This document shows positions 1 through 64,000 of a stretch of DNA of 64,000 nucleotides, piece by piece. The first letter of the stretch is position 1; every line of letters begins with the position of its first letter. Position numbers and translations under genes: made by a program. The stretch comes from Siccirubricoccus phaeus (lineage in GTDB: Bacteria > Pseudomonadota > Alphaproteobacteria > Acetobacterales > Acetobacteraceae), in assembly GCF_008360935.1 (NCBI RefSeq), contig NZ_SRXO01000004.1, positions 186,001 to 250,000 of the forward strand. Reading direction: 5' to 3'. The notes under the pieces are model-generated. The model did no database searches. It was not told where the DNA came from and was given only the letters and a program-made list of their open reading frames with translations.

Positions 1-436
1 AGTCCACCGTCCACATGTAGACCTCGCCGAGGCCGGTCGAGATCGGCCCCATGCGCGGCTCGACCCCCTCGGGCAGCAGCTCGCGCGCCTCGGTCAGCCG
101 CTCCAGCACCTGCTGGCGGGCGTAGTAGATGTCGACATCGTCGCGGAAGATGGCGACGACCTGGCTGAAGCCGTTGCGCGACAGCGAGCGCGTGGATTGC
201 AGGCCACGGATCCCGGCCAGCGCGGTCTCGACCGGGAAGGTGACCTGCTTCTCCACCTCGTAGGGCGAGAGGGCGGGCGCCAGGGTGTTGATCTGAACCT
301 GGTTGTTGGTGATGTCCGGCACCGCGTCGATCGGCAGCGACTGCAAGGAGCGCAGGCCGAACCCGGCGGCGGCGGCGACCAGCAGCACCACCAGCCAGCG
401 CTGGCGGACCGAGAAGTCGAGGATGCGTGCGATCAC
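1..436 (-). CDS. czcA: CzcA-family heavy-metal RND efflux pump, N-terminal part (cut by window edge)
   Basis: The minus strand from a GTG at 436 encodes about 145 residues typical of the N-terminus of HME-RND pumps: an initial transmembrane helix, the LPIDAVPDITNNQVQ motif, and the first periplasmic porter segment (VTFPVETALAGIRGL, DDVDIYYARQQV). The reading frame runs off the left edge, so about 85% of the expected 1,030-1,070 residues lies outside. It follows czcB by 12 bp and is the last visible gene of the czc operon. Family knowledge: the inner-membrane trimer exports Co/Zn/Cd by proton antiport through CzcB and CzcC. The start is the only one placing the first helix at the N-terminus. 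Metal specificity is inferred from the neighbours. Confidence 0.93.
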   Translation of the reverse strand, partial: MIARILDFSVRQRWLVVLLVAAAAGFGLRSLQSLPIDAVPDITNNQVQINTLAPALSPYEVEKQVTFPVETALAGIRGLQSTRSLSRNGFSQVVAIFRDDVDIYYARQQVLERLTEARELLPEGVEPRMGPISTGLGEVYMWTVD

Positions 437-448
437 GTGGGCCGCCTT

Positions 449-1711
449 TCAGTGCGAGTGCTCGGCCTCGGATTTCCCGAGCTCGGCCTTGAGGACGAAG
501 GTGTTGGCGGCGGCGTAGGGCTCGCCCGGGTCGAGGCCGAAGACCACCTCGACCCCCTCCTGGTCGCCGCGGCCGAGCACCACCTCGCGCTTCTCGAAGC
601 CCTCCGGCGTTCGGACGAAGACGACGCTCTCGCTCTCGACCTGCTGCACCGCCGCGCGGGGCACCAGGACGTCCACGCGCTGCTCCTCGGTGGCGACCTC
701 GGCGGTGACGAAGCCGCCCGGCCGGAAGGCGCCCTCCGGGTTCGGCGCCTCGACCACGGCGCGGGCCGAGCGGGTCTCCGGGTCCAGCACGGGGCTGAGG
801 AAGACGATACGGCCCTCGCCGCGCGCCTCACCCTCGCCCCGGATCCGCACCGCCATGCCCTCCTTCACGAAGGTCAGGTCGGTGGGAGGCACCGCCATCT
901 CCACCCAGACGGTGGACAGGTCGGCCACGGTGTAGACCTCCGCCTCGGCCGAGATGGCGGCGCCGAGCACGACGGGGCGTGCGGTGATCCGCCCGGCGAT
1001 CGGCGCCCGGACCTCCTGGCGCCGCAGCGCCTCGATGGGCTGGCGCGGCAGGGCCTCGACCTCCACCTGACCAAGGCCTAGGGCCGCCAGCTTCTGGCGG
1101 GCGAGGTCGAGGCGGATCTGCGCCTCCTGCCAGTCGGTCCGCGCCTTCAGGAAATCCTGCTCGGCGGAGACCTTGCGCTGCCACAGCCGCTGCTCGCGCT
1201 CGAAGGTGACGCGGGCGAGTTCGGTGGTCCGCAACGCCGCGAGGTACTCACCCTTCACAGTGGCGATCTCGGCGCTCTCCACCAGGGCCAGGACATCGCC
1301 CACCGCGGCCGTGTCGCCGAGGCGCTTGTTCAGCGCCGTGACGATGCCCGCGACACGCGCCGGGACGCGGGCCAGCTTGTCGGCGTTCGCGGCCACGGTC
1401 CCGGGCAGGGAGACGCGCCGCGCCACGGTGCCGGGACCCGCCTCCGCCACCTCGATGCTGGCGGCGGCGACCTGCTCCTCCGTCATGCGGACGGTGCCCT
1501 CGGGCGCCTCGTCGCCGTGCTCCTCGCCCGGCCCGTGGGCGTGGCCGCCGCCCTTGCTGCCCGCGGGTCCCGCGGCTCGGGCCGAGGCCACGGCCTCGAC
1601 CGGCGGCGCAAAGCCGAGGGCGGCACGCAGGGTGGCGGGCACGCCGGGCACCAGCACCGCGGCGGCGATGGCGAGGGAGGCGCCCGCGAGGAGCGTGAGG
1701 ACGGATTTCAT
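449..1711 (-). CDS. czcB: CzcB-like periplasmic adaptor (membrane fusion protein)
   Basis: 420 residues. An N-terminal hydrophobic signal/anchor (about 1-35) is followed by a His-rich insert GGGHAHGPGEEHGDE (about 53-68). The insert suits periplasmic metal capture and is common in CzcB. Then come the barrel-sandwich/lipoyl halves (GIVTALNKRLGDTAAVGDVL; ITARPVVLGAAI) flanking an alpha-hairpin, and a beta-barrel region. The protein bridges the CzcA pump and CzcC outer-membrane channel. Its start overlaps the czcC stop by 4 bp (ATGA), indicating translational coupling. Confidence 0.93.
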   Translation of the reverse strand: MKSVLTLLAGASLAIAAAVLVPGVPATLRAALGFAPPVEAVASARAAGPAGSKGGGHAHGPGEEHGDEAPEGTVRMTEEQVAAASIEVAEAGPGTVARRVSLPGTVAANADKLARVPARVAGIVTALNKRLGDTAAVGDVLALVESAEIATVKGEYLAALRTTELARVTFEREQRLWQRKVSAEQDFLKARTDWQEAQIRLDLARQKLAALGLGQVEVEALPRQPIEALRRQEVRAPIAGRITARPVVLGAAISAEAEVYTVADLSTVWVEMAVPPTDLTFVKEGMAVRIRGEGEARGEGRIVFLSPVLDPETRSARAVVEAPNPEGAFRPGGFVTAEVATEEQRVDVLVPRAAVQQVESESVVFVRTPEGFEKREVVLGRGDQEGVEVVFGLDPGEPYAAANTFVLKAELGKSEAEHSH

Positions 1712-3093
1712 GGCGACTGCCTCCCGGCGGGGGCGAGGATCGGGGCCAGGGTGGCCGCACGGCCGCGCAGCCGGGTGATGTCGGCGCGCACCTGCTGCAC
1801 CTCGAGCAGGGCGGCGTTGAGTTGCTCGCGCGCGTCGGACAGGGCGCGCTGGGCATCGAGCACCTCGAGCAGCGAGAACTTGCCCGCCGCGTAGCCCTCC
1901 CGCGCCGCGGAAGCGGCCTCCGTGGCGGCGGGCAGGACGACGCGGCGGAGCGAGTCGGCGGCGCGCCAGGCCTGGTCCAGGCGCCGCTCGGCGTCGGCGA
2001 GGGCCGCATTCAGGTAGAGCTGTCCGCGTTCCGCCTCGGCCTCGGCCCGGCTCAGTTCGGCCCCGGCCCGCAGGATGTTGCCCTGGTTCCGGTCGAAGAC
2101 CGGCAGCGGCACGCTGAGGCCGAGCACGAAGGCGGTGTCGTCGCCCGCCTCCCGGAAGCGCCGGACCCCGGCGCCGACCGCCACGTCCGGGATGGCGTTG
2201 CGCCGCTGCACGTCCAGTTCGGCGCGGCGCTGGTCAATGAGGGCGTCCAGCCGCGCGCGGTCGAGTTGCTCCGGTGGCAGGGCCGCCGCCCTGGTGGGGT
2301 CGGGGCGCGGGCCGAGGTCGTCGAACCAGGCCGCCCGGGCGGGCATGACCTCGACCCCTGGCGTGGCCAGCAGCACGGCGAGGACCCGGAGCGCCGCACC
2401 CGCTTCCCGCTGCGCGCGCTCGGCGAAGACCGCGGCGGTCTCCCGCGCCACCTCGGCGCGGCGCTGCTGCGGGAAGGGCTCGCGCCCGGCCTCGACCCTG
2501 GCACGGGTGGCGCGCAGCACCTCGTCCGCCAGCCGCACCCGCTCGCGGGCGATCTCCACCGCCCGCCCGGTCGCCACCGCCTCCGCCAGCGCCCGGACCA
2601 CCTCGCGCACCAGGTCGAGGCGGACCGCCTCGACATCCAGCCCGGTCAGCGCCACCGCGCGGTTCGCCGCCTCGATGCGCGCCTGCCGCTTGCCGCCGGT
2701 CTCGATGCGCTGGCTCAGGCTGTAGGTGGTCTCGAGGGAGCGGAGGCCACCGTAGGACCCGCTGCCGCCGATGTTCTCCGCGTTGAGGGTGAAGTCCGGG
2801 TTCGGGCGCAGCCCGGCGGTCACCCGGTCGCCCTGCGCCGCCCGGCGGCCCGCCTCGGCGCTGCGCAGGATGGGTGCGCGCGTCAGGGCGAGGTCCACGG
2901 CCTGCTCGGGAGAGGTGACCAGGAGCGTGGTGCCCGCCTCCGTAGGGGGCGACGCCACGCGAGTGGGGGCGGCCGCCTGTGCCGCGCGGCGCCGTGCCGG
3001 AGGGTCGGCCGCGTCGGACGGGGTGGTGGTCGTGACGAGGACAGCCGCGCCCAGCAGGGCGAACGGGAATCTGGAACGGAATCGAGGAGGCAT
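1708..3093 (-). CDS. czcC: CzcC-like TolC-family outer-membrane channel
   Basis: 461 residues with a signal peptide (about 1-28) and two repeated outer-membrane efflux (OEP/TolC) domains. These are seen as alternating Ala/Glu/Arg-rich helices and characteristic strands (NPDFTLNAENIGGSG; PDVAVGAGVRRFREAGDDT; LGLSVPLPVFDRNQGNI). Length and architecture match CzcC. It lies between the small secreted protein gene at 3177 and czcB, with which it overlaps by 4 bp. It should provide the exit duct of the tripartite Czc pump. Confidence 0.93.
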   Translation of the reverse strand: MPPRFRSRFPFALLGAAVLVTTTTPSDAADPPARRRAAQAAAPTRVASPPTEAGTTLLVTSPEQAVDLALTRAPILRSAEAGRRAAQGDRVTAGLRPNPDFTLNAENIGGSGSYGGLRSLETTYSLSQRIETGGKRQARIEAANRAVALTGLDVEAVRLDLVREVVRALAEAVATGRAVEIARERVRLADEVLRATRARVEAGREPFPQQRRAEVARETAAVFAERAQREAGAALRVLAVLLATPGVEVMPARAAWFDDLGPRPDPTRAAALPPEQLDRARLDALIDQRRAELDVQRRNAIPDVAVGAGVRRFREAGDDTAFVLGLSVPLPVFDRNQGNILRAGAELSRAEAEAERGQLYLNAALADAERRLDQAWRAADSLRRVVLPAATEAASAAREGYAAGKFSLLEVLDAQRALSDAREQLNAALLEVQQVRADITRLRGRAATLAPILAPAGRQSP

Positions 3094-3176
3094 GGCACCC
3101 GGGACGGACGGAACGCGAGGCGAGCCGCCGTCCCCGGTCTCTCCGGGGCGCAGCGGCTCAGGCGGCTCTGGTTCGG

Positions 3177-3545
3177 TCAGGCCCGGGGTGGGCGTGCGGG
3201 CGGCTCCACCGCGAGCGAGGCGTGGGCGTGGTCCGTGAAGGCCGGATGGCTCACGGCGATGCGGGTGGTGGGTGCCACGGGCTGCGGCGGCACCAAGCGG
3301 TCCGCCACTTGGCAGGCGCAGTGGCTGCCCGCGTGAACGATGCCGTGCGGCCGCGAGGGCGTGCCCGGACCGCCGTCCTGGTCGATTGCGGCCGAGACCG
3401 CCACGGTCGTGAGAGGCACGCCGGAGTTGACGGCCTCGGCGAAGGGCGGCACCAGCAGGGACGCGAGCAGGAAGGCGACGGCGAGCAGGCGGGCGATGAC
3501 CGCCCGCCCCCTCGTCAGCCCTGTCCTGCCCGTGTCCTGGGTCAT
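3177..3545 (-). CDS. Small secreted Cys-pair protein (DUF2946-like)
   Basis: 122 residues. An N-terminal hydrophobic segment (about 18-38) looks like a signal peptide. The mature part contains a HCAC motif (about residue 74) and a Pro-rich tail ending EPPARPPRA. A Shine-Dalgarno-like GAGGCGG precedes the ATG. It sits between the His-rich secreted protein and czcC in the czc operon. Three other small secreted proteins in this window (30768, 38407, 53869) have the same layout of signal peptide, Cys motif and Pro-rich C-terminus. No biochemical role is established; a periplasmic metal-handling role is inferred from context only. Confidence 0.7.
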   Translation of the reverse strand: MTQDTGRTGLTRGRAVIARLLAVAFLLASLLVPPFAEAVNSGVPLTTVAVSAAIDQDGGPGTPSRPHGIVHAGSHCACQVADRLVPPQPVAPTTRIAVSHPAFTDHAHASLAVEPPARPPRA

Positions 3546-3557
3546 GGTCGGTCCGCC

Positions 3558-3953
3558 TCAGCGCACCGCGTCGACGTTGAAGCGGCCGGTCCCGAGATCG
3601 CCGCCGGGGCCGCGCAGGGTCACGGTCGCGCGGAACTTGCCGTCGAAGGGAAAATCGACCGGCGCCGCCAGGCGGTTCCCACCGGCGGGCCGGAATTCCA
3701 AGGTGCGCCGCTCGTTGCCGCGGGCCAGGACGACGGCGGTCGCGCTGAAGGCGGCGGCGTCCACGGGCTGCTCCTTCTCGTCCACGATGGACAGGGTTGC
3801 CTGGCCGCCGCGGACCACCAGCTCCACCTCGTGGCGGCCGATCTTGACCTCGTTCCCGCTGTGCGCGTGGCCGTGGCCCGCGCCCTGGGCCCAGGCCAGG
3901 GCAGGTGCCAAAAGAGCCGCCGCCGTCACGCCGGTGATGGTTCTACGCCGCAC
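3558..3953 (-). CDS. Secreted His-containing protein, first gene of the czc operon
   Basis: 131 residues from a GTG at 3953, chosen because GAGGAGAG lies 5-6 bases upstream and the start gives a clean signal peptide (RRRTITGVTAAALLAPALAWA). A longer frame upstream would overlap the promoter. The mature N-terminus is GAGHGHAHSG, a short His cluster. The rest is a beta-rich domain with VELVVRGGQATLSIVD and VDFPFDGKFRATVTL, resembling small periplasmic proteins found beside czc genes. No family could be named with certainty. It is the first gene downstream of the MerR-type promoter at 4022-4052, so it is likely metal-induced with czcCBA. Confidence 0.75.
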   Translation of the reverse strand: MRRRTITGVTAAALLAPALAWAQGAGHGHAHSGNEVKIGRHEVELVVRGGQATLSIVDEKEQPVDAAAFSATAVVLARGNERRTLEFRPAGGNRLAAPVDFPFDGKFRATVTLRGPGGDLGTGRFNVDAVR

Positions 3954-4021
3954 GATGCCTCTCCTCAACCGTTGTTCCGGAACCTGGCGAGTCCGCCGCA
4001 AGCGGTCAGCCACTTGGCGCA

Positions 4022-4052
4022 CGTGTAAAACCTACAGCGACTGAAGATTCAA
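4022..4052 (-). promoter_or_regulatory. MerR-family-type promoter/operator of the czc operon
   Basis: Read on the minus strand: -35 TTGAAT (4052-4047), a 19-bp spacer carrying the interrupted dyad CTTCAG-TCG-CTGTAG, and -10 TACACG (4027-4022). The over-long 19-bp spacer with a central dyad is the signature of MerR-family activation. It starts 25 bp beyond the stop of the regulator at 4077 and points into the czc operon. The half-sites resemble those at 11498 and 60827. Confidence 0.8.
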
Positions 4053-4076
4053 GCGTGAGCTTGGTCGCCGATTGCA

Positions 4077-4568
4077 TCATTTCATGACGGAGCCCTCAAC
4101 CATTCCGTGGGCGGCCGAGAGGCAGTGGCCGTGGTCGGTGAGGGTCCCGAGGACGCGGCACTCGGCGGCGACGCCGCCGCTGCACCCACTGCCCGCCAGG
4201 CGCGCCAGCTCGTCCCGCAGGGCCGCCAGCCGCCGGAGCTTGGCCTCGACCTCGGCGAGCTGGGAGACGGCCAGGGCGTGGGCGTCGCCGCAGGGGCGCT
4301 CGGGGCGGGCGGCCAGGTCCAGCAGCCTGCGGATGGCCTCGAGGCCGAAGCCGAACTCCCGCGCGTGCCGGATGAAGGTCAGCCGCGCCCGGTGCGGGCG
4401 CCCGTAGAGGCGGTGCCCGCCCTCGGTCCGCGCAGCTGGCGGCAGCAGGCCGATCTCCTCGTACCAGCGCACGGTCTGCACCTTGCACCCCGCCTCGCGG
4501 GCGAGCTGGCCGATGGGGATCAGGGCTCCTTCCTGGATGGCGGCCCGGCGGGTGGTCGGCATGTCCAT
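4077..4568 (-). CDS. MerR-family divalent-metal-responsive regulator (CadR/PbrR/ZntR type)
   Basis: 163 residues from the ATG at 4568 (ATG 4562 is an alternative). The winged helix-turn-helix reads LIPIGQLAREAGCKVQTVRW-YEEIGLLPP, followed by the HRLYG wing and a dimerisation helix. The metal site is Cys in RPCGDAH (helix Cys, typical of divalent sensors; CueR has Ser here) plus a C-x7-C loop (CSGGVAAEC). A HGHC near the C-terminus could add ligands. It lies immediately upstream of, and codirectional with, the czc promoter at 4022-4052, so it is the likely activator. Zn/Cd/Co/Pb cannot be distinguished from sequence alone. Confidence 0.88.
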   Translation of the reverse strand: MDMPTTRRAAIQEGALIPIGQLAREAGCKVQTVRWYEEIGLLPPAARTEGGHRLYGRPHRARLTFIRHAREFGFGLEAIRRLLDLAARPERPCGDAHALAVSQLAEVEAKLRRLAALRDELARLAGSGCSGGVAAECRVLGTLTDHGHCLSAAHGMVEGSVMK

Positions 4569-4696
4569 GCAATCGAAGATGGGCCCGGACCGGCCCTGAC
4601 GCAAACCGAACCCGGTGCCCGGGCGGTCGAGGCACGGGCAAGGAGGTGCGGAGCCAAATGCCGTCGGTGACGTTTGCAGCCGTGTTGATAGCCGTC

Positions 4697-4720
4697 GCGG
4701 CCGCCCATCCTGGCGGCCGC
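4697..4720 (+). promoter_or_regulatory. Leader hairpin before the 4740 gene
   Basis: Perfect 9-bp inverted repeat GCGGCCGCC / GGCGGCCGC with a 6-nt loop, ending only a few bases before the GGAAGG ribosome site of the downstream gene. It could act as an mRNA stability or translation-control element; there is no T-tract, so it is not a terminator. Confidence 0.35.
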
Positions 4721-4739
4721 CCAGAAAGGAAGGCCGCAT

Positions 4740-5120
4740 ATGAACCTTCGCGAGGCCCTGGTGGGCATAACGATCCTGGCGGGAATGCCCGCGGCGGCCG
4801 CTCCGGCGATCGCGGCTGACGTTGCCGACCGCAGCCCGGTGCTGACGCAGGCCGCCGGGCAGCGCGGGGAGCACCCACGGGGCCCGCACTTCGATGCAAC
4901 ACAGGGCGGTGGCCAGCAGCCGCACAACCCGAATGCCGCCCCTACCCAAGCTGGCGGTCCACCGGCGCATTTCGATGCAACACAGGGCGACACCCAGCAG
5001 CCGCACCGCCCGGGTGCGTCCGGCCAGACCGGCGGGCCTCCGGCGCACTTCGATTCGACCCTGGGCGATACACAGCAGCCGCACACTCCCGGTCGCGGCG
5101 CGCCCTCACCCAACCGCTGA
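4740..5120 (+). CDS. Secreted His/Gln-rich tandem-repeat protein upstream of czcD
   Basis: 126 residues with a signal peptide (about 1-27, ending AAPAIAA). The mature part is built of about 2.7 imperfect 26-27-residue repeats, each carrying HFDATQG...QQPH...GGPP (about residues 43-120). Each repeat brings two His and several Gln/Pro and no Cys. The ATG follows GGAAGG and a strong leader hairpin. The stop is 12 bp before czcD, so the two are probably one transcript. A role as extracytoplasmic zinc/cobalt buffer is inferred from the His repeats and context. I do not recognise a named family. Confidence 0.75.
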   Translation: MNLREALVGITILAGMPAAAAPAIAADVADRSPVLTQAAGQRGEHPRGPHFDATQGGGQQPHNPNAAPTQAGGPPAHFDATQGDTQQPHRPGASGQTGGPPAHFDSTLGDTQQPHTPGRGAPSPNR

Positions 5121-5132
5121 TCCGAGACGCCG

Positions 5133-6107
5133 ATGGGTGCCGGACACAGCCACGGGGCGGGCGCGAACGAGCGGGCATTGCGCTGGGCGCTGGCGCTCAC
5201 CGGCGGCTTCATGCTGGTGGAGGTGGCCGGATCCTTCGTCACCGGCAGCCTCGCCCTGCTCTCCGATGCCGCGCACATGTTCACCGACACCGCGGCGCTG
5301 GCGGTCTCGCTCGCCGCCATCCGGGTCGCCCGCCGCCCCGCCGACCGCAGGCGGACCTGGGGCTACCACCGCTTCGAGATCCTGGCCGCGGCCTTCAACG
5401 CCTCGCTGCTGTTCCTGGTGGCGCTCTACATCCTCTGGGAGGCGTGGCAGCGCTTCCGCGCCCCGGTCGAGGTGCAGAGCCTCGGCATGCTGGCGGTCGC
5501 CGCCGCCGGGCTGGTGGTGAACTGGCTCTCCATGCGCCTCCTCGCGGGCGGCAGCGGGGAGAGCCTGAACATCAAGGGCGCCTACCTCGAGGTCTGGAGC
5601 GACCTGCTCGGCTCGGTCGCGGTCATCCTGGGCGCGGGCGTCATTTGGCTCACCGGCTGGGCCTGGGTGGACCCGGTGCTCGGCGTCGGCATCGCCCTCT
5701 GGGTGCTGCCGCGCACCTGGACGCTGCTGCGCGAGACCACCAACGTCCTGCTCGAAGGCGTGCCCGCCGGGATCGACCTCGACGCGGTCGAGCGCGCCAT
5801 TCTGGACACCCCGGGCGTGCGCGGGGTGCACGACCTCCACGTCTGGGAGCTCTCCTCTGGCAAGGTCGCGCTCTCGGCCCACATCGAGGTGGACGCGACC
5901 CTCGCCCGCGTGGAGCGGCTGGAGGACGCGCTCGGCGCCATGCTGGCGGCGCGCTTCGGCGTCACCCACTCGACGGTGCAGGTGGAGCTGCCCGGCGCGC
6001 ACGGCGGGCACGACCCGCACGCCGCCTGGGCGGCCGCCAAGGACGCGGGCGGACACGCCCACAACCACGAGCACGGCCATCCATCGCGTCGCGCGACGGG
6101 AGACTAA
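5133..6107 (+). CDS. czcD: CzcD cation-diffusion-facilitator efflux protein
   Basis: 324 residues, six predicted membrane helices. The N-terminus is GAGHSHG. The transport-site motif DAAHMFTD (residues 45-52) and the second-site segment AYLEVWSDLLGS are as in Cupriavidus-type CzcD. GYHRFEILAAAFNA and LLEGVP are further CzcD signatures. A cytoplasmic C-terminal domain (about 210-300) ends in a His-rich tail (HAHNHEHGH). It exports Zn/Co/Cd from the cytosol to the periplasm by proton antiport, complementing the RND pump encoded divergently. Confidence 0.95.
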   Translation: MGAGHSHGAGANERALRWALALTGGFMLVEVAGSFVTGSLALLSDAAHMFTDTAALAVSLAAIRVARRPADRRRTWGYHRFEILAAAFNASLLFLVALYILWEAWQRFRAPVEVQSLGMLAVAAAGLVVNWLSMRLLAGGSGESLNIKGAYLEVWSDLLGSVAVILGAGVIWLTGWAWVDPVLGVGIALWVLPRTWTLLRETTNVLLEGVPAGIDLDAVERAILDTPGVRGVHDLHVWELSSGKVALSAHIEVDATLARVERLEDALGAMLAARFGVTHSTVQVELPGAHGGHDPHAAWAAAKDAGGHAHNHEHGHPSRRATGD

Positions 6108-6159
6108 TTCATTTCAGTAGCGTACAGAGATTGCGTGGTCGCCGCCTTCTTGGGCAGCC

Positions 6160-6408
6160 TCAGGCGGGGTCACCCGACCCGTCGACCCCGCCGCCCGGGC
6201 CAGGCGGCTGCGCACGGCTCTCCAGGCTCGCGCGGCTCACCCCTAGGCGCTCGATCTCCCGGGCAAGGTGCTCGTAGTCGAGCCCGATGGCCTCCGCGCC
6301 GCCGTGCTGCGCCGCGCGCAGGGCGGCGGCCTGCCGCCGGGTCCATTCTACGAAGTCCCGCTCGTAGAGCGCGGCCGCCTGGGCCGCCGGGGTCGAACCC
6401 ACCACCAT
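6160..6408 (-). CDS. Truncated DUF29-family protein
   Basis: 82 residues from ATG 6408, preceded by GGAGG. Residues about 12-60 match the N-terminal half of DUF29 (LYERDFVEWTRRQAAALR, LAREIERLG). The second half of the roughly 150-residue family domain is missing and replaced by a short Gly/Pro-rich tail. It is probably a degenerate remnant of backbone DNA; function unknown. Confidence 0.6.
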   Translation of the reverse strand: MVVGSTPAAQAAALYERDFVEWTRRQAAALRAAQHGGAEAIGLDYEHLAREIERLGVSRASLESRAQPPGPGGGVDGSGDPA

Positions 6409-6562
6409 CGCTGCCTCCGCCGTCGGGTCGCAGGCCACGAACGTCGCCAGTGGGGAGACGTTCGTGGCCCTTGGGTGGAGCGGGAGGAGTGGAGGCCGGA
6501 GCCACCCGGCTCCTCCTGGATGGCCTGGGCCCGTTGCGGGCGCCCGGCATCCGGTCGTCAGG

Positions 6563-8065
6563 TCAGAGGAGCCAGCCGTCCGTGACGCTGCCGTTGGCCT
6601 GCTCGCCCACGCCAGGGCGGATTTGATCCAGCAGGTAGGCACCGAGTTCGGCCTGGTCGGTGTAATCGCGGCCGCTGCCCGCGAGCCGATTGCCGTTCGC
6701 GTCGAGGACGGAATCCTCCTTGCCCGCGAGGGCCAGGATGCCCTCGGCACCGGCACCGTAGGCGTAGAGGGGCACGAGCTGGTTGGAATGGCCGTTCCCG
6801 AACCATTGGTACTCGGGCACGCCGTCCCCGTTCCGGTCCTCCTGAACGCGCTGGTACGGGACGGCCTCGCCCTCCGGCCCGAACAGCAGGTGGTCGTGGT
6901 CGGCGGTGACGACGAGCAGCGTGTCCTCGAAGCTCGCCTCGCTCTCGGGCGAGTTGACCCAGTCGATGACCGACTTCACGGCGGCATCGAAGTCCAGGTA
7001 CTCCTCGACCATCCGGCCGAAGTTGTTGCCGTGCATGGCGCGGTCCACGCCGCCGCCCTCGATGGCCAGGTAGAACCCATCGTCGTCGGTGCCGAGCTTG
7101 TTGAGCGCCGCCTGCGACAGTTCGGTCAGCGTCGGCGAGGTCTCGAGGCGGGGCACGGTGAGCGGTGCCTCGTTCTTTGGGTCGCCGCCCGTGCGGTAGA
7201 AGTTGGTGCCGATGAACGCCTCGGCGATCATCGCCAGCCGGAGGTCTGTGGGGTCGCCGGACCCGGCCGCCTGGATGTCGGCGCGATCCTGGAGGAGCTT
7301 CCAACTGGAGCCGTCATCCGACTTGAAGGTCCCGTCCTTGAGGGACTGCCAGAGGTCCTTGCCGATCCAGTCGTAGCGCGCCTCGGAAACCGGCTTGCCG
7401 TCGTCGTCGTAGTCCGGGTTGCCGGTGCCGCCGATGACGTCGAGGACACCGGCCTTGAACATCTCCTCGGCGATCTCGGTGCGGTTGGCGCGCGAGACGT
7501 TGTGCGCGCCCCCGCCCGCCGCCGGGGTGGCGTCGCTGAACTGGACCGTCGAGACGACGCCCGTCGCCTTGCCCTCGGAATTGGCGAGCTCGGCCAGGGT
7601 GAGCAGCGGGGCGCCGGTGCCGTCCACGTTGATTGCGTTGTTGTAGGTCTTCGCGCCGGTCATCAGCGACGTCATGGTGTTCGCCGAGTCCGGCGCGGTG
7701 CCCCGGTTCCAGTCGTAGCCGTCGAAGCCGCGCGCGAAGCCGTCGGCGCTCTCCCTCTCGGCCTTGGTGAAGTCGTAGTTCTGAGCCGGGGAGTAGACGG
7801 TCGCCGGGTTCTGCCGGAGCCCGGCGGGCCCGGGCAGCGGCTCGCTCCGCGTGTCCAGCGGATAGACCGACTGCGCCGTGGCGACGAAGCCGTCCTGGTC
7901 GACGGCGAGCTCCCCGGCCGGGCCGCCGCGCGGGTCGCCGAGATACTGCCGCACGGCCTCGAGCGTGTTGAAGCCCGCTCCGTCGGCGACCATGACAAAG
8001 ATGTTCTTGACCTGCCCCGAACCGCTCGCGGCGGCGTCAGGCGTCGTAGACCCGTTCTCTGCCAT
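6563..8065 (-). CDS. Alkaline phosphatase (PhoA superfamily) without N-terminal signal
   Basis: 500 residues from ATG 8065 (GGGAG upstream); an in-frame extension to 8248 is low-complexity and unlikely. Superfamily motifs are in order: FVMVADGAGFNTLEAV (metal Asp), APDSANTMTSLMTG (nucleophile Ser), EGGGVDRAMHGN (metal ligands) and TADHDH, plus a NGHSNQLVPLYAYG histidine motif. No Sec or Tat signal is visible. The enzyme contains acidic DDDG/DRNGDG segments like Ca-binding secreted phosphatases. The neighbouring HlyD adaptor and ABC remnant raise type I export as a possibility. Expected activity is phosphomonoester hydrolysis; substrate unknown. Confidence 0.85.
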   Translation of the reverse strand: MAENGSTTPDAAASGSGQVKNIFVMVADGAGFNTLEAVRQYLGDPRGGPAGELAVDQDGFVATAQSVYPLDTRSEPLPGPAGLRQNPATVYSPAQNYDFTKAERESADGFARGFDGYDWNRGTAPDSANTMTSLMTGAKTYNNAINVDGTGAPLLTLAELANSEGKATGVVSTVQFSDATPAAGGGAHNVSRANRTEIAEEMFKAGVLDVIGGTGNPDYDDDGKPVSEARYDWIGKDLWQSLKDGTFKSDDGSSWKLLQDRADIQAAGSGDPTDLRLAMIAEAFIGTNFYRTGGDPKNEAPLTVPRLETSPTLTELSQAALNKLGTDDDGFYLAIEGGGVDRAMHGNNFGRMVEEYLDFDAAVKSVIDWVNSPESEASFEDTLLVVTADHDHLLFGPEGEAVPYQRVQEDRNGDGVPEYQWFGNGHSNQLVPLYAYGAGAEGILALAGKEDSVLDANGNRLAGSGRDYTDQAELGAYLLDQIRPGVGEQANGSVTDGWLL

Positions 8066-8692
8066 GTCTGCTCCCGTGGCTCCGTGTCTGCGGTCGTCGT
8101 CCCTGCTTGGGCGACGGGTTGCCGCAATCAAACGGGAGCGCGGGGAGGTGTCGATCAACGCTCGGTTAAGTTCTCGTTGCAATATAAAGACAACGCAGGA
8201 ATATTCATTGCAGACCCACGAGTGGCGCGAACGTAAAACATTCCCCACCGTGGTAGCCGCTGGCTGTTTTGTTCTGGCAGAGTTGCACCCCAGCTTGCAG
8301 GGGCGAGGTTTCCTCTCGCAATTCGGCGTGGGCGCAGGTCACCCGCGCATCCCAAGCTGGACATCGGGATCGGTGGCGCATTTGCGCACCGGCGGCAGCG
8401 ACTGGACGGCCACCATTCCGAAGGCCGCCTCTACACCCTGCAACCGGCCATTTGGCGTCGCCTGCTTGGTCGGACGCCAGCCACCTGCACCGCCTCCAGC
8501 GTAGATGAAGGGCACGGGGGCCGAGTTCGTCGGGCCGCACTCCCGGGAGACCGACACGGCACTCCCGAGCCGCGGAGGGCATGGTCCTGCCGAGTGGGGA
8601 TCTCGAGGTCGGCGAGTTCTTCCGCGGTCCGTCGTCCTGCAGCCACTCCGCCAGGCACCCCCAGTTTTCTGCGCGGTTGACGGCCGAAGCTG
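8066..8692. other. Intergenic stretch with no supported gene
   Basis: About 600 bp between the phosphatase and the ABC transporter remnant. 8170-8240 is less GC-rich (TATAAAG, ATTCATTGC) and may hold the phosphatase promoter. Reading frames here have no family motif or codon bias. Confidence 0.5.
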
Positions 8693-8936
8693 ATCTGCCG
8701 CGTGGGTTGATCAGCAGCCCCGACGGCGATTCCGAGCTGGCACTGACCCGCGCCCTGGCCCAGCCGAGGGAGATGGGCGCCGCCATCGTGCTGGTCTCTC
8801 CCGCCCCATCCTGGTACAGGGCGTGGACGAGGCCTTGTGGCTGAAAGACGGCGCCGTGGTGATGTTCGGCCCACGCACGGAAGTGTTGAAACGCCTGATG
8901 GCGCCCCGACCCGCGGAGGTACCCGCGGCACCGTAG
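8693..8936 (+). pseudogene. 3' remnant of a type I secretion ABC transporter ATPase (PrtD/HlyB-like)
   Basis: Two frames spliced by a frameshift near 8808 recreate the C-terminal end of a type I secretion ATPase: SELALTRALAQPREMGAAI-VLVS, then after the shift LVQGVDEALWLKDGAVVMFG-PRTEVLKRLM, ending at TAG 8934-8936. The D-loop/H-loop region is damaged (SPAPS where SHRPS is expected) and the membrane domain and Walker A are absent. It ends 17 bp before the intact hlyD-like gene, the normal order of such operons. Confidence 0.75.
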
Positions 8937-8953
8937 CTTGAAGGGAGTGCCGC

Positions 8954-10360
8954 GTGATGAGCGCGACCGGCAATACCCAGACCGCGCTGGCACCGGCCGC
9001 GCCGGGGACCACCCTGTCCCTGTCCAAGCCCAGCCCCGTCCTGCCGACCGTCCCGTTCCACCCGCTGCTGGACGTGCCCCAGCCGCGCACCCGTGCGCCG
9101 GTGCTCTTCGGGCTGGTGGTCTTCCTGGTCTTCGTCCTCGGCTTCGCGGCCTGGGCCGGGCTGGCGCCGCTGGCCGAGGCCTCGATCGCCCCCGGCCTGA
9201 TCAAGGTCGAGGGCAGCCGCCGGACCATCCAGCACCTGGAGGGCGGCATCGTCCGCGAGATCCTGTTCCGCGATGGCGCAAAGGTGCGGGCGGGCGACGT
9301 TATTGCCCGGCTCGACATCACCCAGTCGGACAGCATGGTGGAAACCCACCGCGCCCAGCGTTGGGCCCTGCTGGCGCAGGACGCCCGGCTGGCGGCCGAG
9401 CTGAGCGACGCGCGGCAGATCACCTTCCCCGCCGACCTGGCCGGGAGCAGCGATGCCCGGGCGCAGGAGGCAATGACCGGCCAGCGGGCCCTCTACGAGG
9501 CGCGCGAGGCCAATACGAACAGCCAGATCCAGGTGCTGCAGGCCCGGATCGAGCAGCAGAACGCGGTCATCGCCGGGGCCCGCGGCCAGCTCACCGCGAC
9601 GCGACTGCAGCTGGCCCTGGCCAAGCAGGAGGAGCAGGCGAAGCGTGGCCTGGTCAACCAGGGCCTTGGCCGCATGCCGGAACTGCTGGCCCTGCAACGG
9701 GCGGTCGCCGGGCTGGAAGGCCAGCTGGAGGACCTGAACGGCCAGATCGAGCGCGCCAACGCCTCCATCACCGAGGCCCAGAAGCAGATCCAGAGCACGC
9801 TCGACCAGCACACGCAGGAAGCCTCGACCGAGCGGCGCGACGTCCGCGCCAGGCTGGCCGAGGCCGAGGAGAAGCTGCGCGCGGCCACCGACGTCGCCAC
9901 CCGGCGCGAGATCATCGCCCCCGAGGGCGGCACCCTGGTGAACCAGCGGGTCTTCACCCTCGGCGCGGTGCTGAAGCCGGGCGACCCGATCTTCGACCTG
10001 GTCCCAACACAGGACCGGCTGGTCGCCGAGGTGAACGTCCAGCCGACGGACATCGACGTGGTCTATCCCGGCCTGCGGGCCGAGGTGCGGCTGCCCGCCT
10101 TCAAGCAGCGCCTGGTGCCCTACCTGCACGGGCATGTGACCTGGGTGGCGGCGGATGTGACGATCAACGAGCAGTCGCGGCAGCAATACTATCGCGCCTA
10201 CATCCTGATCGAGCCCGACCAGCTGGCGCACCTGCCCACCGTCTTCCTCACCCCCGGCATGCCCGTCGAAGCCCATATCCAGATCGGCCAGAGAACCTTC
10301 TTCCGCTACATGGTCCAGCCGTTGATCGACAGCTTCACCCGGGCCTTCCGGGAGCAGTAG
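8954..10360 (+). CDS. HlyD-family type I secretion periplasmic adaptor
   Basis: 468 residues from GTG 8954 (ATG 8957 alternative), with GGGAG upstream. One membrane helix lies at about 51-75. The first lipoyl half reads IQHLEGGIVREILFRDGAKV, followed by a long coiled coil (about 140-310) rich in Gln/Glu/Ala. The second lipoyl half is IIAPEGGTLVNQRV and the C-terminal beta-barrel reads LVAEVNVQPTDIDVVYPGL. It would link an inner-membrane ABC exporter to TolC, but its ABC partner here is only a remnant. A functional role therefore needs an ABC protein elsewhere. Confidence 0.92.
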   Translation: MMSATGNTQTALAPAAPGTTLSLSKPSPVLPTVPFHPLLDVPQPRTRAPVLFGLVVFLVFVLGFAAWAGLAPLAEASIAPGLIKVEGSRRTIQHLEGGIVREILFRDGAKVRAGDVIARLDITQSDSMVETHRAQRWALLAQDARLAAELSDARQITFPADLAGSSDARAQEAMTGQRALYEAREANTNSQIQVLQARIEQQNAVIAGARGQLTATRLQLALAKQEEQAKRGLVNQGLGRMPELLALQRAVAGLEGQLEDLNGQIERANASITEAQKQIQSTLDQHTQEASTERRDVRARLAEAEEKLRAATDVATRREIIAPEGGTLVNQRVFTLGAVLKPGDPIFDLVPTQDRLVAEVNVQPTDIDVVYPGLRAEVRLPAFKQRLVPYLHGHVTWVAADVTINEQSRQQYYRAYILIEPDQLAHLPTVFLTPGMPVEAHIQIGQRTFFRYMVQPLIDSFTRAFREQ

Positions 10361-11053
10361 GCCAGGGCGCGCTCTGTTCACTGTCGCAAGGCCCAGTGCC
10401 TGCAGAGCCGTACAAGGTGGCCCCCAGCAGGAGGGCTAGAAGCGGGTGACATCTACGCCAGGGCTCGGCCGCTCGGCTCTTCCATGACGCTCACCATTCT
10501 TGTTTCGCCACATACTTCCTGCCCATTGCGGCTGCTAGCGGAGGCAGCAGGGGCAGGTTGCGAACAAGGCGGACGGCAAGCCAGCGGCGAACCGTGCTGA
10601 TGGAGTTGGGCACGTAGCGCTCAGGCCGGACGGGCGCCGCGCGGCTGGAAATCTTTGGGTAGCGCAGGTGCGGACAGCCGTCGCCGGGTGAGGCGGGGTT
10701 GCAAGGGAGGGGGACGGCAGCGCTCAGTCACGGCCCGAGGCACTGCCTCGGACACCGTAGGATGCGATGCAGAGCCTGGCGCGATGTGGAAGCCGCGCCA
10801 TCAGTGGCCAATATTCCTCCGGCCAGGGCTCCGAGCGCAGGGTGTCGCGGTTCGCCGGGCGGAAACTTGGTGCGAGGATGGGGCTCACGGCCCAGAGGTG
10901 TAGGAGGGGATCGGGGCGATGCCGGGTGAAACCACCTCGTGGCACCCGTGCTGCGTTGCAAGCTCGCCGATCACCTGGCGAGTGGTCGGAGACGCTTGTC
11001 CGGCGGCTCGCCGCCAAATTGATCGACTGCTACTTCGTTGGGGATATCGCGGG
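10361..11053. other. Low-information intergenic region; possible 3' gene fragment on the minus strand
   Basis: About 690 bp without a convincing gene. On the minus strand 10727-10491 an open frame ends in a plausible basic/hydrophobic C-terminus (RYVPNSISTVRRWLAVRLV, LLPPLAAAMGRKYVAKQEW, stop TGA). No start or family was recognised. It may be the tail of a decayed gene. Other frames between 10655 and 11050 look random. Confidence 0.35.
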
Positions 11054-11494
11054 TCACTGTCGGCGCCACCGCGGCTGGATAGCGTCTGAGTTGGGCGAAA
11101 GAGCTTGAACGATGCGGCACTCGGCGACCGTGCCGAGGCAGCACTGCCCGATGACATCCTGGAGCTCGCGGCGGAGGGCCTCGAGGGCGGCGATCTTGCG
11201 CTCGACCTCTTCCAGGTGCTCGCGGGCCACCTGGTCCACCGCCTCGCAGGACCGCCCCCGGTCGTCGGCGAGCTGGAGCAGCTCGCGCACCTGGTCGAGC
11301 GAGAACCCCAGCTCCCTCGCACGCCGGACGAAGCTCAGCCGCTCCAGGTGCGCCGTCCCGTAGCTCCGGTAGTTCCCGGAGGTCCGCGCGGGCGCGGGCA
11401 GGACGCCGACCCGCTCGTACCAGCGGATCGTCTCCACCGTCGTCCCGGTCGCCTTCGACAGGGCGCCGATGCTGAACGCTTTCTCCGATTCCAT
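11054..11494 (-). CDS. MerR-family divalent-metal regulator (CadR/ZntR/PbrR type)
   Basis: 146 residues. The HTH reads AFSIGALSKATGTTVETIRW-YERVGVLPAP, with YRSYG wing and dimerisation helix. Helix Cys occurs in GRSCEAVD and a loop CCLGTVAEC supplies two or three more Cys, the divalent soft-metal pattern. It is divergent from the P-type ATPase at 11596, with the operator at 11498-11528 between them. It should repress or activate that ATPase in response to Zn/Cd/Pb. The C-terminal tail (DAIQPRWRRQ) extends past the metal loop. Confidence 0.9.
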   Translation of the reverse strand: MESEKAFSIGALSKATGTTVETIRWYERVGVLPAPARTSGNYRSYGTAHLERLSFVRRARELGFSLDQVRELLQLADDRGRSCEAVDQVAREHLEEVERKIAALEALRRELQDVIGQCCLGTVAECRIVQALSPNSDAIQPRWRRQ

Positions 11495-11497
11495 GCC

Positions 11498-11528
11498 TTG
11501 ACCCTGTAGCGACTACAGGGTCCATATA
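11498..11528 (+). promoter_or_regulatory. MerR-type promoter/operator of the P-type ATPase operon
   Basis: -35 TTGACC (11498-11503), 19-bp spacer, -10-like CATATA (11523-11528). The spacer contains a perfect palindrome ACCCTGTAG-CGA-CTACAGGGT spanning 11501-11521. This is the cleanest MerR-family operator in the window; CTRTAG half-sites resemble CadR/PbrR-type operators. Confidence 0.88.
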
Positions 11529-11595
11529 GGGAGCCGCACGTCCCCGGCGCAACCCGGGGAAACCTGGGGGTTGTTCCCGGCGACGGAGAGGCGGC

Positions 11596-13791
11596 ATGGC
11601 AGACGGCGATTTGGTGGACGAGGGCACGAGGCCCACGGCGGCCCTGAGATATCGGGTCGAGGGTATGGACTGCCCGAGCTGCGCCTCGAAGATCGAGACC
11701 GCCGTCGGCCGGGTGGATGGCGCGGAGGACATCCGGGTCAACTACGGCACCCAGATCCTGGCCCTCCGGCTGGACGAGGCCGCCACGCCCCGGACGGCCA
11801 TCGAGGACCAGGTCCGCAAACTCGGCTACGGCATCGCCCTCGCCGAGGCGCCAAGGGTGGTCGCCGGTGAGCCAGGGGCGGCCGTTGAGACCGAGACCCG
11901 CGCTCCTGCCCGCAAACCCTGGTGGAAGGGCGCCAAGGCCCGGCTGGCGGCCGTCCTCGGCGGGCTGACGGCGGCCGGGTTCGCCGCCTCGCTCGCTGTT
12001 CCCTCCCTGGACCACTGGGCCTACCTGCCTGCCGCCGTGCTCGGCCTCTGGTTCTTCGGCCGCAAGGCCATCGCCGCCGCGCGCGCCGGTTCGCCCTTCA
12101 GCATCGAGATGCTGATGTCGATCGCCACCGTCGGCGCCATCGCCATCGGCGCGACCTCCGAGGCGGCGGTGGTAGTGTTCCTGTTCACCATCGGCGAGCT
12201 ACTCGAAGGCGTCGCCGCCAGTCGGGCGCGGGCGGGCATCGAGGCGCTGGGCGCCCTGGTGCCAAGGACCGCCCTGCTCGTCGAGGGCGGGACGGCGCGC
12301 GAGGTGCCCGCCGCCAGCCTGAAGGTCGGCGACCTCGTCCTGGTGCGCCCAGGTGACCGCGTCTCGGCCGACGGCGAGGTGGCCGAGGGCGAGTCCGAGG
12401 TGGACGAGAGCCCGGTGACCGGCGAGTCCGTCCCCGTCCCCAAGGCCGAGGGCGCCTCCGTCTTCGCGGGCAGCGTCAACGCCTCGGGGGCACTCCAGGT
12501 CCGGGTGACGAAGCCCGCCTCGGACAACACCATCGCCCGCATCATCCGGCTGGTGGAGGAGGCGCAGGAGGCCAAGGCGCCGACCGCCCGCTTCATCGAG
12601 CGCTTTTCCGCCGTCTACACGCCCGCCGCAGTCGCCGCCGCGGCGCTGGTCGCCGTCGCGCCGCCGCTGCTGCTCGGCGCGGACTGGGGCACCTGGGTCT
12701 ACCGTGGGCTGGCGCTGCTGCTGGTGGCCTGCCCCTGCGCCCTCGTCCTCTCCACGCCCGCGGCCATCGCCTCGGGGCTGGCGGCCGGGACCAGGCGCGG
12801 CCTGCTGGTGAAGGGCGGCGGCGCCCTGGAGACCATCGGCCGCGTCCGCACCGTCGCCTTCGACAAGACCGGCACCCTGACGGAGGGGCGCCCACGCGTG
12901 ACGGACGTCCTCGCCCTGTCCGGCTCCGAGCGCACCCTGCTCGGCCTCGCCGCCGCGGTCGAGAACGGCTCCAGCCATCCCCTAGGCCGCGCCATCCTGG
13001 AGCGGGCGGCGGCGGACGGGATTCCGCTGCGCCCGGCCAAGGATTCACGCGCCATCCCTGGCAAGGCCGTCGAGGCGGTGGTCACCGGCAAGAGGGTCAG
13101 CGTCGGTTCGCCCTCTTACGCGGCCGAGAAAGCACCGCTCCCGGCCGAGGTGGAGCGCGCGGCCGAGGAGTGGGAGGGTCAAGGAAAGACAGTGGTCGTC
13201 GTCTCCGTGGACGGCGCGCCCACCGGCCTCATTGCCGTCCGCGACGAGCCGCGGGCCGACGCCGCCGCGGGCATCCGGGCGCTGCGCGACCTTGGGGCGC
13301 GCGCGGTCATGCTGACCGGCGACAATCCCCGGACCGGCAAGGCCATCGCCTCGGTCCTCGGGCTCGACGTGCAGGCGGGCCTGCTGCCCGAGGACAAATT
13401 GAAGGAAATCTCCGCCCTGAAGAAGAGGGCGCCCGTGGCGATGGTCGGCGACGGCATCAACGACGCGCCTGCCCTCGCGGCGGCCTCGGTCGGCATCGCC
13501 ATGGGCGGCGGGACCGACGTGGCGCTGGAGACGGCGGATGCAGCCATCCTGAACAACCGCGTCGTGGACGTCGCCGCCCTGGTCGGGCTCTCGCGCGCGA
13601 CGCTCAACAATATCCACCAGAACGTCGCCATCTCCCTCGGTCTCAAGGCGGTGTTCCTGGTGACAACGGTGGTCGGCATCACCGGCCTCTGGCCTGCCGT
13701 GCTCGCCGATACCGGCGCTACCGTGCTGGTGACAATCAACGCCCTGCGGTTGCTCGGATACCGGTTCCAGGGAGCGGCGGCGCATGGCTGA
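11596..13791 (+). CDS. zntA: Zn/Cd/Pb-exporting P1B-type ATPase (ZntA/CadA-like)
   Basis: 731 residues. An N-terminal HMA domain carries GMDCPSC (about 24-30). Eight membrane helices, the actuator motif VTGESVPVPK, the membrane metal site ACPCAL, phosphorylation site [15 protein letters not shown], and hinge GDGINDAP follow in order. The final helix DTGATVLVTINALRLL is characteristic of ZntA/CadA rather than CopA. It pumps divalent soft metals out of the cytosol using ATP. It is driven by the operator at 11498 and overlaps lspA by 8 bp. Confidence 0.95.
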   Translation: MADGDLVDEGTRPTAALRYRVEGMDCPSCASKIETAVGRVDGAEDIRVNYGTQILALRLDEAATPRTAIEDQVRKLGYGIALAEAPRVVAGEPGAAVETETRAPARKPWWKGAKARLAAVLGGLTAAGFAASLAVPSLDHWAYLPAAVLGLWFFGRKAIAAARAGSPFSIEMLMSIATVGAIAIGATSEAAVVVFLFTIGELLEGVAASRARAGIEALGALVPRTALLVEGGTAREVPAASLKVGDLVLVRPGDRVSADGEVAEGESEVDESPVTGESVPVPKAEGASVFAGSVNASGALQVRVTKPASDNTIARIIRLVEEAQEAKAPTARFIERFSAVYTPAAVAAAALVAVAPPLLLGADWGTWVYRGLALLLVACPCALVLSTPAAIASGLAAGTRRGLLVKGGGALETIGRVRTVAFDKTGTLTEGRPRVTDVLALSGSERTLLGLAAAVENGSSHPLGRAILERAAADGIPLRPAKDSRAIPGKAVEAVVTGKRVSVGSPSYAAEKAPLPAEVERAAEEWEGQGKTVVVVSVDGAPTGLIAVRDEPRADAAAGIRALRDLGARAVMLTGDNPRTGKAIASVLGLDVQAGLLPEDKLKEISALKKRAPVAMVGDGINDAPALAAASVGIAMGGGTDVALETADAAILNNRVVDVAALVGLSRATLNNIHQNVAISLGLKAVFLVTTVVGITGLWPAVLADTGATVLVTINALRLLGYRFQGAAAHG

Positions 13792-14323
13792 GCGAGCGAC
13801 CACGGTGGGCGTGCACCGGCCGTCCGGCCTCCGGCTCGCATGGGCCTGGGGTGCGGCCACGGCACTGCTGGCCCTTGCGCTGGACCAGGCGACGAAGTGG
13901 TGGGTGCTGGCCGAGCTCATGGATCCGCCCCGCATCATCCCGGTCGCGCCGTTCTTCAACTTGGTGCTGTGGCACAACCGGGGTGTCAGCTTCGGCCTGC
14001 TGTCGGCGGACCACCCCGCCACGCCCTGGCTGCTGTCCACGCTCGCCCTGGCGATCGTCGCGGGCCTGGTCATCTGGATGACGCGCGACCGGCGCCCCGG
14101 GATGGCTGCCGCGGTCGGGCTCGTCGCGGGGGGCGCGCTGGGCAACGTCGTCGATCGCCTGCGGCATGGCGCCGTGACGGACTTCCTGGACTTCCACGCG
14201 GCCGGATACCACTGGCCCGCCTTCAACCTCGCCGACACCGCCATCTTCCTCGGCGTCGCGCTGCTCGCGGTCGGCGGGAGGGGCGAACCGGCACGCGCGC
14301 CGAGCTCCGCGGCCCAATCCTGA
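13784..14323 (+). CDS. lspA: Lipoprotein signal peptidase (LspA)
   Basis: 179 residues, four membrane helices. Conserved segments are DQATKWWV, NRGVSFGLL, the first catalytic Asp in GNVVDRLRHGAVTDFLDFH and the second in FNLADTAIF. LspA cleaves prolipoprotein signal peptides in the inner membrane. Overlap with the upstream metal ATPase by 8 bp shows it is translated with it. Such an extra, plasmid-type LspA in lead/cadmium operons is known from pbr-like systems. The chromosomal housekeeping copy is presumably elsewhere. Confidence 0.93.
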   Translation: MAERATTVGVHRPSGLRLAWAWGAATALLALALDQATKWWVLAELMDPPRIIPVAPFFNLVLWHNRGVSFGLLSADHPATPWLLSTLALAIVAGLVIWMTRDRRPGMAAAVGLVAGGALGNVVDRLRHGAVTDFLDFHAAGYHWPAFNLADTAIFLGVALLAVGGRGEPARAPSSAAQS

Positions 14324-14330
14324 GGCTGTC

Positions 14331-15068
14331 GTGAACTCCCTCCTCCAGATGTCCGGCCTCCTGACCGCCTTCCTGGCGGGGATGGTCTCCTTCCTGTCGC
14401 CCTGCGTGCTGCCGCTGGTGCCCGGCTACGTCTCCTACGTCGCCGGTCGCTCGGTCGCCGCCGAGCGCGCGGCGCCCGGCCGCCTCGCGACGGTCGGCCT
14501 CAGCCTCTGCTTCGTGCTCGGCTTCGCCACCGTGTTCGTGGCGATGGGCGCCGGGGCCTCGGCCCTCAGCCAGGCCCTGCTCCGTTACCGCTACGAGGCC
14601 GGGATCGTGGGCGGGGTAATCGTCATCCTGTTCGGCCTCATGACCGCGGGCGTCCTGCGACTGATGCCGCTGCAACGCGACCTCCGCTTCATGCCGACGC
14701 TCAGCGGCGGCACGCCGCTCTCCGCCTATGTGCTCGGGCTCGCCTTCGCCTTCGGCTGGACGCCCTGCATCGGCCCGGTGCTCGGCGCCATCCTGGCCAT
14801 GACCGCGACCGGCGACGTCAGCCACCTCGGCGTCGCGCTCCTGGCCACCTACGCGGCCGGGCTCGGCGTGCCCTTCCTCCTGGTGGCCGCCTTCGCGGAC
14901 GCCTTCCTGCGCGGCCCGTTCCGTGCGCTGCGGCGCCTCGGGCGCGTCCTCCAAGTCGTGGCGGGCAGCATCATGGTGGCGATGGGGGTGGCCATGATCA
15001 CCGGCCACCTCACCGACTTCGCCATCTTGATGCTCCGGCTCTTCCCCTCGCTCGGGAGCATCGGATGA
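14331..15068 (+). CDS. ccdA: CcdA-family thiol-electron transporter
   Basis: 245 residues from GTG 14331. Six helices with the paired-Cys signatures SFLSPCVLPLVPGY (helix 1) and FGWTPCIGPVLG (helix 4). These are the redox-active cysteines that carry electrons from cytosolic thioredoxin to periplasmic thiol proteins. It starts 7 bp after lspA and overlaps the CDF gene by 4 bp. In a metal operon it may keep Cys-rich periplasmic proteins reduced; this is inferred. Confidence 0.9.
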   Translation: MNSLLQMSGLLTAFLAGMVSFLSPCVLPLVPGYVSYVAGRSVAAERAAPGRLATVGLSLCFVLGFATVFVAMGAGASALSQALLRYRYEAGIVGGVIVILFGLMTAGVLRLMPLQRDLRFMPTLSGGTPLSAYVLGLAFAFGWTPCIGPVLGAILAMTATGDVSHLGVALLATYAAGLGVPFLLVAAFADAFLRGPFRALRRLGRVLQVVAGSIMVAMGVAMITGHLTDFAILMLRLFPSLGSIG

Positions 15069-15691
15069 GAGACGACGATAATGACCTGCCCAAGGACCTG
15101 ACGCACATCACGCCGGGCTACCGGCGCGCGTTGTGGATCGTGGTGGGCCTGAACGTTGGCTACGGCCTCGTGGAGATGGTCGGCGGCTTCGTCTCCGGCA
15201 GCCAGGCGCTGAAGGCGGACGCCCTCGACTTCCTCGGCGACGGTCTCATCACCTTCCTCGGCCTGCTCGCCATCGGCTGGAGCCTCGCCTGGCGCGCCCG
15301 CTCGGCCCTCATCCAGGGCCTGTTCCTCGGCGCCCTCGGCCTGGGCGTGCTCGCCACGACCGGCTACCGGGTGCTGGTGCTGAACCAGCCCGAGGCCGAG
15401 CTGATGGGCCTCTTCGGCGCCATCGCGCTGGTGGCCAACGTGGCGGCCGCCGCGGTGCTCATCCCGCACCGGACGGGCGACGCCAACGTGCGCGCGGTCT
15501 GGCTGTTCAGCCGCAACGACGCCATCGGCAACCTCGCCGTGGTGGTCGCGGCGGGCCTCGTCTGGTGGACCGGCACGGCCTGGCCGGACCTCGCCGTGGC
15601 GGCCGTGATCGCCGGGCTGTTCCTCCAGTCCGCGTGGTTGATCGTCCGCGACGCCCGGGCCGACCTGCGCAAGGCCACTCAACCCGGATAG
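15065..15691 (+). CDS. CDF-like cation transporter without C-terminal domain
   Basis: 208 residues, about six helices. A site-A-like DALDFLGD (52-59) and the second half-site SRNDAIGNLAV mark the cation diffusion facilitator fold. The usual cytoplasmic dimerisation domain is missing, so it is shorter than CzcD/FieF (about 300). The start overlaps ccdA by 4 bp. Likely inner-membrane metal efflux; metal not assignable. Confidence 0.82.
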   Translation: MRDDDNDLPKDLTHITPGYRRALWIVVGLNVGYGLVEMVGGFVSGSQALKADALDFLGDGLITFLGLLAIGWSLAWRARSALIQGLFLGALGLGVLATTGYRVLVLNQPEAELMGLFGAIALVANVAAAAVLIPHRTGDANVRAVWLFSRNDAIGNLAVVVAAGLVWWTGTAWPDLAVAAVIAGLFLQSAWLIVRDARADLRKATQPG

Positions 15692-15837
15692 CGGCAGTTC
15701 GGCTGGCGGCTCGCTGCGGACAGCGGCCGCCACTGCCTCAAGGTCCCCGTCGCCGCGCTCTGCAAGGGACCGGCCCCTGTGGTGCCCAACGCGTCACCAC
15801 GGAGCGGCGAAGAGCGCTCTTCCCGGAAGGAACACCC

Positions 15838-17511
15838 ATGGACATCCGCACGCTGACGTCAGCTTTCTCTGTCGCGCCTCAGATCACGCCCGGTGAGGTG
15901 GCGGAACTCGCGGCCAGAGGATTCCGGGCGGTCGTCTGCAACCGCCCGGACTGCGAGGGCCCTGACCAGCCGAACTTCGCCGAGATCGACCGCGCCTGCC
16001 GGACGGCCGGGCTCGAGGCGGCCTATCTGCCGGTTGCCCCCGGCACGGTCGGCGGCGAGGACGCCAGGGCGTTTGGCCAGTTGCTGGACCGCCTGCCGAA
16101 GCCCGTCCTGGCGTTCTGCCGGACGGGCGCGCGCTCGGCGACGCTCTGGTCGCTGTCCGAGGCGGCACGCGGCCGCCCCGTGCCTGAGATCCCGGGCCAG
16201 GCCAAGGCCCATGGCCACGACATGAAGGACGTCGCGCGACGCGTCGCCAATGGCGGCCGGACGCCGACCGACACCGGCGAGATCCGGCACGAGGTGGTGG
16301 TGGTCGGCGGCGGCGCCGCGGGGATCGCGGTCGCCTCCGGCCTCAAGGCGCGCAAGCCGGACCTCGACGTCGCCATCATCGACCCGGCTGACACCCACTA
16401 CTACCAGCCCGGGTGGACCATGGTGGGTGCCGGGGTGTTCCGGCCCGAGACGACCGAACGCGCCATGGCCTCCCTCATCCCGCGCGGCGTCCGCTGGATC
16501 AAGGCGGCCGTCGCGGCCTTCGAGCCCGAGAGCAACGCGGTCATCCTGGACGGCGGCCGGGTGGTCAAGTACCGCAGGCTGGTCGTGGCGCCGGGGCTCA
16601 AGCTCGACTGGCACGCCGTCGACGGCCTGGCCGAGACGCTCGGGCGCAACGGGGTGACCTCGAACTACCGCCGGGACCTGGCGCCCTACACCTGGGAGCT
16701 CGTGCGCGGCCTGAAGCACGGGCGCGCGGTGTTCACCCAGCCGCCGATGCCGATCAAGTGCGCGGGCGCCCCGCAGAAGGCGATGTACCTCTCGGCCGAC
16801 CACTGGCGTGACCGGGATCGCCTCAAGGACATCCAGATCGACTTCTTCAACGCCGGTGGGGTGCTGTTCGCGGTGGAGGAGTACGTCCCCGCCCTGATGC
16901 GCTACGTGGAGCGGTATGGCGTCGGGCTGAACTTCCAGCACAGCCTCGCCCGGATCGATGGACCGGCCCGTACGGCCTGGTTCACGCGGACGGCTCCCGA
17001 CGGCTCGAAGACCGAGGTCGAGGAGCGGTTCGACATGATCCACGTCGTCCCGCCCCAGACGGCGCCGGACTTCGTGCGCGTCTCGCCGCTCGCCGACGCG
17101 GTGGGCTGGGTGGACGTCGACCCGGGCACCCTGCGGCACAGGAGCCTTGAGGGCGTCTACGGCCTTGGCGACGCCTGCAACGCGCCGAATGCCAAGACCG
17201 CCGCCGCGGCCCGCAAGCAGGCCCCGGTGGTCGCGCACAACCTGCTGAAGGACATTGGGGCGATCGGTGCCGCCGACGCGATCTACGACGGCTACGGGTC
17301 CTGCCCGCTCACCGTCGAGCGCGGCCGCATCCTGCTCGCCGAGTTCGGCTACGGCGGCAAGCTGCTGCCGAGCTTCCCGGCCTGGCTGATCGACGGCACG
17401 AGGCCCAGCCGTCTCGCCTGGTTGCTGAAGGAGCGCGTCCTGCCGTTTGTCTACTGGCAGGGCATGCTCAAGGGTCGGGAATGGCTGGTGACGCCCAAGC
17501 TGGCGGACTAG
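15838..17511 (+). CDS. Fusion of DUF442 rhodanese/phosphatase-like domain with sulfide:quinone oxidoreductase
   Basis: 557 residues from ATG 15838 (GGAAGG upstream). Residues about 1-110 form a DUF442/beta-lactamase-hydrolase-like sulfurtransferase domain with the Cys loop AFCRTGARSATLW. Residues about 150-557 form a sulfide:quinone reductase. FAD-binding VVVGGGAAGIAVASGL, catalytic Cys in PPMPIKCAGAPQKA and the second Cys in GLGDACNAPNAKTAAA are visible. SQR oxidises sulfide at the membrane, passing electrons to quinone and producing persulfide. It precedes the persulfide dioxygenase-like gene by about 160 bp, suggesting a sulfide detoxification pair. Confidence 0.93.
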   Translation: MDIRTLTSAFSVAPQITPGEVAELAARGFRAVVCNRPDCEGPDQPNFAEIDRACRTAGLEAAYLPVAPGTVGGEDARAFGQLLDRLPKPVLAFCRTGARSATLWSLSEAARGRPVPEIPGQAKAHGHDMKDVARRVANGGRTPTDTGEIRHEVVVVGGGAAGIAVASGLKARKPDLDVAIIDPADTHYYQPGWTMVGAGVFRPETTERAMASLIPRGVRWIKAAVAAFEPESNAVILDGGRVVKYRRLVVAPGLKLDWHAVDGLAETLGRNGVTSNYRRDLAPYTWELVRGLKHGRAVFTQPPMPIKCAGAPQKAMYLSADHWRDRDRLKDIQIDFFNAGGVLFAVEEYVPALMRYVERYGVGLNFQHSLARIDGPARTAWFTRTAPDGSKTEVEERFDMIHVVPPQTAPDFVRVSPLADAVGWVDVDPGTLRHRSLEGVYGLGDACNAPNAKTAAAARKQAPVVAHNLLKDIGAIGAADAIYDGYGSCPLTVERGRILLAEFGYGGKLLPSFPAWLIDGTRPSRLAWLLKERVLPFVYWQGMLKGREWLVTPKLAD

Positions 17512-17671
17512 CTGACCAGTGGCCCCCGACGCCCGCTCCGCGGGCCTCCCGCCTGGGGAATGGCAGCACCCGTAGGAGGACACCCCCCTTCAGCGCCCGG
17601 CATCCAGCGGCCGGGCAGCCGCTGCCTGCAATCCGCTCCCCAGGCAGCAACGCACCTGCAAGGAGATGACC

Positions 17672-18577
17672 ATGGCTGACCATCATCCGGTGGTGACCGG
17701 CTTCTACCACGAGGACACCAACAGCATCGCCTACGTGGCCGCGGACCCCGCGACCGGGCGCTGCGCGATCATCGACCCGGTGCTCGACTTCGACCGCGCC
17801 CGCCGCGGCACCCACACCACCTTCGCCGACCGGATGGTGGCGTTCGTGCGGGAGCAGGGACTGACGGTGGAGTGGATCCTCGACACCCATCCGCACGCCG
17901 ACCACCTCTCCGCCGCGCCCTACCTCAAGGAGGTGTTCGGCGCGCCGACCGCCATCGGCGAGCATGTCGTCACGGTCCAGAGGATCTGGAAGGAGATCTA
18001 CAACCTCCCCGGCTTCCCGGCCGACGGCTCGCAATGGGACCACCTGTTCAAGGACGGCGAGCGCTTCCGTATTGGCGAGCTGGAAGCGGAGGTCATCTTC
18101 TCCCCCGGCCACACGGCTGCCTCCATCACCTACGTCGTCGGGGACGCCGCCTTCGTCCACGACACGCTGTTCATGCCGGACGGCGGCACGGCCCGCGCCG
18201 ACTTCCCCGGCGGCGACGCCCGCGCGCTCTACCGCAGCATCCGCCGCATCCTCGAGCTCCCGCCGGGGACCCGCCTCTTCACCGGCCACGACTACCAGCC
18301 GGGTGGACGGGAGCCGAAATGGGAATCGACCGTCGCCGGGCAGCGCGAGCACAACATCCACCTGCGGGGCGGCGTGACCGAGGACGCCTTTGTCCGGGCG
18401 CGCGAGGAGCGCGACCGGACGCTCTCCCTCCCCGGCCTGCTTCTGGACGCGCTCCAGGTCAACATCCGGGGCGGGCGGCTGCCAGAGCCCGAGGCGAACG
18501 GCGTCTCCTACCTGAAGATCCCGCTGAATTACTTCCGCGAGACCGGCTGCGCGGCCATCCGCGCGCCGAAGGACTGA
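17672..18577 (+). CDS. Persulfide dioxygenase-like metallo-beta-lactamase-fold protein (ETHE1/Blh group)
   Basis: 301 residues. ATG 17672 is preferred over ATG 17666 because AGGAG abuts the latter and is 6 bases from the former. Metal-binding motifs are in order: THPHADHLSA (HxHxDH), SPGHTAAS, FVHDTLFMPD and FTGHDYQPGG. This fold in ETHE1/Blh oxidises glutathione persulfide or hydrolyses related thioesters. Context after SQR favours persulfide oxidation. Confidence 0.9.
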   Translation: MADHHPVVTGFYHEDTNSIAYVAADPATGRCAIIDPVLDFDRARRGTHTTFADRMVAFVREQGLTVEWILDTHPHADHLSAAPYLKEVFGAPTAIGEHVVTVQRIWKEIYNLPGFPADGSQWDHLFKDGERFRIGELEAEVIFSPGHTAASITYVVGDAAFVHDTLFMPDGGTARADFPGGDARALYRSIRRILELPPGTRLFTGHDYQPGGREPKWESTVAGQREHNIHLRGGVTEDAFVRAREERDRTLSLPGLLLDALQVNIRGGRLPEPEANGVSYLKIPLNYFRETGCAAIRAPKD

Positions 18578-18691
18578 GCGTCCCCATGGAGAACCTCGCC
18601 CCCGCCTCGGCCGCCCTGGGTGGCGCGCTCACCCAACCCGGATATGGCAGTTTGGCTGGTGGCTTGCTGCAATCTCTCAAGGTTATCGGAA

Positions 18692-19249
18692 ATGGACGGT
18701 GCAATGCCTCTGCTCACCCATCCGCGCCGACTGCTTGCAGTTTGGATGGTCCTGCTCCTCGCTGCTGCGCCATCCTGGCCCGCGGCCGCCCAGGAGGCGC
18801 GTGGCAGCGCAATCGAGATTGAGCGCGCCTGGACGCGCGCCACCGGCCCGACAGCGCAGACGGCGGTCGCCTACGTCGCGGTCCGGAACCACGGCACGGC
18901 GCCGGACCGGCTCGTCTCCGCCTCCTCGCCCGAGGCGCGCGCGGTCGAGATGCACGAGACCACCATGGAGGGCGGCGTCATGCGCATGCGGCCTGTCGAA
19001 GGCGGCATCGTCGTCCCGCCCGGCGGGCTCGTGCGCCTGGAGCCGGATGGCGGCGGCGTTCACCTGATGCTGGTCGGACCGGCGCGCGCCTTCGCCCGGG
19101 GTGAGCGCGTTCCCCTGACGCTGCACTTTGAGCACGCTGGGGGTGTGCAGGTGGACATGACCGTCGAGGCGGCGGGGGCGCGACGCCCGGCCGCCGAGGG
19201 CGGCCACCGACACGGCGAGCACACGCCGGGCTCCCGCCCGCGGGGATAG
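18692..19249 (+). CDS. PCu(A)C-type periplasmic copper chaperone
   Basis: 185 residues with a signal peptide (to about AAAQ, residue 35). The copper(I) site of PCu(A)C appears as MHETTMEGGVMRMRP followed about 20 residues later by HLMLVGP (H-x-M), the normal His/Met ligand set. The C-terminus adds a short His tail (EGGHRHGEH). Such chaperones deliver Cu to cytochrome oxidase or sequester it in the periplasm. The start (ATG 18692 or 18704) is not certain. Confidence 0.88.
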   Translation: MDGAMPLLTHPRRLLAVWMVLLLAAAPSWPAAAQEARGSAIEIERAWTRATGPTAQTAVAYVAVRNHGTAPDRLVSASSPEARAVEMHETTMEGGVMRMRPVEGGIVVPPGGLVRLEPDGGGVHLMLVGPARAFARGERVPLTLHFEHAGGVQVDMTVEAAGARRPAAEGGHRHGEHTPGSRPRG

Positions 19250-19402
19250 GCGGGAAAGCCTGCTCCGCCGCACGACATTCCTGGCGGCGCCGCGTCAGCC
19301 GATGACCGCAACCGCGGAGGCGGCTACTTCGACAGCAGTCGCGGCCACTTCGCCCAGCGGGGCCGGAGTGTAGCGCCTCTCGTACCGGGCCTGAGCCCTG
19401 CC

Positions 19403-20089
19403 CTAGTGGCGATGACGGTGTCCCCCGAAATGACGGTGGCCGCCGAAATGGTGATGACCAAAGTGGCGGTGGCCGAAATGGTGGTGATGGCCGAAGTGAC
19501 GGTGGCGATGGCCCCAGCCGCCGCCGAAGAAGCCGAAGGACACGGAGGGACCGCCGAGGTAGGGGCCGTAATAGGGCGGCGCAGCCCAGTAGGATGGGGC
19601 ACCGTAACCGTAGTAGGTGCTCGGCGGGTAGGAGTACGTGCCTGCCACGGTCGTCGGCAACCTGTTGCCGCTTGCCGTCATGCATTGCAGGTAGGCCGTA
19701 TCGTACCGCCGCTGGAGGCTGCCCGCCGAGGCCTGCGCGGTCCCGGCGCCGACGGCCGAGCCCGCCAGCAGGCCGCCCCCGGCCCCGATCGCGGCACCTG
19801 TCCCGGCGTTGCCGCCCGCCGCCCCGAGCAGGGCACCGGCGGCGGTGCCGAGCACCGTGCCGACGGCGGCGCTGCCGACCGCGCTCTGGTTCGCCGCCTG
19901 CTGGGGCGAGCCGCCGCCGATCTGCTGCTGCGCGTGGCTTCGGCAGGCGACGTCCTCGCGCTGGAACTGCGTGAGGTCCTTGCCCTCCGACGGGACCACC
20001 AGGACGCTGGGACCGGTCGGCGGCGCGACGGTGCAGGCGCCGAGGGCGAGCACCCCGATGAGTGCGGCGGAAGACCTGAGCCCCGGCAT
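19403..20089 (-). CDS. Gly-zipper lipoprotein with His-rich C-terminus
   Basis: 228 residues from ATG 20089 (GGAGGA upstream). Lipobox LGAC places the lipidated Cys near residue 19. A Gly-zipper region (about 70-125: GTAAGALLGAAGGNAGTG) resembles YMGG/OmpA-like glycine-zipper membrane proteins. The C-terminal 45 residues are HRHRHFGHHH-type repeats with about 20 His. It probably sits at the outer membrane; the His tail suggests divalent-metal binding. It overlaps no neighbour and is oriented against PCuAC. Confidence 0.8.
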   Translation of the reverse strand: MPGLRSSAALIGVLALGACTVAPPTGPSVLVVPSEGKDLTQFQREDVACRSHAQQQIGGGSPQQAANQSAVGSAAVGTVLGTAAGALLGAAGGNAGTGAAIGAGGGLLAGSAVGAGTAQASAGSLQRRYDTAYLQCMTASGNRLPTTVAGTYSYPPSTYYGYGAPSYWAAPPYYGPYLGGPSVSFGFFGGGWGHRHRHFGHHHHFGHRHFGHHHFGGHRHFGGHRHRH

Positions 20090-20427
20090 GGCGGCGTTCC
20101 TCCGGCCCGCCTCACGGCCGCCCGTAGCCGGGCGGGCTCCTGGGAAAAACGTCCTCGGGGAACGCCGGTTCGGCATGGCACATGCGCTGCCACTGAGTGT
20201 CTATCCGGGAACAAGCGGCCACTTTTCAGTAACTTACGATCAGACCCCGCCCGAACTGACCATGGTTGTCCGTGATCGGCGCGGGCGCACGCAGGTTCAG
20301 CCGCCGATGGCAAGTGGCTGATTCTACAGAGCTTGTTCTCGGACATGGGGTAATCGGGGCGGGCCGCCTCCCCGACGCCTGGCTGGCTAGGATCAGCTCC
20401 GGGCATGCCACCTCAGGAGGAGCCGCC
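20090..20427. other. Non-coding left flank of the first IS110-family transposase
   Basis: About 340 bp with no gene. 20225-20300 contains interrupted inverted repeats (GATCAGACC... / ...GTGATCGG) and the last 25 bases give the AGGAGGAG ribosome site of the transposase. In the IS110 group this upstream non-coding end encodes the bridge RNA; whether it does here is not shown. Confidence 0.4.
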
Positions 20428-21462
20428 ATGGAGCAGTATGTCGCGCTCGACGTCTCGCTGAAGGAGATCAGCGTCTGCGTGATCGACGGCAAGGGAGCCG
20501 TGAAGTTCGAAGGCAAGGTGGCGGCGGAGCCTGCTGCCCTGATCAGCCTTATCCGCAGCAAGGCGCCGCAGGCTGCACGTGTGGGCCTTGAGACCGGCGC
20601 CACCTCTCCATGGCTGTACCATGCGCTGAAGAAGGCAGAACTGCCCGTGGTGCTGATGGATGCACGGCATGCCAATGCCGCGCTCTCGATGCGGCCGACC
20701 AAGTCGGATCGTAGCGATGCCCGCGGCCTGGCCGAGATGCTCCGGATGGGATGGTATCGCGCCGTCGCCGCCAAGAGCTTTGCCTCGCACGAGCGCTTGG
20801 CGCTGCTCGGAGCCCGACGTCGCCTGGTGGAGATCCGCGTCGACCTGGATGGGCAGATCCGTGGCCTGCTGAAGACCTTCGGCCTGATCCTCGGCAAGGG
20901 AAACACCGATGCCCTGATCCGCCGCGCCGAGGCCCTGGCGGAAGGCAACCCGGGCATCAGCGGCTTGGTGGCCAAGCTCGCCGAGGTGCGGCGGCAGGTC
21001 GTCGTGCAGGTCGCCGCGCTGGACCGCGACATCCGCCGCATCGTGCGCAGCGAGCCCGTCCTCAAGCGGCTCATGACGGTGCCCGGAGTTGGGCCGGTCA
21101 CCGCCCTGGCCTTCCTCTCCACCATCGATGACCCGGAGCGGTTCAAACACGCCCGCGACGTCGGTCCCTATCTCGGGCTGACGCCGACCCGCTACCAATC
21201 CGGCGAGACTGACCGGCGCGGGCGCATCTCGAAGTGCGGCGACGCCTTCACCCGAACCTGCCTGTATGAGGCAGCCAATGTGCTGCTGACGAAGGTGCAG
21301 CGGTTCTCGCCGCTCAAGGCATGGGGCACCCGCTTGGTGCAACGGATCGGCGCCAAGAAGGCGCGTGTCGCGGTCGCCCGCAAGATCGCCGTCATCCTGC
21401 ACTGCATCTGGACAGACGGCACCGAGTTCTGGTGGACGCGCGAGGACGCCAAGATGGCCTGA
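20428..21462 (+). CDS. IS110-family transposase (DEDD recombinase)
   Basis: 344 residues from ATG 20428 with AGGAGGAG upstream. The RuvC-like N-terminal domain carries YVALDVSLKEISVCV (first Asp), VGLETGATSPWL (Glu) and TKSDRSDARGLAEM (Asp pair). The C-terminal Transposase_20 domain contains VPGVGPVTALAFL, YLGLTPTRYQSGE and GRISKCGDAFTR. The gene appears intact. IS110 elements leave no clear terminal repeats and element ends could not be fixed. Confidence 0.95.
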   Translation: MEQYVALDVSLKEISVCVIDGKGAVKFEGKVAAEPAALISLIRSKAPQAARVGLETGATSPWLYHALKKAELPVVLMDARHANAALSMRPTKSDRSDARGLAEMLRMGWYRAVAAKSFASHERLALLGARRRLVEIRVDLDGQIRGLLKTFGLILGKGNTDALIRRAEALAEGNPGISGLVAKLAEVRRQVVVQVAALDRDIRRIVRSEPVLKRLMTVPGVGPVTALAFLSTIDDPERFKHARDVGPYLGLTPTRYQSGETDRRGRISKCGDAFTRTCLYEAANVLLTKVQRFSPLKAWGTRLVQRIGAKKARVAVARKIAVILHCIWTDGTEFWWTREDAKMA

Positions 21463-21716
21463 CCCACGCGCCACCATCCAGGCTCCGCTCCGGCGGAGAG
21501 GCTGTCTCTGCCAGGACGGTGGGTGGCGGCGACCGCGCAGTGTCCGTTGGCCGATCCAGCGTATCCCGCTCGATCAGGCCGCCTCAGACATCGCGGCACC
21601 CCACCCCTGACCCCCATCATGGGGCGGATCACACCGACCCCGGAGAGAACCATGACCCCGGCAGCGGCCAGCCTCCAATCCGGTACTTGACCTGGGAGCC
21701 CCGGTTAGATGGGGTG

Positions 21717-21725
21717 GGCGCCCCC
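21717..21725 (+). repeat. Left subterminal inverted repeat of the IS1111-like element
   Basis: GGCGCCCCC, complementary to 23052-23060; it lies 59 bp before the transposase start. Confidence 0.5.
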
Positions 21726-21783
21726 TTCCGGCGGCGTCGTCATGCCAAGGTTGGCTCGTGAGGAGCACCGGAAGGAGGCAGCC

Positions 21784-22815
21784 GTGTCGAATGCCTGCAC
21801 GATTGGACTGGATTTGGCGAAGCATGTCCTCCAGGCGCATGGCGCTGACGAGGCTGGTCGAGTTGTCTTTCGCAAGCGGCTGCGACGCGACAAGGTGCTG
21901 GAGTTCTTTGCGTCCCAGCCGCGCTGCCTGGTGGCGATGGAAGCATGCGGTGGCGCTCACTATTGGGCACGCGAGATCAGCAGGTTGGGACACGAGGTCC
22001 GGCTGATCCCGGCCTCGTATGTGAAGCCCTTCGTCAAGCGTCAGAAGAATGACATGGCCGACGCAGAAGCCATCTGCGAGGCGGCGCAACGACCGGCGAT
22101 GCGCTTCGTGGCCGTGAAAAGCGAAGAACAGCAAGCCAGCGCGGTCGTATTCCGAGCCCGCGATATCCTGGTACGGCAACGCACCCAGCTCATCAACGCC
22201 CTGCGTGGGCACTTGGCGGAGTATGGGATGGTGGTCGCCCAGGGGCCGAGCCATGTGGCCAAATTGATCTCGCACGTCGAGGATCCGACCAGTGGACTAC
22301 CCGATGCGGCCCGTTCGACGCTGGGCGTCCTCATCGAGGTCCTCAAGTCCCTGGACGACCGCCTTCGACGGCTGGATACCGAGATTGTGCGTCGCGCCAA
22401 GGAGGATGAGGTGGCGCGGCGACTGGCAACCATCCCCGGAGTGGGGCCGGTGACGGCAACAGCCCTCGCAGCTTTGGCTCCGGCGGCCGAGACCTTCCGG
22501 AAAGGACGTGATTTCGCGGCCTGGATGGGGCTGACGCCGCTGCAAAGGTCGACAGGGGGCAAGCAGAAACTCGGACGAACCTCGAAAATGGGAGAGCGCA
22601 CGCTGCGCCGCCTGCTGATTATCGGCGCATCGTCAGTGGTGCAGCAGGCCAGCAGATGCGGCGCTCCCGAAGGTTCGTGGCTGGCGCAGATGCTCTCGCG
22701 CAAGCCGCGCATGCTCGTGGTCGTCGCCCTCGCCAACAAGATGGCCAGAACGGCCTGGGCCTTGCTGGCGAAGGGCGAGACCTATCGGTCTCCGGCCGTG
22801 GCAGCCTCGGGCTGA
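21784..22815 (+). CDS. IS110-family transposase, IS1111-like subgroup
   Basis: 343 residues from GTG 21784, preceded by GGAGG. N-terminal TIGLDLAKHVLQAHG, VAMEACGGAHYWAR and KNDMADAEAICEA supply the DEDD catalytic residues. The C-terminal domain has IPGVGPVTATALAAL and WMGLTPLQRSTGGKQKLGRT as in IS1111-type enzymes. The gene is intact. It differs strongly from the transposase 300 bp upstream, so this is a second, independent insertion. Confidence 0.95.
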   Translation: MSNACTIGLDLAKHVLQAHGADEAGRVVFRKRLRRDKVLEFFASQPRCLVAMEACGGAHYWAREISRLGHEVRLIPASYVKPFVKRQKNDMADAEAICEAAQRPAMRFVAVKSEEQQASAVVFRARDILVRQRTQLINALRGHLAEYGMVVAQGPSHVAKLISHVEDPTSGLPDAARSTLGVLIEVLKSLDDRLRRLDTEIVRRAKEDEVARRLATIPGVGPVTATALAALAPAAETFRKGRDFAAWMGLTPLQRSTGGKQKLGRTSKMGERTLRRLLIIGASSVVQQASRCGAPEGSWLAQMLSRKPRMLVVVALANKMARTAWALLAKGETYRSPAVAASG

Positions 22816-23525
22816 CTGCGGTTCGGGGCCGCCGGACGCAGGATGGTCGAAAGGATGGTATGGCGCACAGTGACGGGAACGGGATCGGCAAGCCAGTTGT
22901 TCTCTATGCGCCCCGAGCGCGGCGATTAGATTTGGAGCCGATCTGCGAACTCCCATACGGGCCCGCGGCGCTGAATGGCCGCACCGAAGGCCGGACAGAA
23001 GTCAGCACCCAACTGCGCCCGCATCACCCCGCAGATTTTCCTTGCGTCCATGGGGGCGCCTACAGAAGAGAACGGACACTGAGGCAGCCGGTTCTGCCTG
23101 ATTGCAATCCGCTCCAGGACCCTGGCCATGCCTTTCCGCATGGGCGGATCTGCCCTGCCGTTCATATCCAGGCACCCACGTGGAATTAGCCGATCCACAG
23201 GCATTCACAGGAAGACAGTGAAGTTGAGGCGCCACACGATGTCGCCCGCATTTCGAGCAGTTCAGCGAAATAATCGCCTAAAGGGTTTAAGATAGCAACC
23301 ATTACCCTAATATCAAATCACAATAACCGCTCGACGAGAACACGACCTCGGACTTTTTCTCGCCAAAAGTGGTGCAGAGCCGAAATCTCGTTCTCTTGCA
23401 TAGTATCGTACAGGTTCAAGGAGTTTTCTCCCGCGCGAATCGGGGGCGCCCGCCAAACATTACGAAAATTGGCAGGTTTTTTGTTCCTCGGTTCAACTTT
23501 TCAGCAGCACTAGAGGGAGGCTCAA
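22816..23525. other. Non-coding: right arm of the IS1111-like element, then AT-richer promoter region
   Basis: 22816-23060 is the right arm of the insertion sequence and may encode its bridge RNA. 23220-23525 is clearly poorer in GC than its surroundings (for example AAGATAGCAACCATTACCC) and precedes the repeat-protein gene. It ends in GAGGGAGG, the ribosome site. No protein-coding frame is supported. Confidence 0.55.
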
Positions 23526-24488
23526 ATGAGCGCCGATACGCTGACGATCTTGAAAGAAGCAGCCAAGTTCATAAAGAGCGTTACCGGCTACGACAAGACC
23601 GGCTACGGCAAGAAGGACGACGACGACAACACCGACTACGGCAAGAAGGATGACGACAAGAAGGACGACGACAAGAAGGACGACGACAAGAAGGACGACG
23701 ACAAGAAGGACGACGACAAGAAGGACGACGACAAGACCGACTACGGCAAGAAGGACGACGACAAGAAGGACGACGACAAGACCGACTACGGCAAGAAGGA
23801 CGACGACAAGAAGGACGACGACAAGACCGACTACGGCAAGAAGGACGACGACAAGAAGGGCGACGACAAGACCGACTACGGCAAGAAGGACGACGACAAG
23901 AAGGGCGACGACAAAAAGGGCGACGACAAGACCGACTACGGCAAGAAGGATGACGACAAGACCGACTACGGCAAGAAGGATGACGACAAGAAGGGCGACG
24001 ACAAAAAGGGCGACGACAAGACCGACTACGGCAAGAAGGATGACGACAAGAAGGACGACGACAAAAAGGGCGACGACAAGACCGACTACGGCAAGAAGGA
24101 TGACGACAAGAAGGACGACGACAAGACCGACTACGGCAAGAAGGGCGACGACAAGAAGGATGACGACGACAAGAAGGGCGATGATGGAAACAACTCAGAT
24201 GACCACACGGTAAAGGTGGTGCATGACAAGGATGGCGATCAGACATATTTCGCCAGTCACAAGACTGAGAAATTTGTCTTCGATAAAGGCGACGGGGGTC
24301 ATGACGTTATAAAGAACTTCGACGGAAAGGACGGCGACCACCTCGAGATCCACGGCAAGTACGAAGTAGGCAAAAACAAGGATGGCGACGTCGTCATCGA
24401 ATGGGGTAAGGGCGACACCATTACGCTCGACGGACACCACGAATTCAGCCCGAGCTGGATCAGCGATCACAAGGACCATGTGTGGTAA
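23526..24488 (+). CDS. Asp/Lys low-complexity repeat protein with RTX-like C-terminal domain
   Basis: 320 residues; ATG follows GAGGGAGG. Residues about 25-218 are near-perfect tandem repeats of KKDDDK, KKGDDK and TDYG units, extremely acidic/basic and probably disordered. Residues about 221-320 form a folded domain with KFVFDKGDGGHDVIKNFDG, DHLEIHGKYEV and GDVVIEWGKGDTITLDG. It resembles the C-terminal secretion domain of RTX/serralysin-type type I substrates. No Sec signal is present. The domain is shared with the protein at 63076 although the repeats differ. Export by a type I system and Ca/metal binding are inferences; no named family was recognised. Confidence 0.85.
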   Translation: MSADTLTILKEAAKFIKSVTGYDKTGYGKKDDDDNTDYGKKDDDKKDDDKKDDDKKDDDKKDDDKKDDDKTDYGKKDDDKKDDDKTDYGKKDDDKKDDDKTDYGKKDDDKKGDDKTDYGKKDDDKKGDDKKGDDKTDYGKKDDDKTDYGKKDDDKKGDDKKGDDKTDYGKKDDDKKDDDKKGDDKTDYGKKDDDKKDDDKTDYGKKGDDKKDDDDKKGDDGNNSDDHTVKVVHDKDGDQTYFASHKTEKFVFDKGDGGHDVIKNFDGKDGDHLEIHGKYEVGKNKDGDVVIEWGKGDTITLDGHHEFSPSWISDHKDHVW

Positions 24489-25027
24489 AGACTACGGCGT
24501 AGCCTGAACACACGGTCTCGGAGCTTTACAGGTGCCAGTGCCGGGCGGGAGCGTCCATGATGACTCGCCCCACTGGCGGGGCGCTGCGAGGCTACGGTGC
24601 AGCGCCTCCCGGGTCTTGCCCCGGCATGGCTGGGCACGCTTTGGTGTGCCCGGCTCTATCGCAGGTCGCGTGATCATTCGCGCGCATGATAAAGCCAGCG
24701 CACACAGCAACCTCTTTCGACCGCTACCAGGGGCTTGGGCTTCGCGGCGCCTGTGTGGGACGACTGCACTCGGCCTCTCCGCGGACGCAGGACGGCAACG
24801 TGGTCCGCCTGCCACCTCCGGAACGGGCACGCAACGCCAGCGGTCGCGCGTCAAGCAGTATGCCGCCTACGCAGCATCCCGCCCACGAGGGCGGCGCCGA
24901 ACCGAACCGCCTTCTCGACACCGGTGGGTCCACAACTCGCCCGACGTCCAACACGACACAGGACAAACATTCTGAGGAACGCATTCTGAGGAGCGCGATC
25001 ACCGCCCGCGTCGGTCGAGATGCGGAA
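24489..25027. other. Non-coding or decayed region
   Basis: Contains terminator-like hairpins after the repeat-protein gene (CGCCCC-ACTGG-GGGGCG near 24565-24585, GGGCAC/GTGCCC at about 24630-24652). The frames that remain open lack GC3 bias and family motifs. Confidence 0.45.
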
Positions 25028-25348
25028 ACCGCCTCTCACTGCGCTGGCCCGCCGCTTCGCCGAGATCGTACGTAGCTGCGGCTCGGCCATAATGCAGGGC
25101 GCTGAGCGCCAGCCGCCGCGCTCAAGGGGTGGCTCGCAGACGCGTTGAAGAGCGGTGTACCTACCGTGAAAAATCGTCGCTGCTTGCCCGCAGCAGGACT
25201 GCGCCGCAGTGAGGGTCGCGTTCACCACACCGCGGCGCAGTCGGCAAGCGGAGAGACAAGCGGGCAAGCTCAAGCTGTCGAAGCGTCAGACTTACGGCCA
25301 TGCCAACTTCGATCTGCTCCGGCGCCGGGTGCTCCTCGCCCCCGGAGC
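25028..25348 (+). pseudogene. ISL3-family transposase C-terminal remnant
   Basis: Segments in all three frames line up with the end of ISL3 transposases: LARRFAEIVRSCG, then DALKSGVPTVKN, then QDCAAVRVAFTTP and finally KLKLSKRQTYGHANFDLLRR. The last matches the family's KLKLLKRQMYGRANFDLLRR-type ending. Several frameshifts and an in-frame TGA show the copy is dead. The catalytic DDE part is absent. Confidence 0.7.
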
Positions 25349-25512
25349 CACATTTGCGGCGAAAGAGGCGTCGAAACGGGCAGGCCCGGTGTCGCCATTG
25401 CGTAGTTCCGCCCTCACGGGAAAGCTGTCTACCAACGGCGGCGGATCGGCTCTGGAGCTGGCTGCGTTTCCAGGGAAACCACGCCGTTCGCCCCATCGAC
25501 GGATGTGGGTAT

Positions 25513-25547
25513 GAAAAAGCCCCCCTGCCAAGGCAAGCTGGCAGGGG
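25513..25547 (-). terminator. Rho-independent terminator reading leftward
   Basis: On the minus strand CCCCTGCC / GGCAGGGG form an 8-bp stem (25547-25522) followed by GGC and TTTTT (25518-25514). No protein gene lies immediately upstream on that strand, so it may end a small RNA. Confidence 0.75.
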
Positions 25548-25640
25548 ACATAGGAACTGGTAAGTAAAGAACTCAAGAGGATGATTCGCATGGGCGTCAG
25601 AGAACTGACGTCCTCTGATAAAACGCTGGCCGCGAGGGCA
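25514..25640 (-). ncRNA. Candidate small RNA ending in the 25513-25547 terminator
   Basis: Upstream of the orphan terminator the minus strand has a second hairpin (TCAGAG / CTCTGA, about 25622-25600) and an AT-richer single-stranded linker, the layout of trans-acting sRNAs. No promoter could be assigned and no known family was recognised. Confidence 0.25.
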
Positions 25641-26025
25641 CGTTCCCTGGGCAAGCCCGATTTTCACGCCTGGACCTGAAAGACGGAGCACTTCCGTAGC
25701 TCGTGGGCACAACACCATCGGTACCGTCGGCGCCGGGCGAGGCAGCGTCACCGCTTAGGTGACCGGCGCCCGGCTGGCGGCACAATGTTTCCGAGGCTGG
25801 CCAGGGCACCTCACGAATGCGGGCTACGTCGCGTGTCCAAGCACGGGCCGGAGACCTTGCCGTTTCGTGCATGGCACGAAATGGCGTTCGCGGCCACGAT
25901 CCAGACCGTCGGGTGGTCTTGTGAAGAACCAGGAAAGGTTGGTCGCAGGGCTTCCCGGCAGCTTGCACCCATGACTACGCCTGGTTCGAGCTGAACGAGA
26001 ATAGACTCCACACTCCGACGATCCT
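25549..26025. other. Region without supported coding sequence between two orphan terminators
   Basis: Short frames on both strands (for example 25597-25968 minus, 25785-25994 plus) lack ribosome sites and motifs. The region may encode non-coding transcripts ending at either flanking terminator. Confidence 0.4.
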
Positions 26026-26060
26026 GGGGGTGCCCCATGCTATCGGGCACCCCCTCTTTT
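26026..26060 (+). terminator. Rho-independent terminator reading rightward
   Basis: GGGGGTGCCC (26026-26035) and GGGCACCCCC (26045-26054) form a 10-bp stem with a 9-nt loop, followed by TCTTTT. It faces the 3' end of the CDF gene at 26078. The transcript it ends is unknown. Confidence 0.8.
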
Positions 26061-26077
26061 CCCGGCGATAGCGGCGC

Positions 26078-26965
26078 CTACAGCACCAGCACGCCGTGTT
26101 GCTTGGCCTTGCCCTCGGGCTCGACATGGATGGTGATGACGGCCTCGCCGACCTCGTCGCGCAGCGCGTGCTCGATGCGGTCGCAGATGTCGTGCGCCTC
26201 GGAGACGGGCATCGCGCCGGGCACCACGAGGTGGAACTCGACGAAGACCATCCGGCCCGCGCGCCGCACCCGCAGGTCGTGCGCCTCGATGGCGCCGTCC
26301 GCATGGGCCGAGATCAGGTCGCGGACGCGGCCGAGCGTCTCAGGGTCGGGTGCCTCGTCCATCAGTCCGCCGACCGAATCCCGGACCAAGCCCCATCCCG
26401 TCCAGAGGATGTTCACGGCGACCACCGCCGCCAGCGCCGGATCGAGCCAGAGCCAGCCGGTGAGTGGGACGAGGGCGAAGCCGACCAGGACGCCGCCGGA
26501 GGTGACCACGTCCGTCAGCAGGTGCCTGCCGTCGGCGACCAGGGCCGGGGAGCGCCAGCGCCGCCCGAAGCGCAGCAGCACGGCGGACCAGGCGGCGTTC
26601 ATGGCCGTCGCCGCGCCGTTGATGGCCATGCCGAGGAGCGGCGCGTCCACTGGGCGCGGGCTCAGAAAGCCGAGGTATGCCTCGCGCAGGATGGACAGGG
26701 CGGCCAGCAGGACGAGGACGCCCTCGAGGACGGCGGAGAAGTACTCCGCCTTGTGGTGGCCGTAGGGATGGTTGGTGTCCGGCGGCAGCGCGCTGACCCG
26801 CAGCGCGACCACCGCTGCCGCGGCGGCGGCCACGTTGATGATGCTCTCGAGCGCGTCCGAGTAGAGGGCGACGCTGCCGGTCACCCACCACGCGCCGAAC
26901 TTGATGGCCAGGACCAAGCAGCCGACGACGAGGCTGCCGAGGGCAAGCTGGACGGCGCGCGGCAT
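26078..26965 (-). CDS. FieF/YiiP-type cation diffusion facilitator
   Basis: 295 residues from ATG 26965; an open extension upstream to 27280 has no motif. Six helices: first metal site LYSDALESIINV, loop HPYGHHKAEYFSA, second site VADGRHLLTDVVTS (H-x3-D). A cytoplasmic C-terminal domain has HDLRVRRAG, VEFHLVVPG, and HDICDRIE as in the Zn-sensing domain of YiiP. It exports Zn/Fe/Cd. It stands apart from the czc block. Confidence 0.93.
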   Translation of the reverse strand: MPRAVQLALGSLVVGCLVLAIKFGAWWVTGSVALYSDALESIINVAAAAAAVVALRVSALPPDTNHPYGHHKAEYFSAVLEGVLVLLAALSILREAYLGFLSPRPVDAPLLGMAINGAATAMNAAWSAVLLRFGRRWRSPALVADGRHLLTDVVTSGGVLVGFALVPLTGWLWLDPALAAVVAVNILWTGWGLVRDSVGGLMDEAPDPETLGRVRDLISAHADGAIEAHDLRVRRAGRMVFVEFHLVVPGAMPVSEAHDICDRIEHALRDEVGEAVITIHVEPEGKAKQHGVLVL

Positions 26966-27206
26966 CGGGGAACTCCGGTCTTGATGGTTGCCGTCGGCCG
27001 AGCCCCCAAGCGGGCGGGGTGCGCCCGTGAGGGGAGCAGGGGCCTGCCCGTTCCCGTCCGGCGAGTGCCATCGTACCCGACGCTTGGACAGGCGCTCAAT
27101 CGTGCCCGGCATCGAGGCAGCCATGCCCCGGTGGCCGGATGGCCTACATCGTTGACCCGGTCCCGTACTGGTCCGACAGTGCGGCCAGGAAGACAGGGAG
27201 GATGCC

Positions 27207-27659
27207 ATGACCGCGCCCATGCGCGCCCTGCTCGGCTTCGTTGCCGCCGTGCTCTCCGTGCTGACCTTCCACCAGGGCATGTGGGCCGTGCTCTACGTGC
27301 TCGGGATGATGCCGCGCGCGCCCTACCCAATGACCCCGGTGCCGCCCCTCGGGGTGCCCCTGATCGTCAGCCTCTGCTTCTGGGGCGGGCTCTACGGCCT
27401 CGTCTTCGGGCTGGCGCTGCCCCGTCTGCCACGGGCGCCCATGTGGCTGCTGGGGCTCGGGCTCGGCCTGCTCGCCGCGCTTGTCGGCTGGTTCGTGGTC
27501 GCCCCCCTGAAGGGCCAGCCGGTGGCGAGCGGCTTCGACCCCGCCCGGATGCTGGCCTCCGTCCTGATCAACGGCTTCTGGGGCATCGGCGTCGGCGTCA
27601 TCCTTCCCTTCCTGCTGCCCAGGGGCGCGGGGCGCGCCTGGTCCGTGTCGAGGGGCTAG
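27207..27659 (+). CDS. Four-helix hypothetical membrane protein
   Basis: 150 residues, nearly all hydrophobic: four predicted helices at about 8-30, 48-68, 76-98 and 118-138. GFDPARMLASVLINGFWGIG separates the last two. The ATG follows GGGAGGATGCC. I recognise no functional family; similar small inner-membrane proteins are common in alphaproteobacteria. Confidence 0.75.
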   Translation: MTAPMRALLGFVAAVLSVLTFHQGMWAVLYVLGMMPRAPYPMTPVPPLGVPLIVSLCFWGGLYGLVFGLALPRLPRAPMWLLGLGLGLLAALVGWFVVAPLKGQPVASGFDPARMLASVLINGFWGIGVGVILPFLLPRGAGRAWSVSRG

Positions 27660-27732
27660 CCGCCGCACCCGGATCACCACGGTCAGGGCAGGATCTTGTT
27701 CGCGCTCGACCAGGCCGATGCGTGAGGGCCCG

Positions 27733-27980
27733 ATGATCCTGGAATCGGCCATCACCTGCCCGGCCTGTGGCACGGCGAAGACCGAGACCATGCCGACCGA
27801 CGCCTGCCAGTTTTTGCCGATTGCACCGGCTGTGGGGTTCTGCTCCGCCCGAAGCCCGGGGACTGCTGCGTGTTCTGCTCCTGCGGCACTGTGCCGTGTC
27901 CGCCGGTCCAGGCCGAGGGCGGCCTCACTTGCTGTCGCGCCGCGACACCGCCCGCGCCATCACCGGCGGACCCACGCTGA
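27733..27980 (+). pseudogene. Frameshifted Cys-rich small protein (GDCCVFCS family)
   Basis: From ATG 27733 (GTGAGGG upstream) the frame reads MILESAITCPACGTAKTETM and PTDACQF. It then loses register in a run of five Ts (27811-27815). In the next frame the family continues: ADCTGCGVLLRPKPGDCCVF and CSCGTVPCPPVQ, stopping at 27978-27980. About 11 Cys in 80 residues in CxxC pairs imply metal binding. One added T would restore the gene, so either a real mutation or a sequencing error is possible. Confidence 0.75.
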
Positions 27981-28068
27981 AAGCCGCGCATGGTAGGAAC
28001 CCTGCTCGGTGCCACAGGTCACGGCCCAGGCATCAGCCACCCCACGTAGCTGAAAGGAGGCGAACGCC

Positions 28069-28920
28069 ATGGCAGAGGCCGCCAGCCCCTTCGTCCACGA
28101 GCCCCTGGTCCGGCTCGGGGCCTTCGCCGGGGTCTTCGTCCTGATGGCCCTCTGGGAGGTGCTGGCCCCACGGAGGCCGCAGGCCATCGGCCGCCGATGG
28201 CGCTGGCCGAACAACCTGGGCGTCGTGGTCCTGGACACGCTCGTTATCCGCGTCCTGTTCCCGGCGGGTGCCGTGGGTGTGGCGATGCTCGCGCAGGCCC
28301 ATGGCTGGGGCCTGCTGAACGTCCTGCATGCACCTGGTTGGGTCGCCGTGCCGGTGTCGGTGCTCCTGCTCGACCTCGCCATCTACGCCCAGCACGTTGC
28401 CTTCCACCACGTACCGGTGCTCTGGCGCCTGCACCGCATGCACCACGCCGACCTGGAGTTCGACGTCACCACGGGCGTGCGCTTCCACCCCGTCGAGATC
28501 GTGCTCTCCATGCTCATCAAGGCGGCCGTGGTCATCGCGCTCGGCGCGCCGCCGTTCGCCGTTCTCGTCTTCGAGGTGCTGCTGAACGCCACCTCGATGT
28601 TCAACCACGGCAACGTCCGTCTGCCAGAGTGGCTGGACCGCGTCGTGCGCTGGGTCGTGGTCACACCGGAGATGCACCGCGTCCACCACTCCGTCCTGCG
28701 CCGGGAGACCGACAGCAACTTCGGCTTCAACCTGCCCTGGTGGGATCGCCTGTTCGGCACCTACCGTGCCCAGCCCGAGGCGGGCCACGAGGGCATGACC
28801 ATCGGCATCGACCGCTTCCGCGACCCGCGCGAGCTGCGGCTCGATCGGATGCTGCTCCAGCCGCTCCGCGGCGACGGTCCCCCTCCAGGTCACGTGGAAC
28901 CCCGGGGCGAGATCTCGTAG
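28069..28920 (+). CDS. Sterol desaturase/fatty-acid hydroxylase-superfamily membrane protein
   Basis: 283 residues with four helices and the di-iron histidine clusters HVAFHH, HRMHH, FNHGNV and HRVHHS. NLPWWDRLFGTYR is typical near the end. Enzymes of this fold hydroxylate or desaturate lipids in the inner membrane. Substrate unknown. GGAGG precedes the ATG. Why it sits among metal genes is unclear. Confidence 0.9.
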   Translation: MAEAASPFVHEPLVRLGAFAGVFVLMALWEVLAPRRPQAIGRRWRWPNNLGVVVLDTLVIRVLFPAGAVGVAMLAQAHGWGLLNVLHAPGWVAVPVSVLLLDLAIYAQHVAFHHVPVLWRLHRMHHADLEFDVTTGVRFHPVEIVLSMLIKAAVVIALGAPPFAVLVFEVLLNATSMFNHGNVRLPEWLDRVVRWVVVTPEMHRVHHSVLRRETDSNFGFNLPWWDRLFGTYRAQPEAGHEGMTIGIDRFRDPRELRLDRMLLQPLRGDGPPPGHVEPRGEIS

Positions 28921-28957
28921 CGTGCTAGGAATGGCGCCGTCGAACCGGGAACAGGCC

Positions 28958-29560
28958 ATGACGCTTCGCTCCGCCCTCCTCGTCCTCCCCGTCGCCACCG
29001 CCTTCGCTGCAGCTCCCGCCTCCGCCCAGCACCACCACGGCGGCCACGGCCAGCCAGCTCCGTCCCCCTACGCCGGGATGCAGGCTCGCCCGGTGAAGGC
29101 CCTGTCCGACCAGCAGCTGGCCGACCTCCGCGCCGGGCGCGGCATGGGCATGGCGCTCCCGGCGGAGCTGAACGGCTACCCGGGTCCGCTCCACGTCCTG
29201 GAACTCGCCGACGCGCTCGGGCTCACCCCGGAGCAGCGCGAGCGGGTTCGGAGCCTGCGCGAGGCGATGACGGCCGAGGCGGTGCCGCTGGGCGAGCGCC
29301 TGATCGCCGAGGAGGCGGCGCTCGACCGGGAGTTCGCCTCGCGGACCGTGACCCCTGCCTCGCTGGAGGTCGCCACGGCCGCCATCGGGCGCACCCAGGC
29401 GGCGCTCCGGGCCGCGCACCTTCGCTACCACCTCACGATGGTGGAGGTGCTCACGCCGGAGCAGGTCCGCCGTTATGGGGAGCTGCGCGGCTACGGGAGC
29501 GGCGCCGTGCCGCGCCAAGGGGGCGAGGATGGCGGCGGGAAAAGACCTGAGCCACGCTAG
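28958..29560 (+). CDS. Spy/CpxP-like periplasmic protein
   Basis: 200 residues from ATG 28958 with a signal peptide ending APASAQ. The mature N-terminus is HHHGGHG. The LTPEQRERVRSLR and LTPEQVRRYGELRGY motifs are the LTxxQ repeats of the Spy/CpxP/ZraP group, periplasmic helical chaperones or zinc-binding proteins. The start follows ACCGGGAACAGGCC. It overlaps the downstream permease by 32 bp. Confidence 0.82.
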   Translation: MTLRSALLVLPVATAFAAAPASAQHHHGGHGQPAPSPYAGMQARPVKALSDQQLADLRAGRGMGMALPAELNGYPGPLHVLELADALGLTPEQRERVRSLREAMTAEAVPLGERLIAEEAALDREFASRTVTPASLEVATAAIGRTQAALRAAHLRYHLTMVEVLTPEQVRRYGELRGYGSGAVPRQGGEDGGGKRPEPR

Positions 29561-30722
29561 TCCGGCAGGGTCGGCCCAATGCCGCCGGACCTCCTGGTCC
29601 GGCGAGCTGGGCGGTGCCTGCGGCGACCTCGGCACCTTCGTGCCGCTGGTGGTCGGCGCCATGACCGTCGCGGGGCTCTCGGCGGCGGGCGTGCTGTTCG
29701 GGTTCGGCACCTTCCTCGTCGCGGCGGGCCTGTCCTACGGCATTCCCATCGCCGTCCAGCCCATGAAGGCGGTCTCGGCCGTCCTGCTGACCGGCGGCCT
29801 TGGCCCCGGCGAGCTCGTGGCCACTGGCTTGGTCACCGGTGTGGTCCTGCTGGCGCTCAGGGCGAGGGGCGCCATCGGGCGCATCGCCCGCGCCTTGCCG
29901 CAGTCAGTGGCGGCCGGGCTGCAGCTCGGCCTCGGCCTGGCCATGGCCTGGCTCGGCCTCAAGCTCGCGACCGAGACACCCTGGCTTGGCGGCCTGTCCC
30001 TGGTGGCGCTGCTCGGACTGATGCGGCTGCCCCGTGTCCCGGCGGCCCCGCTCGCCCTGGCGCTGGCCTTCGGGGCCGCATGGGCGGCGGGGCTGACCGC
30101 ATCGCCCGACTGGCCCGCCTTCGACTTCGTGCTCCCGGCCCTCCACCTACCCGCGAGCTGGGCCGAGGTTTGGCGGGGCGTCGTGTCCGGCGTCCTGCCG
30201 CAGCTGCCCCTGACCCTCACCAACGCGGTCATCCTGACGGCCCTGCTCGCGCGGGAGCTCTACCCGGACCGCGCCCGGCGCGTGACGGAGCGGCGGCTGG
30301 CGGTGGGCACCGGGCTGGCGAACCTGCTGCTGGCACCGCTCGGGGCCATGCCGATGTGCCTGGGCGCGGGCGGCCTGCAGGCGCAGCACCGCTTCGGAGC
30401 CCGGACGGGTGCGGCGCCGGTCATGCTCGGGGCGGCGCTGCTCGTCCTCGGCCTCTGCTTCGCGGACGGGGCGGCCGCGCTGTTCGCCACCATCCCGGCC
30501 GGGACCATCGGTGCCCTGCTGCTCGTGGCCGGATCCGATCTCGCCCTGTCGCGGCGCCTGTTGGACGCCCGCCCGGACTGCTGGCCCGCCATCGGCGTCG
30601 CGGCCGCGCTGACGGTGGCGGTCAACCCGGCGGCCGGGCTGGCCGCGGGCTGGGCCATCGAGGCCGGACGCGGCGTGGCGAAGCGGGTGTTCGGCCGGGA
30701 CGTGCGGCGCGAGTCCTGGTAG
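29529..30722 (+). CDS. MOT1-type sulfate/molybdate permease
   Basis: 397 residues from ATG 29529 (GGGGGCGAGG upstream), 10-11 helices. The MOT1 signature ELGGACGDLGTFVPLVVGAM (about 26-45) is followed by GIPIAVQPMKAVSAV and PQLPLTLTNAVILTA, PMCLGAGGLQAQHRFGARTG. The family imports molybdate (some tungstate or sulfate). It overlaps the Spy-like gene, suggesting cotranscription. Confidence 0.85.
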   Translation: MAAGKDLSHASPAGSAQCRRTSWSGELGGACGDLGTFVPLVVGAMTVAGLSAAGVLFGFGTFLVAAGLSYGIPIAVQPMKAVSAVLLTGGLGPGELVATGLVTGVVLLALRARGAIGRIARALPQSVAAGLQLGLGLAMAWLGLKLATETPWLGGLSLVALLGLMRLPRVPAAPLALALAFGAAWAAGLTASPDWPAFDFVLPALHLPASWAEVWRGVVSGVLPQLPLTLTNAVILTALLARELYPDRARRVTERRLAVGTGLANLLLAPLGAMPMCLGAGGLQAQHRFGARTGAAPVMLGAALLVLGLCFADGAAALFATIPAGTIGALLLVAGSDLALSRRLLDARPDCWPAIGVAAALTVAVNPAAGLAAGWAIEAGRGVAKRVFGRDVRRESW

Positions 30723-30767
30723 ACACCGCCCCTTCTAGCCCTGGCCCTCCGGAGCTATGTTGGCGCC

Positions 30768-31130
30768 ATGCTCCCCCGGCTCGCCAGGCTGGTCATCGCT
30801 GCCATCACGATCTGCGCCTTCCTCGGCGCCGGTCTGGTGCAGAACCTGCCGTCCGCGCAGGCGGACACGGCGGGCATGACCATGATGGCCGACATGGGGG
30901 ACGACGGCGCGGCGATGCCCTGCCACGACACCAGGACCCCTCCGTGCCAGGACAAGGTACCCGGGTGCATGATCGACCTGGGCTGCCTCTTCGTGGTCGG
31001 CATCCCCGTGCCGCCCGCGCCCGCTGTCTCGGTCCCGGCCTGGTCCTGGGTGGCCTACTGGCAGTCCGTGCGGCTCTTCGAGGGCGTCTCGCCCGAGCCT
31101 TACCTGGGGCCGCCCATCCGCCTCGTCTGA
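30768..31130 (+). CDS. Small secreted Cys-pair protein (DUF2946-like), cus block
   Basis: 120 residues; signal peptide about 1-32. The mature part has a Met-rich stretch (GMTMMADMG), CHDTRTPPC and GCMIDLGC, then a C-terminus with WSWVAYWQS and EPYLGPPIRLV. The last part is paralogous to the 38407 protein (WTSVAYWTG... EPALDPPIPF). It is placed just upstream of the cus operon. A periplasmic copper role is inferred. Confidence 0.75.
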   Translation: MLPRLARLVIAAITICAFLGAGLVQNLPSAQADTAGMTMMADMGDDGAAMPCHDTRTPPCQDKVPGCMIDLGCLFVVGIPVPPAPAVSVPAWSWVAYWQSVRLFEGVSPEPYLGPPIRLV

Positions 31131-31314
31131 GCTAGCCGCCCGCGCGCCCCTCCGGCTGCCGCGGCTTCGCCCCGCTTCTTCCCCCGTTTCACGAGCGCCT
31201 CGCCGCCCCACGGGCATCGCGGCGCGACCGGCGCCGGGCGGCGAGCGGGACTCCTCCAGACAACAGCAGCCGCTCGCCCCCTGTCGTGGGCGGCCCACGG
31301 ATTGGGAAACAACG

Positions 31315-31716
31315 ATGCTCTCCAAGCTCCTGCGCGCGGCCGTGCTCGGTGCCGCCCTGGTAACCTCCGCCCCCGCGTCCACCGCCTTCGCCGCCGCCAG
31401 CGACTACCGCTTCGAGCTGGCCAGCGCCCGGCCCGCCGGGCCGGGCAAGACCGACGTCACCGTCCGCCTCGTGCGCGTGCGGGACGGCAGGCCGGTGCCG
31501 GACGCCGTCGTCTTCCAGACCCGGGCCGACATGGCGCCCGCGGGCATGCCGACCATGACCGGCAACGTCGCCCCGCAGCCGGGCCAGCAGCCGGGCACCT
31601 ACCGGTTCCAGGTCGACACCGGCATGGCCGGGGGCTGGGCGCTGACGCTGAGCGCCAAGGTCCAGGGCGAGCCCGAGACGGTCCGCTCCACGGTCACCTT
31701 CAACGCGGCCCAATGA
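31315..31716 (+). CDS. FixH/YtkA-like periplasmic protein
   Basis: 133 residues, signal peptide to about AFAA (residue 26), then a single beta-sandwich domain: FELASARPAGPGKTDVTVRL, ADMAPAGMPTMTGNV, YRFQVDTGMAGGWALTL. This matches the FixH/YtkA-like domain often encoded before CusCBA-type pumps. The stop is 2 bp before cusC. Copper-linked periplasmic role inferred. Confidence 0.8.
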   Translation: MLSKLLRAAVLGAALVTSAPASTAFAAASDYRFELASARPAGPGKTDVTVRLVRVRDGRPVPDAVVFQTRADMAPAGMPTMTGNVAPQPGQQPGTYRFQVDTGMAGGWALTLSAKVQGEPETVRSTVTFNAAQ

Positions 31717-31717
31717 G

Positions 31718-33040
31718 ATGGCCCGCCCCACACGAGGGGCCGCCGGGCCCCCGAGGCGCGCCGGGCGAGGACCCGACGCGGCCCTCGCGCTCGGCCTGAC
31801 GCTCGCGCTCCTGGCCGGGCCGGGCCAGGCTCAGACCAGGACGGCGCAGCGGACCCTGGGGGGAGCACCCCCCGGGGCCACGCTGGAGAGCGTGCTCGCC
31901 GTCGCCCGCCAGCTCAGCCCCGAGCTGGCGGCCCGCGCGCTCGACACCGCCGCGGCGCGGGCGCGCGTCACCGTCGCCGGGTCGCTGCCCGACCCGACGA
32001 TTCGGGCGATGTCGGACGAGATGCCCCGAACCTCGGGGCCACGGCAGAACATGATGATCTACTCGTTCGAGCAGGACATCCCGCTCTGGGGCAGGCGCGA
32101 CCTGCGGCGGCAGGTCGCCCGGGCCGAGGTCGGCCAGATGGCGGCCCAGGCCCAGGCGGCCGAGGCCGAGCTGGTCGAGCGGGTGAAGGTGGCCTTCGCC
32201 CGCTACTACACCTCCCATGAGGCGGTCCGCCGGACGGCGGACCTCCACCGGGCCATCCATGGCGTCGCCCAGGTCGCCCGCGAGCGCTACGCCCGGGGCC
32301 GCGGCGAGCAGCAGGAGGTGTTCCGGGCCGAGGTCGAGACCACGCGCGTGGCCACCGAGATCGCGCGCCTCGAGGCGGCGCTCCGGAGCGCCCAGGGCCA
32401 ATTGAACGCGCTGCTCGTCCGTCCGGCCGACGCGCCGCTCGCTCGACCCGAGCGGTTGCGCCCGCTTCCCGACACACGCGCCCTGGACATCGCCCGGCTG
32501 GCCGAGCGGGCCAGGGGCGGCAACCCGATGCTGGCGGCCGACGCGGCCGCCATCACCGGCGCGGAGACCAACCGGAGGCTGACGGACAGGAACTGGTACC
32601 CGGACGTCACCCTGGGTGCAGCCGCCGTCGACCGGGGGAGCTACGGGCCGACGGGTTTCCAGGCGTGGATCGCGATGAAGGTCCCGCTCCAGTGGGGCCT
32701 GCGCGAGGCGCAGGCGCGCGAGGCCGTGGCCCAGGCCGGGGCGGCGCGCGCCCGGCTGGAGGCCCGCGAGCAGCAGCTCCGGGGCGATCTGGCCGAGACC
32801 GTGGCGGGCTTCGGGGGCAGCCGCCGGACCGCCGACCTCATCCGCCGCCAGCTCCTGCCGCAGGCCGAGGCGCTCGTGCGCTCCGGGGCGGCCGGGTACG
32901 GCTTCGGTCGGGTGGACCTCGCCACCGTGCTGCGGGCGCAGCACGACCTCGCCGACTTCCGCCTGCAGCTCCTCGCCGCCGAGTTCGATGGCCAGCGCCA
33001 GCTCGCGGCGATCGAGCGCCTTGTGGGAGGCGACCTGTGA
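31718..33040 (+). CDS. cusC: CusC-like TolC-family outer-membrane channel
   Basis: 440 residues with N-terminal signal (about 22-40) and two outer-membrane efflux domains: SLPDPTIRAMSDEMPRTSG, YSFEQDIPLWGRRDLRR, YPDVTLGAAAVDRGSYG. The stop overlaps the GTG start of cusB (GTGA). It forms the exit channel of the Cu/Ag tripartite pump. Confidence 0.92.
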   Translation: MARPTRGAAGPPRRAGRGPDAALALGLTLALLAGPGQAQTRTAQRTLGGAPPGATLESVLAVARQLSPELAARALDTAAARARVTVAGSLPDPTIRAMSDEMPRTSGPRQNMMIYSFEQDIPLWGRRDLRRQVARAEVGQMAAQAQAAEAELVERVKVAFARYYTSHEAVRRTADLHRAIHGVAQVARERYARGRGEQQEVFRAEVETTRVATEIARLEAALRSAQGQLNALLVRPADAPLARPERLRPLPDTRALDIARLAERARGGNPMLAADAAAITGAETNRRLTDRNWYPDVTLGAAAVDRGSYGPTGFQAWIAMKVPLQWGLREAQAREAVAQAGAARARLEAREQQLRGDLAETVAGFGGSRRTADLIRRQLLPQAEALVRSGAAGYGFGRVDLATVLRAQHDLADFRLQLLAAEFDGQRQLAAIERLVGGDL

Positions 33041-34638
33041 CCGCCCGTCAAGCTCTTCGCGCCATCGGCGCCGCCTTCGTGCTTGCCACCGGGGCGGGTG
33101 GCCTCTGGCTCGCCGCCGACCGGTTGCCTGGGCTGGTGGCGCGTGACGCCGTGGCGCAGCAGGCGCCATCGCCCGGGCGCCAGCCGCTCTACTACCGCGA
33201 CCCCTCGGGCGGGCCGGACTTCTCGCCGACCCCCAAAAAGAACGCGCAGGGCCGCGACTACGTCCCGGTCTACGACGAGGCCGAGCAGGCGCCACCCGCG
33301 CCAGTACCGGCGCCCGCCGCCCCGGCGCGCCAGCCGCTCTACTACCAGGACCCGTCCGGCAGGCCCGAGTACTCGGCCACACCAACGAAAGCCGCCGACG
33401 GGCGCGACTTCGTCCCGGTCTACGAGGACCCCGGCGCGCCGTCCCAGTCCGCGGCGCCCGCCCCGGCGTCCCCCGGCGGACGTGGCCGGATCCTCTACTA
33501 CCGCAACCCCATGGGCCTGCCCGACACCTCGCCGGTGCCCAAGAAGGACTCGATGGGGATGGACTACGTCCCGGTCTACGAGGACGAGGCCAACCAGCCC
33601 GCGGGCACCGTCACGGTCAGCCCGGAGCGGGTGCAGATGCTCGGCGTCCGCACCGAGGTGGCGGCCGAGCGCGCGATGACCCGCTCCATCCGGGCGGTCG
33701 GCACCATCGCCGTGGACGAGCGGCGGCTCGCGGTCGTGGCCCCGCGCTTCGAGGGCTGGATCCAGAGGCTGCTCGTCAATGAGACGGGGCAGCCGGTGCG
33801 GCGCGGCCAGCCGCTGTTCGAGGTCTACAGCCCGGAGCTGGCGGCGGCCGAGCAGGAGTACGTCATCGCCCGGCAGGCCGAGGGCGCCATGGCGCACGCC
33901 GACCCCGCCATGCGCGGTGGCGCCGCGGGCATCGCCGCCGCGGCGCTGGCGCGGCTGCGCAACTTCGACCTGCCCGCCGAGGAGGTGGCCCGCCTGCGGC
34001 GCACCGGCAGGGTCGGCAGCACGCTCACGCTGACATCGCCGATGGACGGCGTGGTGCTGGAGAAGACCGCGCTGCAGGGCATGCGCTTCGCGCCGGGCGA
34101 CACGCTCTACCGCATCGCCGACCTCTCGACCGTCTGGCTGCTGGCTGACGTCTTCGAGCAGGATCTGGGGCTGGTCCGGCCGGGCCAGGAGGCCAGCATC
34201 GCCATGACCGCCTACCCCGACCGCCGGTTCGCCGGGAAGGTCACCTTCGTCTACCCGACCTTGAACGCGGCCACCCGCACGGCCAGGGTGCGCGTCGAGA
34301 TCCCCAACCCTGACCAACTCCTCAAGCCGGACATGTACGCGACCGTGGAGATCGCGGCGCCGCTCGGCACCGCGCCGGTGGTCGCCGTGCCGGACTCCGC
34401 GGTGCTCGACAGCGGCACGCGACAAGTGGTGCTCGTGGAGCGCGCCCCGGGCCGCTACGAGCCGCGCGCCGTCCAGACCGGCCGCCGCGCCGACGGCCAG
34501 GTCGAGATCCGCCAAGGAATCCGGGCGGGCGAGAAGGTGGTGGTCGGCGCCAACTTCCTCATCGACGCGGAGAGCAACCTGCGGGCCGCGCTGCAGTCCT
34601 TCGCGGCGCCCGCCCCGGGCCAGGAGCAGCCCCGATGA
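33037..34638 (+). CDS. cusB: CusB-like adaptor with three tandem metal-binding modules
   Basis: 533 residues from GTG 33037. After an N-terminal helix come three tandem copies of the heavy-metal-binding module, LYYRDPSGGPDFSPTPKK...DYVPVY (about 50-82), LYYQDPSGRPEYSATPTK...DFVPVY (about 100-130) and LYYRNPMGLPDTSPVPKK...DYVPVY (about 155-185). Usually one copy is present. The canonical Cys/His of the C-P-M-H-P form are replaced by Tyr/Asn/Asp. Lipoyl, hairpin and barrel domains follow (FEGWIQRLLVNETGQPV, TSPMDGVVLEKTALQGM). It couples CusA to CusC. Confidence 0.92.
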   Translation: MTARQALRAIGAAFVLATGAGGLWLAADRLPGLVARDAVAQQAPSPGRQPLYYRDPSGGPDFSPTPKKNAQGRDYVPVYDEAEQAPPAPVPAPAAPARQPLYYQDPSGRPEYSATPTKAADGRDFVPVYEDPGAPSQSAAPAPASPGGRGRILYYRNPMGLPDTSPVPKKDSMGMDYVPVYEDEANQPAGTVTVSPERVQMLGVRTEVAAERAMTRSIRAVGTIAVDERRLAVVAPRFEGWIQRLLVNETGQPVRRGQPLFEVYSPELAAAEQEYVIARQAEGAMAHADPAMRGGAAGIAAAALARLRNFDLPAEEVARLRRTGRVGSTLTLTSPMDGVVLEKTALQGMRFAPGDTLYRIADLSTVWLLADVFEQDLGLVRPGQEASIAMTAYPDRRFAGKVTFVYPTLNAATRTARVRVEIPNPDQLLKPDMYATVEIAAPLGTAPVVAVPDSAVLDSGTRQVVLVERAPGRYEPRAVQTGRRADGQVEIRQGIRAGEKVVVGANFLIDAESNLRAALQSFAAPAPGQEQPR

Positions 34639-37600
34639 TCGCCCGCGTCATCCGATGGTCGGCGGCCAATCCTTTCCTGGTGCTGCTCGCCACGCTGTTC
34701 CTGGTCGGCGCCGGGGTCTGGGCGGTCCGCAACACCCCGCTCGACGCCATCCCGGACCTCTCCGACGTCCAGGTCATCGTCTACACCGACTACCCCGGGC
34801 AGGCGCCGCAGGTGGTCGAGGACCAGGTCACCTACCCGCTGACCACGGCGCTGCTGACCGTGCCCCGGTCGAAGACCGTGCGCGGCTTCTCCTTCTTCGG
34901 CTCGTCCTTCGTCTACGTCGTCTTCGAGGACGGCACCGACCTCTACTGGGCGCGCAGCCGGGTGCTCGAGTACCTCAGCCAGGCGGCGCGGCGCCTCCCC
35001 GCGGGGGTGACGCCCTCGCTCGGGCCCGACGCGACCGGCGTGGGCTGGGTCTACCAGTACGTCGTCACCGGGGCGCAGCGCACGCTGGCCGAGCTAAGGT
35101 CCATCCAGGACTGGTTCCTGCGCTACCAACTCGCCCGGGCGGACGGCGTGGCCGAGGTGGCCAGCGTCGGCGGCTTCGTCCAGCAGTACCAGGTCGTGGT
35201 CGAGCCGCAGAAGCTCCAGGCCTACCGCATCCCGCTCTCGCGCGTCACCGAGGCTATCCGGTCCAGCAACCGCGACGTGGGCGGCCGCTCGGTCGAGATG
35301 TCGGAGACCGAATACCTGGTCCGCGGCCGCGGCTACCTGCGCGGGATCCAGGACATCGAGCAGATCGTCCTGGCGGTGCAGAATGGCGTCCCCGTGCTGC
35401 TGCGCGACGTCGCCCGGGTGGAACTCGGGCCTGAGGAGCGCCGCGGCATCGCCGAGCTGAACGGCGAGGGCGAGGTGGTCAGCGGCATCGCCCTCCAGCG
35501 CGAGGGCCAGAACGCGCTCGCCGTCATCGAGAGCGTCAAGCGGCGGCTCGCCGAGATCGCGGGCAGCCTGCCCGAGGGGGTGACCGTCTCCCCGGTCTAC
35601 GACCGCTCCGACCTCATCGGCCGCGCCATCGAGACCCTGAAGCACACGCTCGTCGAGGAGAGCGCCATCGTCGCGCTGGTCTGCGTGGTGTTCCTGCTGC
35701 ACGTCCGCAGCGCCCTGGTGGCCATCATCATGCTCCCCGTCGGCGTCCTCGTCGCCATGGCCCTGCTGCACGCGCTCGGCCTGAGCTCGAACATCATGAG
35801 CCTGGGCGGCATCGCCATCGCGCTCGGCGCCATGGTGGACGCGGCCATCGTCATGGTCGAGAACGCCCACAAGCGCCTGGAGCACGCGGCACCGGGGGCG
35901 TCGCGCGTCCAGGTCATCACCGAGGCCGCCGTCGAGGTGGGTCCGGCGCTGTTCTTCAGCCTCGCCGTCATCACCGTCTCCTTCCTCCCGGTCTTCACCC
36001 TCGAGGACCAGGAGGGGCGGATGTTCCGGCCGCTCGCCTTCACCAAGACCTTCGCCATGGCGGCGGGCGCCCTGCTGTCGGTGACCCTGGTGCCGGTGCT
36101 GATGCTGCTGTTCGTCCGCGGCCGCATCCTGCCGGAGCGCCGCAACCCGGTGAACCGGGTGCTCATCTGGCTCTACCGCCCCCTCATCGCGGGCGTCCTC
36201 CGGGCGAAGACGCTGACCGTCCTGCTGGCGCTCCTCGCGGTCGGCGCGACCGCCTGGCCACTCGCGCGCCTGGGCAGCGAGTTCATGCCGACGCTGAACG
36301 AGGGGACGCTGATGTACATGCCGGTCAGCCTGCCCGGCCTGTCCGTCACCAAGGCAGCCGAGCTGCTGCAGACCCAGGACCGCATCATCCGCAGCTTCCC
36401 CGAGGTGGCGAGCGTCTACGGCAAGGCCGGGCGGGCGGCCACCGCGACCGACCCGGCGCCGACCGAGATGTTCGAGACCATCATCAACCTGAAGCCGGAG
36501 GCCGAGTGGCGCCCGGGGGTCACGGTGGACTCCCTCATCGCCGAGATGGACGCGGCGCTGCGGATGCCCGGCGTCAGCAACGCCTGGACCATGCCGATCA
36601 AGGCGCGCATCGACATGCTCTCGACCGGCATCCGCACCCCGGTTGGGGTCAAGGTCTATGGCCCGGACCTGGCGGGCATCGACCGGCTCTCGCGCGAGGT
36701 CGAGGCCGCGATCCGGACCGTGCCCGGCACGACCAGCGCCTTCGCCGAGCGGGTCGAGGGCGGCTACTACCTCGAGATCGAGCCCGACCGGGCGGCGCTG
36801 GCCCGCTACGGCCTGACCGTCGGCGACCTGCAGGAGACCATCGCCACGGCGCTCGGCGGCGAGCCGGTCACCACCACGGTCGAGGGCCGCGCCCGCTACA
36901 CGGTGAACGTCCGCTACCCGCGCGGCCTGCGCAGCGACCCGCAAGGAATCGCCGCCCAAGTCCTGGTCCAAGGCATGCAGGGCGCCGCCATTCCGCTGGG
37001 CCAGCTGGCGACGGTCCAGCTGCGCCGTGGCCCGCCGACCATCCGGACCGAGAACGCGCAGCTGGTGAACTACGTCTACGTGGACATGCACGGGCGCGAC
37101 GTCGGCGGCTACGTCGCCGACGCGCAGCGCGCCGTCGCCGAGCGCGTGCGGATGCCGCCCGGCTACCACGTCGAGTGGAGCGGGCAGTTCGAGTACATGC
37201 AGCGCGCCAAGGCGAAGCTGGCGGTCGTCGTGCCGGTCACGCTGCTCCTTATCTTCGTGCTGCTCTACCTGAACTTCGGGCGGCTGACCGAGGCGCTCAT
37301 CGTCATGCTCTCGGTGCCCTTCGCGCTCGTGGGCGGTGTCTGGCTGATGCACCTGATGCACTTCAACCTCTCCGTCGCCGTCGCGGTCGGCTTCATCGCG
37401 CTGGCCGGGGTCGCCGCGGAGACCGGGGTCATCATGCTGATCTACCTGGACCACGCGCTCGACGCGGCGCACGCGCGATGCCGCGCCGAGGGTCGGCCGC
37501 TGAGCCAGTCCGACCTGCGCCACGCCATCATGGAGGGCGCCGTGGAACGGGTACGGCCGAAGATGATGACGGTGACCGCCATCATGGCGGGACTGGTGCC

Positions 37601-37799
37601 CATCCTGTGGAGCACCGGCACCGGCTCGGAGCTCATGCAGCGCATCGCCGTCCCGATGGTCGGCGGCATGGTCTCCTCGACGGTGCTGACGCTCCTGGTC
37701 ATCCCGGCGATCTACGGCCTGGTGAAGGGCTGGCACCTGCCCCGGGCGCAAGCGGCAACGGCCCCAGAAGCGCAATCGCTGGCGAGGGCGGCCGAGTGA
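34635..37799 (+). CDS. cusA: CusA/SilA-like Cu/Ag RND efflux pump
   Basis: 1054 residues, 12 helices, full length. HME-RND hallmarks: NTPLDAIPDLSDVQVI, YPGQAPQVVEDQVTYPL, helix 4 with GAMVDAAIVMVENAHK, ETIINLKPEAEWRPG, and VGFIALAGVAAETGVIMLIY. The Met-rich carrier pathway is suggested by many Met in the porter domain (NEGTLMYMPVSLPG). The start overlaps cusB by 4 bp. Confidence 0.95.
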   Translation: MIARVIRWSAANPFLVLLATLFLVGAGVWAVRNTPLDAIPDLSDVQVIVYTDYPGQAPQVVEDQVTYPLTTALLTVPRSKTVRGFSFFGSSFVYVVFEDGTDLYWARSRVLEYLSQAARRLPAGVTPSLGPDATGVGWVYQYVVTGAQRTLAELRSIQDWFLRYQLARADGVAEVASVGGFVQQYQVVVEPQKLQAYRIPLSRVTEAIRSSNRDVGGRSVEMSETEYLVRGRGYLRGIQDIEQIVLAVQNGVPVLLRDVARVELGPEERRGIAELNGEGEVVSGIALQREGQNALAVIESVKRRLAEIAGSLPEGVTVSPVYDRSDLIGRAIETLKHTLVEESAIVALVCVVFLLHVRSALVAIIMLPVGVLVAMALLHALGLSSNIMSLGGIAIALGAMVDAAIVMVENAHKRLEHAAPGASRVQVITEAAVEVGPALFFSLAVITVSFLPVFTLEDQEGRMFRPLAFTKTFAMAAGALLSVTLVPVLMLLFVRGRILPERRNPVNRVLIWLYRPLIAGVLRAKTLTVLLALLAVGATAWPLARLGSEFMPTLNEGTLMYMPVSLPGLSVTKAAELLQTQDRIIRSFPEVASVYGKAGRAATATDPAPTEMFETIINLKPEAEWRPGVTVDSLIAEMDAALRMPGVSNAWTMPIKARIDMLSTGIRTPVGVKVYGPDLAGIDRLSREVEAAIRTVPGTTSAFAERVEGGYYLEIEPDRAALARYGLTVGDLQETIATALGGEPVTTTVEGRARYTVNVRYPRGLRSDPQGIAAQVLVQGMQGAAIPLGQLATVQLRRGPPTIRTENAQLVNYVYVDMHGRDVGGYVADAQRAVAERVRMPPGYHVEWSGQFEYMQRAKAKLAVVVPVTLLLIFVLLYLNFGRLTEALIVMLSVPFALVGGVWLMHLMHFNLSVAVAVGFIALAGVAAETGVIMLIYLDHALDAAHARCRAEGRPLSQSDLRHAIMEGAVERVRPKMMTVTAIMAGLVPILWSTGTGSELMQRIAVPMVGGMVSSTVLTLLVIPAIYGLVKGWHLPRAQAATAPEAQSLARAAE

Positions 37800-37847
37800 T
37801 GGGCGGCGCTGCGCGAGTGGACGTAGAGCACGAAGGAGAACAACGAC

Positions 37848-37976
37848 ATGATGCAGGACGGTGGCATGATGGGCGGGATGATGTGGGGCATGGGGCTGGT
37901 GTGGCTCCTCCTCATCATCCTGCTGGTCCTCGGAATCGTGGCGCTCCTGAAGTACCTCTTCTCGCGCGGCCGCTGA
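37848..37976 (+). CDS. 42-residue Met-rich single-span membrane peptide
   Basis: 42 codons from ATG 37848, preceded by GAAGGAGAAC. A Met/Gly-rich head (MMQDGGMMGGMMWGMG) leads into one helix (LVWLLLIILLVLGIVALLKY) and a basic tail. A close paralogue is at 56942 and a decayed one at 57590. Position directly after cusA and before cytochrome c respectively suggests copper-linked membrane function, possibly Cu(I) binding by Met. Function unknown. Confidence 0.8.
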   Translation: MMQDGGMMGGMMWGMGLVWLLLIILLVLGIVALLKYLFSRGR

Positions 37977-38079
37977 CCGGGAGCGCGGCTGGCGCAGCTT
38001 CGCGGGGGTCGCCGGGGCCGAGCGCACGCATCTCATCGCGAGGCCAGGTGCCGACGTCATCTTCGGCCGCCACGCCCTG

Positions 38080-38110
38080 TTGACCTTGCCACGTGGGAGG
38101 GCCGGAGGAT
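38080..38110 (+). promoter_or_regulatory. CueR/HmrR-type promoter box
   Basis: TTGACC (38080-38085), 19-bp spacer carrying CTTGCCAC-GTGGGAGG, then GAGGAT (38105-38110). Half-sites match the copper-responsive CueR pattern of the boxes at 46874, 49126 and 61881. Likely drives the 38407-40462 genes or a leader RNA. Confidence 0.6.
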
Positions 38111-38177
38111 CCGGCCCTCCCAGCGGCACGGAGGACGGCGTGGTTGACGACGGGAGGCCGAAGTGCGCGCCCCGACC

Positions 38178-38247
38178 GGGATGCGCTCGGTGCATCGAGG
38201 TCGAAAGCGCACGGCATTTCACCTCGCGCCGCCGCCGGTCCAGTCTC
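38178..38247 (+). repeat. About 70-bp element repeated at 47388-47457
   Basis: Shares CGGGATGC, GCATCGAG, GGCATTTC and GCCGCCGGTCCAGT in order with 47388-47457, about 75% identical overall. Both copies lie downstream of a CueR-type box on the same strand. Coding potential is ambiguous. Confidence 0.6.
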
Positions 38248-38406
38248 GCGGCCGCCGGTGGGTGTCGCCCGCGTGACCGGCAGGAGGCCCGAATGAGCGG
38301 CTTTGGAGTCCCGCATGGGATGGTTCTCTCGCCGTCGGCGCACCCAGCCGCAGGGTCGGGCGGCCAGCGCCTTGAACCACTCGCCCCCTCCACCTAGGTC
38401 GACAAC

Positions 38407-38751
38407 ATGGTGCTCCGCCTTCTCGGGCCGTTGCTCGCCATCCTGGTCGCCGTCGCCCTGGTCGGGGCGCCAGCGGTCCAGGCGGCCTCCGCTGTCCGGT
38501 GCGACACGATGCACATGGCCGCCGCGGAGCACCGGGCTTCCTCCGGCGACGCCCAGGCACCTGCGCCCTGCAAGACGGCCCCCGCCTGCGTCGACGCGCT
38601 CGGCTGCGTCTCCCTCGCCAGCCTGCCCGCGCCCACGATCTCGGCGGCGTCGCCGCTGACCTGGACCTCCGTTGCCTACTGGACCGGCGCCGACGTCCGC
38701 GAGGGGCTGTCGATCGAACCCGCGCTCGATCCTCCCATCCCGTTCGCCTGA
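38407..38751 (+). CDS. Small secreted Cys-pair protein (DUF2946-like)
   Basis: 114 residues. Signal peptide to about QAAS (residue 25); then CDTMHMAAAEH, CKTAPACVDALGC and a C-terminal WTSVAYWTGADVREGL ending EPALDPPIPF. It is paralogous to the 30768 protein. Four Cys and several His/Met suggest metal contact in the periplasm. It precedes the membrane and Met-rich proteins of this copper block. Confidence 0.75.
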   Translation: MVLRLLGPLLAILVAVALVGAPAVQAASAVRCDTMHMAAAEHRASSGDAQAPAPCKTAPACVDALGCVSLASLPAPTISAASPLTWTSVAYWTGADVREGLSIEPALDPPIPFA

Positions 38752-38916
38752 CCGCCGGGGCCGCCCACCCGGGCGGTTCCGGTCGGCCGCCGTCCGCCCG
38801 ATCCGGCGCGTCATGCCCGGGCCGCGCGGGCGCCGCGGAGCAAGGCACGCCGCCGGTTCCCCGGGGCACGCACCCCCACGCGCCGCGCCACGCGGCACAA
38901 CGAAGGGATTCGAGAG

Positions 38917-39252
38917 ATGAACACCTCCACCCCCACGCAGGACCTCGCCCCGGGCGCGCCCGTCCCGCGCGACGACAGCAGCCGACCATCGAGGCTTTCC
39001 GCCGTCTGGGCCAGCGCCCCAGCGTTCCTGCGGGGGCGCAGCGGCCTCCTCGTCCTGGCGGCCGCGCTCGCGGCGACCGGCCTCCTGGCCGGGTGGGCTT
39101 GGCTCGGAGCGGCGGCGGTGCTGCCGCTGCTCTACACCCTGCCCTGCGCCGCGATGATGGCGATGTGCATGAAGGGTCACGGCGGCTCCGACGGGAACGC
39201 CTCGGCCAAGCCGGGCATCCCCGCGAACCCAGGCGGCAGCCCGTCCCACTGA
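38917..39252 (+). CDS. Membrane protein with CxxMMxMCMKGH-type metal motif
   Basis: 111 residues; two short helices (about 42-60 and 62-80), the second ending LPCAAMMAMCMKGHGG. Cys/Met/His at the helix end suggest copper binding. Paralogous to the 56269 protein (APCAAMCALGLCMSG). Start ATG 38917 follows GGGATTCGAGAG. No named family recognised. Confidence 0.72.
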   Translation: MNTSTPTQDLAPGAPVPRDDSSRPSRLSAVWASAPAFLRGRSGLLVLAAALAATGLLAGWAWLGAAAVLPLLYTLPCAAMMAMCMKGHGGSDGNASAKPGIPANPGGSPSH

Positions 39253-39313
39253 CGTGTGCAACTGCGGTTTCGAAGGCGCCGCCTGCGCCCGAACCGAATC
39301 AAGGAGACCTACC

Positions 39314-39604
39314 ATGACGACGAAGCGCATTCCCGTGGCCGCCACGGTCCTGCTCGCCACCGCCCTCGGTGCGGGGACGTCCCTCGCCCAGGGAAACCAG
39401 CCCCAGGCGCCGCAGGCCCCGGCGCCGCAGCACGCCCCCGACCAGGGCATGATGGGGCGGGGTGGCATGATGGGCCACGGCGGGATGATGGGTCAGATGG
39501 ACCCGGCGCAGATGAACCGCATGATGGAGAACTGCAACCGGATGATGGAGAGCATGCAGCGCTCCCCGTCCGCCCCGCGCGGTGGCCAGCCCGGCAACGG
39601 CTGA
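39314..39604 (+). CDS. Met-rich periplasmic protein
   Basis: 96 residues from ATG 39314 (AAGGAG upstream), signal peptide to SLAQ. The mature region has repeated MMGRGGMMGHGGMMGQMDP and NRMMENCNRMMESM, about 13 Met and one Cys, a likely Cu(I)-binding pattern. Paralogue at 56623. Confidence 0.75.
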   Translation: MTTKRIPVAATVLLATALGAGTSLAQGNQPQAPQAPAPQHAPDQGMMGRGGMMGHGGMMGQMDPAQMNRMMENCNRMMESMQRSPSAPRGGQPGNG

Positions 39605-39674
39605 CCGAAGGGGCCCCGCCGCCCACCATTCGGGCGGCGGGGTGCCCCACGAGCCTCCGGGAGGGCTGCCATCC

Positions 39675-40220
39675 GTGACCACCCCCGCGAACTGGCTGTC
39701 CGCGCTGCGCGCCTACCTGCTGACAGTCGCCGCGGCTGACCTCGCGTGGGAGGCGGCCCACCTTCCGCTCTACACGCTCTGGCGGACCGGGACGGCGGGC
39801 GAGAAGCTGTTCGCGGTGGTCCACTGCACGCTCGGCGACCTCCTCATCGCCCTCGCCTCGCTGGTCCTCGGCCTCGTGCTCGCCGGGCACCGGGACTGGC
39901 CCGTCCGGCGGTTCGGGGCGGTCGCCGCGCTCACCATCGCGTTCGGGCTCGGCTACACCGCCTTCAGCGAATGGCTGAACATCGTGGTCCGCGAGAGCTG
40001 GGCCTACTCCGAACTGATGCCGGTGGTGCCGGTCTTCGGGTTCGACGTGGGTGCCTCGCCCCTGCTGCAGTGGCTCGTCGTGCCCGCGCTGGCCCTTCGT
40101 TTGGCCCGGAGGGCGGCGCACGGCCGCCAGACATCACCGTTGCCGGGAATACGAGCGGAGCCGGTGTCTCAGAAACGCCGGACAGATGGGAGAGAAACAC
40201 GATGCACGGAAAGCACATGA
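39675..40220 (+). CDS. Conserved inner-membrane protein
   Basis: 181 residues from GTG 39675, GGGAGGG upstream. Four to five helices with WEAAHLPLYTLW, VVHCTLGDLLIALASLVLG, FSEWLNIVVRESWAY and SPLLQWLVVPALAL. Resembles uncharacterised membrane proteins found with copper genes. It overlaps the next small lipoprotein gene by 19 bp. Confidence 0.75.
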   Translation: MTTPANWLSALRAYLLTVAAADLAWEAAHLPLYTLWRTGTAGEKLFAVVHCTLGDLLIALASLVLGLVLAGHRDWPVRRFGAVAALTIAFGLGYTAFSEWLNIVVRESWAYSELMPVVPVFGFDVGASPLLQWLVVPALALRLARRAAHGRQTSPLPGIRAEPVSQKRRTDGRETRCTEST

Positions 40221-40462
40221 ACGTCCGCGGCGCGCGGCGTCGGGGTTCTGCACCGCGTGCAGCGATGTGCCTGTTGGCCTTTGGCCTGCTGCTGGCGGGC
40301 TGCAGCGGGCCGATAACCGTCGCCGACACTTCCAGCCGGGAGATCGGGCAGGGTCTCCCGACTTCGCCGTTGCCGCACGTGCGCGGCATACCGAGCCCGT
40401 TCGGCCCCGGCGGGCGTGTCGGCGTTTGGCCGGGACCGGGGCGGCCTACCGCACCATCATGA
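40202..40462 (+). CDS. Small lipoprotein
   Basis: 86 residues from ATG 40202 (GGGAGAG upstream). A basic N-terminus and hydrophobic core lead to a lipobox LLAGC near residue 34. The mature part (GPITVADTSSREIG...) is Pro/Gly-rich. Function unknown. Confidence 0.55.
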   Translation: MHGKHMNVRGARRRGSAPRAAMCLLAFGLLLAGCSGPITVADTSSREIGQGLPTSPLPHVRGIPSPFGPGGRVGVWPGPGRPTAPS

Positions 40463-40531
40463 ATGTCAGCGGCCTCCCCGTCGTGGCGTTCGACCCGATC
40501 CCCGGAGCCGAACCGGGATGAAGGACCCACC

Positions 40532-41146
40532 ATGGGTATCTACGAGCGCTTCGTCCTCCCCCGGCTAATCGCGCTCGCCATGCGCAACCGGGTGCTCGTG
40601 CCCTTCCGCAAGCGGATTGGGCGTGAGGCCACGGGCCGGGTGCTGGAGCTCGGCATCGGCTCGGGCCTGAACCTCGCCTTCTACGGCCCGGACGTCACCT
40701 CCGCCGTCGGGGTCGACCCGTCGCCCGCGCTGCTCCGGATGGCCGAAGCCCGGTCCCGCGGCGCGCGCTCCCCAGTCGAGCTTGTCGAGGCCGCGAGCGA
40801 ACGGCTGCCCCTCGAGGACCACAGCGTCGATACCGTCGTGACCACCTGGACGCTGTGCAGCGTCGGTGATCCGGTCGCGGCGCTGCGGGAGGCGCGGCGC
40901 GTCCTGCGGCCCGGCGGCGCGCTGCTGTTCGTGGAGCACGGCCTTGCGCCCGACCCGGGCGTCGTCTGGTGGCAGGACCGCCTCACGCCCACCTGGAGGC
41001 GCATCGCCGGGGGCTGCCACCTGAACCGCAAGATGGACGACCTCGTCCAGGCGGCCGGGTTCCGGCTGGACGACCTGAAGACCGGCTACTTGCCGGGCCC
41101 GAAGCCGCTCACCTCCATGTACGAGGGCCGGGCCCGACCGAGGTGA
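40532..41146 (+). CDS. Class I SAM-dependent methyltransferase (UbiE/Methyltransf_11 type)
   Basis: 204 residues from ATG 40532. SAM motif I VLELGIGSGLNLAFYG, acidic VGVDPSPALLRM, post-I LPLEDHSVDTVVTTWTLCSV and LRPGGALLFVEHG. A conserved tail LNRKMDDLVQAAGF. About 85% identical to 57802-58368. Such methyltransferases recur in metal islands; thiopurine/arsenic/tellurite-type or lipid substrates are possible but not determinable. Confidence 0.9.
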   Translation: MGIYERFVLPRLIALAMRNRVLVPFRKRIGREATGRVLELGIGSGLNLAFYGPDVTSAVGVDPSPALLRMAEARSRGARSPVELVEAASERLPLEDHSVDTVVTTWTLCSVGDPVAALREARRVLRPGGALLFVEHGLAPDPGVVWWQDRLTPTWRRIAGGCHLNRKMDDLVQAAGFRLDDLKTGYLPGPKPLTSMYEGRARPR

Positions 41147-41240
41147 CGGCCGTGCAGAACCCGGCTCTCCAGACAGGGCAGCCGCGCGCCATGGCGTGGC
41201 CTCTTTGCGTCAGGTGCCGCGGTCGGCGCGCGACCCTCGG

Positions 41241-42467
41241 CTACGCCTTTGCGGACCCGGCCGCGCCGGACGGACGCTCCGACCGGAACAGCGCAATCGA
41301 CGCCAGGGCCGCGGCCGCCTCCATCGCGGCGAAGGCTCCGAGCGCTGTCCCGAAGCCGAAGCGGAGCAGCTCCCCGAAGACCAGGCTGCCGAGCCCGAAG
41401 CCGACGAACAGGGTGAAGACGTTCAGCCCCATTGCCTGCCCCGGCCGCTTGCCGCCGAGCGAGGTGACGATGCCCGCGAACAGCGGCTGCGTCATGTCGT
41501 AGCCCAGGGAGAGGAGCATCGCGACCAGCGGGGCGAGGACGACGGGGAAGCCGACGATCAGGAGCGCGGCGGCGAGGGCGCCGAGCGCGAGGCCGACGGG
41601 CAGCAGCCGGGCACGGCCCCAGCGATCCGCCGCCCGGCCGATGAGCGGCCCGAGCAGGAACCCCGGCACGCCGTATCCGAGCAGCGCCAGGCCGATGCCG
41701 ACGGGACCGATGTCGTAGTGCCGTTCGAGGTACACGGCGAGCCAGGTGAAGATACCTGAGTGGAACACCGAGTTGACGAGGATGTAGCCGTAGGTGCGAC
41801 GCCCCCGCGGCGTGCCGAGCAGCTCCCGATAGCCGCGGAAGAGGTCCCCGAGCGTGCCCGTCACCGGCGTGGCCGCGGCGGCGGCGATGCGGCGATAGGG
41901 CAGGAACAGGAGCAGGAGACCAGCCCCGGCCGCCCCGACCACGAGGAACAGCCCCTGCCAGCCGACGAACGGAACGACAAGGGCGCCCAGCGGCGCGCCG
42001 AAGGCCATCCCTCCGGCCATGGCGCCGAACAGCCACCCGAGCGGGCGGCCGCGCTGCTCGTACGGGAACATGCGGCCGACGAGGGCGAGGCCGAGCGGCA
42101 CGACGCCGCTGGCGCCGAGCCCTGTCAGGATCCGCCACAGGGCAATCTGCTCGATGGAGGCCGCCGTCGCCGTCAGGGCGGTGAGCGCCGAGAAGGCCGC
42201 CAGCGACGCGAACATCACGCGGTGGATGCCGAGCCGGTCGGCCAGGAGGCCATAGACGAGCGTCGCGATCCCGTAGGGGATCAGGTACGCCGGAACGATG
42301 AGCCCGATCCTCTCGACCGACGTCCCGAAGGTGTTCGACAGGGCGGGTATGATCGGCGCGACCATGTAGGCCTGGAAGAAGATGACGAAGGTGGCCGCCG
42401 CGAGCATCCGGAGGAGGCGCTCGCGCTCGTCGAGCGCCCCGGCCAATTCCTTGCCCACCCCGCTCAC
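41241..42467 (-). CDS. Major-facilitator-superfamily exporter
   Basis: 408 residues from GTG 42467, whose GTGA overlaps the ATPase stop. Twelve helices: YGLLADRLGIHRVM (loop 2-3 motif), LGASGVVPLGLALVGRMFP (motif around helix 4-5), FHSGIFTWLAVYLE, and GRAADRWGRARLL (second A-motif). A drug/metabolite or metal-complex exporter. It is the last gene of the mer-operator-controlled operon. Confidence 0.88.
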   Translation of the reverse strand: MSGVGKELAGALDERERLLRMLAAATFVIFFQAYMVAPIIPALSNTFGTSVERIGLIVPAYLIPYGIATLVYGLLADRLGIHRVMFASLAAFSALTALTATAASIEQIALWRILTGLGASGVVPLGLALVGRMFPYEQRGRPLGWLFGAMAGGMAFGAPLGALVVPFVGWQGLFLVVGAAGAGLLLLFLPYRRIAAAAATPVTGTLGDLFRGYRELLGTPRGRRTYGYILVNSVFHSGIFTWLAVYLERHYDIGPVGIGLALLGYGVPGFLLGPLIGRAADRWGRARLLPVGLALGALAAALLIVGFPVVLAPLVAMLLSLGYDMTQPLFAGIVTSLGGKRPGQAMGLNVFTLFVGFGLGSLVFGELLRFGFGTALGAFAAMEAAAALASIALFRSERPSGAAGSAKA

Positions 42468-44923
42468 GCCGCGGTCGGCGTGGCCGCCGTCCCTGTCGGT
42501 TGCCCGACGCTCGAGATGGCCTCGAAGAACAGCCTGGGCTGGCCCGAGAGCGAGTTGACGAAGATCGCCGTGACGCTGACCGCCATGGCGACCATCGCCC
42601 ACACCGGGTGGATGAGGCCAGTGGCCGCCACCGGGATGCCGACGCCGTTGAAGAGGAAGGCGAGCGCCACGTTCTGCAGCATCTTGCCGTAGCTGCGGCG
42701 GCTGACCTCGCGGGCGACCGGCAGGGCCTCCAGGCGGTTCGACAGGATGATGATGTCGGCGGATTCGATGGCGATGTCGGTGCCGCCGCCCATAGCGATG
42801 CCGACGTCGGCCTGCATCAGCGCGGGCGCGTCGTTGATGCCGTCGCCGACCATGGCGACCCGGCTCCCGTCAGCCTGCAGGCGGCGCACCGTCTCCGCCT
42901 TCTCGTGCGGCAGGACGCCCGCGTGCACCTCCTCGATGCCGAGCTCCGCCGCGACCCGCCACGCCGCGCGCTCGTTGTCGCCGGTGACCATGATGGGCGT
43001 GACTCCCGCCCGGCGCAGCGCCGCGACCGCCCGCGCCGCGTCCGGCCGGAGCGTGTCGCCCAGGGCCAGGGCCCCAAGCGCGCGCCCGTCCCGGGCCGCG
43101 GCGATCACCGTGCGCCCGGCTTCCTCCAGGGCGCCGATCCGTCCGGCGAGGCGCGCCAGGTCGATGCCGCGCTCCGCCAGGAAGCGCGGGCTGCCGACAA
43201 GGACCTCGCCGCTGCCGATGCGCGCGGCGACGCCCTTGCCGGGGACGGCCTCGAAGGATTCAACCTCCGGCGGGACGGCACCGCGTTCGAAGGCCGCCTT
43301 CACCACCGCCTGCGCGAGGGGGTGCTCGGAGGACGCCTCGGCCGCGGCGGCCAGGGCGAGGAGCTCGTCCTCCGTCCCCTCAACGGCCTCGACCTCGCGC
43401 ACGAGCGGGTGCCCCTCGGTCAGCGTGCCGGTCTTGTCGAGCACGACCTTCGTCGCCAGCCGGTAGCCCTGGAACGCCTCGCCCGTGCGCATCAGGATGC
43501 CCCGCTCCGCGGCCTCCCCGGCCCCGCGCACGATGGAGAGCGGCGCCGAGATGCCGACCGCGCACGGATAGCCCATGACGAGCACGCTGAGGCAGGCGAA
43601 CACCGCCCGCTCCACGTCGGCCTGCCCCGTGGCGAGCCAGGAGCCGACCAGCCAGCCGACGAGGGCGAGCCCGGCGACCACGAGCACGGTCGGCGTGTAG
43701 ACGCGCAGCACCCGGTCGACGAGGTGCAGGAGGCCGGGCTTCAGCGCCCGCGCGTCCTCGACCTCGCGGACGATCCGGTGCAGGAAGCTGCCCTCGCCGA
43801 CCGCGGTGGCCTCGACCAGCAGCGTGCCGGTCGTGTTGATGGAGCCGCCGATGACGGCGTCACCCTCGGCCCTCTCGACCGGGATGGGCTCGCCGGTCAC
43901 CAGCGACTGGTCGACGCCGGAGCGGCCGCCCACGACCTTGCCGTCCACGGGGATGCGCTCGCCCGGGCGGATGCGGACCAGGTCGCCGACCCGAACCGCC
44001 TCGAGCGGCACCTCCGCCTCGGCGCCGTTCCGCAGGACGCGGGCCGTCTCGGCCTGGAGGTTGAGCAGCTTCTTCACCGCCTGCGAGCTGCGCGTCTTGA
44101 TGATGAGCGAGAGCCACTCGGAGAAGATGTGGTAGGTCGCGACCATCACCGACACGGCGAAGAACGCCGCCGTCGGATAGCCCGGGCGGTCCACGGCGAG
44201 CCCGATGGCGCCGCCGACGAGGCCCGCGAAGGCGCCGATCTCGAGCAGCACATGCTGGTTCAGGATGCCGCGCCGCAGCGCCTGCCAGGCCATGACCAGG
44301 ATGTGCTGCGCGACCCCGAAGACGAGCACGACGGCGAGCGCCGCGACGGCCCACGGCCCGATCCGCGTCAGGTGGCCCTGCAGGTTCAGGTAGAGCAGGC
44401 CCAGGGCCATGACGGTGAGGCCGCCGGTGGCGAGGCTGGCGGCCCAGAGGCTGGTCTTCTTCAGGACCAGGAACACCATGGCGCCGAGGCTGAGGCAGAC
44501 CAGGGCGGGAAGGAAGCCGATCCAGCCGACCGTCGGGTCCGCGATGATGGGGATGGAGGCGATGCTGAGTGCCACCGCGATGACGAAGCGGCGGCTCTCG
44601 CGGACGAGGTCGCGCTCCTCCTCCTCGAAGCTGCGCAGCTTGCGCGGGTCGGAGACGGTGTAGCCGATGTCGCGCAGCACCCCGAGCAGCTGCTCGGGGC
44701 GCGCCACCTTGGGGTCGTACTCGACGAGCGCCTGCTCGTGCGTGAGGCTGACCGCGACCTTGTCGACGCCGGGCTGGCGCCCGAGCGCCTTCTCGACGGT
44801 GCCGGTGCAGAGCGAGCAGTGCAGGCCGCCGATGCGGGCGCGGATCCGCGCCCGGTCCGGCCGGGCGGCGGGCTCCTCCGTCCACGGGCGGAAGCCGGGT
44901 TCGGCTGTTGCTGCCGTGGCCAT
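42464..44923 (-). CDS. P1B-type heavy-metal ATPase with YPC transport motif
   Basis: 819 residues from ATG 44923 (AAGGAG upstream). N-terminal HMA domain with GGLHCSLC (C36, C39). About 8 helices; actuator VTGEPIPV; the membrane metal motif is GYPCAVGIS, i.e. Tyr-Pro-Cys instead of [31 protein letters not shown] and GDGINDAP are all present, so the pump is probably active. Regulation by the mer-type operator at 46313 suggests Hg(II) or another soft divalent metal; the unusual motif fits none of the standard subgroups cleanly. Confidence 0.92.
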   Translation of the reverse strand: MATAATAEPGFRPWTEEPAARPDRARIRARIGGLHCSLCTGTVEKALGRQPGVDKVAVSLTHEQALVEYDPKVARPEQLLGVLRDIGYTVSDPRKLRSFEEEERDLVRESRRFVIAVALSIASIPIIADPTVGWIGFLPALVCLSLGAMVFLVLKKTSLWAASLATGGLTVMALGLLYLNLQGHLTRIGPWAVAALAVVLVFGVAQHILVMAWQALRRGILNQHVLLEIGAFAGLVGGAIGLAVDRPGYPTAAFFAVSVMVATYHIFSEWLSLIIKTRSSQAVKKLLNLQAETARVLRNGAEAEVPLEAVRVGDLVRIRPGERIPVDGKVVGGRSGVDQSLVTGEPIPVERAEGDAVIGGSINTTGTLLVEATAVGEGSFLHRIVREVEDARALKPGLLHLVDRVLRVYTPTVLVVAGLALVGWLVGSWLATGQADVERAVFACLSVLVMGYPCAVGISAPLSIVRGAGEAAERGILMRTGEAFQGYRLATKVVLDKTGTLTEGHPLVREVEAVEGTEDELLALAAAAEASSEHPLAQAVVKAAFERGAVPPEVESFEAVPGKGVAARIGSGEVLVGSPRFLAERGIDLARLAGRIGALEEAGRTVIAAARDGRALGALALGDTLRPDAARAVAALRRAGVTPIMVTGDNERAAWRVAAELGIEEVHAGVLPHEKAETVRRLQADGSRVAMVGDGINDAPALMQADVGIAMGGGTDIAIESADIIILSNRLEALPVAREVSRRSYGKMLQNVALAFLFNGVGIPVAATGLIHPVWAMVAMAVSVTAIFVNSLSGQPRLFFEAISSVGQPTGTAATPTAA

Positions 44924-44937
44924 GGTGATCTCCTTGT

Positions 44938-45615
44938 TCACGGCCCCGCCGGGGCGGACAGGCCGAGCTTGATGGACCAGGCGCCGAGGACGACGAGCAG
45001 CAGGCCCGTCCAGACCGGCAGGCGCCGGGACAGCCCCGCGAGCCAGTCGAGCGCCCGCCGGGCGGGCTCGAAGAGCACGGCGAGGACGAGCGGCAGCGAC
45101 AGGGCGAGGCCGAACAAGGCGAGCGAGACGAAGCCGCTGGCGAACGTCGCCCCGGACGCGCCGCCCGCGGCCGCCGCGCCGAGCAGGACAAGGAGCAGCG
45201 GCCCGGCGCAGGGCGGGATGTTGAGGCCGAGCAGGAGGCCGAGGGCGGCCGAGCCGCGGGTGCCGGACAGGCGCGCGAGGCCCGGCCCCAGGGAGACCAT
45301 CAGCGCCCCGGCCCTGCCCGTGAGGCAGAGGAAGCCAATCAGCACGTAGACGGCGCCGAGCCCCACCCAGGCGGCCCGCTGGAACCCCGCGAAGGCGCTG
45401 CCCAGCACGACCGCGAGCACGCCCAGGGGGCCGACGAACACGGCGCGGGTGGCCGCGAAGACGCCGACCTGGGCGAGCTTGCTGGCCGCGCCGCGGCCCT
45501 CCAGGTGCTTGATGACCAGGAGCGTCGAGCCGATCGAGCACGGCTCGACGAAGCCCAGCAGGCCGAGGCCCACCGGGAGCAGAACCAGGCTCGCCAGGGT
45601 GGCGCCGTCGGTCAC
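44938..45615 (-). CDS. CcdA/DsbD-like membrane thiol transporter
   Basis: 225 residues, six helices. Redox Cys signatures GFVEPCSIGSTLL (helix 1) and NIPPCAGPLLLVLLG (helix 4). It resembles CcdA but is more divergent than the 14331 copy. Overlaps the chaperone gene by 4 bp and precedes the ATPase by 14 bp. It may reduce thiols or handle metal delivered by the HMA protein. Confidence 0.85.
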   Translation of the reverse strand: MTDGATLASLVLLPVGLGLLGFVEPCSIGSTLLVIKHLEGRGAASKLAQVGVFAATRAVFVGPLGVLAVVLGSAFAGFQRAAWVGLGAVYVLIGFLCLTGRAGALMVSLGPGLARLSGTRGSAALGLLLGLNIPPCAGPLLLVLLGAAAAGGASGATFASGFVSLALFGLALSLPLVLAVLFEPARRALDWLAGLSRRLPVWTGLLLVVLGAWSIKLGLSAPAGP

Positions 45616-45827
45616 CGGCGCTCGACGACGCGGAAGCCGGGCTTCTGGATCGTCGCGACCAGGCGCTCCTCGTCCGTGGCCTGCGGGTCGTAGAGGACGC
45701 GGGCCTCGCCCTCGGCGAACGAGACGGAGACCGCCTTCACGCCGGGCTCCTTCTCCACGAGGCCTTTGACGGTGTTGGCGCAGCCGTCGCAGCGCAGGCC
45801 CTCGATCCTGAAGGTCGCGTTCTTCAT
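45612..45827 (-). CDS. HMA-domain metallochaperone (CopZ/MerP-like, cytoplasmic)
   Basis: 71 residues, ATG 45827 overlapping the merR stop by 4 bp. One ferredoxin-like HMA domain with GLRCDGCANTVKGLV. No signal peptide, unlike MerP. Expected to hand metal to the HMA domain of the ATPase in the same operon. Confidence 0.88.
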   Translation of the reverse strand: MKNATFRIEGLRCDGCANTVKGLVEKEPGVKAVSVSFAEGEARVLYDPQATDEERLVATIQKPGFRVVERR

Positions 45828-46294
45828 CGGTGGACTCCCTTCGTGGTTTGGCTTGGGTTGGAACAGCACGCCGTCCCGCCGTCGCCGGAGTGGTGAGTCA
45901 GCGCGTCCATGATCGAGCACGCATGCAGGCCGCCGCGCCCGGGGCAGGCCGCGATCAGCCGCTCCAGCGCGGCGCCGATGTCCTGAAGACGCTGGATCTT
46001 GCGCTGGACGTCATCGAGCTTCGCCGTCGCCCGCTCTCGCACGTCGGAGCAGTCCGCGGCGGGGTCGGCTCGCAGGGCCAGCAGCTCGTGAATCTCGCGC
46101 AGGGAGAAGCCGAGTTCCTGCGCGTCCTTGATGAAACGGATGCGCTCGACCGTGTCGGCCGGGTACAGGCGCACGCCCGCCCCCTCCGGCTTCGGCGGCT
46201 GCGCCACCAGGCGCTGCCGCTCGTAGAACCGGATCGTCTCAACGCCGACGCCTGCCGCCCGGGCGGCCCTGCCGATGGTCAGTCCCGCAGTCAT
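45824..46294 (-). CDS. merR: MerR mercury-type regulator
   Basis: 156 residues. HTH LTIGRAARAAGVGVETIRF-YERQRL; Hg ligands by position: Cys in ADCSDVRE and a C-x8-C loop CPGRGGLHAC, the spacing of mercuric MerR. An added CC near the C-terminus (GTACCSN). GAGGTGACGAG precedes the ATG. It is first in its operon and lies immediately behind a classical mer operator, so it should autoregulate. Confidence 0.9.
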   Translation of the reverse strand: MTAGLTIGRAARAAGVGVETIRFYERQRLVAQPPKPEGAGVRLYPADTVERIRFIKDAQELGFSLREIHELLALRADPAADCSDVRERATAKLDDVQRKIQRLQDIGAALERLIAACPGRGGLHACSIMDALTHHSGDGGTACCSNPSQTTKGVHR

Positions 46295-46312
46295 CTCGTC
46301 ACCTCGCGCCCG

Positions 46313-46343
46313 ATGTGGGGTCCGTACCTAAGTACGGAATCAA
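46313..46343 (-). promoter_or_regulatory. Classical mer-type promoter/operator
   Basis: Minus strand: -35 TTGATT (46343-46338), 19-bp spacer, -10-like CCACAT. Centre is TCCGTAC-TTAG-GTACGGA (46338-46321), a perfect 7-bp dyad identical in arms to Tn501/Tn21 mer operators. It drives merR-HMA-ccdA-ATPase-MFS. Confidence 0.9.
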
Positions 46344-46643
46344 GGGGCAAAATGACGAGGTCGGGCCGCTGGCTTCGCGGCAGCTTCCACAGCCTTCGTT
46401 GGTCCCCGGTGCCGCCCGCCGGGAAATGCGGCGCACCCGGTCGGGCGGACAAGGCATCTCACGCCCAATGGGTCGTCGATTCCCGACAGCAGCTTGGCGG
46501 CGGAGCTGCGGGGCCCGCGTATTGCGGCCTTGTATGGTTCCTCCCGATTTCTGCGGCCTCGGGTTCGCCCCCCCTGAGCCAGCCCGATCAGGAGGCCCAG
46601 TTCCCATCCGGCCCTTGGCCCGAGGCTCGACTGGCCAACCTCC
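46344..46643. other. Intergenic, no gene seen
   Basis: 300 bp between the mer operator and the 65-residue protein gene. 46560-46643 is similar to 61565-61650 (shared CCCCTGAGCCAGCCCG and CTCAGTGGCG), part of the duplicated module. Confidence 0.5.
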
Positions 46644-46841
46644 TCAGTGGCGGGACCGATCCGGCGCCCGCGCCCCGACCGACGTGAGATAGGCCTCCGC
46701 CAGGACCGAACCCGGCGACGCATCGCTGCAGAGCGCCTCTAGGGCGCGCAGCAGGTGCTCGGCCGCCTCCGCCTGCCCCTCCGCCAGGGCCCGCTCGAGC
46801 GCCGCCAGGATCTGCTCCTCCAAGCTCTCGGGTGGCGGCAT
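46644..46841 (-). CDS. 65-residue helical protein under a CueR-type promoter (copy 1)
   Basis: 65 residues from ATG 46841 (GGAGGAG upstream). SLEEQILAALERALAEGQ and AAEHLLRALEALC form two amphipathic helices; one Cys. About 80% identical to 61650-61847. Family unknown. The promoter 46874-46904 lies 33 bp upstream of the start. Confidence 0.75.
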   Translation of the reverse strand: MPPPESLEEQILAALERALAEGQAEAAEHLLRALEALCSDASPGSVLAEAYLTSVGARAPDRSRH

Positions 46842-46873
46842 CTTCTCCTCCGTCGATGATGCGGGTCTCCAAG

Positions 46874-46904
46874 ACCGTGCCCCCTTCCCCTGTGGGAAGG
46901 TCAA
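46874..46904 (-). promoter_or_regulatory. CueR/HmrR-type promoter box (copy 1)
   Basis: TTGACC (46904-46899), 19-bp spacer with perfect dyad CCTTCCC-ACAG-GGGAAGG, CACGGT (46879-46874). Same as 61881-61911 except in the loop. Points to the 65-residue gene. Confidence 0.8.
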
Positions 46905-47042
46905 GCGCCCCGGCGGCTCGGCCGCATACATACTTTGAAATACTCGGTCGGGCCGTCCCGGCCTGGGGTCCGGACGTTCGTGGTGGAAACCGTCTAGCCC
47001 GCCCCGCAGCGCTGGGGACGGCAACGAAGGAGACACGCCGGG

Positions 47043-47234
47043 ATGATCGACACCAGGACGCTTCGCCGCACCGGCCTCGCGTTGGCGTTGGGCCTCTCGC
47101 TCGCGGCCTGCGCCCAGCAGGCAAGTCCCCCGCCCGCCTAGCAGACCGGTGGCATGTCCGGCATGGGTGCACAGGGCATGGCGGGGCACAGCATGTCGGG
47201 AATGCAGGGCTACAACATGTCCGGCATGAGCTGA
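47043..47234 (+). pseudogene. Met/His-rich lipoprotein with internal stop codon (copy 1)
   Basis: ATG 47043 gives MIDTRTLRRTGLALALGLSL and AACAQQASPPPA with lipobox LAAC. It then hits TAG at 47139-47141 where copy 2 (62108) has CAG. Beyond the stop the frame continues QTGGMSGMGAQGMAGHSMSG to TGA 47232-47234. A single C-to-T change would explain it. Confidence 0.75.
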
Positions 47235-47261
47235 CCCTGCCGTGTGGAAGGGCCGGATGCT
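47231..47261 (+). promoter_or_regulatory. CueR-type box downstream of lipoprotein copy 1
   Basis: CTGACC (47231-47236), 19-bp spacer with CTGCC-GTGTGG-AAGGGCC, GATGCT. Spacer resembles 38086-38104 (shared GGGCCG end). It precedes the repeated element at 47388 on the same strand, as at 38080. Confidence 0.5.
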
Positions 47262-47559
47262 CCCGCCTCGGTCACCCGACCGGCAAGGAGGCGGGAGTGG
47301 TGGCGACAAGGTGCAGGGCCCCCGGCTCGCGCTGCCCCGCTTACGAGGGGGCGTCGGCACCAGCCGATTGCGCGCGGCGTCCCGCTCGGGATGCCTGTGG
47401 CGCATCGAGACCGAGAGAATGTGGCATTTCGCCCCGCGCAGCCGCCGGTCCAGTCCTCCTGACTGTTACTGGCGCCTGGCCCGGGCGGCGGCGCGGGAGC
47501 CAAAGTCGTTCGCGGTGGCGGAGTGACGGTTGTTGCCGAGCCGTGGAATCCTGCCCTGG
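47262..47559. other. Intergenic region with repeated element; no supported gene
   Basis: Contains 47388-47457 (copy of 38178-38247). A 94-codon frame from 47242 is open through it but has no motif. Confidence 0.45.
47388..47457 (+). repeat. Second copy of the 70-bp element of 38178-38247
   Basis: See 38178: shared ordered blocks CGGGATGC, GCATCGAGA, GGCATTTC, GCCGCCGGTCCAGTC. Third-position changes are seen in one of the frames, so a short conserved peptide cannot be excluded. Confidence 0.6.
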
Positions 47560-48696
47560 TCAGGCGCCAGGCCGTTCCGTCGCCGCCCGTGCGAGGCCGA
47601 GCGGCGGCGGCGCAACCCGCCGCCGCAGGATCCAGCGCTGGGCAGGCATCTCCACCCAGCGCCAGGCCAGCCAACCGACCAGCAGTGTGGCCAGGTAGCC
47701 CGCCACCATCAGCGCGGCTCGCCCGGGCGAGCCCGGGTCGATCAGCCGCAGCGCCCCGACCACCGCGGCCTCGACGAAGACCCAGCAGAGATAGATGCCG
47801 AACGACGCCTCGCCGAGTTGCAGCAGCAGGTCCGGCCGCGCGGGCACCGGGCGGCCGAGGCCCGCCAGCCAGATCGTGGGGACGAGGGCGGCCAGCCCCA
47901 GCGCGGCGAGCGCGTCCTGCCCGAGCAGCAGCCCGGCCGGAAGCCCGGCCAGGGCTGGCCAGAGCAGGGCACGGGGCAGTCGGCCCTCGGTCGCGAGGCG
48001 ACCGAGGGAAAGTCCGATGCCGAACTCCAGGAAGAAGCGCAGCAGCCCGAGATGCAGCGTGTGGTTCAGCGAGGGCGCCGGGCCCCAGCGCGTCAGCAAC
48101 CAGAGGCCGAGCAGTCCGCCCGCCGCCACCAGCGCCACCGCAGCGCTCGGCAGCCGCAGCAGGCCGCGGAGCAGGAAGGGAAAGGCAAGATACCCAGCCC
48201 ATTCGGCCGACAGGGCCCAGGAGGGATAATTCCAGGTGAAGCGCTCGGTCGTCTCCCAGGCGTTCAGCAGGGCGAGCTGCAGCAGGAAGTCGCGCAGGCC
48301 GAAGCGGTCCGGGTCACGGATGGTCACGCCCAGCGCGACCGCCAACCCCACCAGCAGCGCCAACGCCAGCAGCGCCAGGACGTGCAGCGGCCAGATCTTG
48401 GCCACCCGCCGGAGCAGGAACTGGCCGATCCCGGCCAGGCTCATTGGCGGCCGCGCCCGGTAGCCGAGCCAGAGGGCAAAGCCCGAGAGCAGGAAGAACC
48501 CGTCCACCCCGAGATAGCCGCGGCGCAGCACGGGCGCGAGCCAGGTGTAGGTCTCGGTCACGTGCAGCGGCAGGTCGAGGTGGTAGAGAACGACCCAGCC
48601 GATGAGGAAGAAGCGCAGCCGGGTCAGCCCCGCGTGCCGCGCGCCGCCTCCCTCCGCAGCGCCTGCCGGATCCGCCGGACGACCGTCCTGCCCCAT
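47560..48696 (-). CDS. Acyltransferase family 3 (OafA/YrhL-type) membrane protein
   Basis: 378 residues from ATG 48696 (GAGGAGAGG upstream); about 10 helices. LTRLRFFLIGWVVLYHLDLP has the conserved His, GYLGVDGFFLLSGFALW is the family signature, and YPSWALSAEWAGYLAFPF follows. Acetylates sugars or lipids at the membrane. Unrelated to metal genes; probably backbone. Confidence 0.88.
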   Translation of the reverse strand: MGQDGRPADPAGAAEGGGARHAGLTRLRFFLIGWVVLYHLDLPLHVTETYTWLAPVLRRGYLGVDGFFLLSGFALWLGYRARPPMSLAGIGQFLLRRVAKIWPLHVLALLALALLVGLAVALGVTIRDPDRFGLRDFLLQLALLNAWETTERFTWNYPSWALSAEWAGYLAFPFLLRGLLRLPSAAVALVAAGGLLGLWLLTRWGPAPSLNHTLHLGLLRFFLEFGIGLSLGRLATEGRLPRALLWPALAGLPAGLLLGQDALAALGLAALVPTIWLAGLGRPVPARPDLLLQLGEASFGIYLCWVFVEAAVVGALRLIDPGSPGRAALMVAGYLATLLVGWLAWRWVEMPAQRWILRRRVAPPPLGLARAATERPGA

Positions 48697-49190
48697 GCCC
48701 TCTCCTCGCCCGATGCAACATTGGATCGGCCGCCCGATGCGGGACATCGCCTGGACGGGCAAGTTGCTTGGCCGTCAGTAGCCCGAGGCGCCCTGCCCCG
48801 TCGGGTGCCGCCCTCCCCCTCTGGACCTCGCCGAACCCTTTGTCTTCGGCCACGGAGCGGGCGCGCCACCGCATGCGGACCTCGCGGCACCGCTGCCACC
48901 GCTTTCATACTTTGACATACTGGATCGGCTCGCCGGACGGCGTCGGGCCGATTCCTCCCGCGAGACTCGGCGTTGCCCGGGCCGCGATGAAACGCGTCAT
49001 CCTCGTCCTGCTTGCGGTCTTCCCTCCGGGTGCCGTCGATGCCGCATCGGGCCTCCACGACATGGTCCGGCCTCGCAGTTCCAGACCAGTTCGAGGTGGC
49101 CGGGCGCCGCCCCTCGCGGCAGCGCTTGACCTTGCCATTGTGGGAAGCCCCATCTGATCCGGCAGTCGAGATTGTCGGGAGGCGGGCGGG
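48697..49190. other. Upstream region of copA; possible 56-residue secreted peptide
   Basis: No secure gene. ATG 48987 opens 56 codons starting MKRVILVLLAVFPPGAVDAA, a plausible signal peptide, ending at 49157. Its 3' part overlaps the copA promoter box, making it doubtful. Confidence 0.35.
49126..49156 (+). promoter_or_regulatory. CueR-type promoter of copA
   Basis: TTGACC (49126-49131), 19-bp spacer TTGCCA-TTG-TGGGAAGCCC region, CATCTG (49151-49156); 34 bp before the copA start. Half-sites CTTGCCA/TGGGAAG match copper-responsive boxes. Confidence 0.75.
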
Positions 49191-51635
49191 ATGGACGCTC
49201 TGACTGCGGAAACCGGGACTGCCGCGAAGGCCGGGGGCGGTGCCGAGGTGGACATCGGCATCGAGGGGATGAGCTGCGCCTCCTGCGTCGGCCGGGTCGA
49301 GCGGGCCCTGAAGCGGCTGCCCGGCGTCTCCGACGTCTCGGTGAACCTCGCCACCGAGCGGGCGCGCGTCACCTTCATCGGTGCGCCGGACACGGCGGCG
49401 GTGGCCAGGGCCGCGGAGGAGGCGGGATACGGGGTTCCCGTGGCCGAGTTCGACCTGAACGTCCAGGGCATGACCTGCGCCAGCTGCTCGGGCCGGGTCG
49501 AGCGGGCGCTGAAGCGGGTGCCGGGCGTCGTCGAGGCCAAGGTGAACCTGGCCACGGAGCGCGCCCGTGTCACCGCCGCCCGGGGCGCCGTCACAGCCGA
49601 TCAGCTCGTCGCCGCCGTTCAGAAGGCGGGATACGAGGCCAGTCCGGTCGAGCAGGCGCTCTCCCCGGCGGAGGAGACCGATGCGGCGGCGGCCCGGAGC
49701 CGCCGCGACCTGTTCCGCCTCGTGGCTGCGGCCGCGCTCTCGGCGCCACTCCTGCTCGGTATGGCCGGGCACCTGTTCGAGGGCGGGTGGATGCTGCCCG
49801 GCTGGGTCCAGTTCGCCCTGGCGACACCGGTGCAGTTCTGGCTGGGCTGGCGGTTCTACGTGGCCGGGTGGAAGGCCGCGCGGTCCTTCAGCGGCAACAT
49901 GGACCTGCTGGTCGCGCTCGGAACGACGGCCGCCTGGGGCCTGAGCGTCTACGAGCTGCTGACGGCGCACGGGGACCACGCGCCCGCGCTCTACTTCGAG
50001 TCCTCGGCGCTCATCATTACCTTCGTCCTGCTCGGCAAGTGGCTGGAGGCCCGCGCCAAGGGGCAGACGGCCTCGGCCATCCGCGCCCTCATGGATCTAC
50101 GGCCCGACAAGGCGCGCCTGCGCAGGGGCGGCATCGAGGTCGAAGCGCCGCTTTCCGCGGTCCGGGTCGGCGACGTCGTCGTGGTCCGCCCCGGCGAGCG
50201 CATCCCAGTGGACGGGCGCGTCATCGACGGCGGCGGCAGCGTGGATGAGTCCATGCTCACAGGTGAGAGCCTGCCAGTGGAGAAGGCGGTCGGCACCAAG
50301 GTGACCGGCGGCTCCATCAACACCGACGGCCTCCTCATCGTGGAAACCAATGCCGTCGGCACCGAGACGGTGCTCGCAAGAATTGTCCGCCTGGTCGAGG
50401 GCGCGCAGGCGTCCAAGGCGCCGATCCAGCGGCTGGTGGACCGCGTCAGCGCGGTCTTCGTGCCGGTCGTGCTCGGCATCGCGCTAGCCACCTTCGTCGG
50501 CTGGTGGGCGGTCACCGGCGACGCGACGGCGGCCGTCCTGAACGCGGTGGCGGTGATGGTCATCGCCTGCCCCTGCGCGCTCGGCCTGGCGACGCCGACC
50601 GCCATCATGGTCGGGACCGGCGCCGCGGCCCGGCACGGCATCCTCATCAAGGACGCCGAGGCGCTGGAGCGGGCGCACGCGGTCACCACGGTCGCCTTCG
50701 ACAAGACCGGAACCCTGACCGAGGGGCGTCCCGAGGTGACCGACGTCGTCCCGGCAGATGGGGCGGGCGCGGCGGAGGTCCTCCGCCTGGCCGCCGCGCT
50801 CCAGGCCGGGAGCGAGCACCCGCTGGCGGCCGCCGTCCGGCGCCGGGCCGAGGCCGAGGGCATCCCGCAGGGATCCGCCAAGGATTTCCGCGCCCTCGCC
50901 GGGCGGGGCGTCTCCGGCGAGTTCGAGGGGCGCGCGCTCGTCCTCGGCAACCGGCGCCTGCTCGAGGAGAACGGGCTGGCCGGGGACGCGCTCGCCCCGG
51001 TGGCCAGGGACTTCGAGGCCGCCGGGCGGACCGTGTCCTGGCTGGCGGAGACGGCGCCGAACCACCGAACCCTCGGCCTTGTTGCCTTCGGCGATGCCGT
51101 CAAGGATTCGGCCAGGGCCGCCGTCGACCGGCTGCACCGCCAGGGCATCGAGACGGTCATGCTGACCGGCGACGGCCGAGGCGCCGCGGCCGTCGCCGCC
51201 GGATCGCTGGGCATCGGCAGGGTGGTCGCGGAGGTGCTGCCCGAGGGCAAGGCCGAGGCGGTCGCCGGGCTGCGCGGCGAGGGCAAGGTGGTCGCCATGG
51301 TCGGTGACGGCGTCAACGACGCGCCCGCGCTCGCCGCGGCCGACGTCGGCATCGCCATGGCGACCGGCACCGACGTCGCCATGCACACGGCGGGCGTGAC
51401 CCTGATGCGCGGCGACCCGGCGCTGGTCGCGGGGGCCATCGACGTGTCGCGGCGGACCTACCGCAAGATCCGGCAGGGGCTCTTCTGGGCCTTCGTCTAC
51501 AACCTGGTCGGCATCCCGCTGGCGGCGCTCGGCCTGCTCAGCCCGGTGGTCGCGGGCGCGGCGATGGCGTTGAGCAGCGTCAGCGTGGTCACGAACGCGC
51601 TCCTGCTCCGCGGCTGGAACCCACGGTCAGAGTAG
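49191..51635 (+). CDS. copA: Cu(I)-exporting P1B-1 ATPase
   Basis: 814 residues. Two N-terminal HMA domains with GMSCASC (27-32 region) and GMTCASC (about 95-101). Eight helices, [25 protein letters not shown], membrane site [42 protein letters not shown] and the Cu-type final helix residues [15 protein letters not shown]. It exports cytosolic Cu(I) to the periplasm, where the multicopper oxidase at 54346 can oxidise it. Confidence 0.96.
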
Positions 51636-51644
51636 GGGGCGACC

Positions 51645-53810
51645 ATGAGCATCGGAGGAGCGGCGGGCGTGGCTGGCATGTTCTCCAAAGCCGCCCGGCG
51701 CCAAGAGCGCTTCGGGACCCTCTCGGAAGCTCTCGCGGGCTGCCTGCGCCTGCTCGCCGCGGCGCTCGTCGCCCTTGTCCTGGCGTGGCCCGCCGCTGCG
51801 CCGTCGGCCGCGAGTGGCCCGTGGGTGTCCGGGGAGACCATGCGCGCCCGCCTGCTCGCGGCGACCGACGCCGCCGGATCCGACAGGGAGATCAGGGCGG
51901 GGCTCCAGGTCTCCCTGGCCGAGGGCTGGGACACCTACTGGCGCTCCCCTGGGGACGCCGGGGCGGCGCCCACGGTGGACTGGTCCGGCTCGGCGAACAT
52001 CGCCTCGGTGGGGTGGCGCTGGCCCGCGCCCACCCGGTTCACGCTGTTCGGCCTCGAGACCTTCGGCTACCTCGACGAGGTCGTCTTCCCGCTGACCGTC
52101 CGACCCGAGCGGCCAGGCGAGCCGGTCGCACTGCGGGGCAGGCTCGACATCCTGGTCTGCAGCACCGTCTGCGTCCCGAGGAGCCTGGAGCTTTCGCTCG
52201 ACCTGCCCGCGGGTACGGCGGTGGTGGACCCGGAGGCGGCCAACCTCATCGCCCGCCACGAGGCCCAGGTGCCGGACGACGGCTCGCGGTCCGGGCTCGC
52301 GGTGGACGGCGTCGCCGCCGTCCCCGGGAACCCGGCCGCCCTGGAGGTCAGGCTCTCCTCCAGGCAGCCGCTCTCGGCGCCGGACGTCATCGTCGAGAGC
52401 GACAGGTGGACCTTCGGCAAGCCGGAGGTTTCCTTCGCCCCCGACCGCGGGACCGCGACGGCGCGGCTGCCCGTGACCTCGGGGCCGGACGCCGTCGGCA
52501 TGCCGGGCACCGGCGTCACCGTGACCGTGCTGGACGGTCCGCGGGCGGCGGAGATCCGGGGCACGGTCGCGGCGGGCGCCGCGCGAACGGCGTGGGGCGG
52601 CCTGCTGCCGTTCCTGGGCCTGGCGCTGCTCGGCGGCCTGGTCCTCAACCTGATGCCTTGTGTCCTGCCGGTGCTCAGCCTCAAGCTGATGGCCGCCCTG
52701 CGCCACCACGGGCGGGCGCGCCGCCAGGTCCGCCTCGGCTTCCTGGCCACGGCGGCGGGCGTCGTCGCCTCCATGCTCGCCCTCGGCGGCGCGCTGGCCG
52801 GGCTCAAGGCCGCTGGGCTCGCCGTCGGCTGGGGCATGCAGTTCCAGCAGCCGATTTTCCTCGTGGCGATGGCGGCCGCCCTCACCGTCTTCGCAGCGAG
52901 CCTCGCCGGGCTGCTCGAGATCCCGCTGCCGTCGCGCCTGGCGACCGCGATGGGCCGCGCGGGCGGGGACGGGCTCGCGGGCAGCTTCGCCGCCGGGGCG
53001 TTCACCACGGTGCTGGCGACGCCGTGCTCCGCCCCCTTCGTCGGCACGGCCGTCGGCTTCGCGCTGGCGCGGGGCCCGGCCGAGATCCTGGCCATCTTCG
53101 GCGCCCTGGGGGCGGGGCTGGCCGCGCCGCACCTCCTGGGCGCCGCCTTCCCCGGCCTCGTCCGCCTCCTGCCGAAGCCGGGCCGGTGGATGATCGCGCT
53201 CCGGCGCGTGCTGGCCGTCGCCCTGGCGGGGACGGCCGCCTGGCTCCTCGCCGTGCTGGCCGCCCAGACCTCCTGGGAGGCCGCGGTAGCGGTGGCTGTC
53301 GCGCTGACGGTGCTGGCCGGGGCGCTGGTGCTGCGCCCGCGGATCGGCCCGCCCGCCGCCGCGGCCGTGGTTGTCCTCGCCCTCGCGGGGGCCGGAGCCG
53401 CGCCCGTCGTGCTTCGGGCGGCTCCGCCGAGCGCAGCGGCGACGGCCTGGGCGCCCTTCGACGAGGTGGCCCTCCGGCGCCTGGTGGCCGAGGGCAAGGT
53501 GGTCCTCGTGGACGTGACCGCGGACTGGTGCGCCAACTGCAAGGTCAACGACGCCCTGGTCCTGGAGCGGCCCGAGGTGGCGGCAGCCCTGGCCGAGCCT
53601 GGCGTCGTCGCCATGCGGGCCGACTGGACCCGCCCGGACGTCCGGGTCTCCGACTACCTCGCCAGGAACGACCGCTTCGGCATCCCCTTCAACGCGGTCT
53701 ACGGCCCCGGCGCCCCGCGGGGCATCGTCCTGTCCGAGGTCCTGACCCGGGAGGCGGTGCTGGACGCGCTCCGGCGCGCCCGCGGGGCCGACCTGGTGTC
53801 GCCGCGGTGA
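51645..53810 (+). CDS. DsbD/ScsB-like thiol-disulfide membrane reductase
   Basis: 721 residues. N-terminal signal then a periplasmic beta domain with VCSTVCVPRSLELSLDLP (Cys pair). A CcdA-like eight-helix core has NLMPCVLPVLSLKLMA and ATPCSAPFVGTAVG. The C-terminal thioredoxin domain has VDVTADWCANCKVND. Layout matches ScsB (suppressor of copper sensitivity). Starts 9 bp after copA. Confidence 0.9.
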   Translation: MSIGGAAGVAGMFSKAARRQERFGTLSEALAGCLRLLAAALVALVLAWPAAAPSAASGPWVSGETMRARLLAATDAAGSDREIRAGLQVSLAEGWDTYWRSPGDAGAAPTVDWSGSANIASVGWRWPAPTRFTLFGLETFGYLDEVVFPLTVRPERPGEPVALRGRLDILVCSTVCVPRSLELSLDLPAGTAVVDPEAANLIARHEAQVPDDGSRSGLAVDGVAAVPGNPAALEVRLSSRQPLSAPDVIVESDRWTFGKPEVSFAPDRGTATARLPVTSGPDAVGMPGTGVTVTVLDGPRAAEIRGTVAAGAARTAWGGLLPFLGLALLGGLVLNLMPCVLPVLSLKLMAALRHHGRARRQVRLGFLATAAGVVASMLALGGALAGLKAAGLAVGWGMQFQQPIFLVAMAAALTVFAASLAGLLEIPLPSRLATAMGRAGGDGLAGSFAAGAFTTVLATPCSAPFVGTAVGFALARGPAEILAIFGALGAGLAAPHLLGAAFPGLVRLLPKPGRWMIALRRVLAVALAGTAAWLLAVLAAQTSWEAAVAVAVALTVLAGALVLRPRIGPPAAAAVVVLALAGAGAAPVVLRAAPPSAAATAWAPFDEVALRRLVAEGKVVLVDVTADWCANCKVNDALVLERPEVAAALAEPGVVAMRADWTRPDVRVSDYLARNDRFGIPFNAVYGPGAPRGIVLSEVLTREAVLDALRRARGADLVSPR

Positions 53811-53868
53811 GGGGGGCCGGGCGGGCATGACCTTGCAGGGCAAACGCCGAGGGACATATCGTGCGGCC

Positions 53869-54231
53869 ATGGGCATGCCCGTCCTCAGGCGCCTGCTGCT
53901 GGTCCTGACCGCCCTCGCCTTCGTGCTGGCGACGGCGCTGCCGGGGGCTGCGTCGGCGATGCCCATGCCCGGCGGCGCCATGATGGCCGGAGGTCCCGGC
54001 CAGCCCTGCGGCGACTGCCCGGCCAAGGCGCCTGGCGGCGACGGCGGCACCAAGACGATGCCCTGTAGTGCCCTCGCCTGCTCGGGTGCCGTCGTCGGCC
54101 TGACGGCGCCGACGGTCCTGGGCGCGCCCGTGGCCGTCGCGTTCGAGTACGCGGCGCGGGCGCCCGCGAGACAACGGGGCAGGACGCTCCCGCCCGACCC
54201 CTTCCCGCCTAGACCGCTCCCCCTCGTCTAA
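53869..54231 (+). CDS. Small secreted Cys-pair protein (DUF2946-like)
   Basis: 120 residues from ATG 53869. Signal peptide to about ASAM; Met/Gly stretch MPMPGGAMMAGG, then CGDCPAKA and CSALAC; Pro-rich end PPDPFPPRPLPL. Same layout as 3177, 30768 and 38407. Between ScsB and the multicopper oxidase; periplasmic copper role inferred. Confidence 0.72.
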   Translation: MGMPVLRRLLLVLTALAFVLATALPGAASAMPMPGGAMMAGGPGQPCGDCPAKAPGGDGGTKTMPCSALACSGAVVGLTAPTVLGAPVAVAFEYAARAPARQRGRTLPPDPFPPRPLPLV

Positions 54232-54345
54232 CCGCCGCCCGCCGTTGCGGGCCGCGGCCTGAGTTCCATGGGTCCGGCCTCCACCGGGCCCGCGCCGCGC
54301 ACCCGCCCTCGCGCGGGCCGCGTCGGCATGAGGAGGACAGGGATC

Positions 54346-55761
54346 ATGCCAATCAACACACCGCCGGAGCTCACCCGGCGGCAATTCTGGAAGGCGGGCG
54401 GTGCCCTCGCGCTGGCGGGTGGGCTTCCCGCCAAGGGACATGCCGCAACTGCCACGAGCGCGCCCGTTTCCCTGCGGCTGACCGCCGCACCGGCCCACGC
54501 GCCGATGGTCGGCGACGACCACCCCGCCACGGCCGTGTGGGCCTATGGCGGCTCGGTCCCCGGGCCCGTGCTGCGGGTTCGCCAGGGCGTGCGGTTCCGT
54601 GCCGTCGTCGAGAACCGCCTGGACGAGAGCACGACCGTGCACTGGCACGGCATCCGCCTGCCCAACGCCATGGACGGCGTGCCCGGGCTGACCCAGCCGC
54701 CCATCCGGCCCGGCGGGCGCTTCGCCTACGAGTTCACGCCACCGGACGCCGGGACCTTCTGGTACCACCCACACGACAACAGCCTGGTGCAACAGGGCCG
54801 CGGGCTGGCCGGGGCGCTCATCGTCGAGGAGGCCGAGCCACCCCGGGTGGACCGCGAGCTGGTCTGGGTCATCCAGGACTGGCGCCTGACGCGCGACGCC
54901 CAGGTCGCGCCGGGGTTCGGCGGCCGCATGGAGACGGCGATGGCGGGCCGCCTCGGCAACACGGTCACCGTCAACGGCCGGGTGCCCGACGCGGTGCGCG
55001 TCCGCTCGGGCGAGCGGGTGCGGCTGCGCATCGTCAACGCGGCGACCGCGCGCATTGTGGCGCTGCGGTTCGAGGGGCACCGGCCCGTCGTGGTCGCCTT
55101 AGACGGACAGCCCTGCGCGCCGCACGAGCCCGTAGGCGGGCGGCTGCTGCTCGGCCCCGCCATGCGCGCCGACGTCATCCTGGACATGGCGGGCAAGCCG
55201 GGGAGCCGCCACGCCGTCATCGACGACTTCTACGACCGCCTCGCCTACGAGCTCGTCGCCCTCGCCTACGAGCGCGCCGCGCCGCTGCGCGACCATGCCC
55301 TCGACGCCCCGGTGCGCCTGCCGCCCAACCCGCTGCCCGAGCCGGACCTGGCCTCGGCGGAGCGGCACGAGCTCGTTCTCCAGGGCGGGATGATGGGCGG
55401 CATGGGCATGATGGGCATGCGCGGGGCGGCCTGGGCCATCAACGGCATGTCCATGACCGGCAAGGGGGACACGGACATGCCGCCGCTGCTGAGCCTCGCG
55501 CGCGGCCGAACCTGCGTGCTGTCGCTCCGCAACGAGACCGCCTGGTGGCACCCGATGCACCTGCACGGCCACAGCTTCCGGGTGCTGACGCGGAACGGCA
55601 CCGCGGTGGCCGGGGCGGAATGGGGCGACACGGTGCTGGTCGAGCCGCGCCAGACCGTGGAGGTCGCCTTCGTCGCCGACAACCCGGGCGCCTGGATGCT
55701 GCACTGCCACGTCATGGACCACGAGGTCAGCGGCCTGATGGGCGTGCTGCGGGTGGCCTGA
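54346..55761 (+). CDS. Multicopper oxidase (CueO-type), Tat-exported
   Basis: 471 residues from ATG 54346 (GAGGAGG upstream). Twin-Arg signal TRRQFWKAGGALALAGG. Copper-binding motifs HWHG, WYHPH, HPMHLHGH, and HCHVMDHEVSGLM. A Met-rich insert GGMMGGMGMMGMRG (about 372-385) resembles the CueO Met-rich region. Oxidises Cu(I) in the periplasm. The pump CopA lies upstream in the same direction. Confidence 0.95.
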   Translation: MPINTPPELTRRQFWKAGGALALAGGLPAKGHAATATSAPVSLRLTAAPAHAPMVGDDHPATAVWAYGGSVPGPVLRVRQGVRFRAVVENRLDESTTVHWHGIRLPNAMDGVPGLTQPPIRPGGRFAYEFTPPDAGTFWYHPHDNSLVQQGRGLAGALIVEEAEPPRVDRELVWVIQDWRLTRDAQVAPGFGGRMETAMAGRLGNTVTVNGRVPDAVRVRSGERVRLRIVNAATARIVALRFEGHRPVVVALDGQPCAPHEPVGGRLLLGPAMRADVILDMAGKPGSRHAVIDDFYDRLAYELVALAYERAAPLRDHALDAPVRLPPNPLPEPDLASAERHELVLQGGMMGGMGMMGMRGAAWAINGMSMTGKGDTDMPPLLSLARGRTCVLSLRNETAWWHPMHLHGHSFRVLTRNGTAVAGAEWGDTVLVEPRQTVEVAFVADNPGAWMLHCHVMDHEVSGLMGVLRVA

Positions 55762-55814
55762 CCCAGCCCGGAAGCCAAACCCAAACCCGAAACCCAAAAA
55801 AAGGACAACCGACG

Positions 55815-56255
55815 ATGACCTCACTCTCCCGCCGCGCCACCCTGCTTGCGGCCCTTTGCCTCCCGCTGCCCGCGCTGGCGGAGGCGCCCACGCAGGTCAC
55901 GCTCCACAAGAGCCCGCAATGCGGCTGCTGCGAGGACTACGCGGCCTACCTCCGGCGGAACGGCTTCGCCGTCGACGTCCGGCCGACCCACGACCTGGCG
56001 ACGCTGAGCCGCGAGGCGGGTATCCCCGAGGAGCTGGATGGCTGCCACATCGCCGTTGTCGAAGGCTACGTCGTCGGGGGCCACGTCCCCGTGGAGGCCA
56101 TCCGCAGGCTCCTGGCCGAGCGGCCGCCGCTGCGCGCCATCACCCTGCCGGGCATGCCTCTCGGCTCGCCGGGAATGGGGGGAAGGAAGCAGGAGCCGTT
56201 CACGATCCGCGCCGTTGCCAAGGACGGCAGCATCAGCGTCTACATGGCGATCTGA
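55815..56255 (+). CDS. DUF411 metal-binding protein
   Basis: 146 residues, signal peptide to ALAEA. VTLHKSPQCGCCEDYAAYLR is the DUF411 Cys motif (C36, C38, C39), followed by GCHIAVVEGYVVGGHVP and MPLGSPGM. DUF411 proteins bind copper in the periplasm. 13 bp before the next gene. Confidence 0.92.
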   Translation: MTSLSRRATLLAALCLPLPALAEAPTQVTLHKSPQCGCCEDYAAYLRRNGFAVDVRPTHDLATLSREAGIPEELDGCHIAVVEGYVVGGHVPVEAIRRLLAERPPLRAITLPGMPLGSPGMGGRKQEPFTIRAVAKDGSISVYMAI

Positions 56256-56268
56256 GGGGGGTTCGCCG

Positions 56269-56610
56269 ATGACAACCCAATCGGACCTCGTTGAAGCGCG
56301 CTCGCCGTTCCGCGCTTTCGGCGACCGCCTCCCGCCGGTGCTGCGCGGGCGGCGCGCACTGGCCGTGCTCGGGCTCGCCGTCGTGGCGGCGGGCCTGGCC
56401 TCGCAATGGACCTGGCTCACCGCCATCGGCGTGGCCCCGATCCTGGTCACCCTGGCTCCCTGCGCCGCGATGTGCGCCCTGGGCCTGTGCATGTCCGGGA
56501 AGTCAGGCCAGTCGTGCCACGCGGGCGAAGCCCGGACGATGCCGCGCGGGGCCGCGTCCACCTCGCAGATGCAGAACCGCGCCCCCGGGATTCAGGCACG
56601 AGGCAACTGA
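56269..56610 (+). CDS. Membrane protein with CxxMCxxxxCM motif
   Basis: 113 residues. Two helices (about 28-46 and 50-74); the second carries APCAAMCALGLCMSGKSG, then CHAGE. Paralogous to 38917-39252. Three to four Cys and Met suggest copper handling. Start follows GAGGGGGG. Confidence 0.75.
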   Translation: MTTQSDLVEARSPFRAFGDRLPPVLRGRRALAVLGLAVVAAGLASQWTWLTAIGVAPILVTLAPCAAMCALGLCMSGKSGQSCHAGEARTMPRGAASTSQMQNRAPGIQARGN

Positions 56611-56622
56611 GGGAGGCAGACC

Positions 56623-56889
56623 ATGACAAGGATTTCGAGGCACCTGCTGGCGGCCTCCGCCCTGCTCGGGGCCGCCGCGCTCGCCGTCCCGGCGCTCGCC
56701 CAACGTGGTGACGGCGGCATGACGGGGCGCCCTCACATGAACGGCTCCGGGATGATGGGCGGCCGCATGGGCCGGGGCGACATGGCGCAGATGTGCGGCA
56801 GGATGATGCAGGGCATGCCGGGCGGTGAGCATGGCGGGCGACCGAACCAGCAGTGGCGGCGCCGGGCGCCCGCTCCCGACCGCGGCTGA
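56623..56889 (+). CDS. Met-rich periplasmic protein
   Basis: 88 residues, signal peptide to ALAQ. MNGSGMMGGRMGRGDMAQMC and GRMMQGMPGG supply about 12 Met and one Cys. Paralogue of 39314. GGGAGGCAGACC precedes the ATG. Confidence 0.75.
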   Translation: MTRISRHLLAASALLGAAALAVPALAQRGDGGMTGRPHMNGSGMMGGRMGRGDMAQMCGRMMQGMPGGEHGGRPNQQWRRRAPAPDRG

Positions 56890-56941
56890 GCGCGGCGGCA
56901 GGGTCCGTGCGATTTCCCTTGTGGGCAGGAGGGAGGCCGCG

Positions 56942-57070
56942 ATGCAGGGCATGATGGACGGCATGGCCGGAATGATGTGGGGCATGGGCCTCGTGTGGCT
57001 CCTCATTCTCATCCTGCTGGTCCTCGGCGTCGCGGCGCTCGTGAAGTACCTGTTGGGGGGCAAGCGGTGA
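56942..57070 (+). CDS. 42-residue Met-rich single-span membrane peptide
   Basis: MQGMMDGMAGMMWGMG head, LVWLLILILLVLGVAALVKY helix, GGKR tail. Nearly identical in design to 37848. GGAGGGAGG upstream. Its TGA overlaps the GTG of the cytochrome gene. Confidence 0.82.
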   Translation: MQGMMDGMAGMMWGMGLVWLLILILLVLGVAALVKYLLGGKR

Positions 57071-57579
57071 CGAGACGAGGTCAGGGGACGTGGCGGCGGC
57101 GACCTGTGCTGCTCGCCACTGCCATCACTCTGTTCGCGGCGGCGGTGGGCGGCGCGGCGCTGCTCCCGGGGCATGGTCGGCCGGGCCCGGCATCGACCGC
57201 GATCGATCCCAGCGATCCGGCGCAGGTCGCCCTCGGCCGCCGCGTCTACGGCGAGCGGTGCGCGGGCTGCCACGGCGCGAACCTCGAGGGCCAGCCGGAC
57301 TGGCAATCGCGCAGGCCCGACGGGAGGCTGCCCGCGCCCCCGCACGACGCCTCGGGGCACACCTGGCACCATGCGGACGACGTACTGTTCCGGATCACCC
57401 GGGACGGCACGGCCGCCATCGTCGGCGGCGGCTACGAGAGCGACATGCCGGGCTTCGGGGGCGTGCTTTCGGACGCCGAGATCCGCGCGGCCCTCGCGTT
57501 CATCAAGAGCACCTGGCCGGAACGCGAACGTGACCTCCAGGAGCGCCGGAGCCGCCTCGAAAGCGAGGCGGCCAGGTGA
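57067..57579 (+). CDS. Class I cytochrome c
   Basis: 170 residues from GTG 57067. Basic N-terminus and membrane anchor/signal (about 14-35). One haem site CAGCHG (about 77-82), distal Met in YESDMPGFGG, C-terminal helix of the fold. Periplasmic electron carrier, perhaps accepting electrons from the copper oxidation machinery. Confidence 0.88.
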   Translation: MTRRGQGTWRRRPVLLATAITLFAAAVGGAALLPGHGRPGPASTAIDPSDPAQVALGRRVYGERCAGCHGANLEGQPDWQSRRPDGRLPAPPHDASGHTWHHADDVLFRITRDGTAAIVGGGYESDMPGFGGVLSDAEIRAALAFIKSTWPERERDLQERRSRLESEAAR

Positions 57580-57589
57580 CCGCGTGCAG

Positions 57590-57733
57590 ATGGCCGCAAC
57601 CGCCAATCGGCCGCGCCCGGCCGAACACCGCAATTCGGTCAAGCGGGACACGGTGCTGGTGTGGCTTCCTGTCACCGTACCGCTGGCGCTCGGCGCCGCG
57701 GCGTTCGTGAAGCAACCGCTCTCGGGCCGCTGA
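57590..57733 (+). CDS. Degenerate relative of the 42-residue membrane peptide
   Basis: 47 residues from ATG 57590. The Met-rich head is lost. The helix and tail VLVWLPVTVPLALGAAAFVK and QPLSGR keep the spacing of the 37848/56942 peptides. May be a decayed copy. Confidence 0.45.
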   Translation: MAATANRPRPAEHRNSVKRDTVLVWLPVTVPLALGAAAFVKQPLSGR

Positions 57734-57801
57734 CCGGATGAGTCGAGGACGCATGAGCCTCATACGATCGCTTCATCCTGCCCCGTCTTCTCGCGCTGGC
57801 C

Positions 57802-58368
57802 ATGCGGAACCGGGAGCTCGTGCCCTTCCGCCAGCGAGTCGGGCGCGCCGCTTCGGGCCGGGTGCTGGAGCTCGGCATCGGCTCTGGCCTGAACCTCGGC
57901 TTCTACGGCCCGGACGTCACCTTGGTGGTCGGCGTCGACCCGTCGCCCGCGCTGCTCCGCATGGCGGAGGCACGGTCCCGGGGCGGCCGCATCCCCGTCG
58001 AGCTCGTCGAGGCGGCGGGCGAGCGGCTGCCCTTGGACGACCGCAGCGTGGACACCGTGGTGGCCACCTGGACGATGTGCAGCGTCGGCAACCCCGTCCG
58101 GGTGCTGCGGGAGGCGCGCCGCGTCCTGCGGCCCGGCGGCAGGCTGCTGTTCGTGGAGCACGGCCTCGCGCCCGACCCGGGCGTGCGCTGGTGGCAGAAC
58201 CGTCTCACGCCCGCCTGGAAGCGGGTCGCCGGGGGCTGCCACCTGAACCGCAAGGTGGACGACCTCGTCCAGGCGGCGGGGTTCCGATTGGATGACCTGA
58301 GGACTGGCTACCTCCCGGGTCCGAAGCCGCTGACCTTCATGTACGAGGGCCAAGCCCGGCCATGTTGA
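57802..58368 (+). CDS. SAM-dependent methyltransferase (copy 2), N-terminus disturbed
   Basis: 188 residues from internal ATG 57802. Motifs as in copy 1: VLELGIGSGLNLGFYG, VVGVDPSPALLRM, LRPGGRLLFVEHG. Upstream, the expected YDRFILPRLLALA is in frame but the natural start ATG 57753 (ATGAGCCTC) is one base out of register, an extra A before TAC. Either translation starts at 57802 or the gene is frameshifted. Confidence 0.82.
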   Translation: MRNRELVPFRQRVGRAASGRVLELGIGSGLNLGFYGPDVTLVVGVDPSPALLRMAEARSRGGRIPVELVEAAGERLPLDDRSVDTVVATWTMCSVGNPVRVLREARRVLRPGGRLLFVEHGLAPDPGVRWWQNRLTPAWKRVAGGCHLNRKVDDLVQAAGFRLDDLRTGYLPGPKPLTFMYEGQARPC

Positions 58369-58519
58369 CATCGGCTTGCCATTGCGGCGCGGCCGCGAAC
58401 CACGCCTCAGCGAGCCCCATCCGGAACGCCGCATCGTCCATGGAAGAGGCCAGGTAACACGGAGCGGCGATCACCGGCGGGCGTGGCCAGCCCGAAAGGA
58501 GCCGCTTGGCAGCGCTCAT
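58337..58519 (-). CDS. Possible 60-residue protein coupled to merA
   Basis: ATG 58519 overlaps the merA stop (TAATG), suggesting coupling; MSAAKRLLSGWPRPPVIAAP then C, then MDDAAFRMGLAEAWFAAAP. It overlaps the convergent methyltransferase by 32 bp. No family recognised. Confidence 0.35.
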   Translation of the reverse strand: MSAAKRLLSGWPRPPVIAAPCYLASSMDDAAFRMGLAEAWFAAAPQWQADVNMAGLGPRT

Positions 58520-59991
58520 TAGCCCGCGCAGCAGGACAGCTTCCCGACCTCCTTGGAGAAGCTCAGCGCCGCCAGCTTCAGGCCCTCGACCGTGGTCAGG
58601 TAGGGGAAGATCGTCGCCGACAGGTCGGCCACGGTCAGCCCGCGCTTCACCGCCAGGACGGCGGTCTGGATGCTGTCTCCGGCCTCCGGCGCCAGGATGT
58701 GCGCGCCCAGGAGCCGACCGCTGCCGCGCTCCGCCACGAGCTTGATCAGCCCCCGAGTGTCCCGGGCGGCCAGCGCCCGCGGCACCTGGTCGAGCGGCAC
58801 GACCCTGGCCTCGACCTCCAGGCCCGCACGCCGGGCTGCTGCCTCGGTTAGGCCGACGCTCGCGACCTGCGGGTCGGTGAAGGTCACCTCCGGCATGGCC
58901 GTGGCGTCGTAGCGCGGCGCGCCGTCGGCGCCGAGCGCGTTCTCCGCGGCGACCTTGCCGCCGTGGGCCGCCATGTAGACGTAGAGGTCCCGGCCGGTGA
59001 CGTCGCCCGCCGCGTAGACCCCCGGGCGCGCCGTGCGCATCCGGTCGTCGACCTGGACGGCGCCGCGCGCGTCCAGCGCCACGCCAGCCTCCTCCAGGCC
59101 CATCCCGGCAGTGTTCGGCTTCCGGCCGGTGGCCACGAGGACGCGCTCGGCCGGGAGCGTCATGGCCCGGCCATCGGCACCCCGGACAACGAGTTCGACC
59201 CCGCCGCCCCCGGCCTGCCGGATGGCCTCGTAGGCCACCCCGCAGCGGACATCGACGCCTTCGGCGCGGAGGTAGTCGGCCAGCGCCGCGCTCACCTCCG
59301 GCTCTGCGCCGGGCAGCAGCCGGGACCGGCACACGATGGTCACGCGCACGCCGAAGCGGGCGAACATCTGCCCGAGCTCGCAGCCGATGACGCCGCCGCC
59401 GATCACCAGGAGCGAGGCGGGAAGCGCCTCGAGTTCCATCGTCGTCGTGCTGGTGAGCCAGGGGACCGTGTCGAGCCCGGGGATCGCCGGTGCGGCGGGC
59501 GACGTCCCGATGGCGATGATGACCTTGCCGGGCCGGTAGGCCGCGTCCCCGACCGTGACGGCGCCGTCCGGGGTGAGGCGCGCCCGCCCCGGGACGTAGG
59601 AGACGCCCGGGTAGTCCGGCAGGAGATCGGCGTACTTCACCTGCCGGAGGCTGGCGACCAGCTCGTCCTTCTGCGCGACGAGGGCCTTCCAGTCCTCCAG
59701 CCGCGCCGATGCGGTGATCCCGGCGAAACGCGAGGCGGCGCGGGCCTGGTGCAGCGTTTCCGCCGCCCTGATGAGCGCCTTTGACGGGACGCAGCCGATG
59801 TTGACGCAGGTGCCGCCGATGGCCCCCTCGCCGACCAGCGCGACCTTGGCGCCAAGCTCCGAGGCGCGGATCGCCGCGGCGAAGCCCGCCGACCCAGCGC
59901 CAATGACAACGAGATCCGGGGCGCGCTCGCCTCGGCCCGGCTTGGCCCCACAGCAGTCGTGCTGGGCGGGCTGCGGTGCGAAGAAGTTCAC
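58519..59991 (-). CDS. merA: Mercuric reductase (short form, no HMA domain)
   Basis: 490 residues. FAD motif VVIGAGSAGFAAAI, redox GGTCVNIGCVPSK (C62, C67), second nucleotide site LLVIGGGVIGCELGQ, YAAGDVTGRDLYVY, and the C-terminal Cys pair LSCCAG (487-488) that passes Hg(II) to the active site. An extra N-terminal HDCCG (13-14) is present. Reduces Hg(II) to Hg(0) with NADPH. Last main gene of merTPA. Confidence 0.96.
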   Translation of the reverse strand: MNFFAPQPAQHDCCGAKPGRGERAPDLVVIGAGSAGFAAAIRASELGAKVALVGEGAIGGTCVNIGCVPSKALIRAAETLHQARAASRFAGITASARLEDWKALVAQKDELVASLRQVKYADLLPDYPGVSYVPGRARLTPDGAVTVGDAAYRPGKVIIAIGTSPAAPAIPGLDTVPWLTSTTTMELEALPASLLVIGGGVIGCELGQMFARFGVRVTIVCRSRLLPGAEPEVSAALADYLRAEGVDVRCGVAYEAIRQAGGGGVELVVRGADGRAMTLPAERVLVATGRKPNTAGMGLEEAGVALDARGAVQVDDRMRTARPGVYAAGDVTGRDLYVYMAAHGGKVAAENALGADGAPRYDATAMPEVTFTDPQVASVGLTEAAARRAGLEVEARVVPLDQVPRALAARDTRGLIKLVAERGSGRLLGAHILAPEAGDSIQTAVLAVKRGLTVADLSATIFPYLTTVEGLKLAALSFSKEVGKLSCCAG

Positions 59992-60061
59992 GGGAATTCC
60001 TTTGCTTTTCCTTGGTCTGGCGGCCTAAGCGGAGCGCCGACGCCAGTGGGCCGCCCAGGGC

Positions 60062-60355
60062 CTACTGCACCGCCCGCGACGGGAACCCGGCGTTCGTCGT
60101 CGCCTGCACCAGGGCCGCGACATCGGTGCGCGCGTCATCGAAGGTCACCGTCGCGGTCGCCGTCCCGGATCCTTCGGCGACCGCCACCCGGCTTACGCCG
60201 GGCACGCGGGAAAGGGTTCGCTTCACGATGGGGGCGCAGGTGACGCAGGAGATGTTCTGCACCTCGAGGGTCGCGGTCCGCTCGGCGGCGGAGGCGGCGG
60301 CGCCGGTGGCCAGGAGGAGACCCAGGGCGGCGGCGACGCGGGTGATCGGCTTCAT
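60062..60355 (-). CDS. merP: Periplasmic mercury-binding protein
   Basis: 97 residues, signal peptide to AASAA. HMA domain with ISCVTCAPIVKRTL, the MerP form of the metal loop. Delivers Hg(II) to MerT. Confidence 0.94.
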   Translation of the reverse strand: MKPITRVAAALGLLLATGAAASAAERTATLEVQNISCVTCAPIVKRTLSRVPGVSRVAVAEGSGTATATVTFDDARTDVAALVQATTNAGFPSRAVQ

Positions 60356-60378
60356 ATCCGGCTTCCTTTCCGGGACGG

Positions 60379-60795
60379 CTACAGGAGGATCGACGCGGCG
60401 TAGGGGAAGGCGAGAGCCGCCGCGACGAGGATGGTCGCGCTCCAGAGGGCGACCTTGGCGATGCGATTGGAGGCGGGCCTCGCGCAGTACGAACCCTCGG
60501 CGCAGGCCGCGGCCTTGGGCTTGCGGTAGACCGCGAAGAACCCGCCCGCGAGGCAGGCCAGTGCAGCGGCCAGGAAAATCGGTTGGTAGGGCGCCAGGGC
60601 GGTCAGGTTGCCGATCCAGGCGCCGCTGACGCCGACGAGGAACAGGCCGAGGGGCAGCAGGCAGCAGCTCGCCGAGCCAAGGGCGGCCAGCAGCCCCCCG
60701 ACGGCCAGGAGCACCGTCGGCGCCCTCCTTCCGTCCCTGGTCCGCTCCTTCGTTGCCCTGGGGGCGAGGGCGCCCCTTTCCGCTTGGTCACTCAT
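60379..60795 (-). CDS. merT: Mercuric transport membrane protein
   Basis: 138 residues from ATG 60795 (TTG 60828 possible). Three helices: first with GSASCCLLPLGLFLVG (CC pair); loop AACAEGSYCAR; third helix. Imports Hg(II) for MerA. 23 bp before merP. Confidence 0.94.
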   Translation of the reverse strand: MSDQAERGALAPRATKERTRDGRRAPTVLLAVGGLLAALGSASCCLLPLGLFLVGVSGAWIGNLTALAPYQPIFLAAALACLAGGFFAVYRKPKAAACAEGSYCARPASNRIAKVALWSATILVAAALAFPYAASILL

Positions 60796-60826
60796 GGCCG
60801 CTTGGCCTTCTTCGTCATCTGAGACC

Positions 60827-60857
60827 AAGATAGGAGCTGTAGTAACTACAGGTTCAA
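60827..60857 (-). promoter_or_regulatory. MerR-family promoter/operator of merTPA
   Basis: Minus strand: TTGAAC (60857-60852), 19-bp spacer with CTGTAG-TTA-CTACAG, TATCTT (60832-60827). Half-sites are the CTGTAG type of the 11498 box, not the TCCGTAC type of classical mer operators. Confidence 0.88.
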
Positions 60858-60881
60858 GAGGGAATCTGTACCCCTGAGGAG

Positions 60882-61307
60882 ATGGCGGTGGACGGCAAGC
60901 GGCAAGGCATCTCGATCGGCGACCTCTCCCTGCGGACGGGGGTCAACATCGAGACCATCAGGTACTACGAGAAGGTCGGCCTGCTACCCGCCCCCGGGCG
61001 GACGGAGGGGCGGCACCGGGTGTACGGGCCCGCGCACGTCGCCCGGCTCACCTTCGTCCGGAGGAGCCGCGAGCTGGGCTTCAGCCTCGACGAGGTCCGC
61101 AGCCTCCTGAGGCTCGTCGACGGTGGCCACGGCTCGTGCTCGGACGTCCAGGCCGTGACCCTCGAGCACCTCGAGGAGGTGCGGAGGAAGATCGCCGATC
61201 TCCAGCGGCTGGAGCGGACCCTGAGCGAGGTCGCGTCGCGGTGCCAGGGCGGCTCGGTGCCGGACTGCCCCATCGTCGAGGCGCTCTATGCATCCCCGAA
61301 CCCCTAG
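60882..61307 (+). CDS. MerR-family regulator divergent from merTPA
   Basis: 141 residues. HTH ISIGDLSLRTGVNIETIRY-YEKVGLLPAP; helix Cys in GSCSDVQ; C-x7-C loop CQGGSVPDC. Loop is one residue shorter than in mercuric MerR. GAGGAG precedes ATG 60882. Controls the mer genes by position. Confidence 0.9.
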   Translation: MAVDGKRQGISIGDLSLRTGVNIETIRYYEKVGLLPAPGRTEGRHRVYGPAHVARLTFVRRSRELGFSLDEVRSLLRLVDGGHGSCSDVQAVTLEHLEEVRRKIADLQRLERTLSEVASRCQGGSVPDCPIVEALYASPNP

Positions 61308-61311
61308 GTCC

Positions 61312-61472
61312 TCAATGAGGCAGATGCGCTCGACCACGTCGGTCGGGTACACGCATAGGCCCGCCCTCCGACCTGGGCGCCTGCTCCACTGGGCGCCGCC
61401 GCTCGTAGAACCGGATCGTCTCGGCGCCAACACCCGTCTCGCGGGCGATCCGGCAGATGGTCAGCCTTGCCG
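61312..61472 (-). pseudogene. merR N-terminal remnant (mercury-type)
   Basis: Minus strand: LTICRIARETGVGAETIRF-YERRR, then a frameshift near 61350, then CVYPTDVVERICLIEDLG, ending against the 60882 gene. Closest to the 45824 MerR. The metal-binding half is missing. Confidence 0.78.
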
Positions 61473-61649
61473 TCCCGGAAGGGCAGCTTCGTGTCCGGGT
61501 CGCGGGCCCCGTCCATGTTGGTTGCCGTCTCCTGCGGCTCCTCCCGCCTCCCGATGGCCCGGGGGTCGGCTTCGCCCCTGAGCCAGCCCGTCAAGGGGCA
61601 CCACTTCCCCCCCCCCCTCTCCAGCTCGCATCTCGACTGTCTGCCGCCC

Positions 61650-61847
61650 TCAGTGGCGAGACCGCTCCGGCGCGCGCGCCCCAATCGCTGCGAGGCAGGC
61701 GTCCGCCAGGGGTGTTCCCGGCGACGCGTCTCCGCAAAGCGCCTCCAGGGCGCGCAGCAGGTGCTCGGCAACTTCCGACCGGCCCTCGGCCAGGGCCCGC
61801 TCGAGCGCCGCCAGGATCTGTTCCTCCAGGCTCGGGGGTGACGGCAT
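61650..61847 (-). CDS. 65-residue helical protein (copy 2)
   Basis: ATG 61847 with GGAGGAG upstream. SLEEQILAALERALAEGR, VAEHLLRALEALC; same as 46644 apart from about 13 substitutions, which are spread but conservative, indicating selection on the protein. Function unknown. Confidence 0.75.
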   Translation of the reverse strand: MPSPPSLEEQILAALERALAEGRSEVAEHLLRALEALCGDASPGTPLADACLAAIGARAPERSRH

Positions 61848-61880
61848 CTCCTCCTCCGTCGACGGATGTGGGGCGCGCGA

Positions 61881-61911
61881 ACGCTGCGCCCTTCCCCCGT
61901 GGGAAGGTCAA
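61881..61911 (-). promoter_or_regulatory. CueR/HmrR-type promoter box (copy 2)
   Basis: TTGACC (61911-61906), 19-bp spacer with CCTTCCC-ACGG-GGGAAGG, CAGCGT (61886-61881). Drives the 65-residue gene. Confidence 0.8.
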
Positions 61912-62107
61912 GCGCCCCGGCGGCCCACGGCCGCATACATACTTTGAAATACTCGGTCGCGCCGTCTCGGCTTGGCCGCCGGGCGTTCCCCGTGGAAAGT
62001 CCGTCGCGCCTCCCGCCGCCGCCCACCCCGGGCGCCGGTGCGGCGCGGCGCGGCGGCAGACACGGTCCATCGGCAGCGCCGGAGGCCGCAATGAGGAGAC
62101 GCACCGG

Positions 62108-62707
62108 ATGATCGACACCAGGACACTTCGCCGCACCGGCCTCGCGCTCGCGGCCTGCGCCCAGCAGCCGAGCCCCCCGCCGCCCCAGCAGACCGGCAGC
62201 ATGTCGGGGACGGGCACCCACCAGCGCCACGACAAGCGTGCGATGGGGGGCATGCACGGCCACGACGTGTCCGGCATGAACATGCAACAGATGGCCGCCC
62301 ACTGCGCCGAGATGCGTCAGCAGATGCGGCCGGGCGCCGCTATGAGCCCGGACATGCAGGCGACGATGGCGCACCGCGACCAGATGCATCCCCACGCGGG
62401 CACCGCGGGCGCCACATCCGGCGGCGCGGGGCAGCACGGCACTGACGGGAGGCGGGGAGCGGCCGGAGCCGCCCCCGGCTGCCCGAACCCTGCGGCTTGG
62501 AACCGCACCGTCCGCAACGGCGGCGAGTTGGCGATGACCGAGACCGAGCCGAGCGCCATGCCAAGGCGGCGGCGATCGGGCCGAGCAGGATGGCGAGCAT
62601 GGGGTGGAGCAAGGCCGCCGCCCGCGGCACGCCGGGCGCCACGCGCCGTAGGCCAGATCGGCGGCACCGTCAGCGCCCACGCCGTGTCCGTCAGGTCGCT
62701 GTCGTAG
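62108..62707 (+). CDS. Met/His-rich lipoprotein (copy 2), C-terminus probably replaced
   Basis: 199 residues from ATG 62108. Lipobox LAAC; then CAQQPSPPPPQQTGSMSG, GGMHGHDVSGMNMQQM, CAEMRQQM and MAHRDQMHPHAG, about 14 Met and 12 His. From about residue 120 the frame runs through unrelated DNA holding a transposase fragment on the other strand, so the natural end is probably lost. Likely periplasmic copper binder. Confidence 0.65.
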   Translation: MIDTRTLRRTGLALAACAQQPSPPPPQQTGSMSGTGTHQRHDKRAMGGMHGHDVSGMNMQQMAAHCAEMRQQMRPGAAMSPDMQATMAHRDQMHPHAGTAGATSGGAGQHGTDGRRGAAGAAPGCPNPAAWNRTVRNGGELAMTETEPSAMPRRRRSGRAGWRAWGGARPPPAARRAPRAVGQIGGTVSAHAVSVRSLS

Positions 62708-62750
62708 CGCAACCCGCGCCGCGTCGCGGCGCGACGATGTCCCGGCATCC
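62640..62750 (-). pseudogene. IS5-like transposase N-terminal fragment
   Basis: Minus strand encodes YDSDLTDTAWALTVPPIWP, like the start of IS5-family transposases (YPSDLTDAEWALI-type). Only about 35 residues remain. Confidence 0.5.
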
Positions 62751-63075
62751 ACGTGCACGGTCACCCGGCATGGCTGCCGCCCAGAAAAACGCAAGCGGGT
62801 CCAAAGCCTCAATACCTTTTTGAATGGGCCTTACGCTGAATTCAAATTAGACGCCTTGACTTGTTCTTACCTCCAGAACTCCGCACCCAGTAAAATGGCA
62901 GGGAAAGTTATTCGAATTCGTAAGTAATGCCAATTAGAAATCGCCTTCTCTTGCGTAGCGCCCATCCGGTTCCTGGCATTTCTTTCCGCATGAACCGGGA
63001 TCGCCCACCGGATGATACGAGGACGCATATTTTCTTTGGTCCCTGGTTCATGGTTTCGTCATTGAGGAGATTTGC
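62708..63075. other. AT-richer promoter region of the second repeat-protein gene
   Basis: Low GC from about 62800 (AAATTAGACG, TTGACTTGTTCTTACC). TTGACT at 62858 could be a -35 element. No gene. GAGGAG lies just before the next ATG. Confidence 0.45.
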
Positions 63076-63894
63076 ATGGGCATTCTTACACCGCCGCCTT
63101 CCCATGAGGATGACAAGGTGACTAACAGCTACAAGCCAGCAGGTGGCGGCGAGCAGCCCACAAAGCCCATGAAGGGCGAGAAGCCCGAGCAACCCACGAA
63201 GAACGACAAGCCCGAGCAGCCCGCGAAGGGCGAGAAGCCTGAGCAGCCCATGAAGGGCGACAAGGACCACAAGGGCGAGAAGCCCGAGTATCCCGTGAAG
63301 GACGACAAGGGCGACAAGGGCGACAAGCCTGAGCAGCCCGTGAAGGACGACAAGGGCGACAAGGGCGAGAAGCCCGAGCAGCCCGTGAAGGACGACAAGG
63401 ACCACAAGGGCGAGAAGCCCGAGCAGCCCGTGAAGGGCGACAAGGGCGAGAAGCCCGAGCAGCCCGTGAAGGGCGACAAGGGCGACAAGAGCGACAAGGG
63501 CGACAAGCCTGAGCAGCCCGTGAAGGACGACAAGGGCGACAAGGGCGAGAAGGACCTCCACGGCGGGAAGGACCAGCACGACGGCCACCCGGCAAAAGTC
63601 GTGCACGACAAGCCAGGTGACCAGTACTACTTTGCCGATGGCAAGGACGAAAAATTCGTCTTCAGCGGCAAGTCCGGCGGTGACGACACCATCAAGGGCT
63701 TCGATGACAAGCACGACGCCATCAAGATCGAAAACGACTACAAGTTCGAGATCGACTACAACGGCAACCACGACGGCGACGTCGTTATTACCTGGGGCAA
63801 GGACAACATGATAACGCTTAAAGGTGTCGAGCAGATCGAGGAGAGCGTCGTCAAGGGGTTCGACCAACACCAGTCAGATTATCCGTGGGCCTGA
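63076..63894 (+). CDS. Lys/Glu/Pro repeat protein with RTX-like C-terminal domain (paralogue of 23526)
   Basis: 272 residues. Residues about 25-160 are repeats of KGDKGEKPEQPVK and DDKGDKGDKPEQ. Residues about 170-272 are homologous to the end of the 23526 protein: AKVVHDKPGDQYYFADGKDE, KFVFSGKSGGDDTIKGFDD, GDVVITWGKDNMITLKG. No Sec signal. Same inferred route (type I secretion) and unknown function. Confidence 0.85.
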   Translation: MGILTPPPSHEDDKVTNSYKPAGGGEQPTKPMKGEKPEQPTKNDKPEQPAKGEKPEQPMKGDKDHKGEKPEYPVKDDKGDKGDKPEQPVKDDKGDKGEKPEQPVKDDKDHKGEKPEQPVKGDKGEKPEQPVKGDKGDKSDKGDKPEQPVKDDKGDKGEKDLHGGKDQHDGHPAKVVHDKPGDQYYFADGKDEKFVFSGKSGGDDTIKGFDDKHDAIKIENDYKFEIDYNGNHDGDVVITWGKDNMITLKGVEQIEESVVKGFDQHQSDYPWA

Positions 63895-63942
63895 TCCGGC
63901 AAGCCCAGACCCTCCGCGAGTTTCCGGACGGGTTCTGATACA

Positions 63943-63969
63943 GGGCGAGGCATCGCTGATGCCTCGCCC
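63943..63969 (+). terminator. Strong hairpin after the repeat-protein gene
   Basis: GGGCGAGGCATC / GATGCCTCGCCC, perfect 12-bp stem with 3-nt loop, 49 bp after the stop. No T-tract follows, so termination is probable but not certain. The flank CTCGCCCC..ACTGGCGGG also follows the 23526 gene. Confidence 0.6.
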
Positions 63970-64000
63970 CCCCACTGGCGGGCTGCCGAAAGGATCCGAT

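Follow-up and report, generated by a model that had tools for sequence, protein, structure and literature searches.

Few metal responses have been studied as thoroughly as the CueR regulon, whose known outputs act in copper export, oxidation or chaperoning. Genes of the CueR/HmrR regulon (copA/actP, cueO, copZ) are associated with a promoter signal described, in the part of the source available (PMC1526738), as a palindrome ACCTTCC...GGAAGG placed within a 19-bp spacer. The copper chaperone CopZ is likewise considered to be under CueR-type control (PMC13001215). In the 64,000-nucleotide stretch of Siccirubricoccus phaeus DNA analysed here, called the window, a duplicated module carries the gene of a 65-aa protein preceded by a promoter of this kind. 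The module shares with the CueR/HmrR regulon the palindrome in the 19-bp spacer and the copper-gene neighbours, whereas its small protein is unlike any known output of the regulon and is devoid of recognised metal-binding motifs. Such a small unnamed protein, behind a CueR-type switch and near copper genes, may be a component of the bacterial copper response that has been overlooked.

The earlier note on this DNA had described modules at 46560-47234 and 61565-62300 as sharing gene order, box and flanking genes. This is borne out by blastn within the window, as 46540-47229 and 61547-62279 align with 539 identical columns out of 757 (E 2.9e-112); the two module segments are a real duplication. 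The small gene is an ORF of the minus strand in both copies (46644..46841 for copy 1, which has homologues in other genomes, and 61650..61847 for copy 2), and the two 65-aa proteins are 78% identical. A second alignment block, between 46124-46282 and 61308-61464 (79% over 159 bp), is a merR remnant; the mercury-type merR is intact beside copy 1 and reduced to this minus-strand remnant (61308..61464) beside copy 2, as had been claimed. The number of copies has to be corrected from two to three since a third, decayed module is found just outside the window (contig C34:254371-254502), in which the box is altered and an in-frame TAG is present.

The box TTGACCTTCCCAC.GGGGAAGG is located on the minus strand at 46883-46904 and 61890-61911, directed at the 65-aa gene. 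It is embedded in CueR/HmrR-type promoters, of the form TTGACC-19 bp-CACGGT with the palindrome within the spacer for copy 1 (46874..46904, minus strand) and TTGACC-19 bp-CAGCGT for copy 2 (61881..61911, minus strand). For comparison, a separate CueR-type promoter, at 49126..49156 on the plus strand, serves the copA-like ATPase gene close by (49191-51635). When the 6.55-Mb genome is searched for TTGACCTTCC-N6-GGAAG, only copies 1 and 2 match without any mismatch, and the sole one-mismatch match is the third copy. When up to two mismatches are allowed over the same genome, 26 matches are obtained versus 27 for the reversed control, so that loose box matches are uninformative by themselves. Two genes of this genome score above the CueR cut-off (TIGR02044), each with a CueR-type box upstream.

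MerR-family genes are also found about 0.3-0.6 kb from both copies, and the module might be controlled by one of them, of the mercury type or another, in place of CueR. The regulator beside copy 1 (45824..46294, minus strand) is of the mercury type, with TIGR02051 as its best model at a score below the cut-off of that model. The second one (60837-61307) adjoins merT/merP-like genes, and the CueR, MerR and CadR-PbrR models score alike on it, all below cut-off. However, each of these regulators has its own palindrome with promoter elements, differing from the module box, at 46321-46343 for the mercury-type merR and at 60837-60857 (TTGAACCTGTAGTTACTACAG) for the second gene. No MerR-type palindrome was found upstream of the module genes, the mer-type palindrome preceding merR itself. 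Because the merR promoter contains a different palindrome, the presence of merR is no evidence for control of the module; the mercury-type merR was rejected as the module regulator on account of its different operator and is probably irrelevant to the module. As the module box in addition fits the CueR/HmrR signal published in the available part of PMC1526738, control by a local MerR-family regulator is highly improbable.

The small protein is present in many soil, water and plant-associated bacteria. Its profile matches 41 of 397 genomes of the same family at E<=1e-4, with 17 strong matches (E<=1e-12); the other 24 genomes give weaker ones (E 3.7e-6 to 9.8e-5) that are taken as a longer paralogue, to which 13 out of 13 fetched loci correspond. 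A peptide-motif scan of named genomes using the single pattern A[ED]HLL[RCH]A[LI]E yielded 68 loci in Alpha- and Betaproteobacteria, some of them being the same or nearly the same gene (L155/L157, L158/L159, L168/L170), which also holds for the plasmid loci L223/L224. This includes Dankookia, Roseicella, Belnapia, Skermanella, Azospirillum, Mesorhizobium, Aminobacter, Rhizobium, Ensifer, Methylobacterium, Noviherbaspirillum, Massilia, and Castellaniella. As these loci were selected by one peptide pattern, the invariance of the pattern residues is partly built into the alignment A4, made of 57 of the 68 loci and the two window copies after omission of near-duplicates and of frameshifted, N-holding or very short rows. 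The alignment A3, with 20 profile-found rows, is a fairer guide to conservation. Plasmid searches found nothing with copy 1 or with a Mesorhizobium member as query, and 11 records with an Ensifer member; the gene is annotated as 'hypothetical protein' in five of these records and is unannotated, or lies in an unannotated record, in the six others.

No Pfam or NCBIfam model covers the small protein among the 59 members scanned. The scattered weak Pfam matches (DUF1707 in four of the 59 members, DUF1028 in two and Dpy-30 in one) were not retained as a family assignment, nor was the one NCBIfam match, limited to a single member out of 59. On the window copies, DUF6103 and PSK_trans_fac fall below cut-off, and a sequence search of the PDB yields three DnaJ chains (E 0.5-0.8) that are regarded as chance matches. 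The protein is unmentioned in the open-access literature text searched, which includes portions of PMC1526738, PMC3668242, PMC13001215, PMC5045206, PMC5552934 and PMC6115938; that search covered article text, and supplementary tables could list such genes.

The promoter was followed across these loci by scoring the box over 15 positions in the 125 nt upstream of the small gene. A score of at least 13 is reached in 40 of the 68 motif-found loci versus 19 of 9,868 control windows of the same loci, and several of these 19 precede copA-like genes and resemble genuine CueR promoters. A -10 element NANNNT, which played no part in the selection of the 40 box-positive loci, stands exactly 19 bp from TTGACC in 39 of them, and in zero to three of the 40 at each of six other spacings. 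Sixteen of the 68 loci had already been met in the same-family genome search, 13 of them as rows of the query alignment; the box is present in 14 of these 16 and in 26 of the 52 others. Among the plasmid homologues of the Ensifer member, it precedes 10 of 11 genes versus two of 1,130 windows. A scan of 26 sites, this genome's own three included, detects it upstream of 22 when up to four mismatches are allowed (all four being needed at one site, G382), and not at G228a, G228b, G152 and G190c. No box reaches the threshold in 28 of the 68 loci, including 12 of the 13 that are betaproteobacterial by record titles, the one exception being L171; the box is thus mainly alphaproteobacterial.

The earlier note had made its observation depend on homologues with conserved context in other genomes, and such homologues were found, so the observation stands. 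CueR-driven, copper-dependent expression of the small gene is strongly supported by sequence and may be regarded as very probable. Cytoplasmic Cu(I) would bind a CueR encoded elsewhere in the genome, which would then remodel the over-long 19-bp spacer and allow the small gene to be transcribed, like copA. If so, the small gene could serve as a marker for CueR/HmrR targets left as 'hypothetical protein' by annotation.

Copies 1 and 2 share 80% DNA identity, and copy 2 groups with the module of Roseicella aerolata (90% identity, support 99.4/100). A recent duplication is rejected on this ground, and the duplication is either older than the split between copy 2 and Roseicella or copy 2 was transferred; the protein tree does not resolve the copies. 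Like the genome studied here, R. aerolata (L107, about 3408 and 6001) contains one small gene that seems intact and, approximately 2.5 kb away, a second module that has decayed. This decay, as well as the dead third copy and the damaged lipoproteins of the modules, would be expected if the modules here were relics, that is, old copies wearing out in a metal-resistance region whatever the family does elsewhere. Yet in copies 1 and 2 the 65-aa frame is still of full length, the box is perfect and the -10 element is present. Their pN of 0.12 versus a pS of 0.30 (pN/pS 0.39, from few changes) is consistent with purifying selection on the 65-aa gene, and it is improbable that the modules are relics.

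Neighbouring genes were compared by clustering the ORFs within 5 kb of the 68 loci, which had been found without regard to neighbours. A P-type ATPase occurs in 33 of the 68 loci, a multicopper oxidase in 23, a CcdA/DsbD-like group in 14 and another such group in eight, DUF411-like proteins in 13, CusA-like in 12 and MerR-like in 11, these counts being drawn from loci that vary in length, some being truncated at contig ends, under cluster names that are our own, part-checked reading. As background, 118 E1-E2 ATPase matches were counted in about 123 Mb from 30 related genomes, all Alphaproteobacteria, i.e., roughly 1% per 10-kb window. Neighbours of similar kinds are seen in the plasmid records (multicopper oxidase, DUF411, SCO, DsbA, CcdA, CusA and PCu(A)C). 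Because the neighbours are varied, no single partner stands out. Some box-less members are found in MerR-headed metal clusters (L153, L134, L130, L158). In L153 (Noviherbaspirillum soli, 4545-6171) and L134 (Massilia, 4589-6177), a ccdA-like gene is immediately followed by the small gene, which stands further downstream of such a gene in L130 and L158, with an MFS gene or another ORF between. The box-less ccdA-linked members L153 and L134 hint at a role beyond copper.

The longer paralogue, of about 95 aa, aligns with the family profile (hhalign 97.4%, E 9e-12) and has no Pfam match of its own. It shares with the small protein a homologous N-terminal hairpin and differs by its greater length and a conserved C-terminal part. 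A gene for the copper chaperone Sco (PF02630) is located upstream on the same strand in seven of the 13 fetched loci, and nrdB is present in nine of the 13, two of these loci being shorter than 1.8 kb. The order nrdB-sco-paralogue is also that of the window's genome (contig C26:21063-21257, L225), and further sco/nrdB loci of the paralogue are L036, L038, L039, L041, L043, L044 and L045. No CueR box was reported at the paralogue in the 11 loci scanned with up to three mismatches.

AlphaFold predicts three helices for the small protein (7-20, 24-37 and 46-57; pLDDT 86.4, pTM 0.70) and again three for a betaproteobacterial member (pLDDT 81.1, pTM 0.65). Foldseek gives no fold match at E<=0.001. 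By comparison with TPR proteins (FimV TPR3, BcsC, IpgC, BamD), the predicted model appears to share a helical-hairpin-plus-helix arrangement at VIA Z 6.0-6.7, but these TPR chains occur among unrelated helical proteins, their scores are not above those of unrelated helical-bundle rows, and the best row is a designed binder at 7.4. No Pfam TPR match is detected among the 59 small-protein members at E<=0.01. No signal peptide is visible by eye in the small protein, which is presumed to be cytosolic.

Being small, presumed cytosolic and under a CueR-type promoter, the protein resembles the CopZ/HMA copper chaperones. It might stand in for CopZ as a cytosolic copper buffer or chaperone, taking up Cu(I) via conserved His/Glu residues and, in members that contain it, Cys; it might do so as a dimer. 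Control by CueR is typical for CopZ, which according to the available part of a survey is uncommon in Rhizobiales (PMC5552934). A27, H29 and E35 are invariant in the 20 profile-found A3 rows, and many alphaproteobacterial members contain one or more Cys. In contrast with these chaperones, the prediction is all-helical, and neither an HMA match nor a MxCxxC motif is found in the small-protein sequences. Moreover, Cys is not conserved, and H29 is replaced by Phe in four of the 11 plasmid homologues, all four of which keep the promoter. For these last two reasons the protein probably has no conserved metal site, and a contact surface is the preferable assumption; a role as copper buffer or chaperone is accordingly rated as unlikely.

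Overall, the small protein is best read as a TPR-like adaptor of the cytosol, induced by Cu(I), and not as a metal binder; the chances of this reading may be put at about even. The product would fold as three helices, equivalent to one TPR repeat plus one helix, and, instead of carrying metal, would mediate protein-protein contacts as an adaptor on the machinery of copper handling (Sco/Ccd/cuproenzyme assembly, or export). Given CueR-driven, copper-dependent expression, the adaptor function itself stands close to the midpoint between probable and improbable. Contacts of another kind could be proposed, with the small protein binding to CueR, CopA or another regulator as a feedback or tuning factor, so as to end or shape the copper response. 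Its small size, its helical prediction, the lack of obvious ligands and a promoter of the same type as copA would suit such a factor, whereas nothing points to a specific partner and many members are encoded far from cueR, and this role seems rather improbable.

As an adaptor, the protein may be part of an unrecognised superfamily of small, ligand-poor helical adaptors for copper handling in Alpha- and Betaproteobacteria. This superfamily would include a housekeeping form by sco/nrdB and repeatedly recruited stress forms, either switched by CueR/HmrR or included in MerR-CcdA metal clusters. Such a generalisation is tentative and somewhat doubtful; if true, it would define a class of copper-response effectors that work through protein contacts, the metal being neither bound nor moved nor oxidised by them. 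A CueR/HmrR-type target that is widespread yet has no recognisable metal ligands would point to an unaccounted step in copper stress. The question is directly testable as the gene is short, unnamed and easily deleted, and as promoter-bearing homologues exist in culturable strains; a box-positive one is found in Sinorhizobium fredii NGR234, on pNGR234b.

Besides the small gene, the modules include a divergent Met/His lipoprotein gene. Undamaged relatives of this lipoprotein have 116-118 aa, a LAAC lipobox and many Met and His; by inspection, three aligned sequences display an N-terminal signal with the lipobox Cys of LAAC, as in bacterial lipoproteins. In the window, the copy 1 remnant (47043..47234, plus strand) is short and contains an in-frame TAG at 47139-47141. 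The frame of copy 2 (62108..62707, plus strand) has a shortened signal, part of the signal peptide being missing, and an altered, extended C-terminus in place of the normal one. That the 65-residue protein is kept while the lipoproteins decay, as previously stated, is confirmed. The module box points only at the 65-aa gene, not at the lipoprotein. At E<=1e-5, the lipoprotein is matched in 44 of 397 genomes; 10 of the 11 best places (E<=6e-26) are beside the small gene, and the weaker ones are mostly elsewhere. Among the 68 named loci, it lies within about 0.6 kb of the small gene in eight, all Acetobacteraceae/Roseomonadaceae, and further off in one more.

Co-occurrence of the two proteins in other genomes, proposed earlier as a check, is seen only in those families. 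From the genomes compared, the conserved unit appears to be promoter plus small protein, with the lipoprotein as a partner in Acetobacteraceae/Roseomonadaceae only. The 'small unnamed copper-responsive unit' first proposed is upheld as far as its widely conserved CueR/HmrR promoter, its copper and heavy-metal neighbours and the absence of a Pfam or NCBIfam model suggest, but not as a three-part unit with the lipoprotein. Within a single bacterial family, a Met/His lipoprotein that faces the periplasm and has an element of its own on the promoter side would be coupled divergently to this unit; here it is damaged, and the promoter and small protein persist.

The lipoprotein-side element CATACTTTGAAATAC, conserved in aligned intergenic regions, is found on the plus strand at 46929..46943 in copy 1 and at 61938..61952 in copy 2. 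Its form CATACTTTGNNAYAC, located between box and lipoprotein, has four exact matches in the genome, corresponding to the three modules and to position 48906 upstream of the copA-like gene, the reversed control giving none. Five further matches occur in four other genomes, each at a lipoprotein module. The fourth CATACTTTG element of this genome, at 48906 (window 48906-49157), precedes a short ORF (48988) whose start resembles a signal peptide; the copA-like gene with its CueR-type promoter follows this ORF closely. The element reads as CATAC-like halves 10 bp apart, and OmpR-type response regulators often use a 10-bp half spacing; a response-regulator box is only a suggestion.

Two other features of the window may be mentioned. 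A 79-bp repeat (38167-38245 and 47377-47455, 76%) and a CueR-like box (TTGACCTTGCCACGTGGGAGG at 38080) recur after a cusA-like gene and after the copy 1 lipoprotein (38080-38245 and 47233-47455), and possibly represent another repeated unit. Positions 63076-63894 hold a 272-aa ORF consisting largely of KGEKPEQPVK/DDKGDKG-type repeats, with an acidic C-terminal part.
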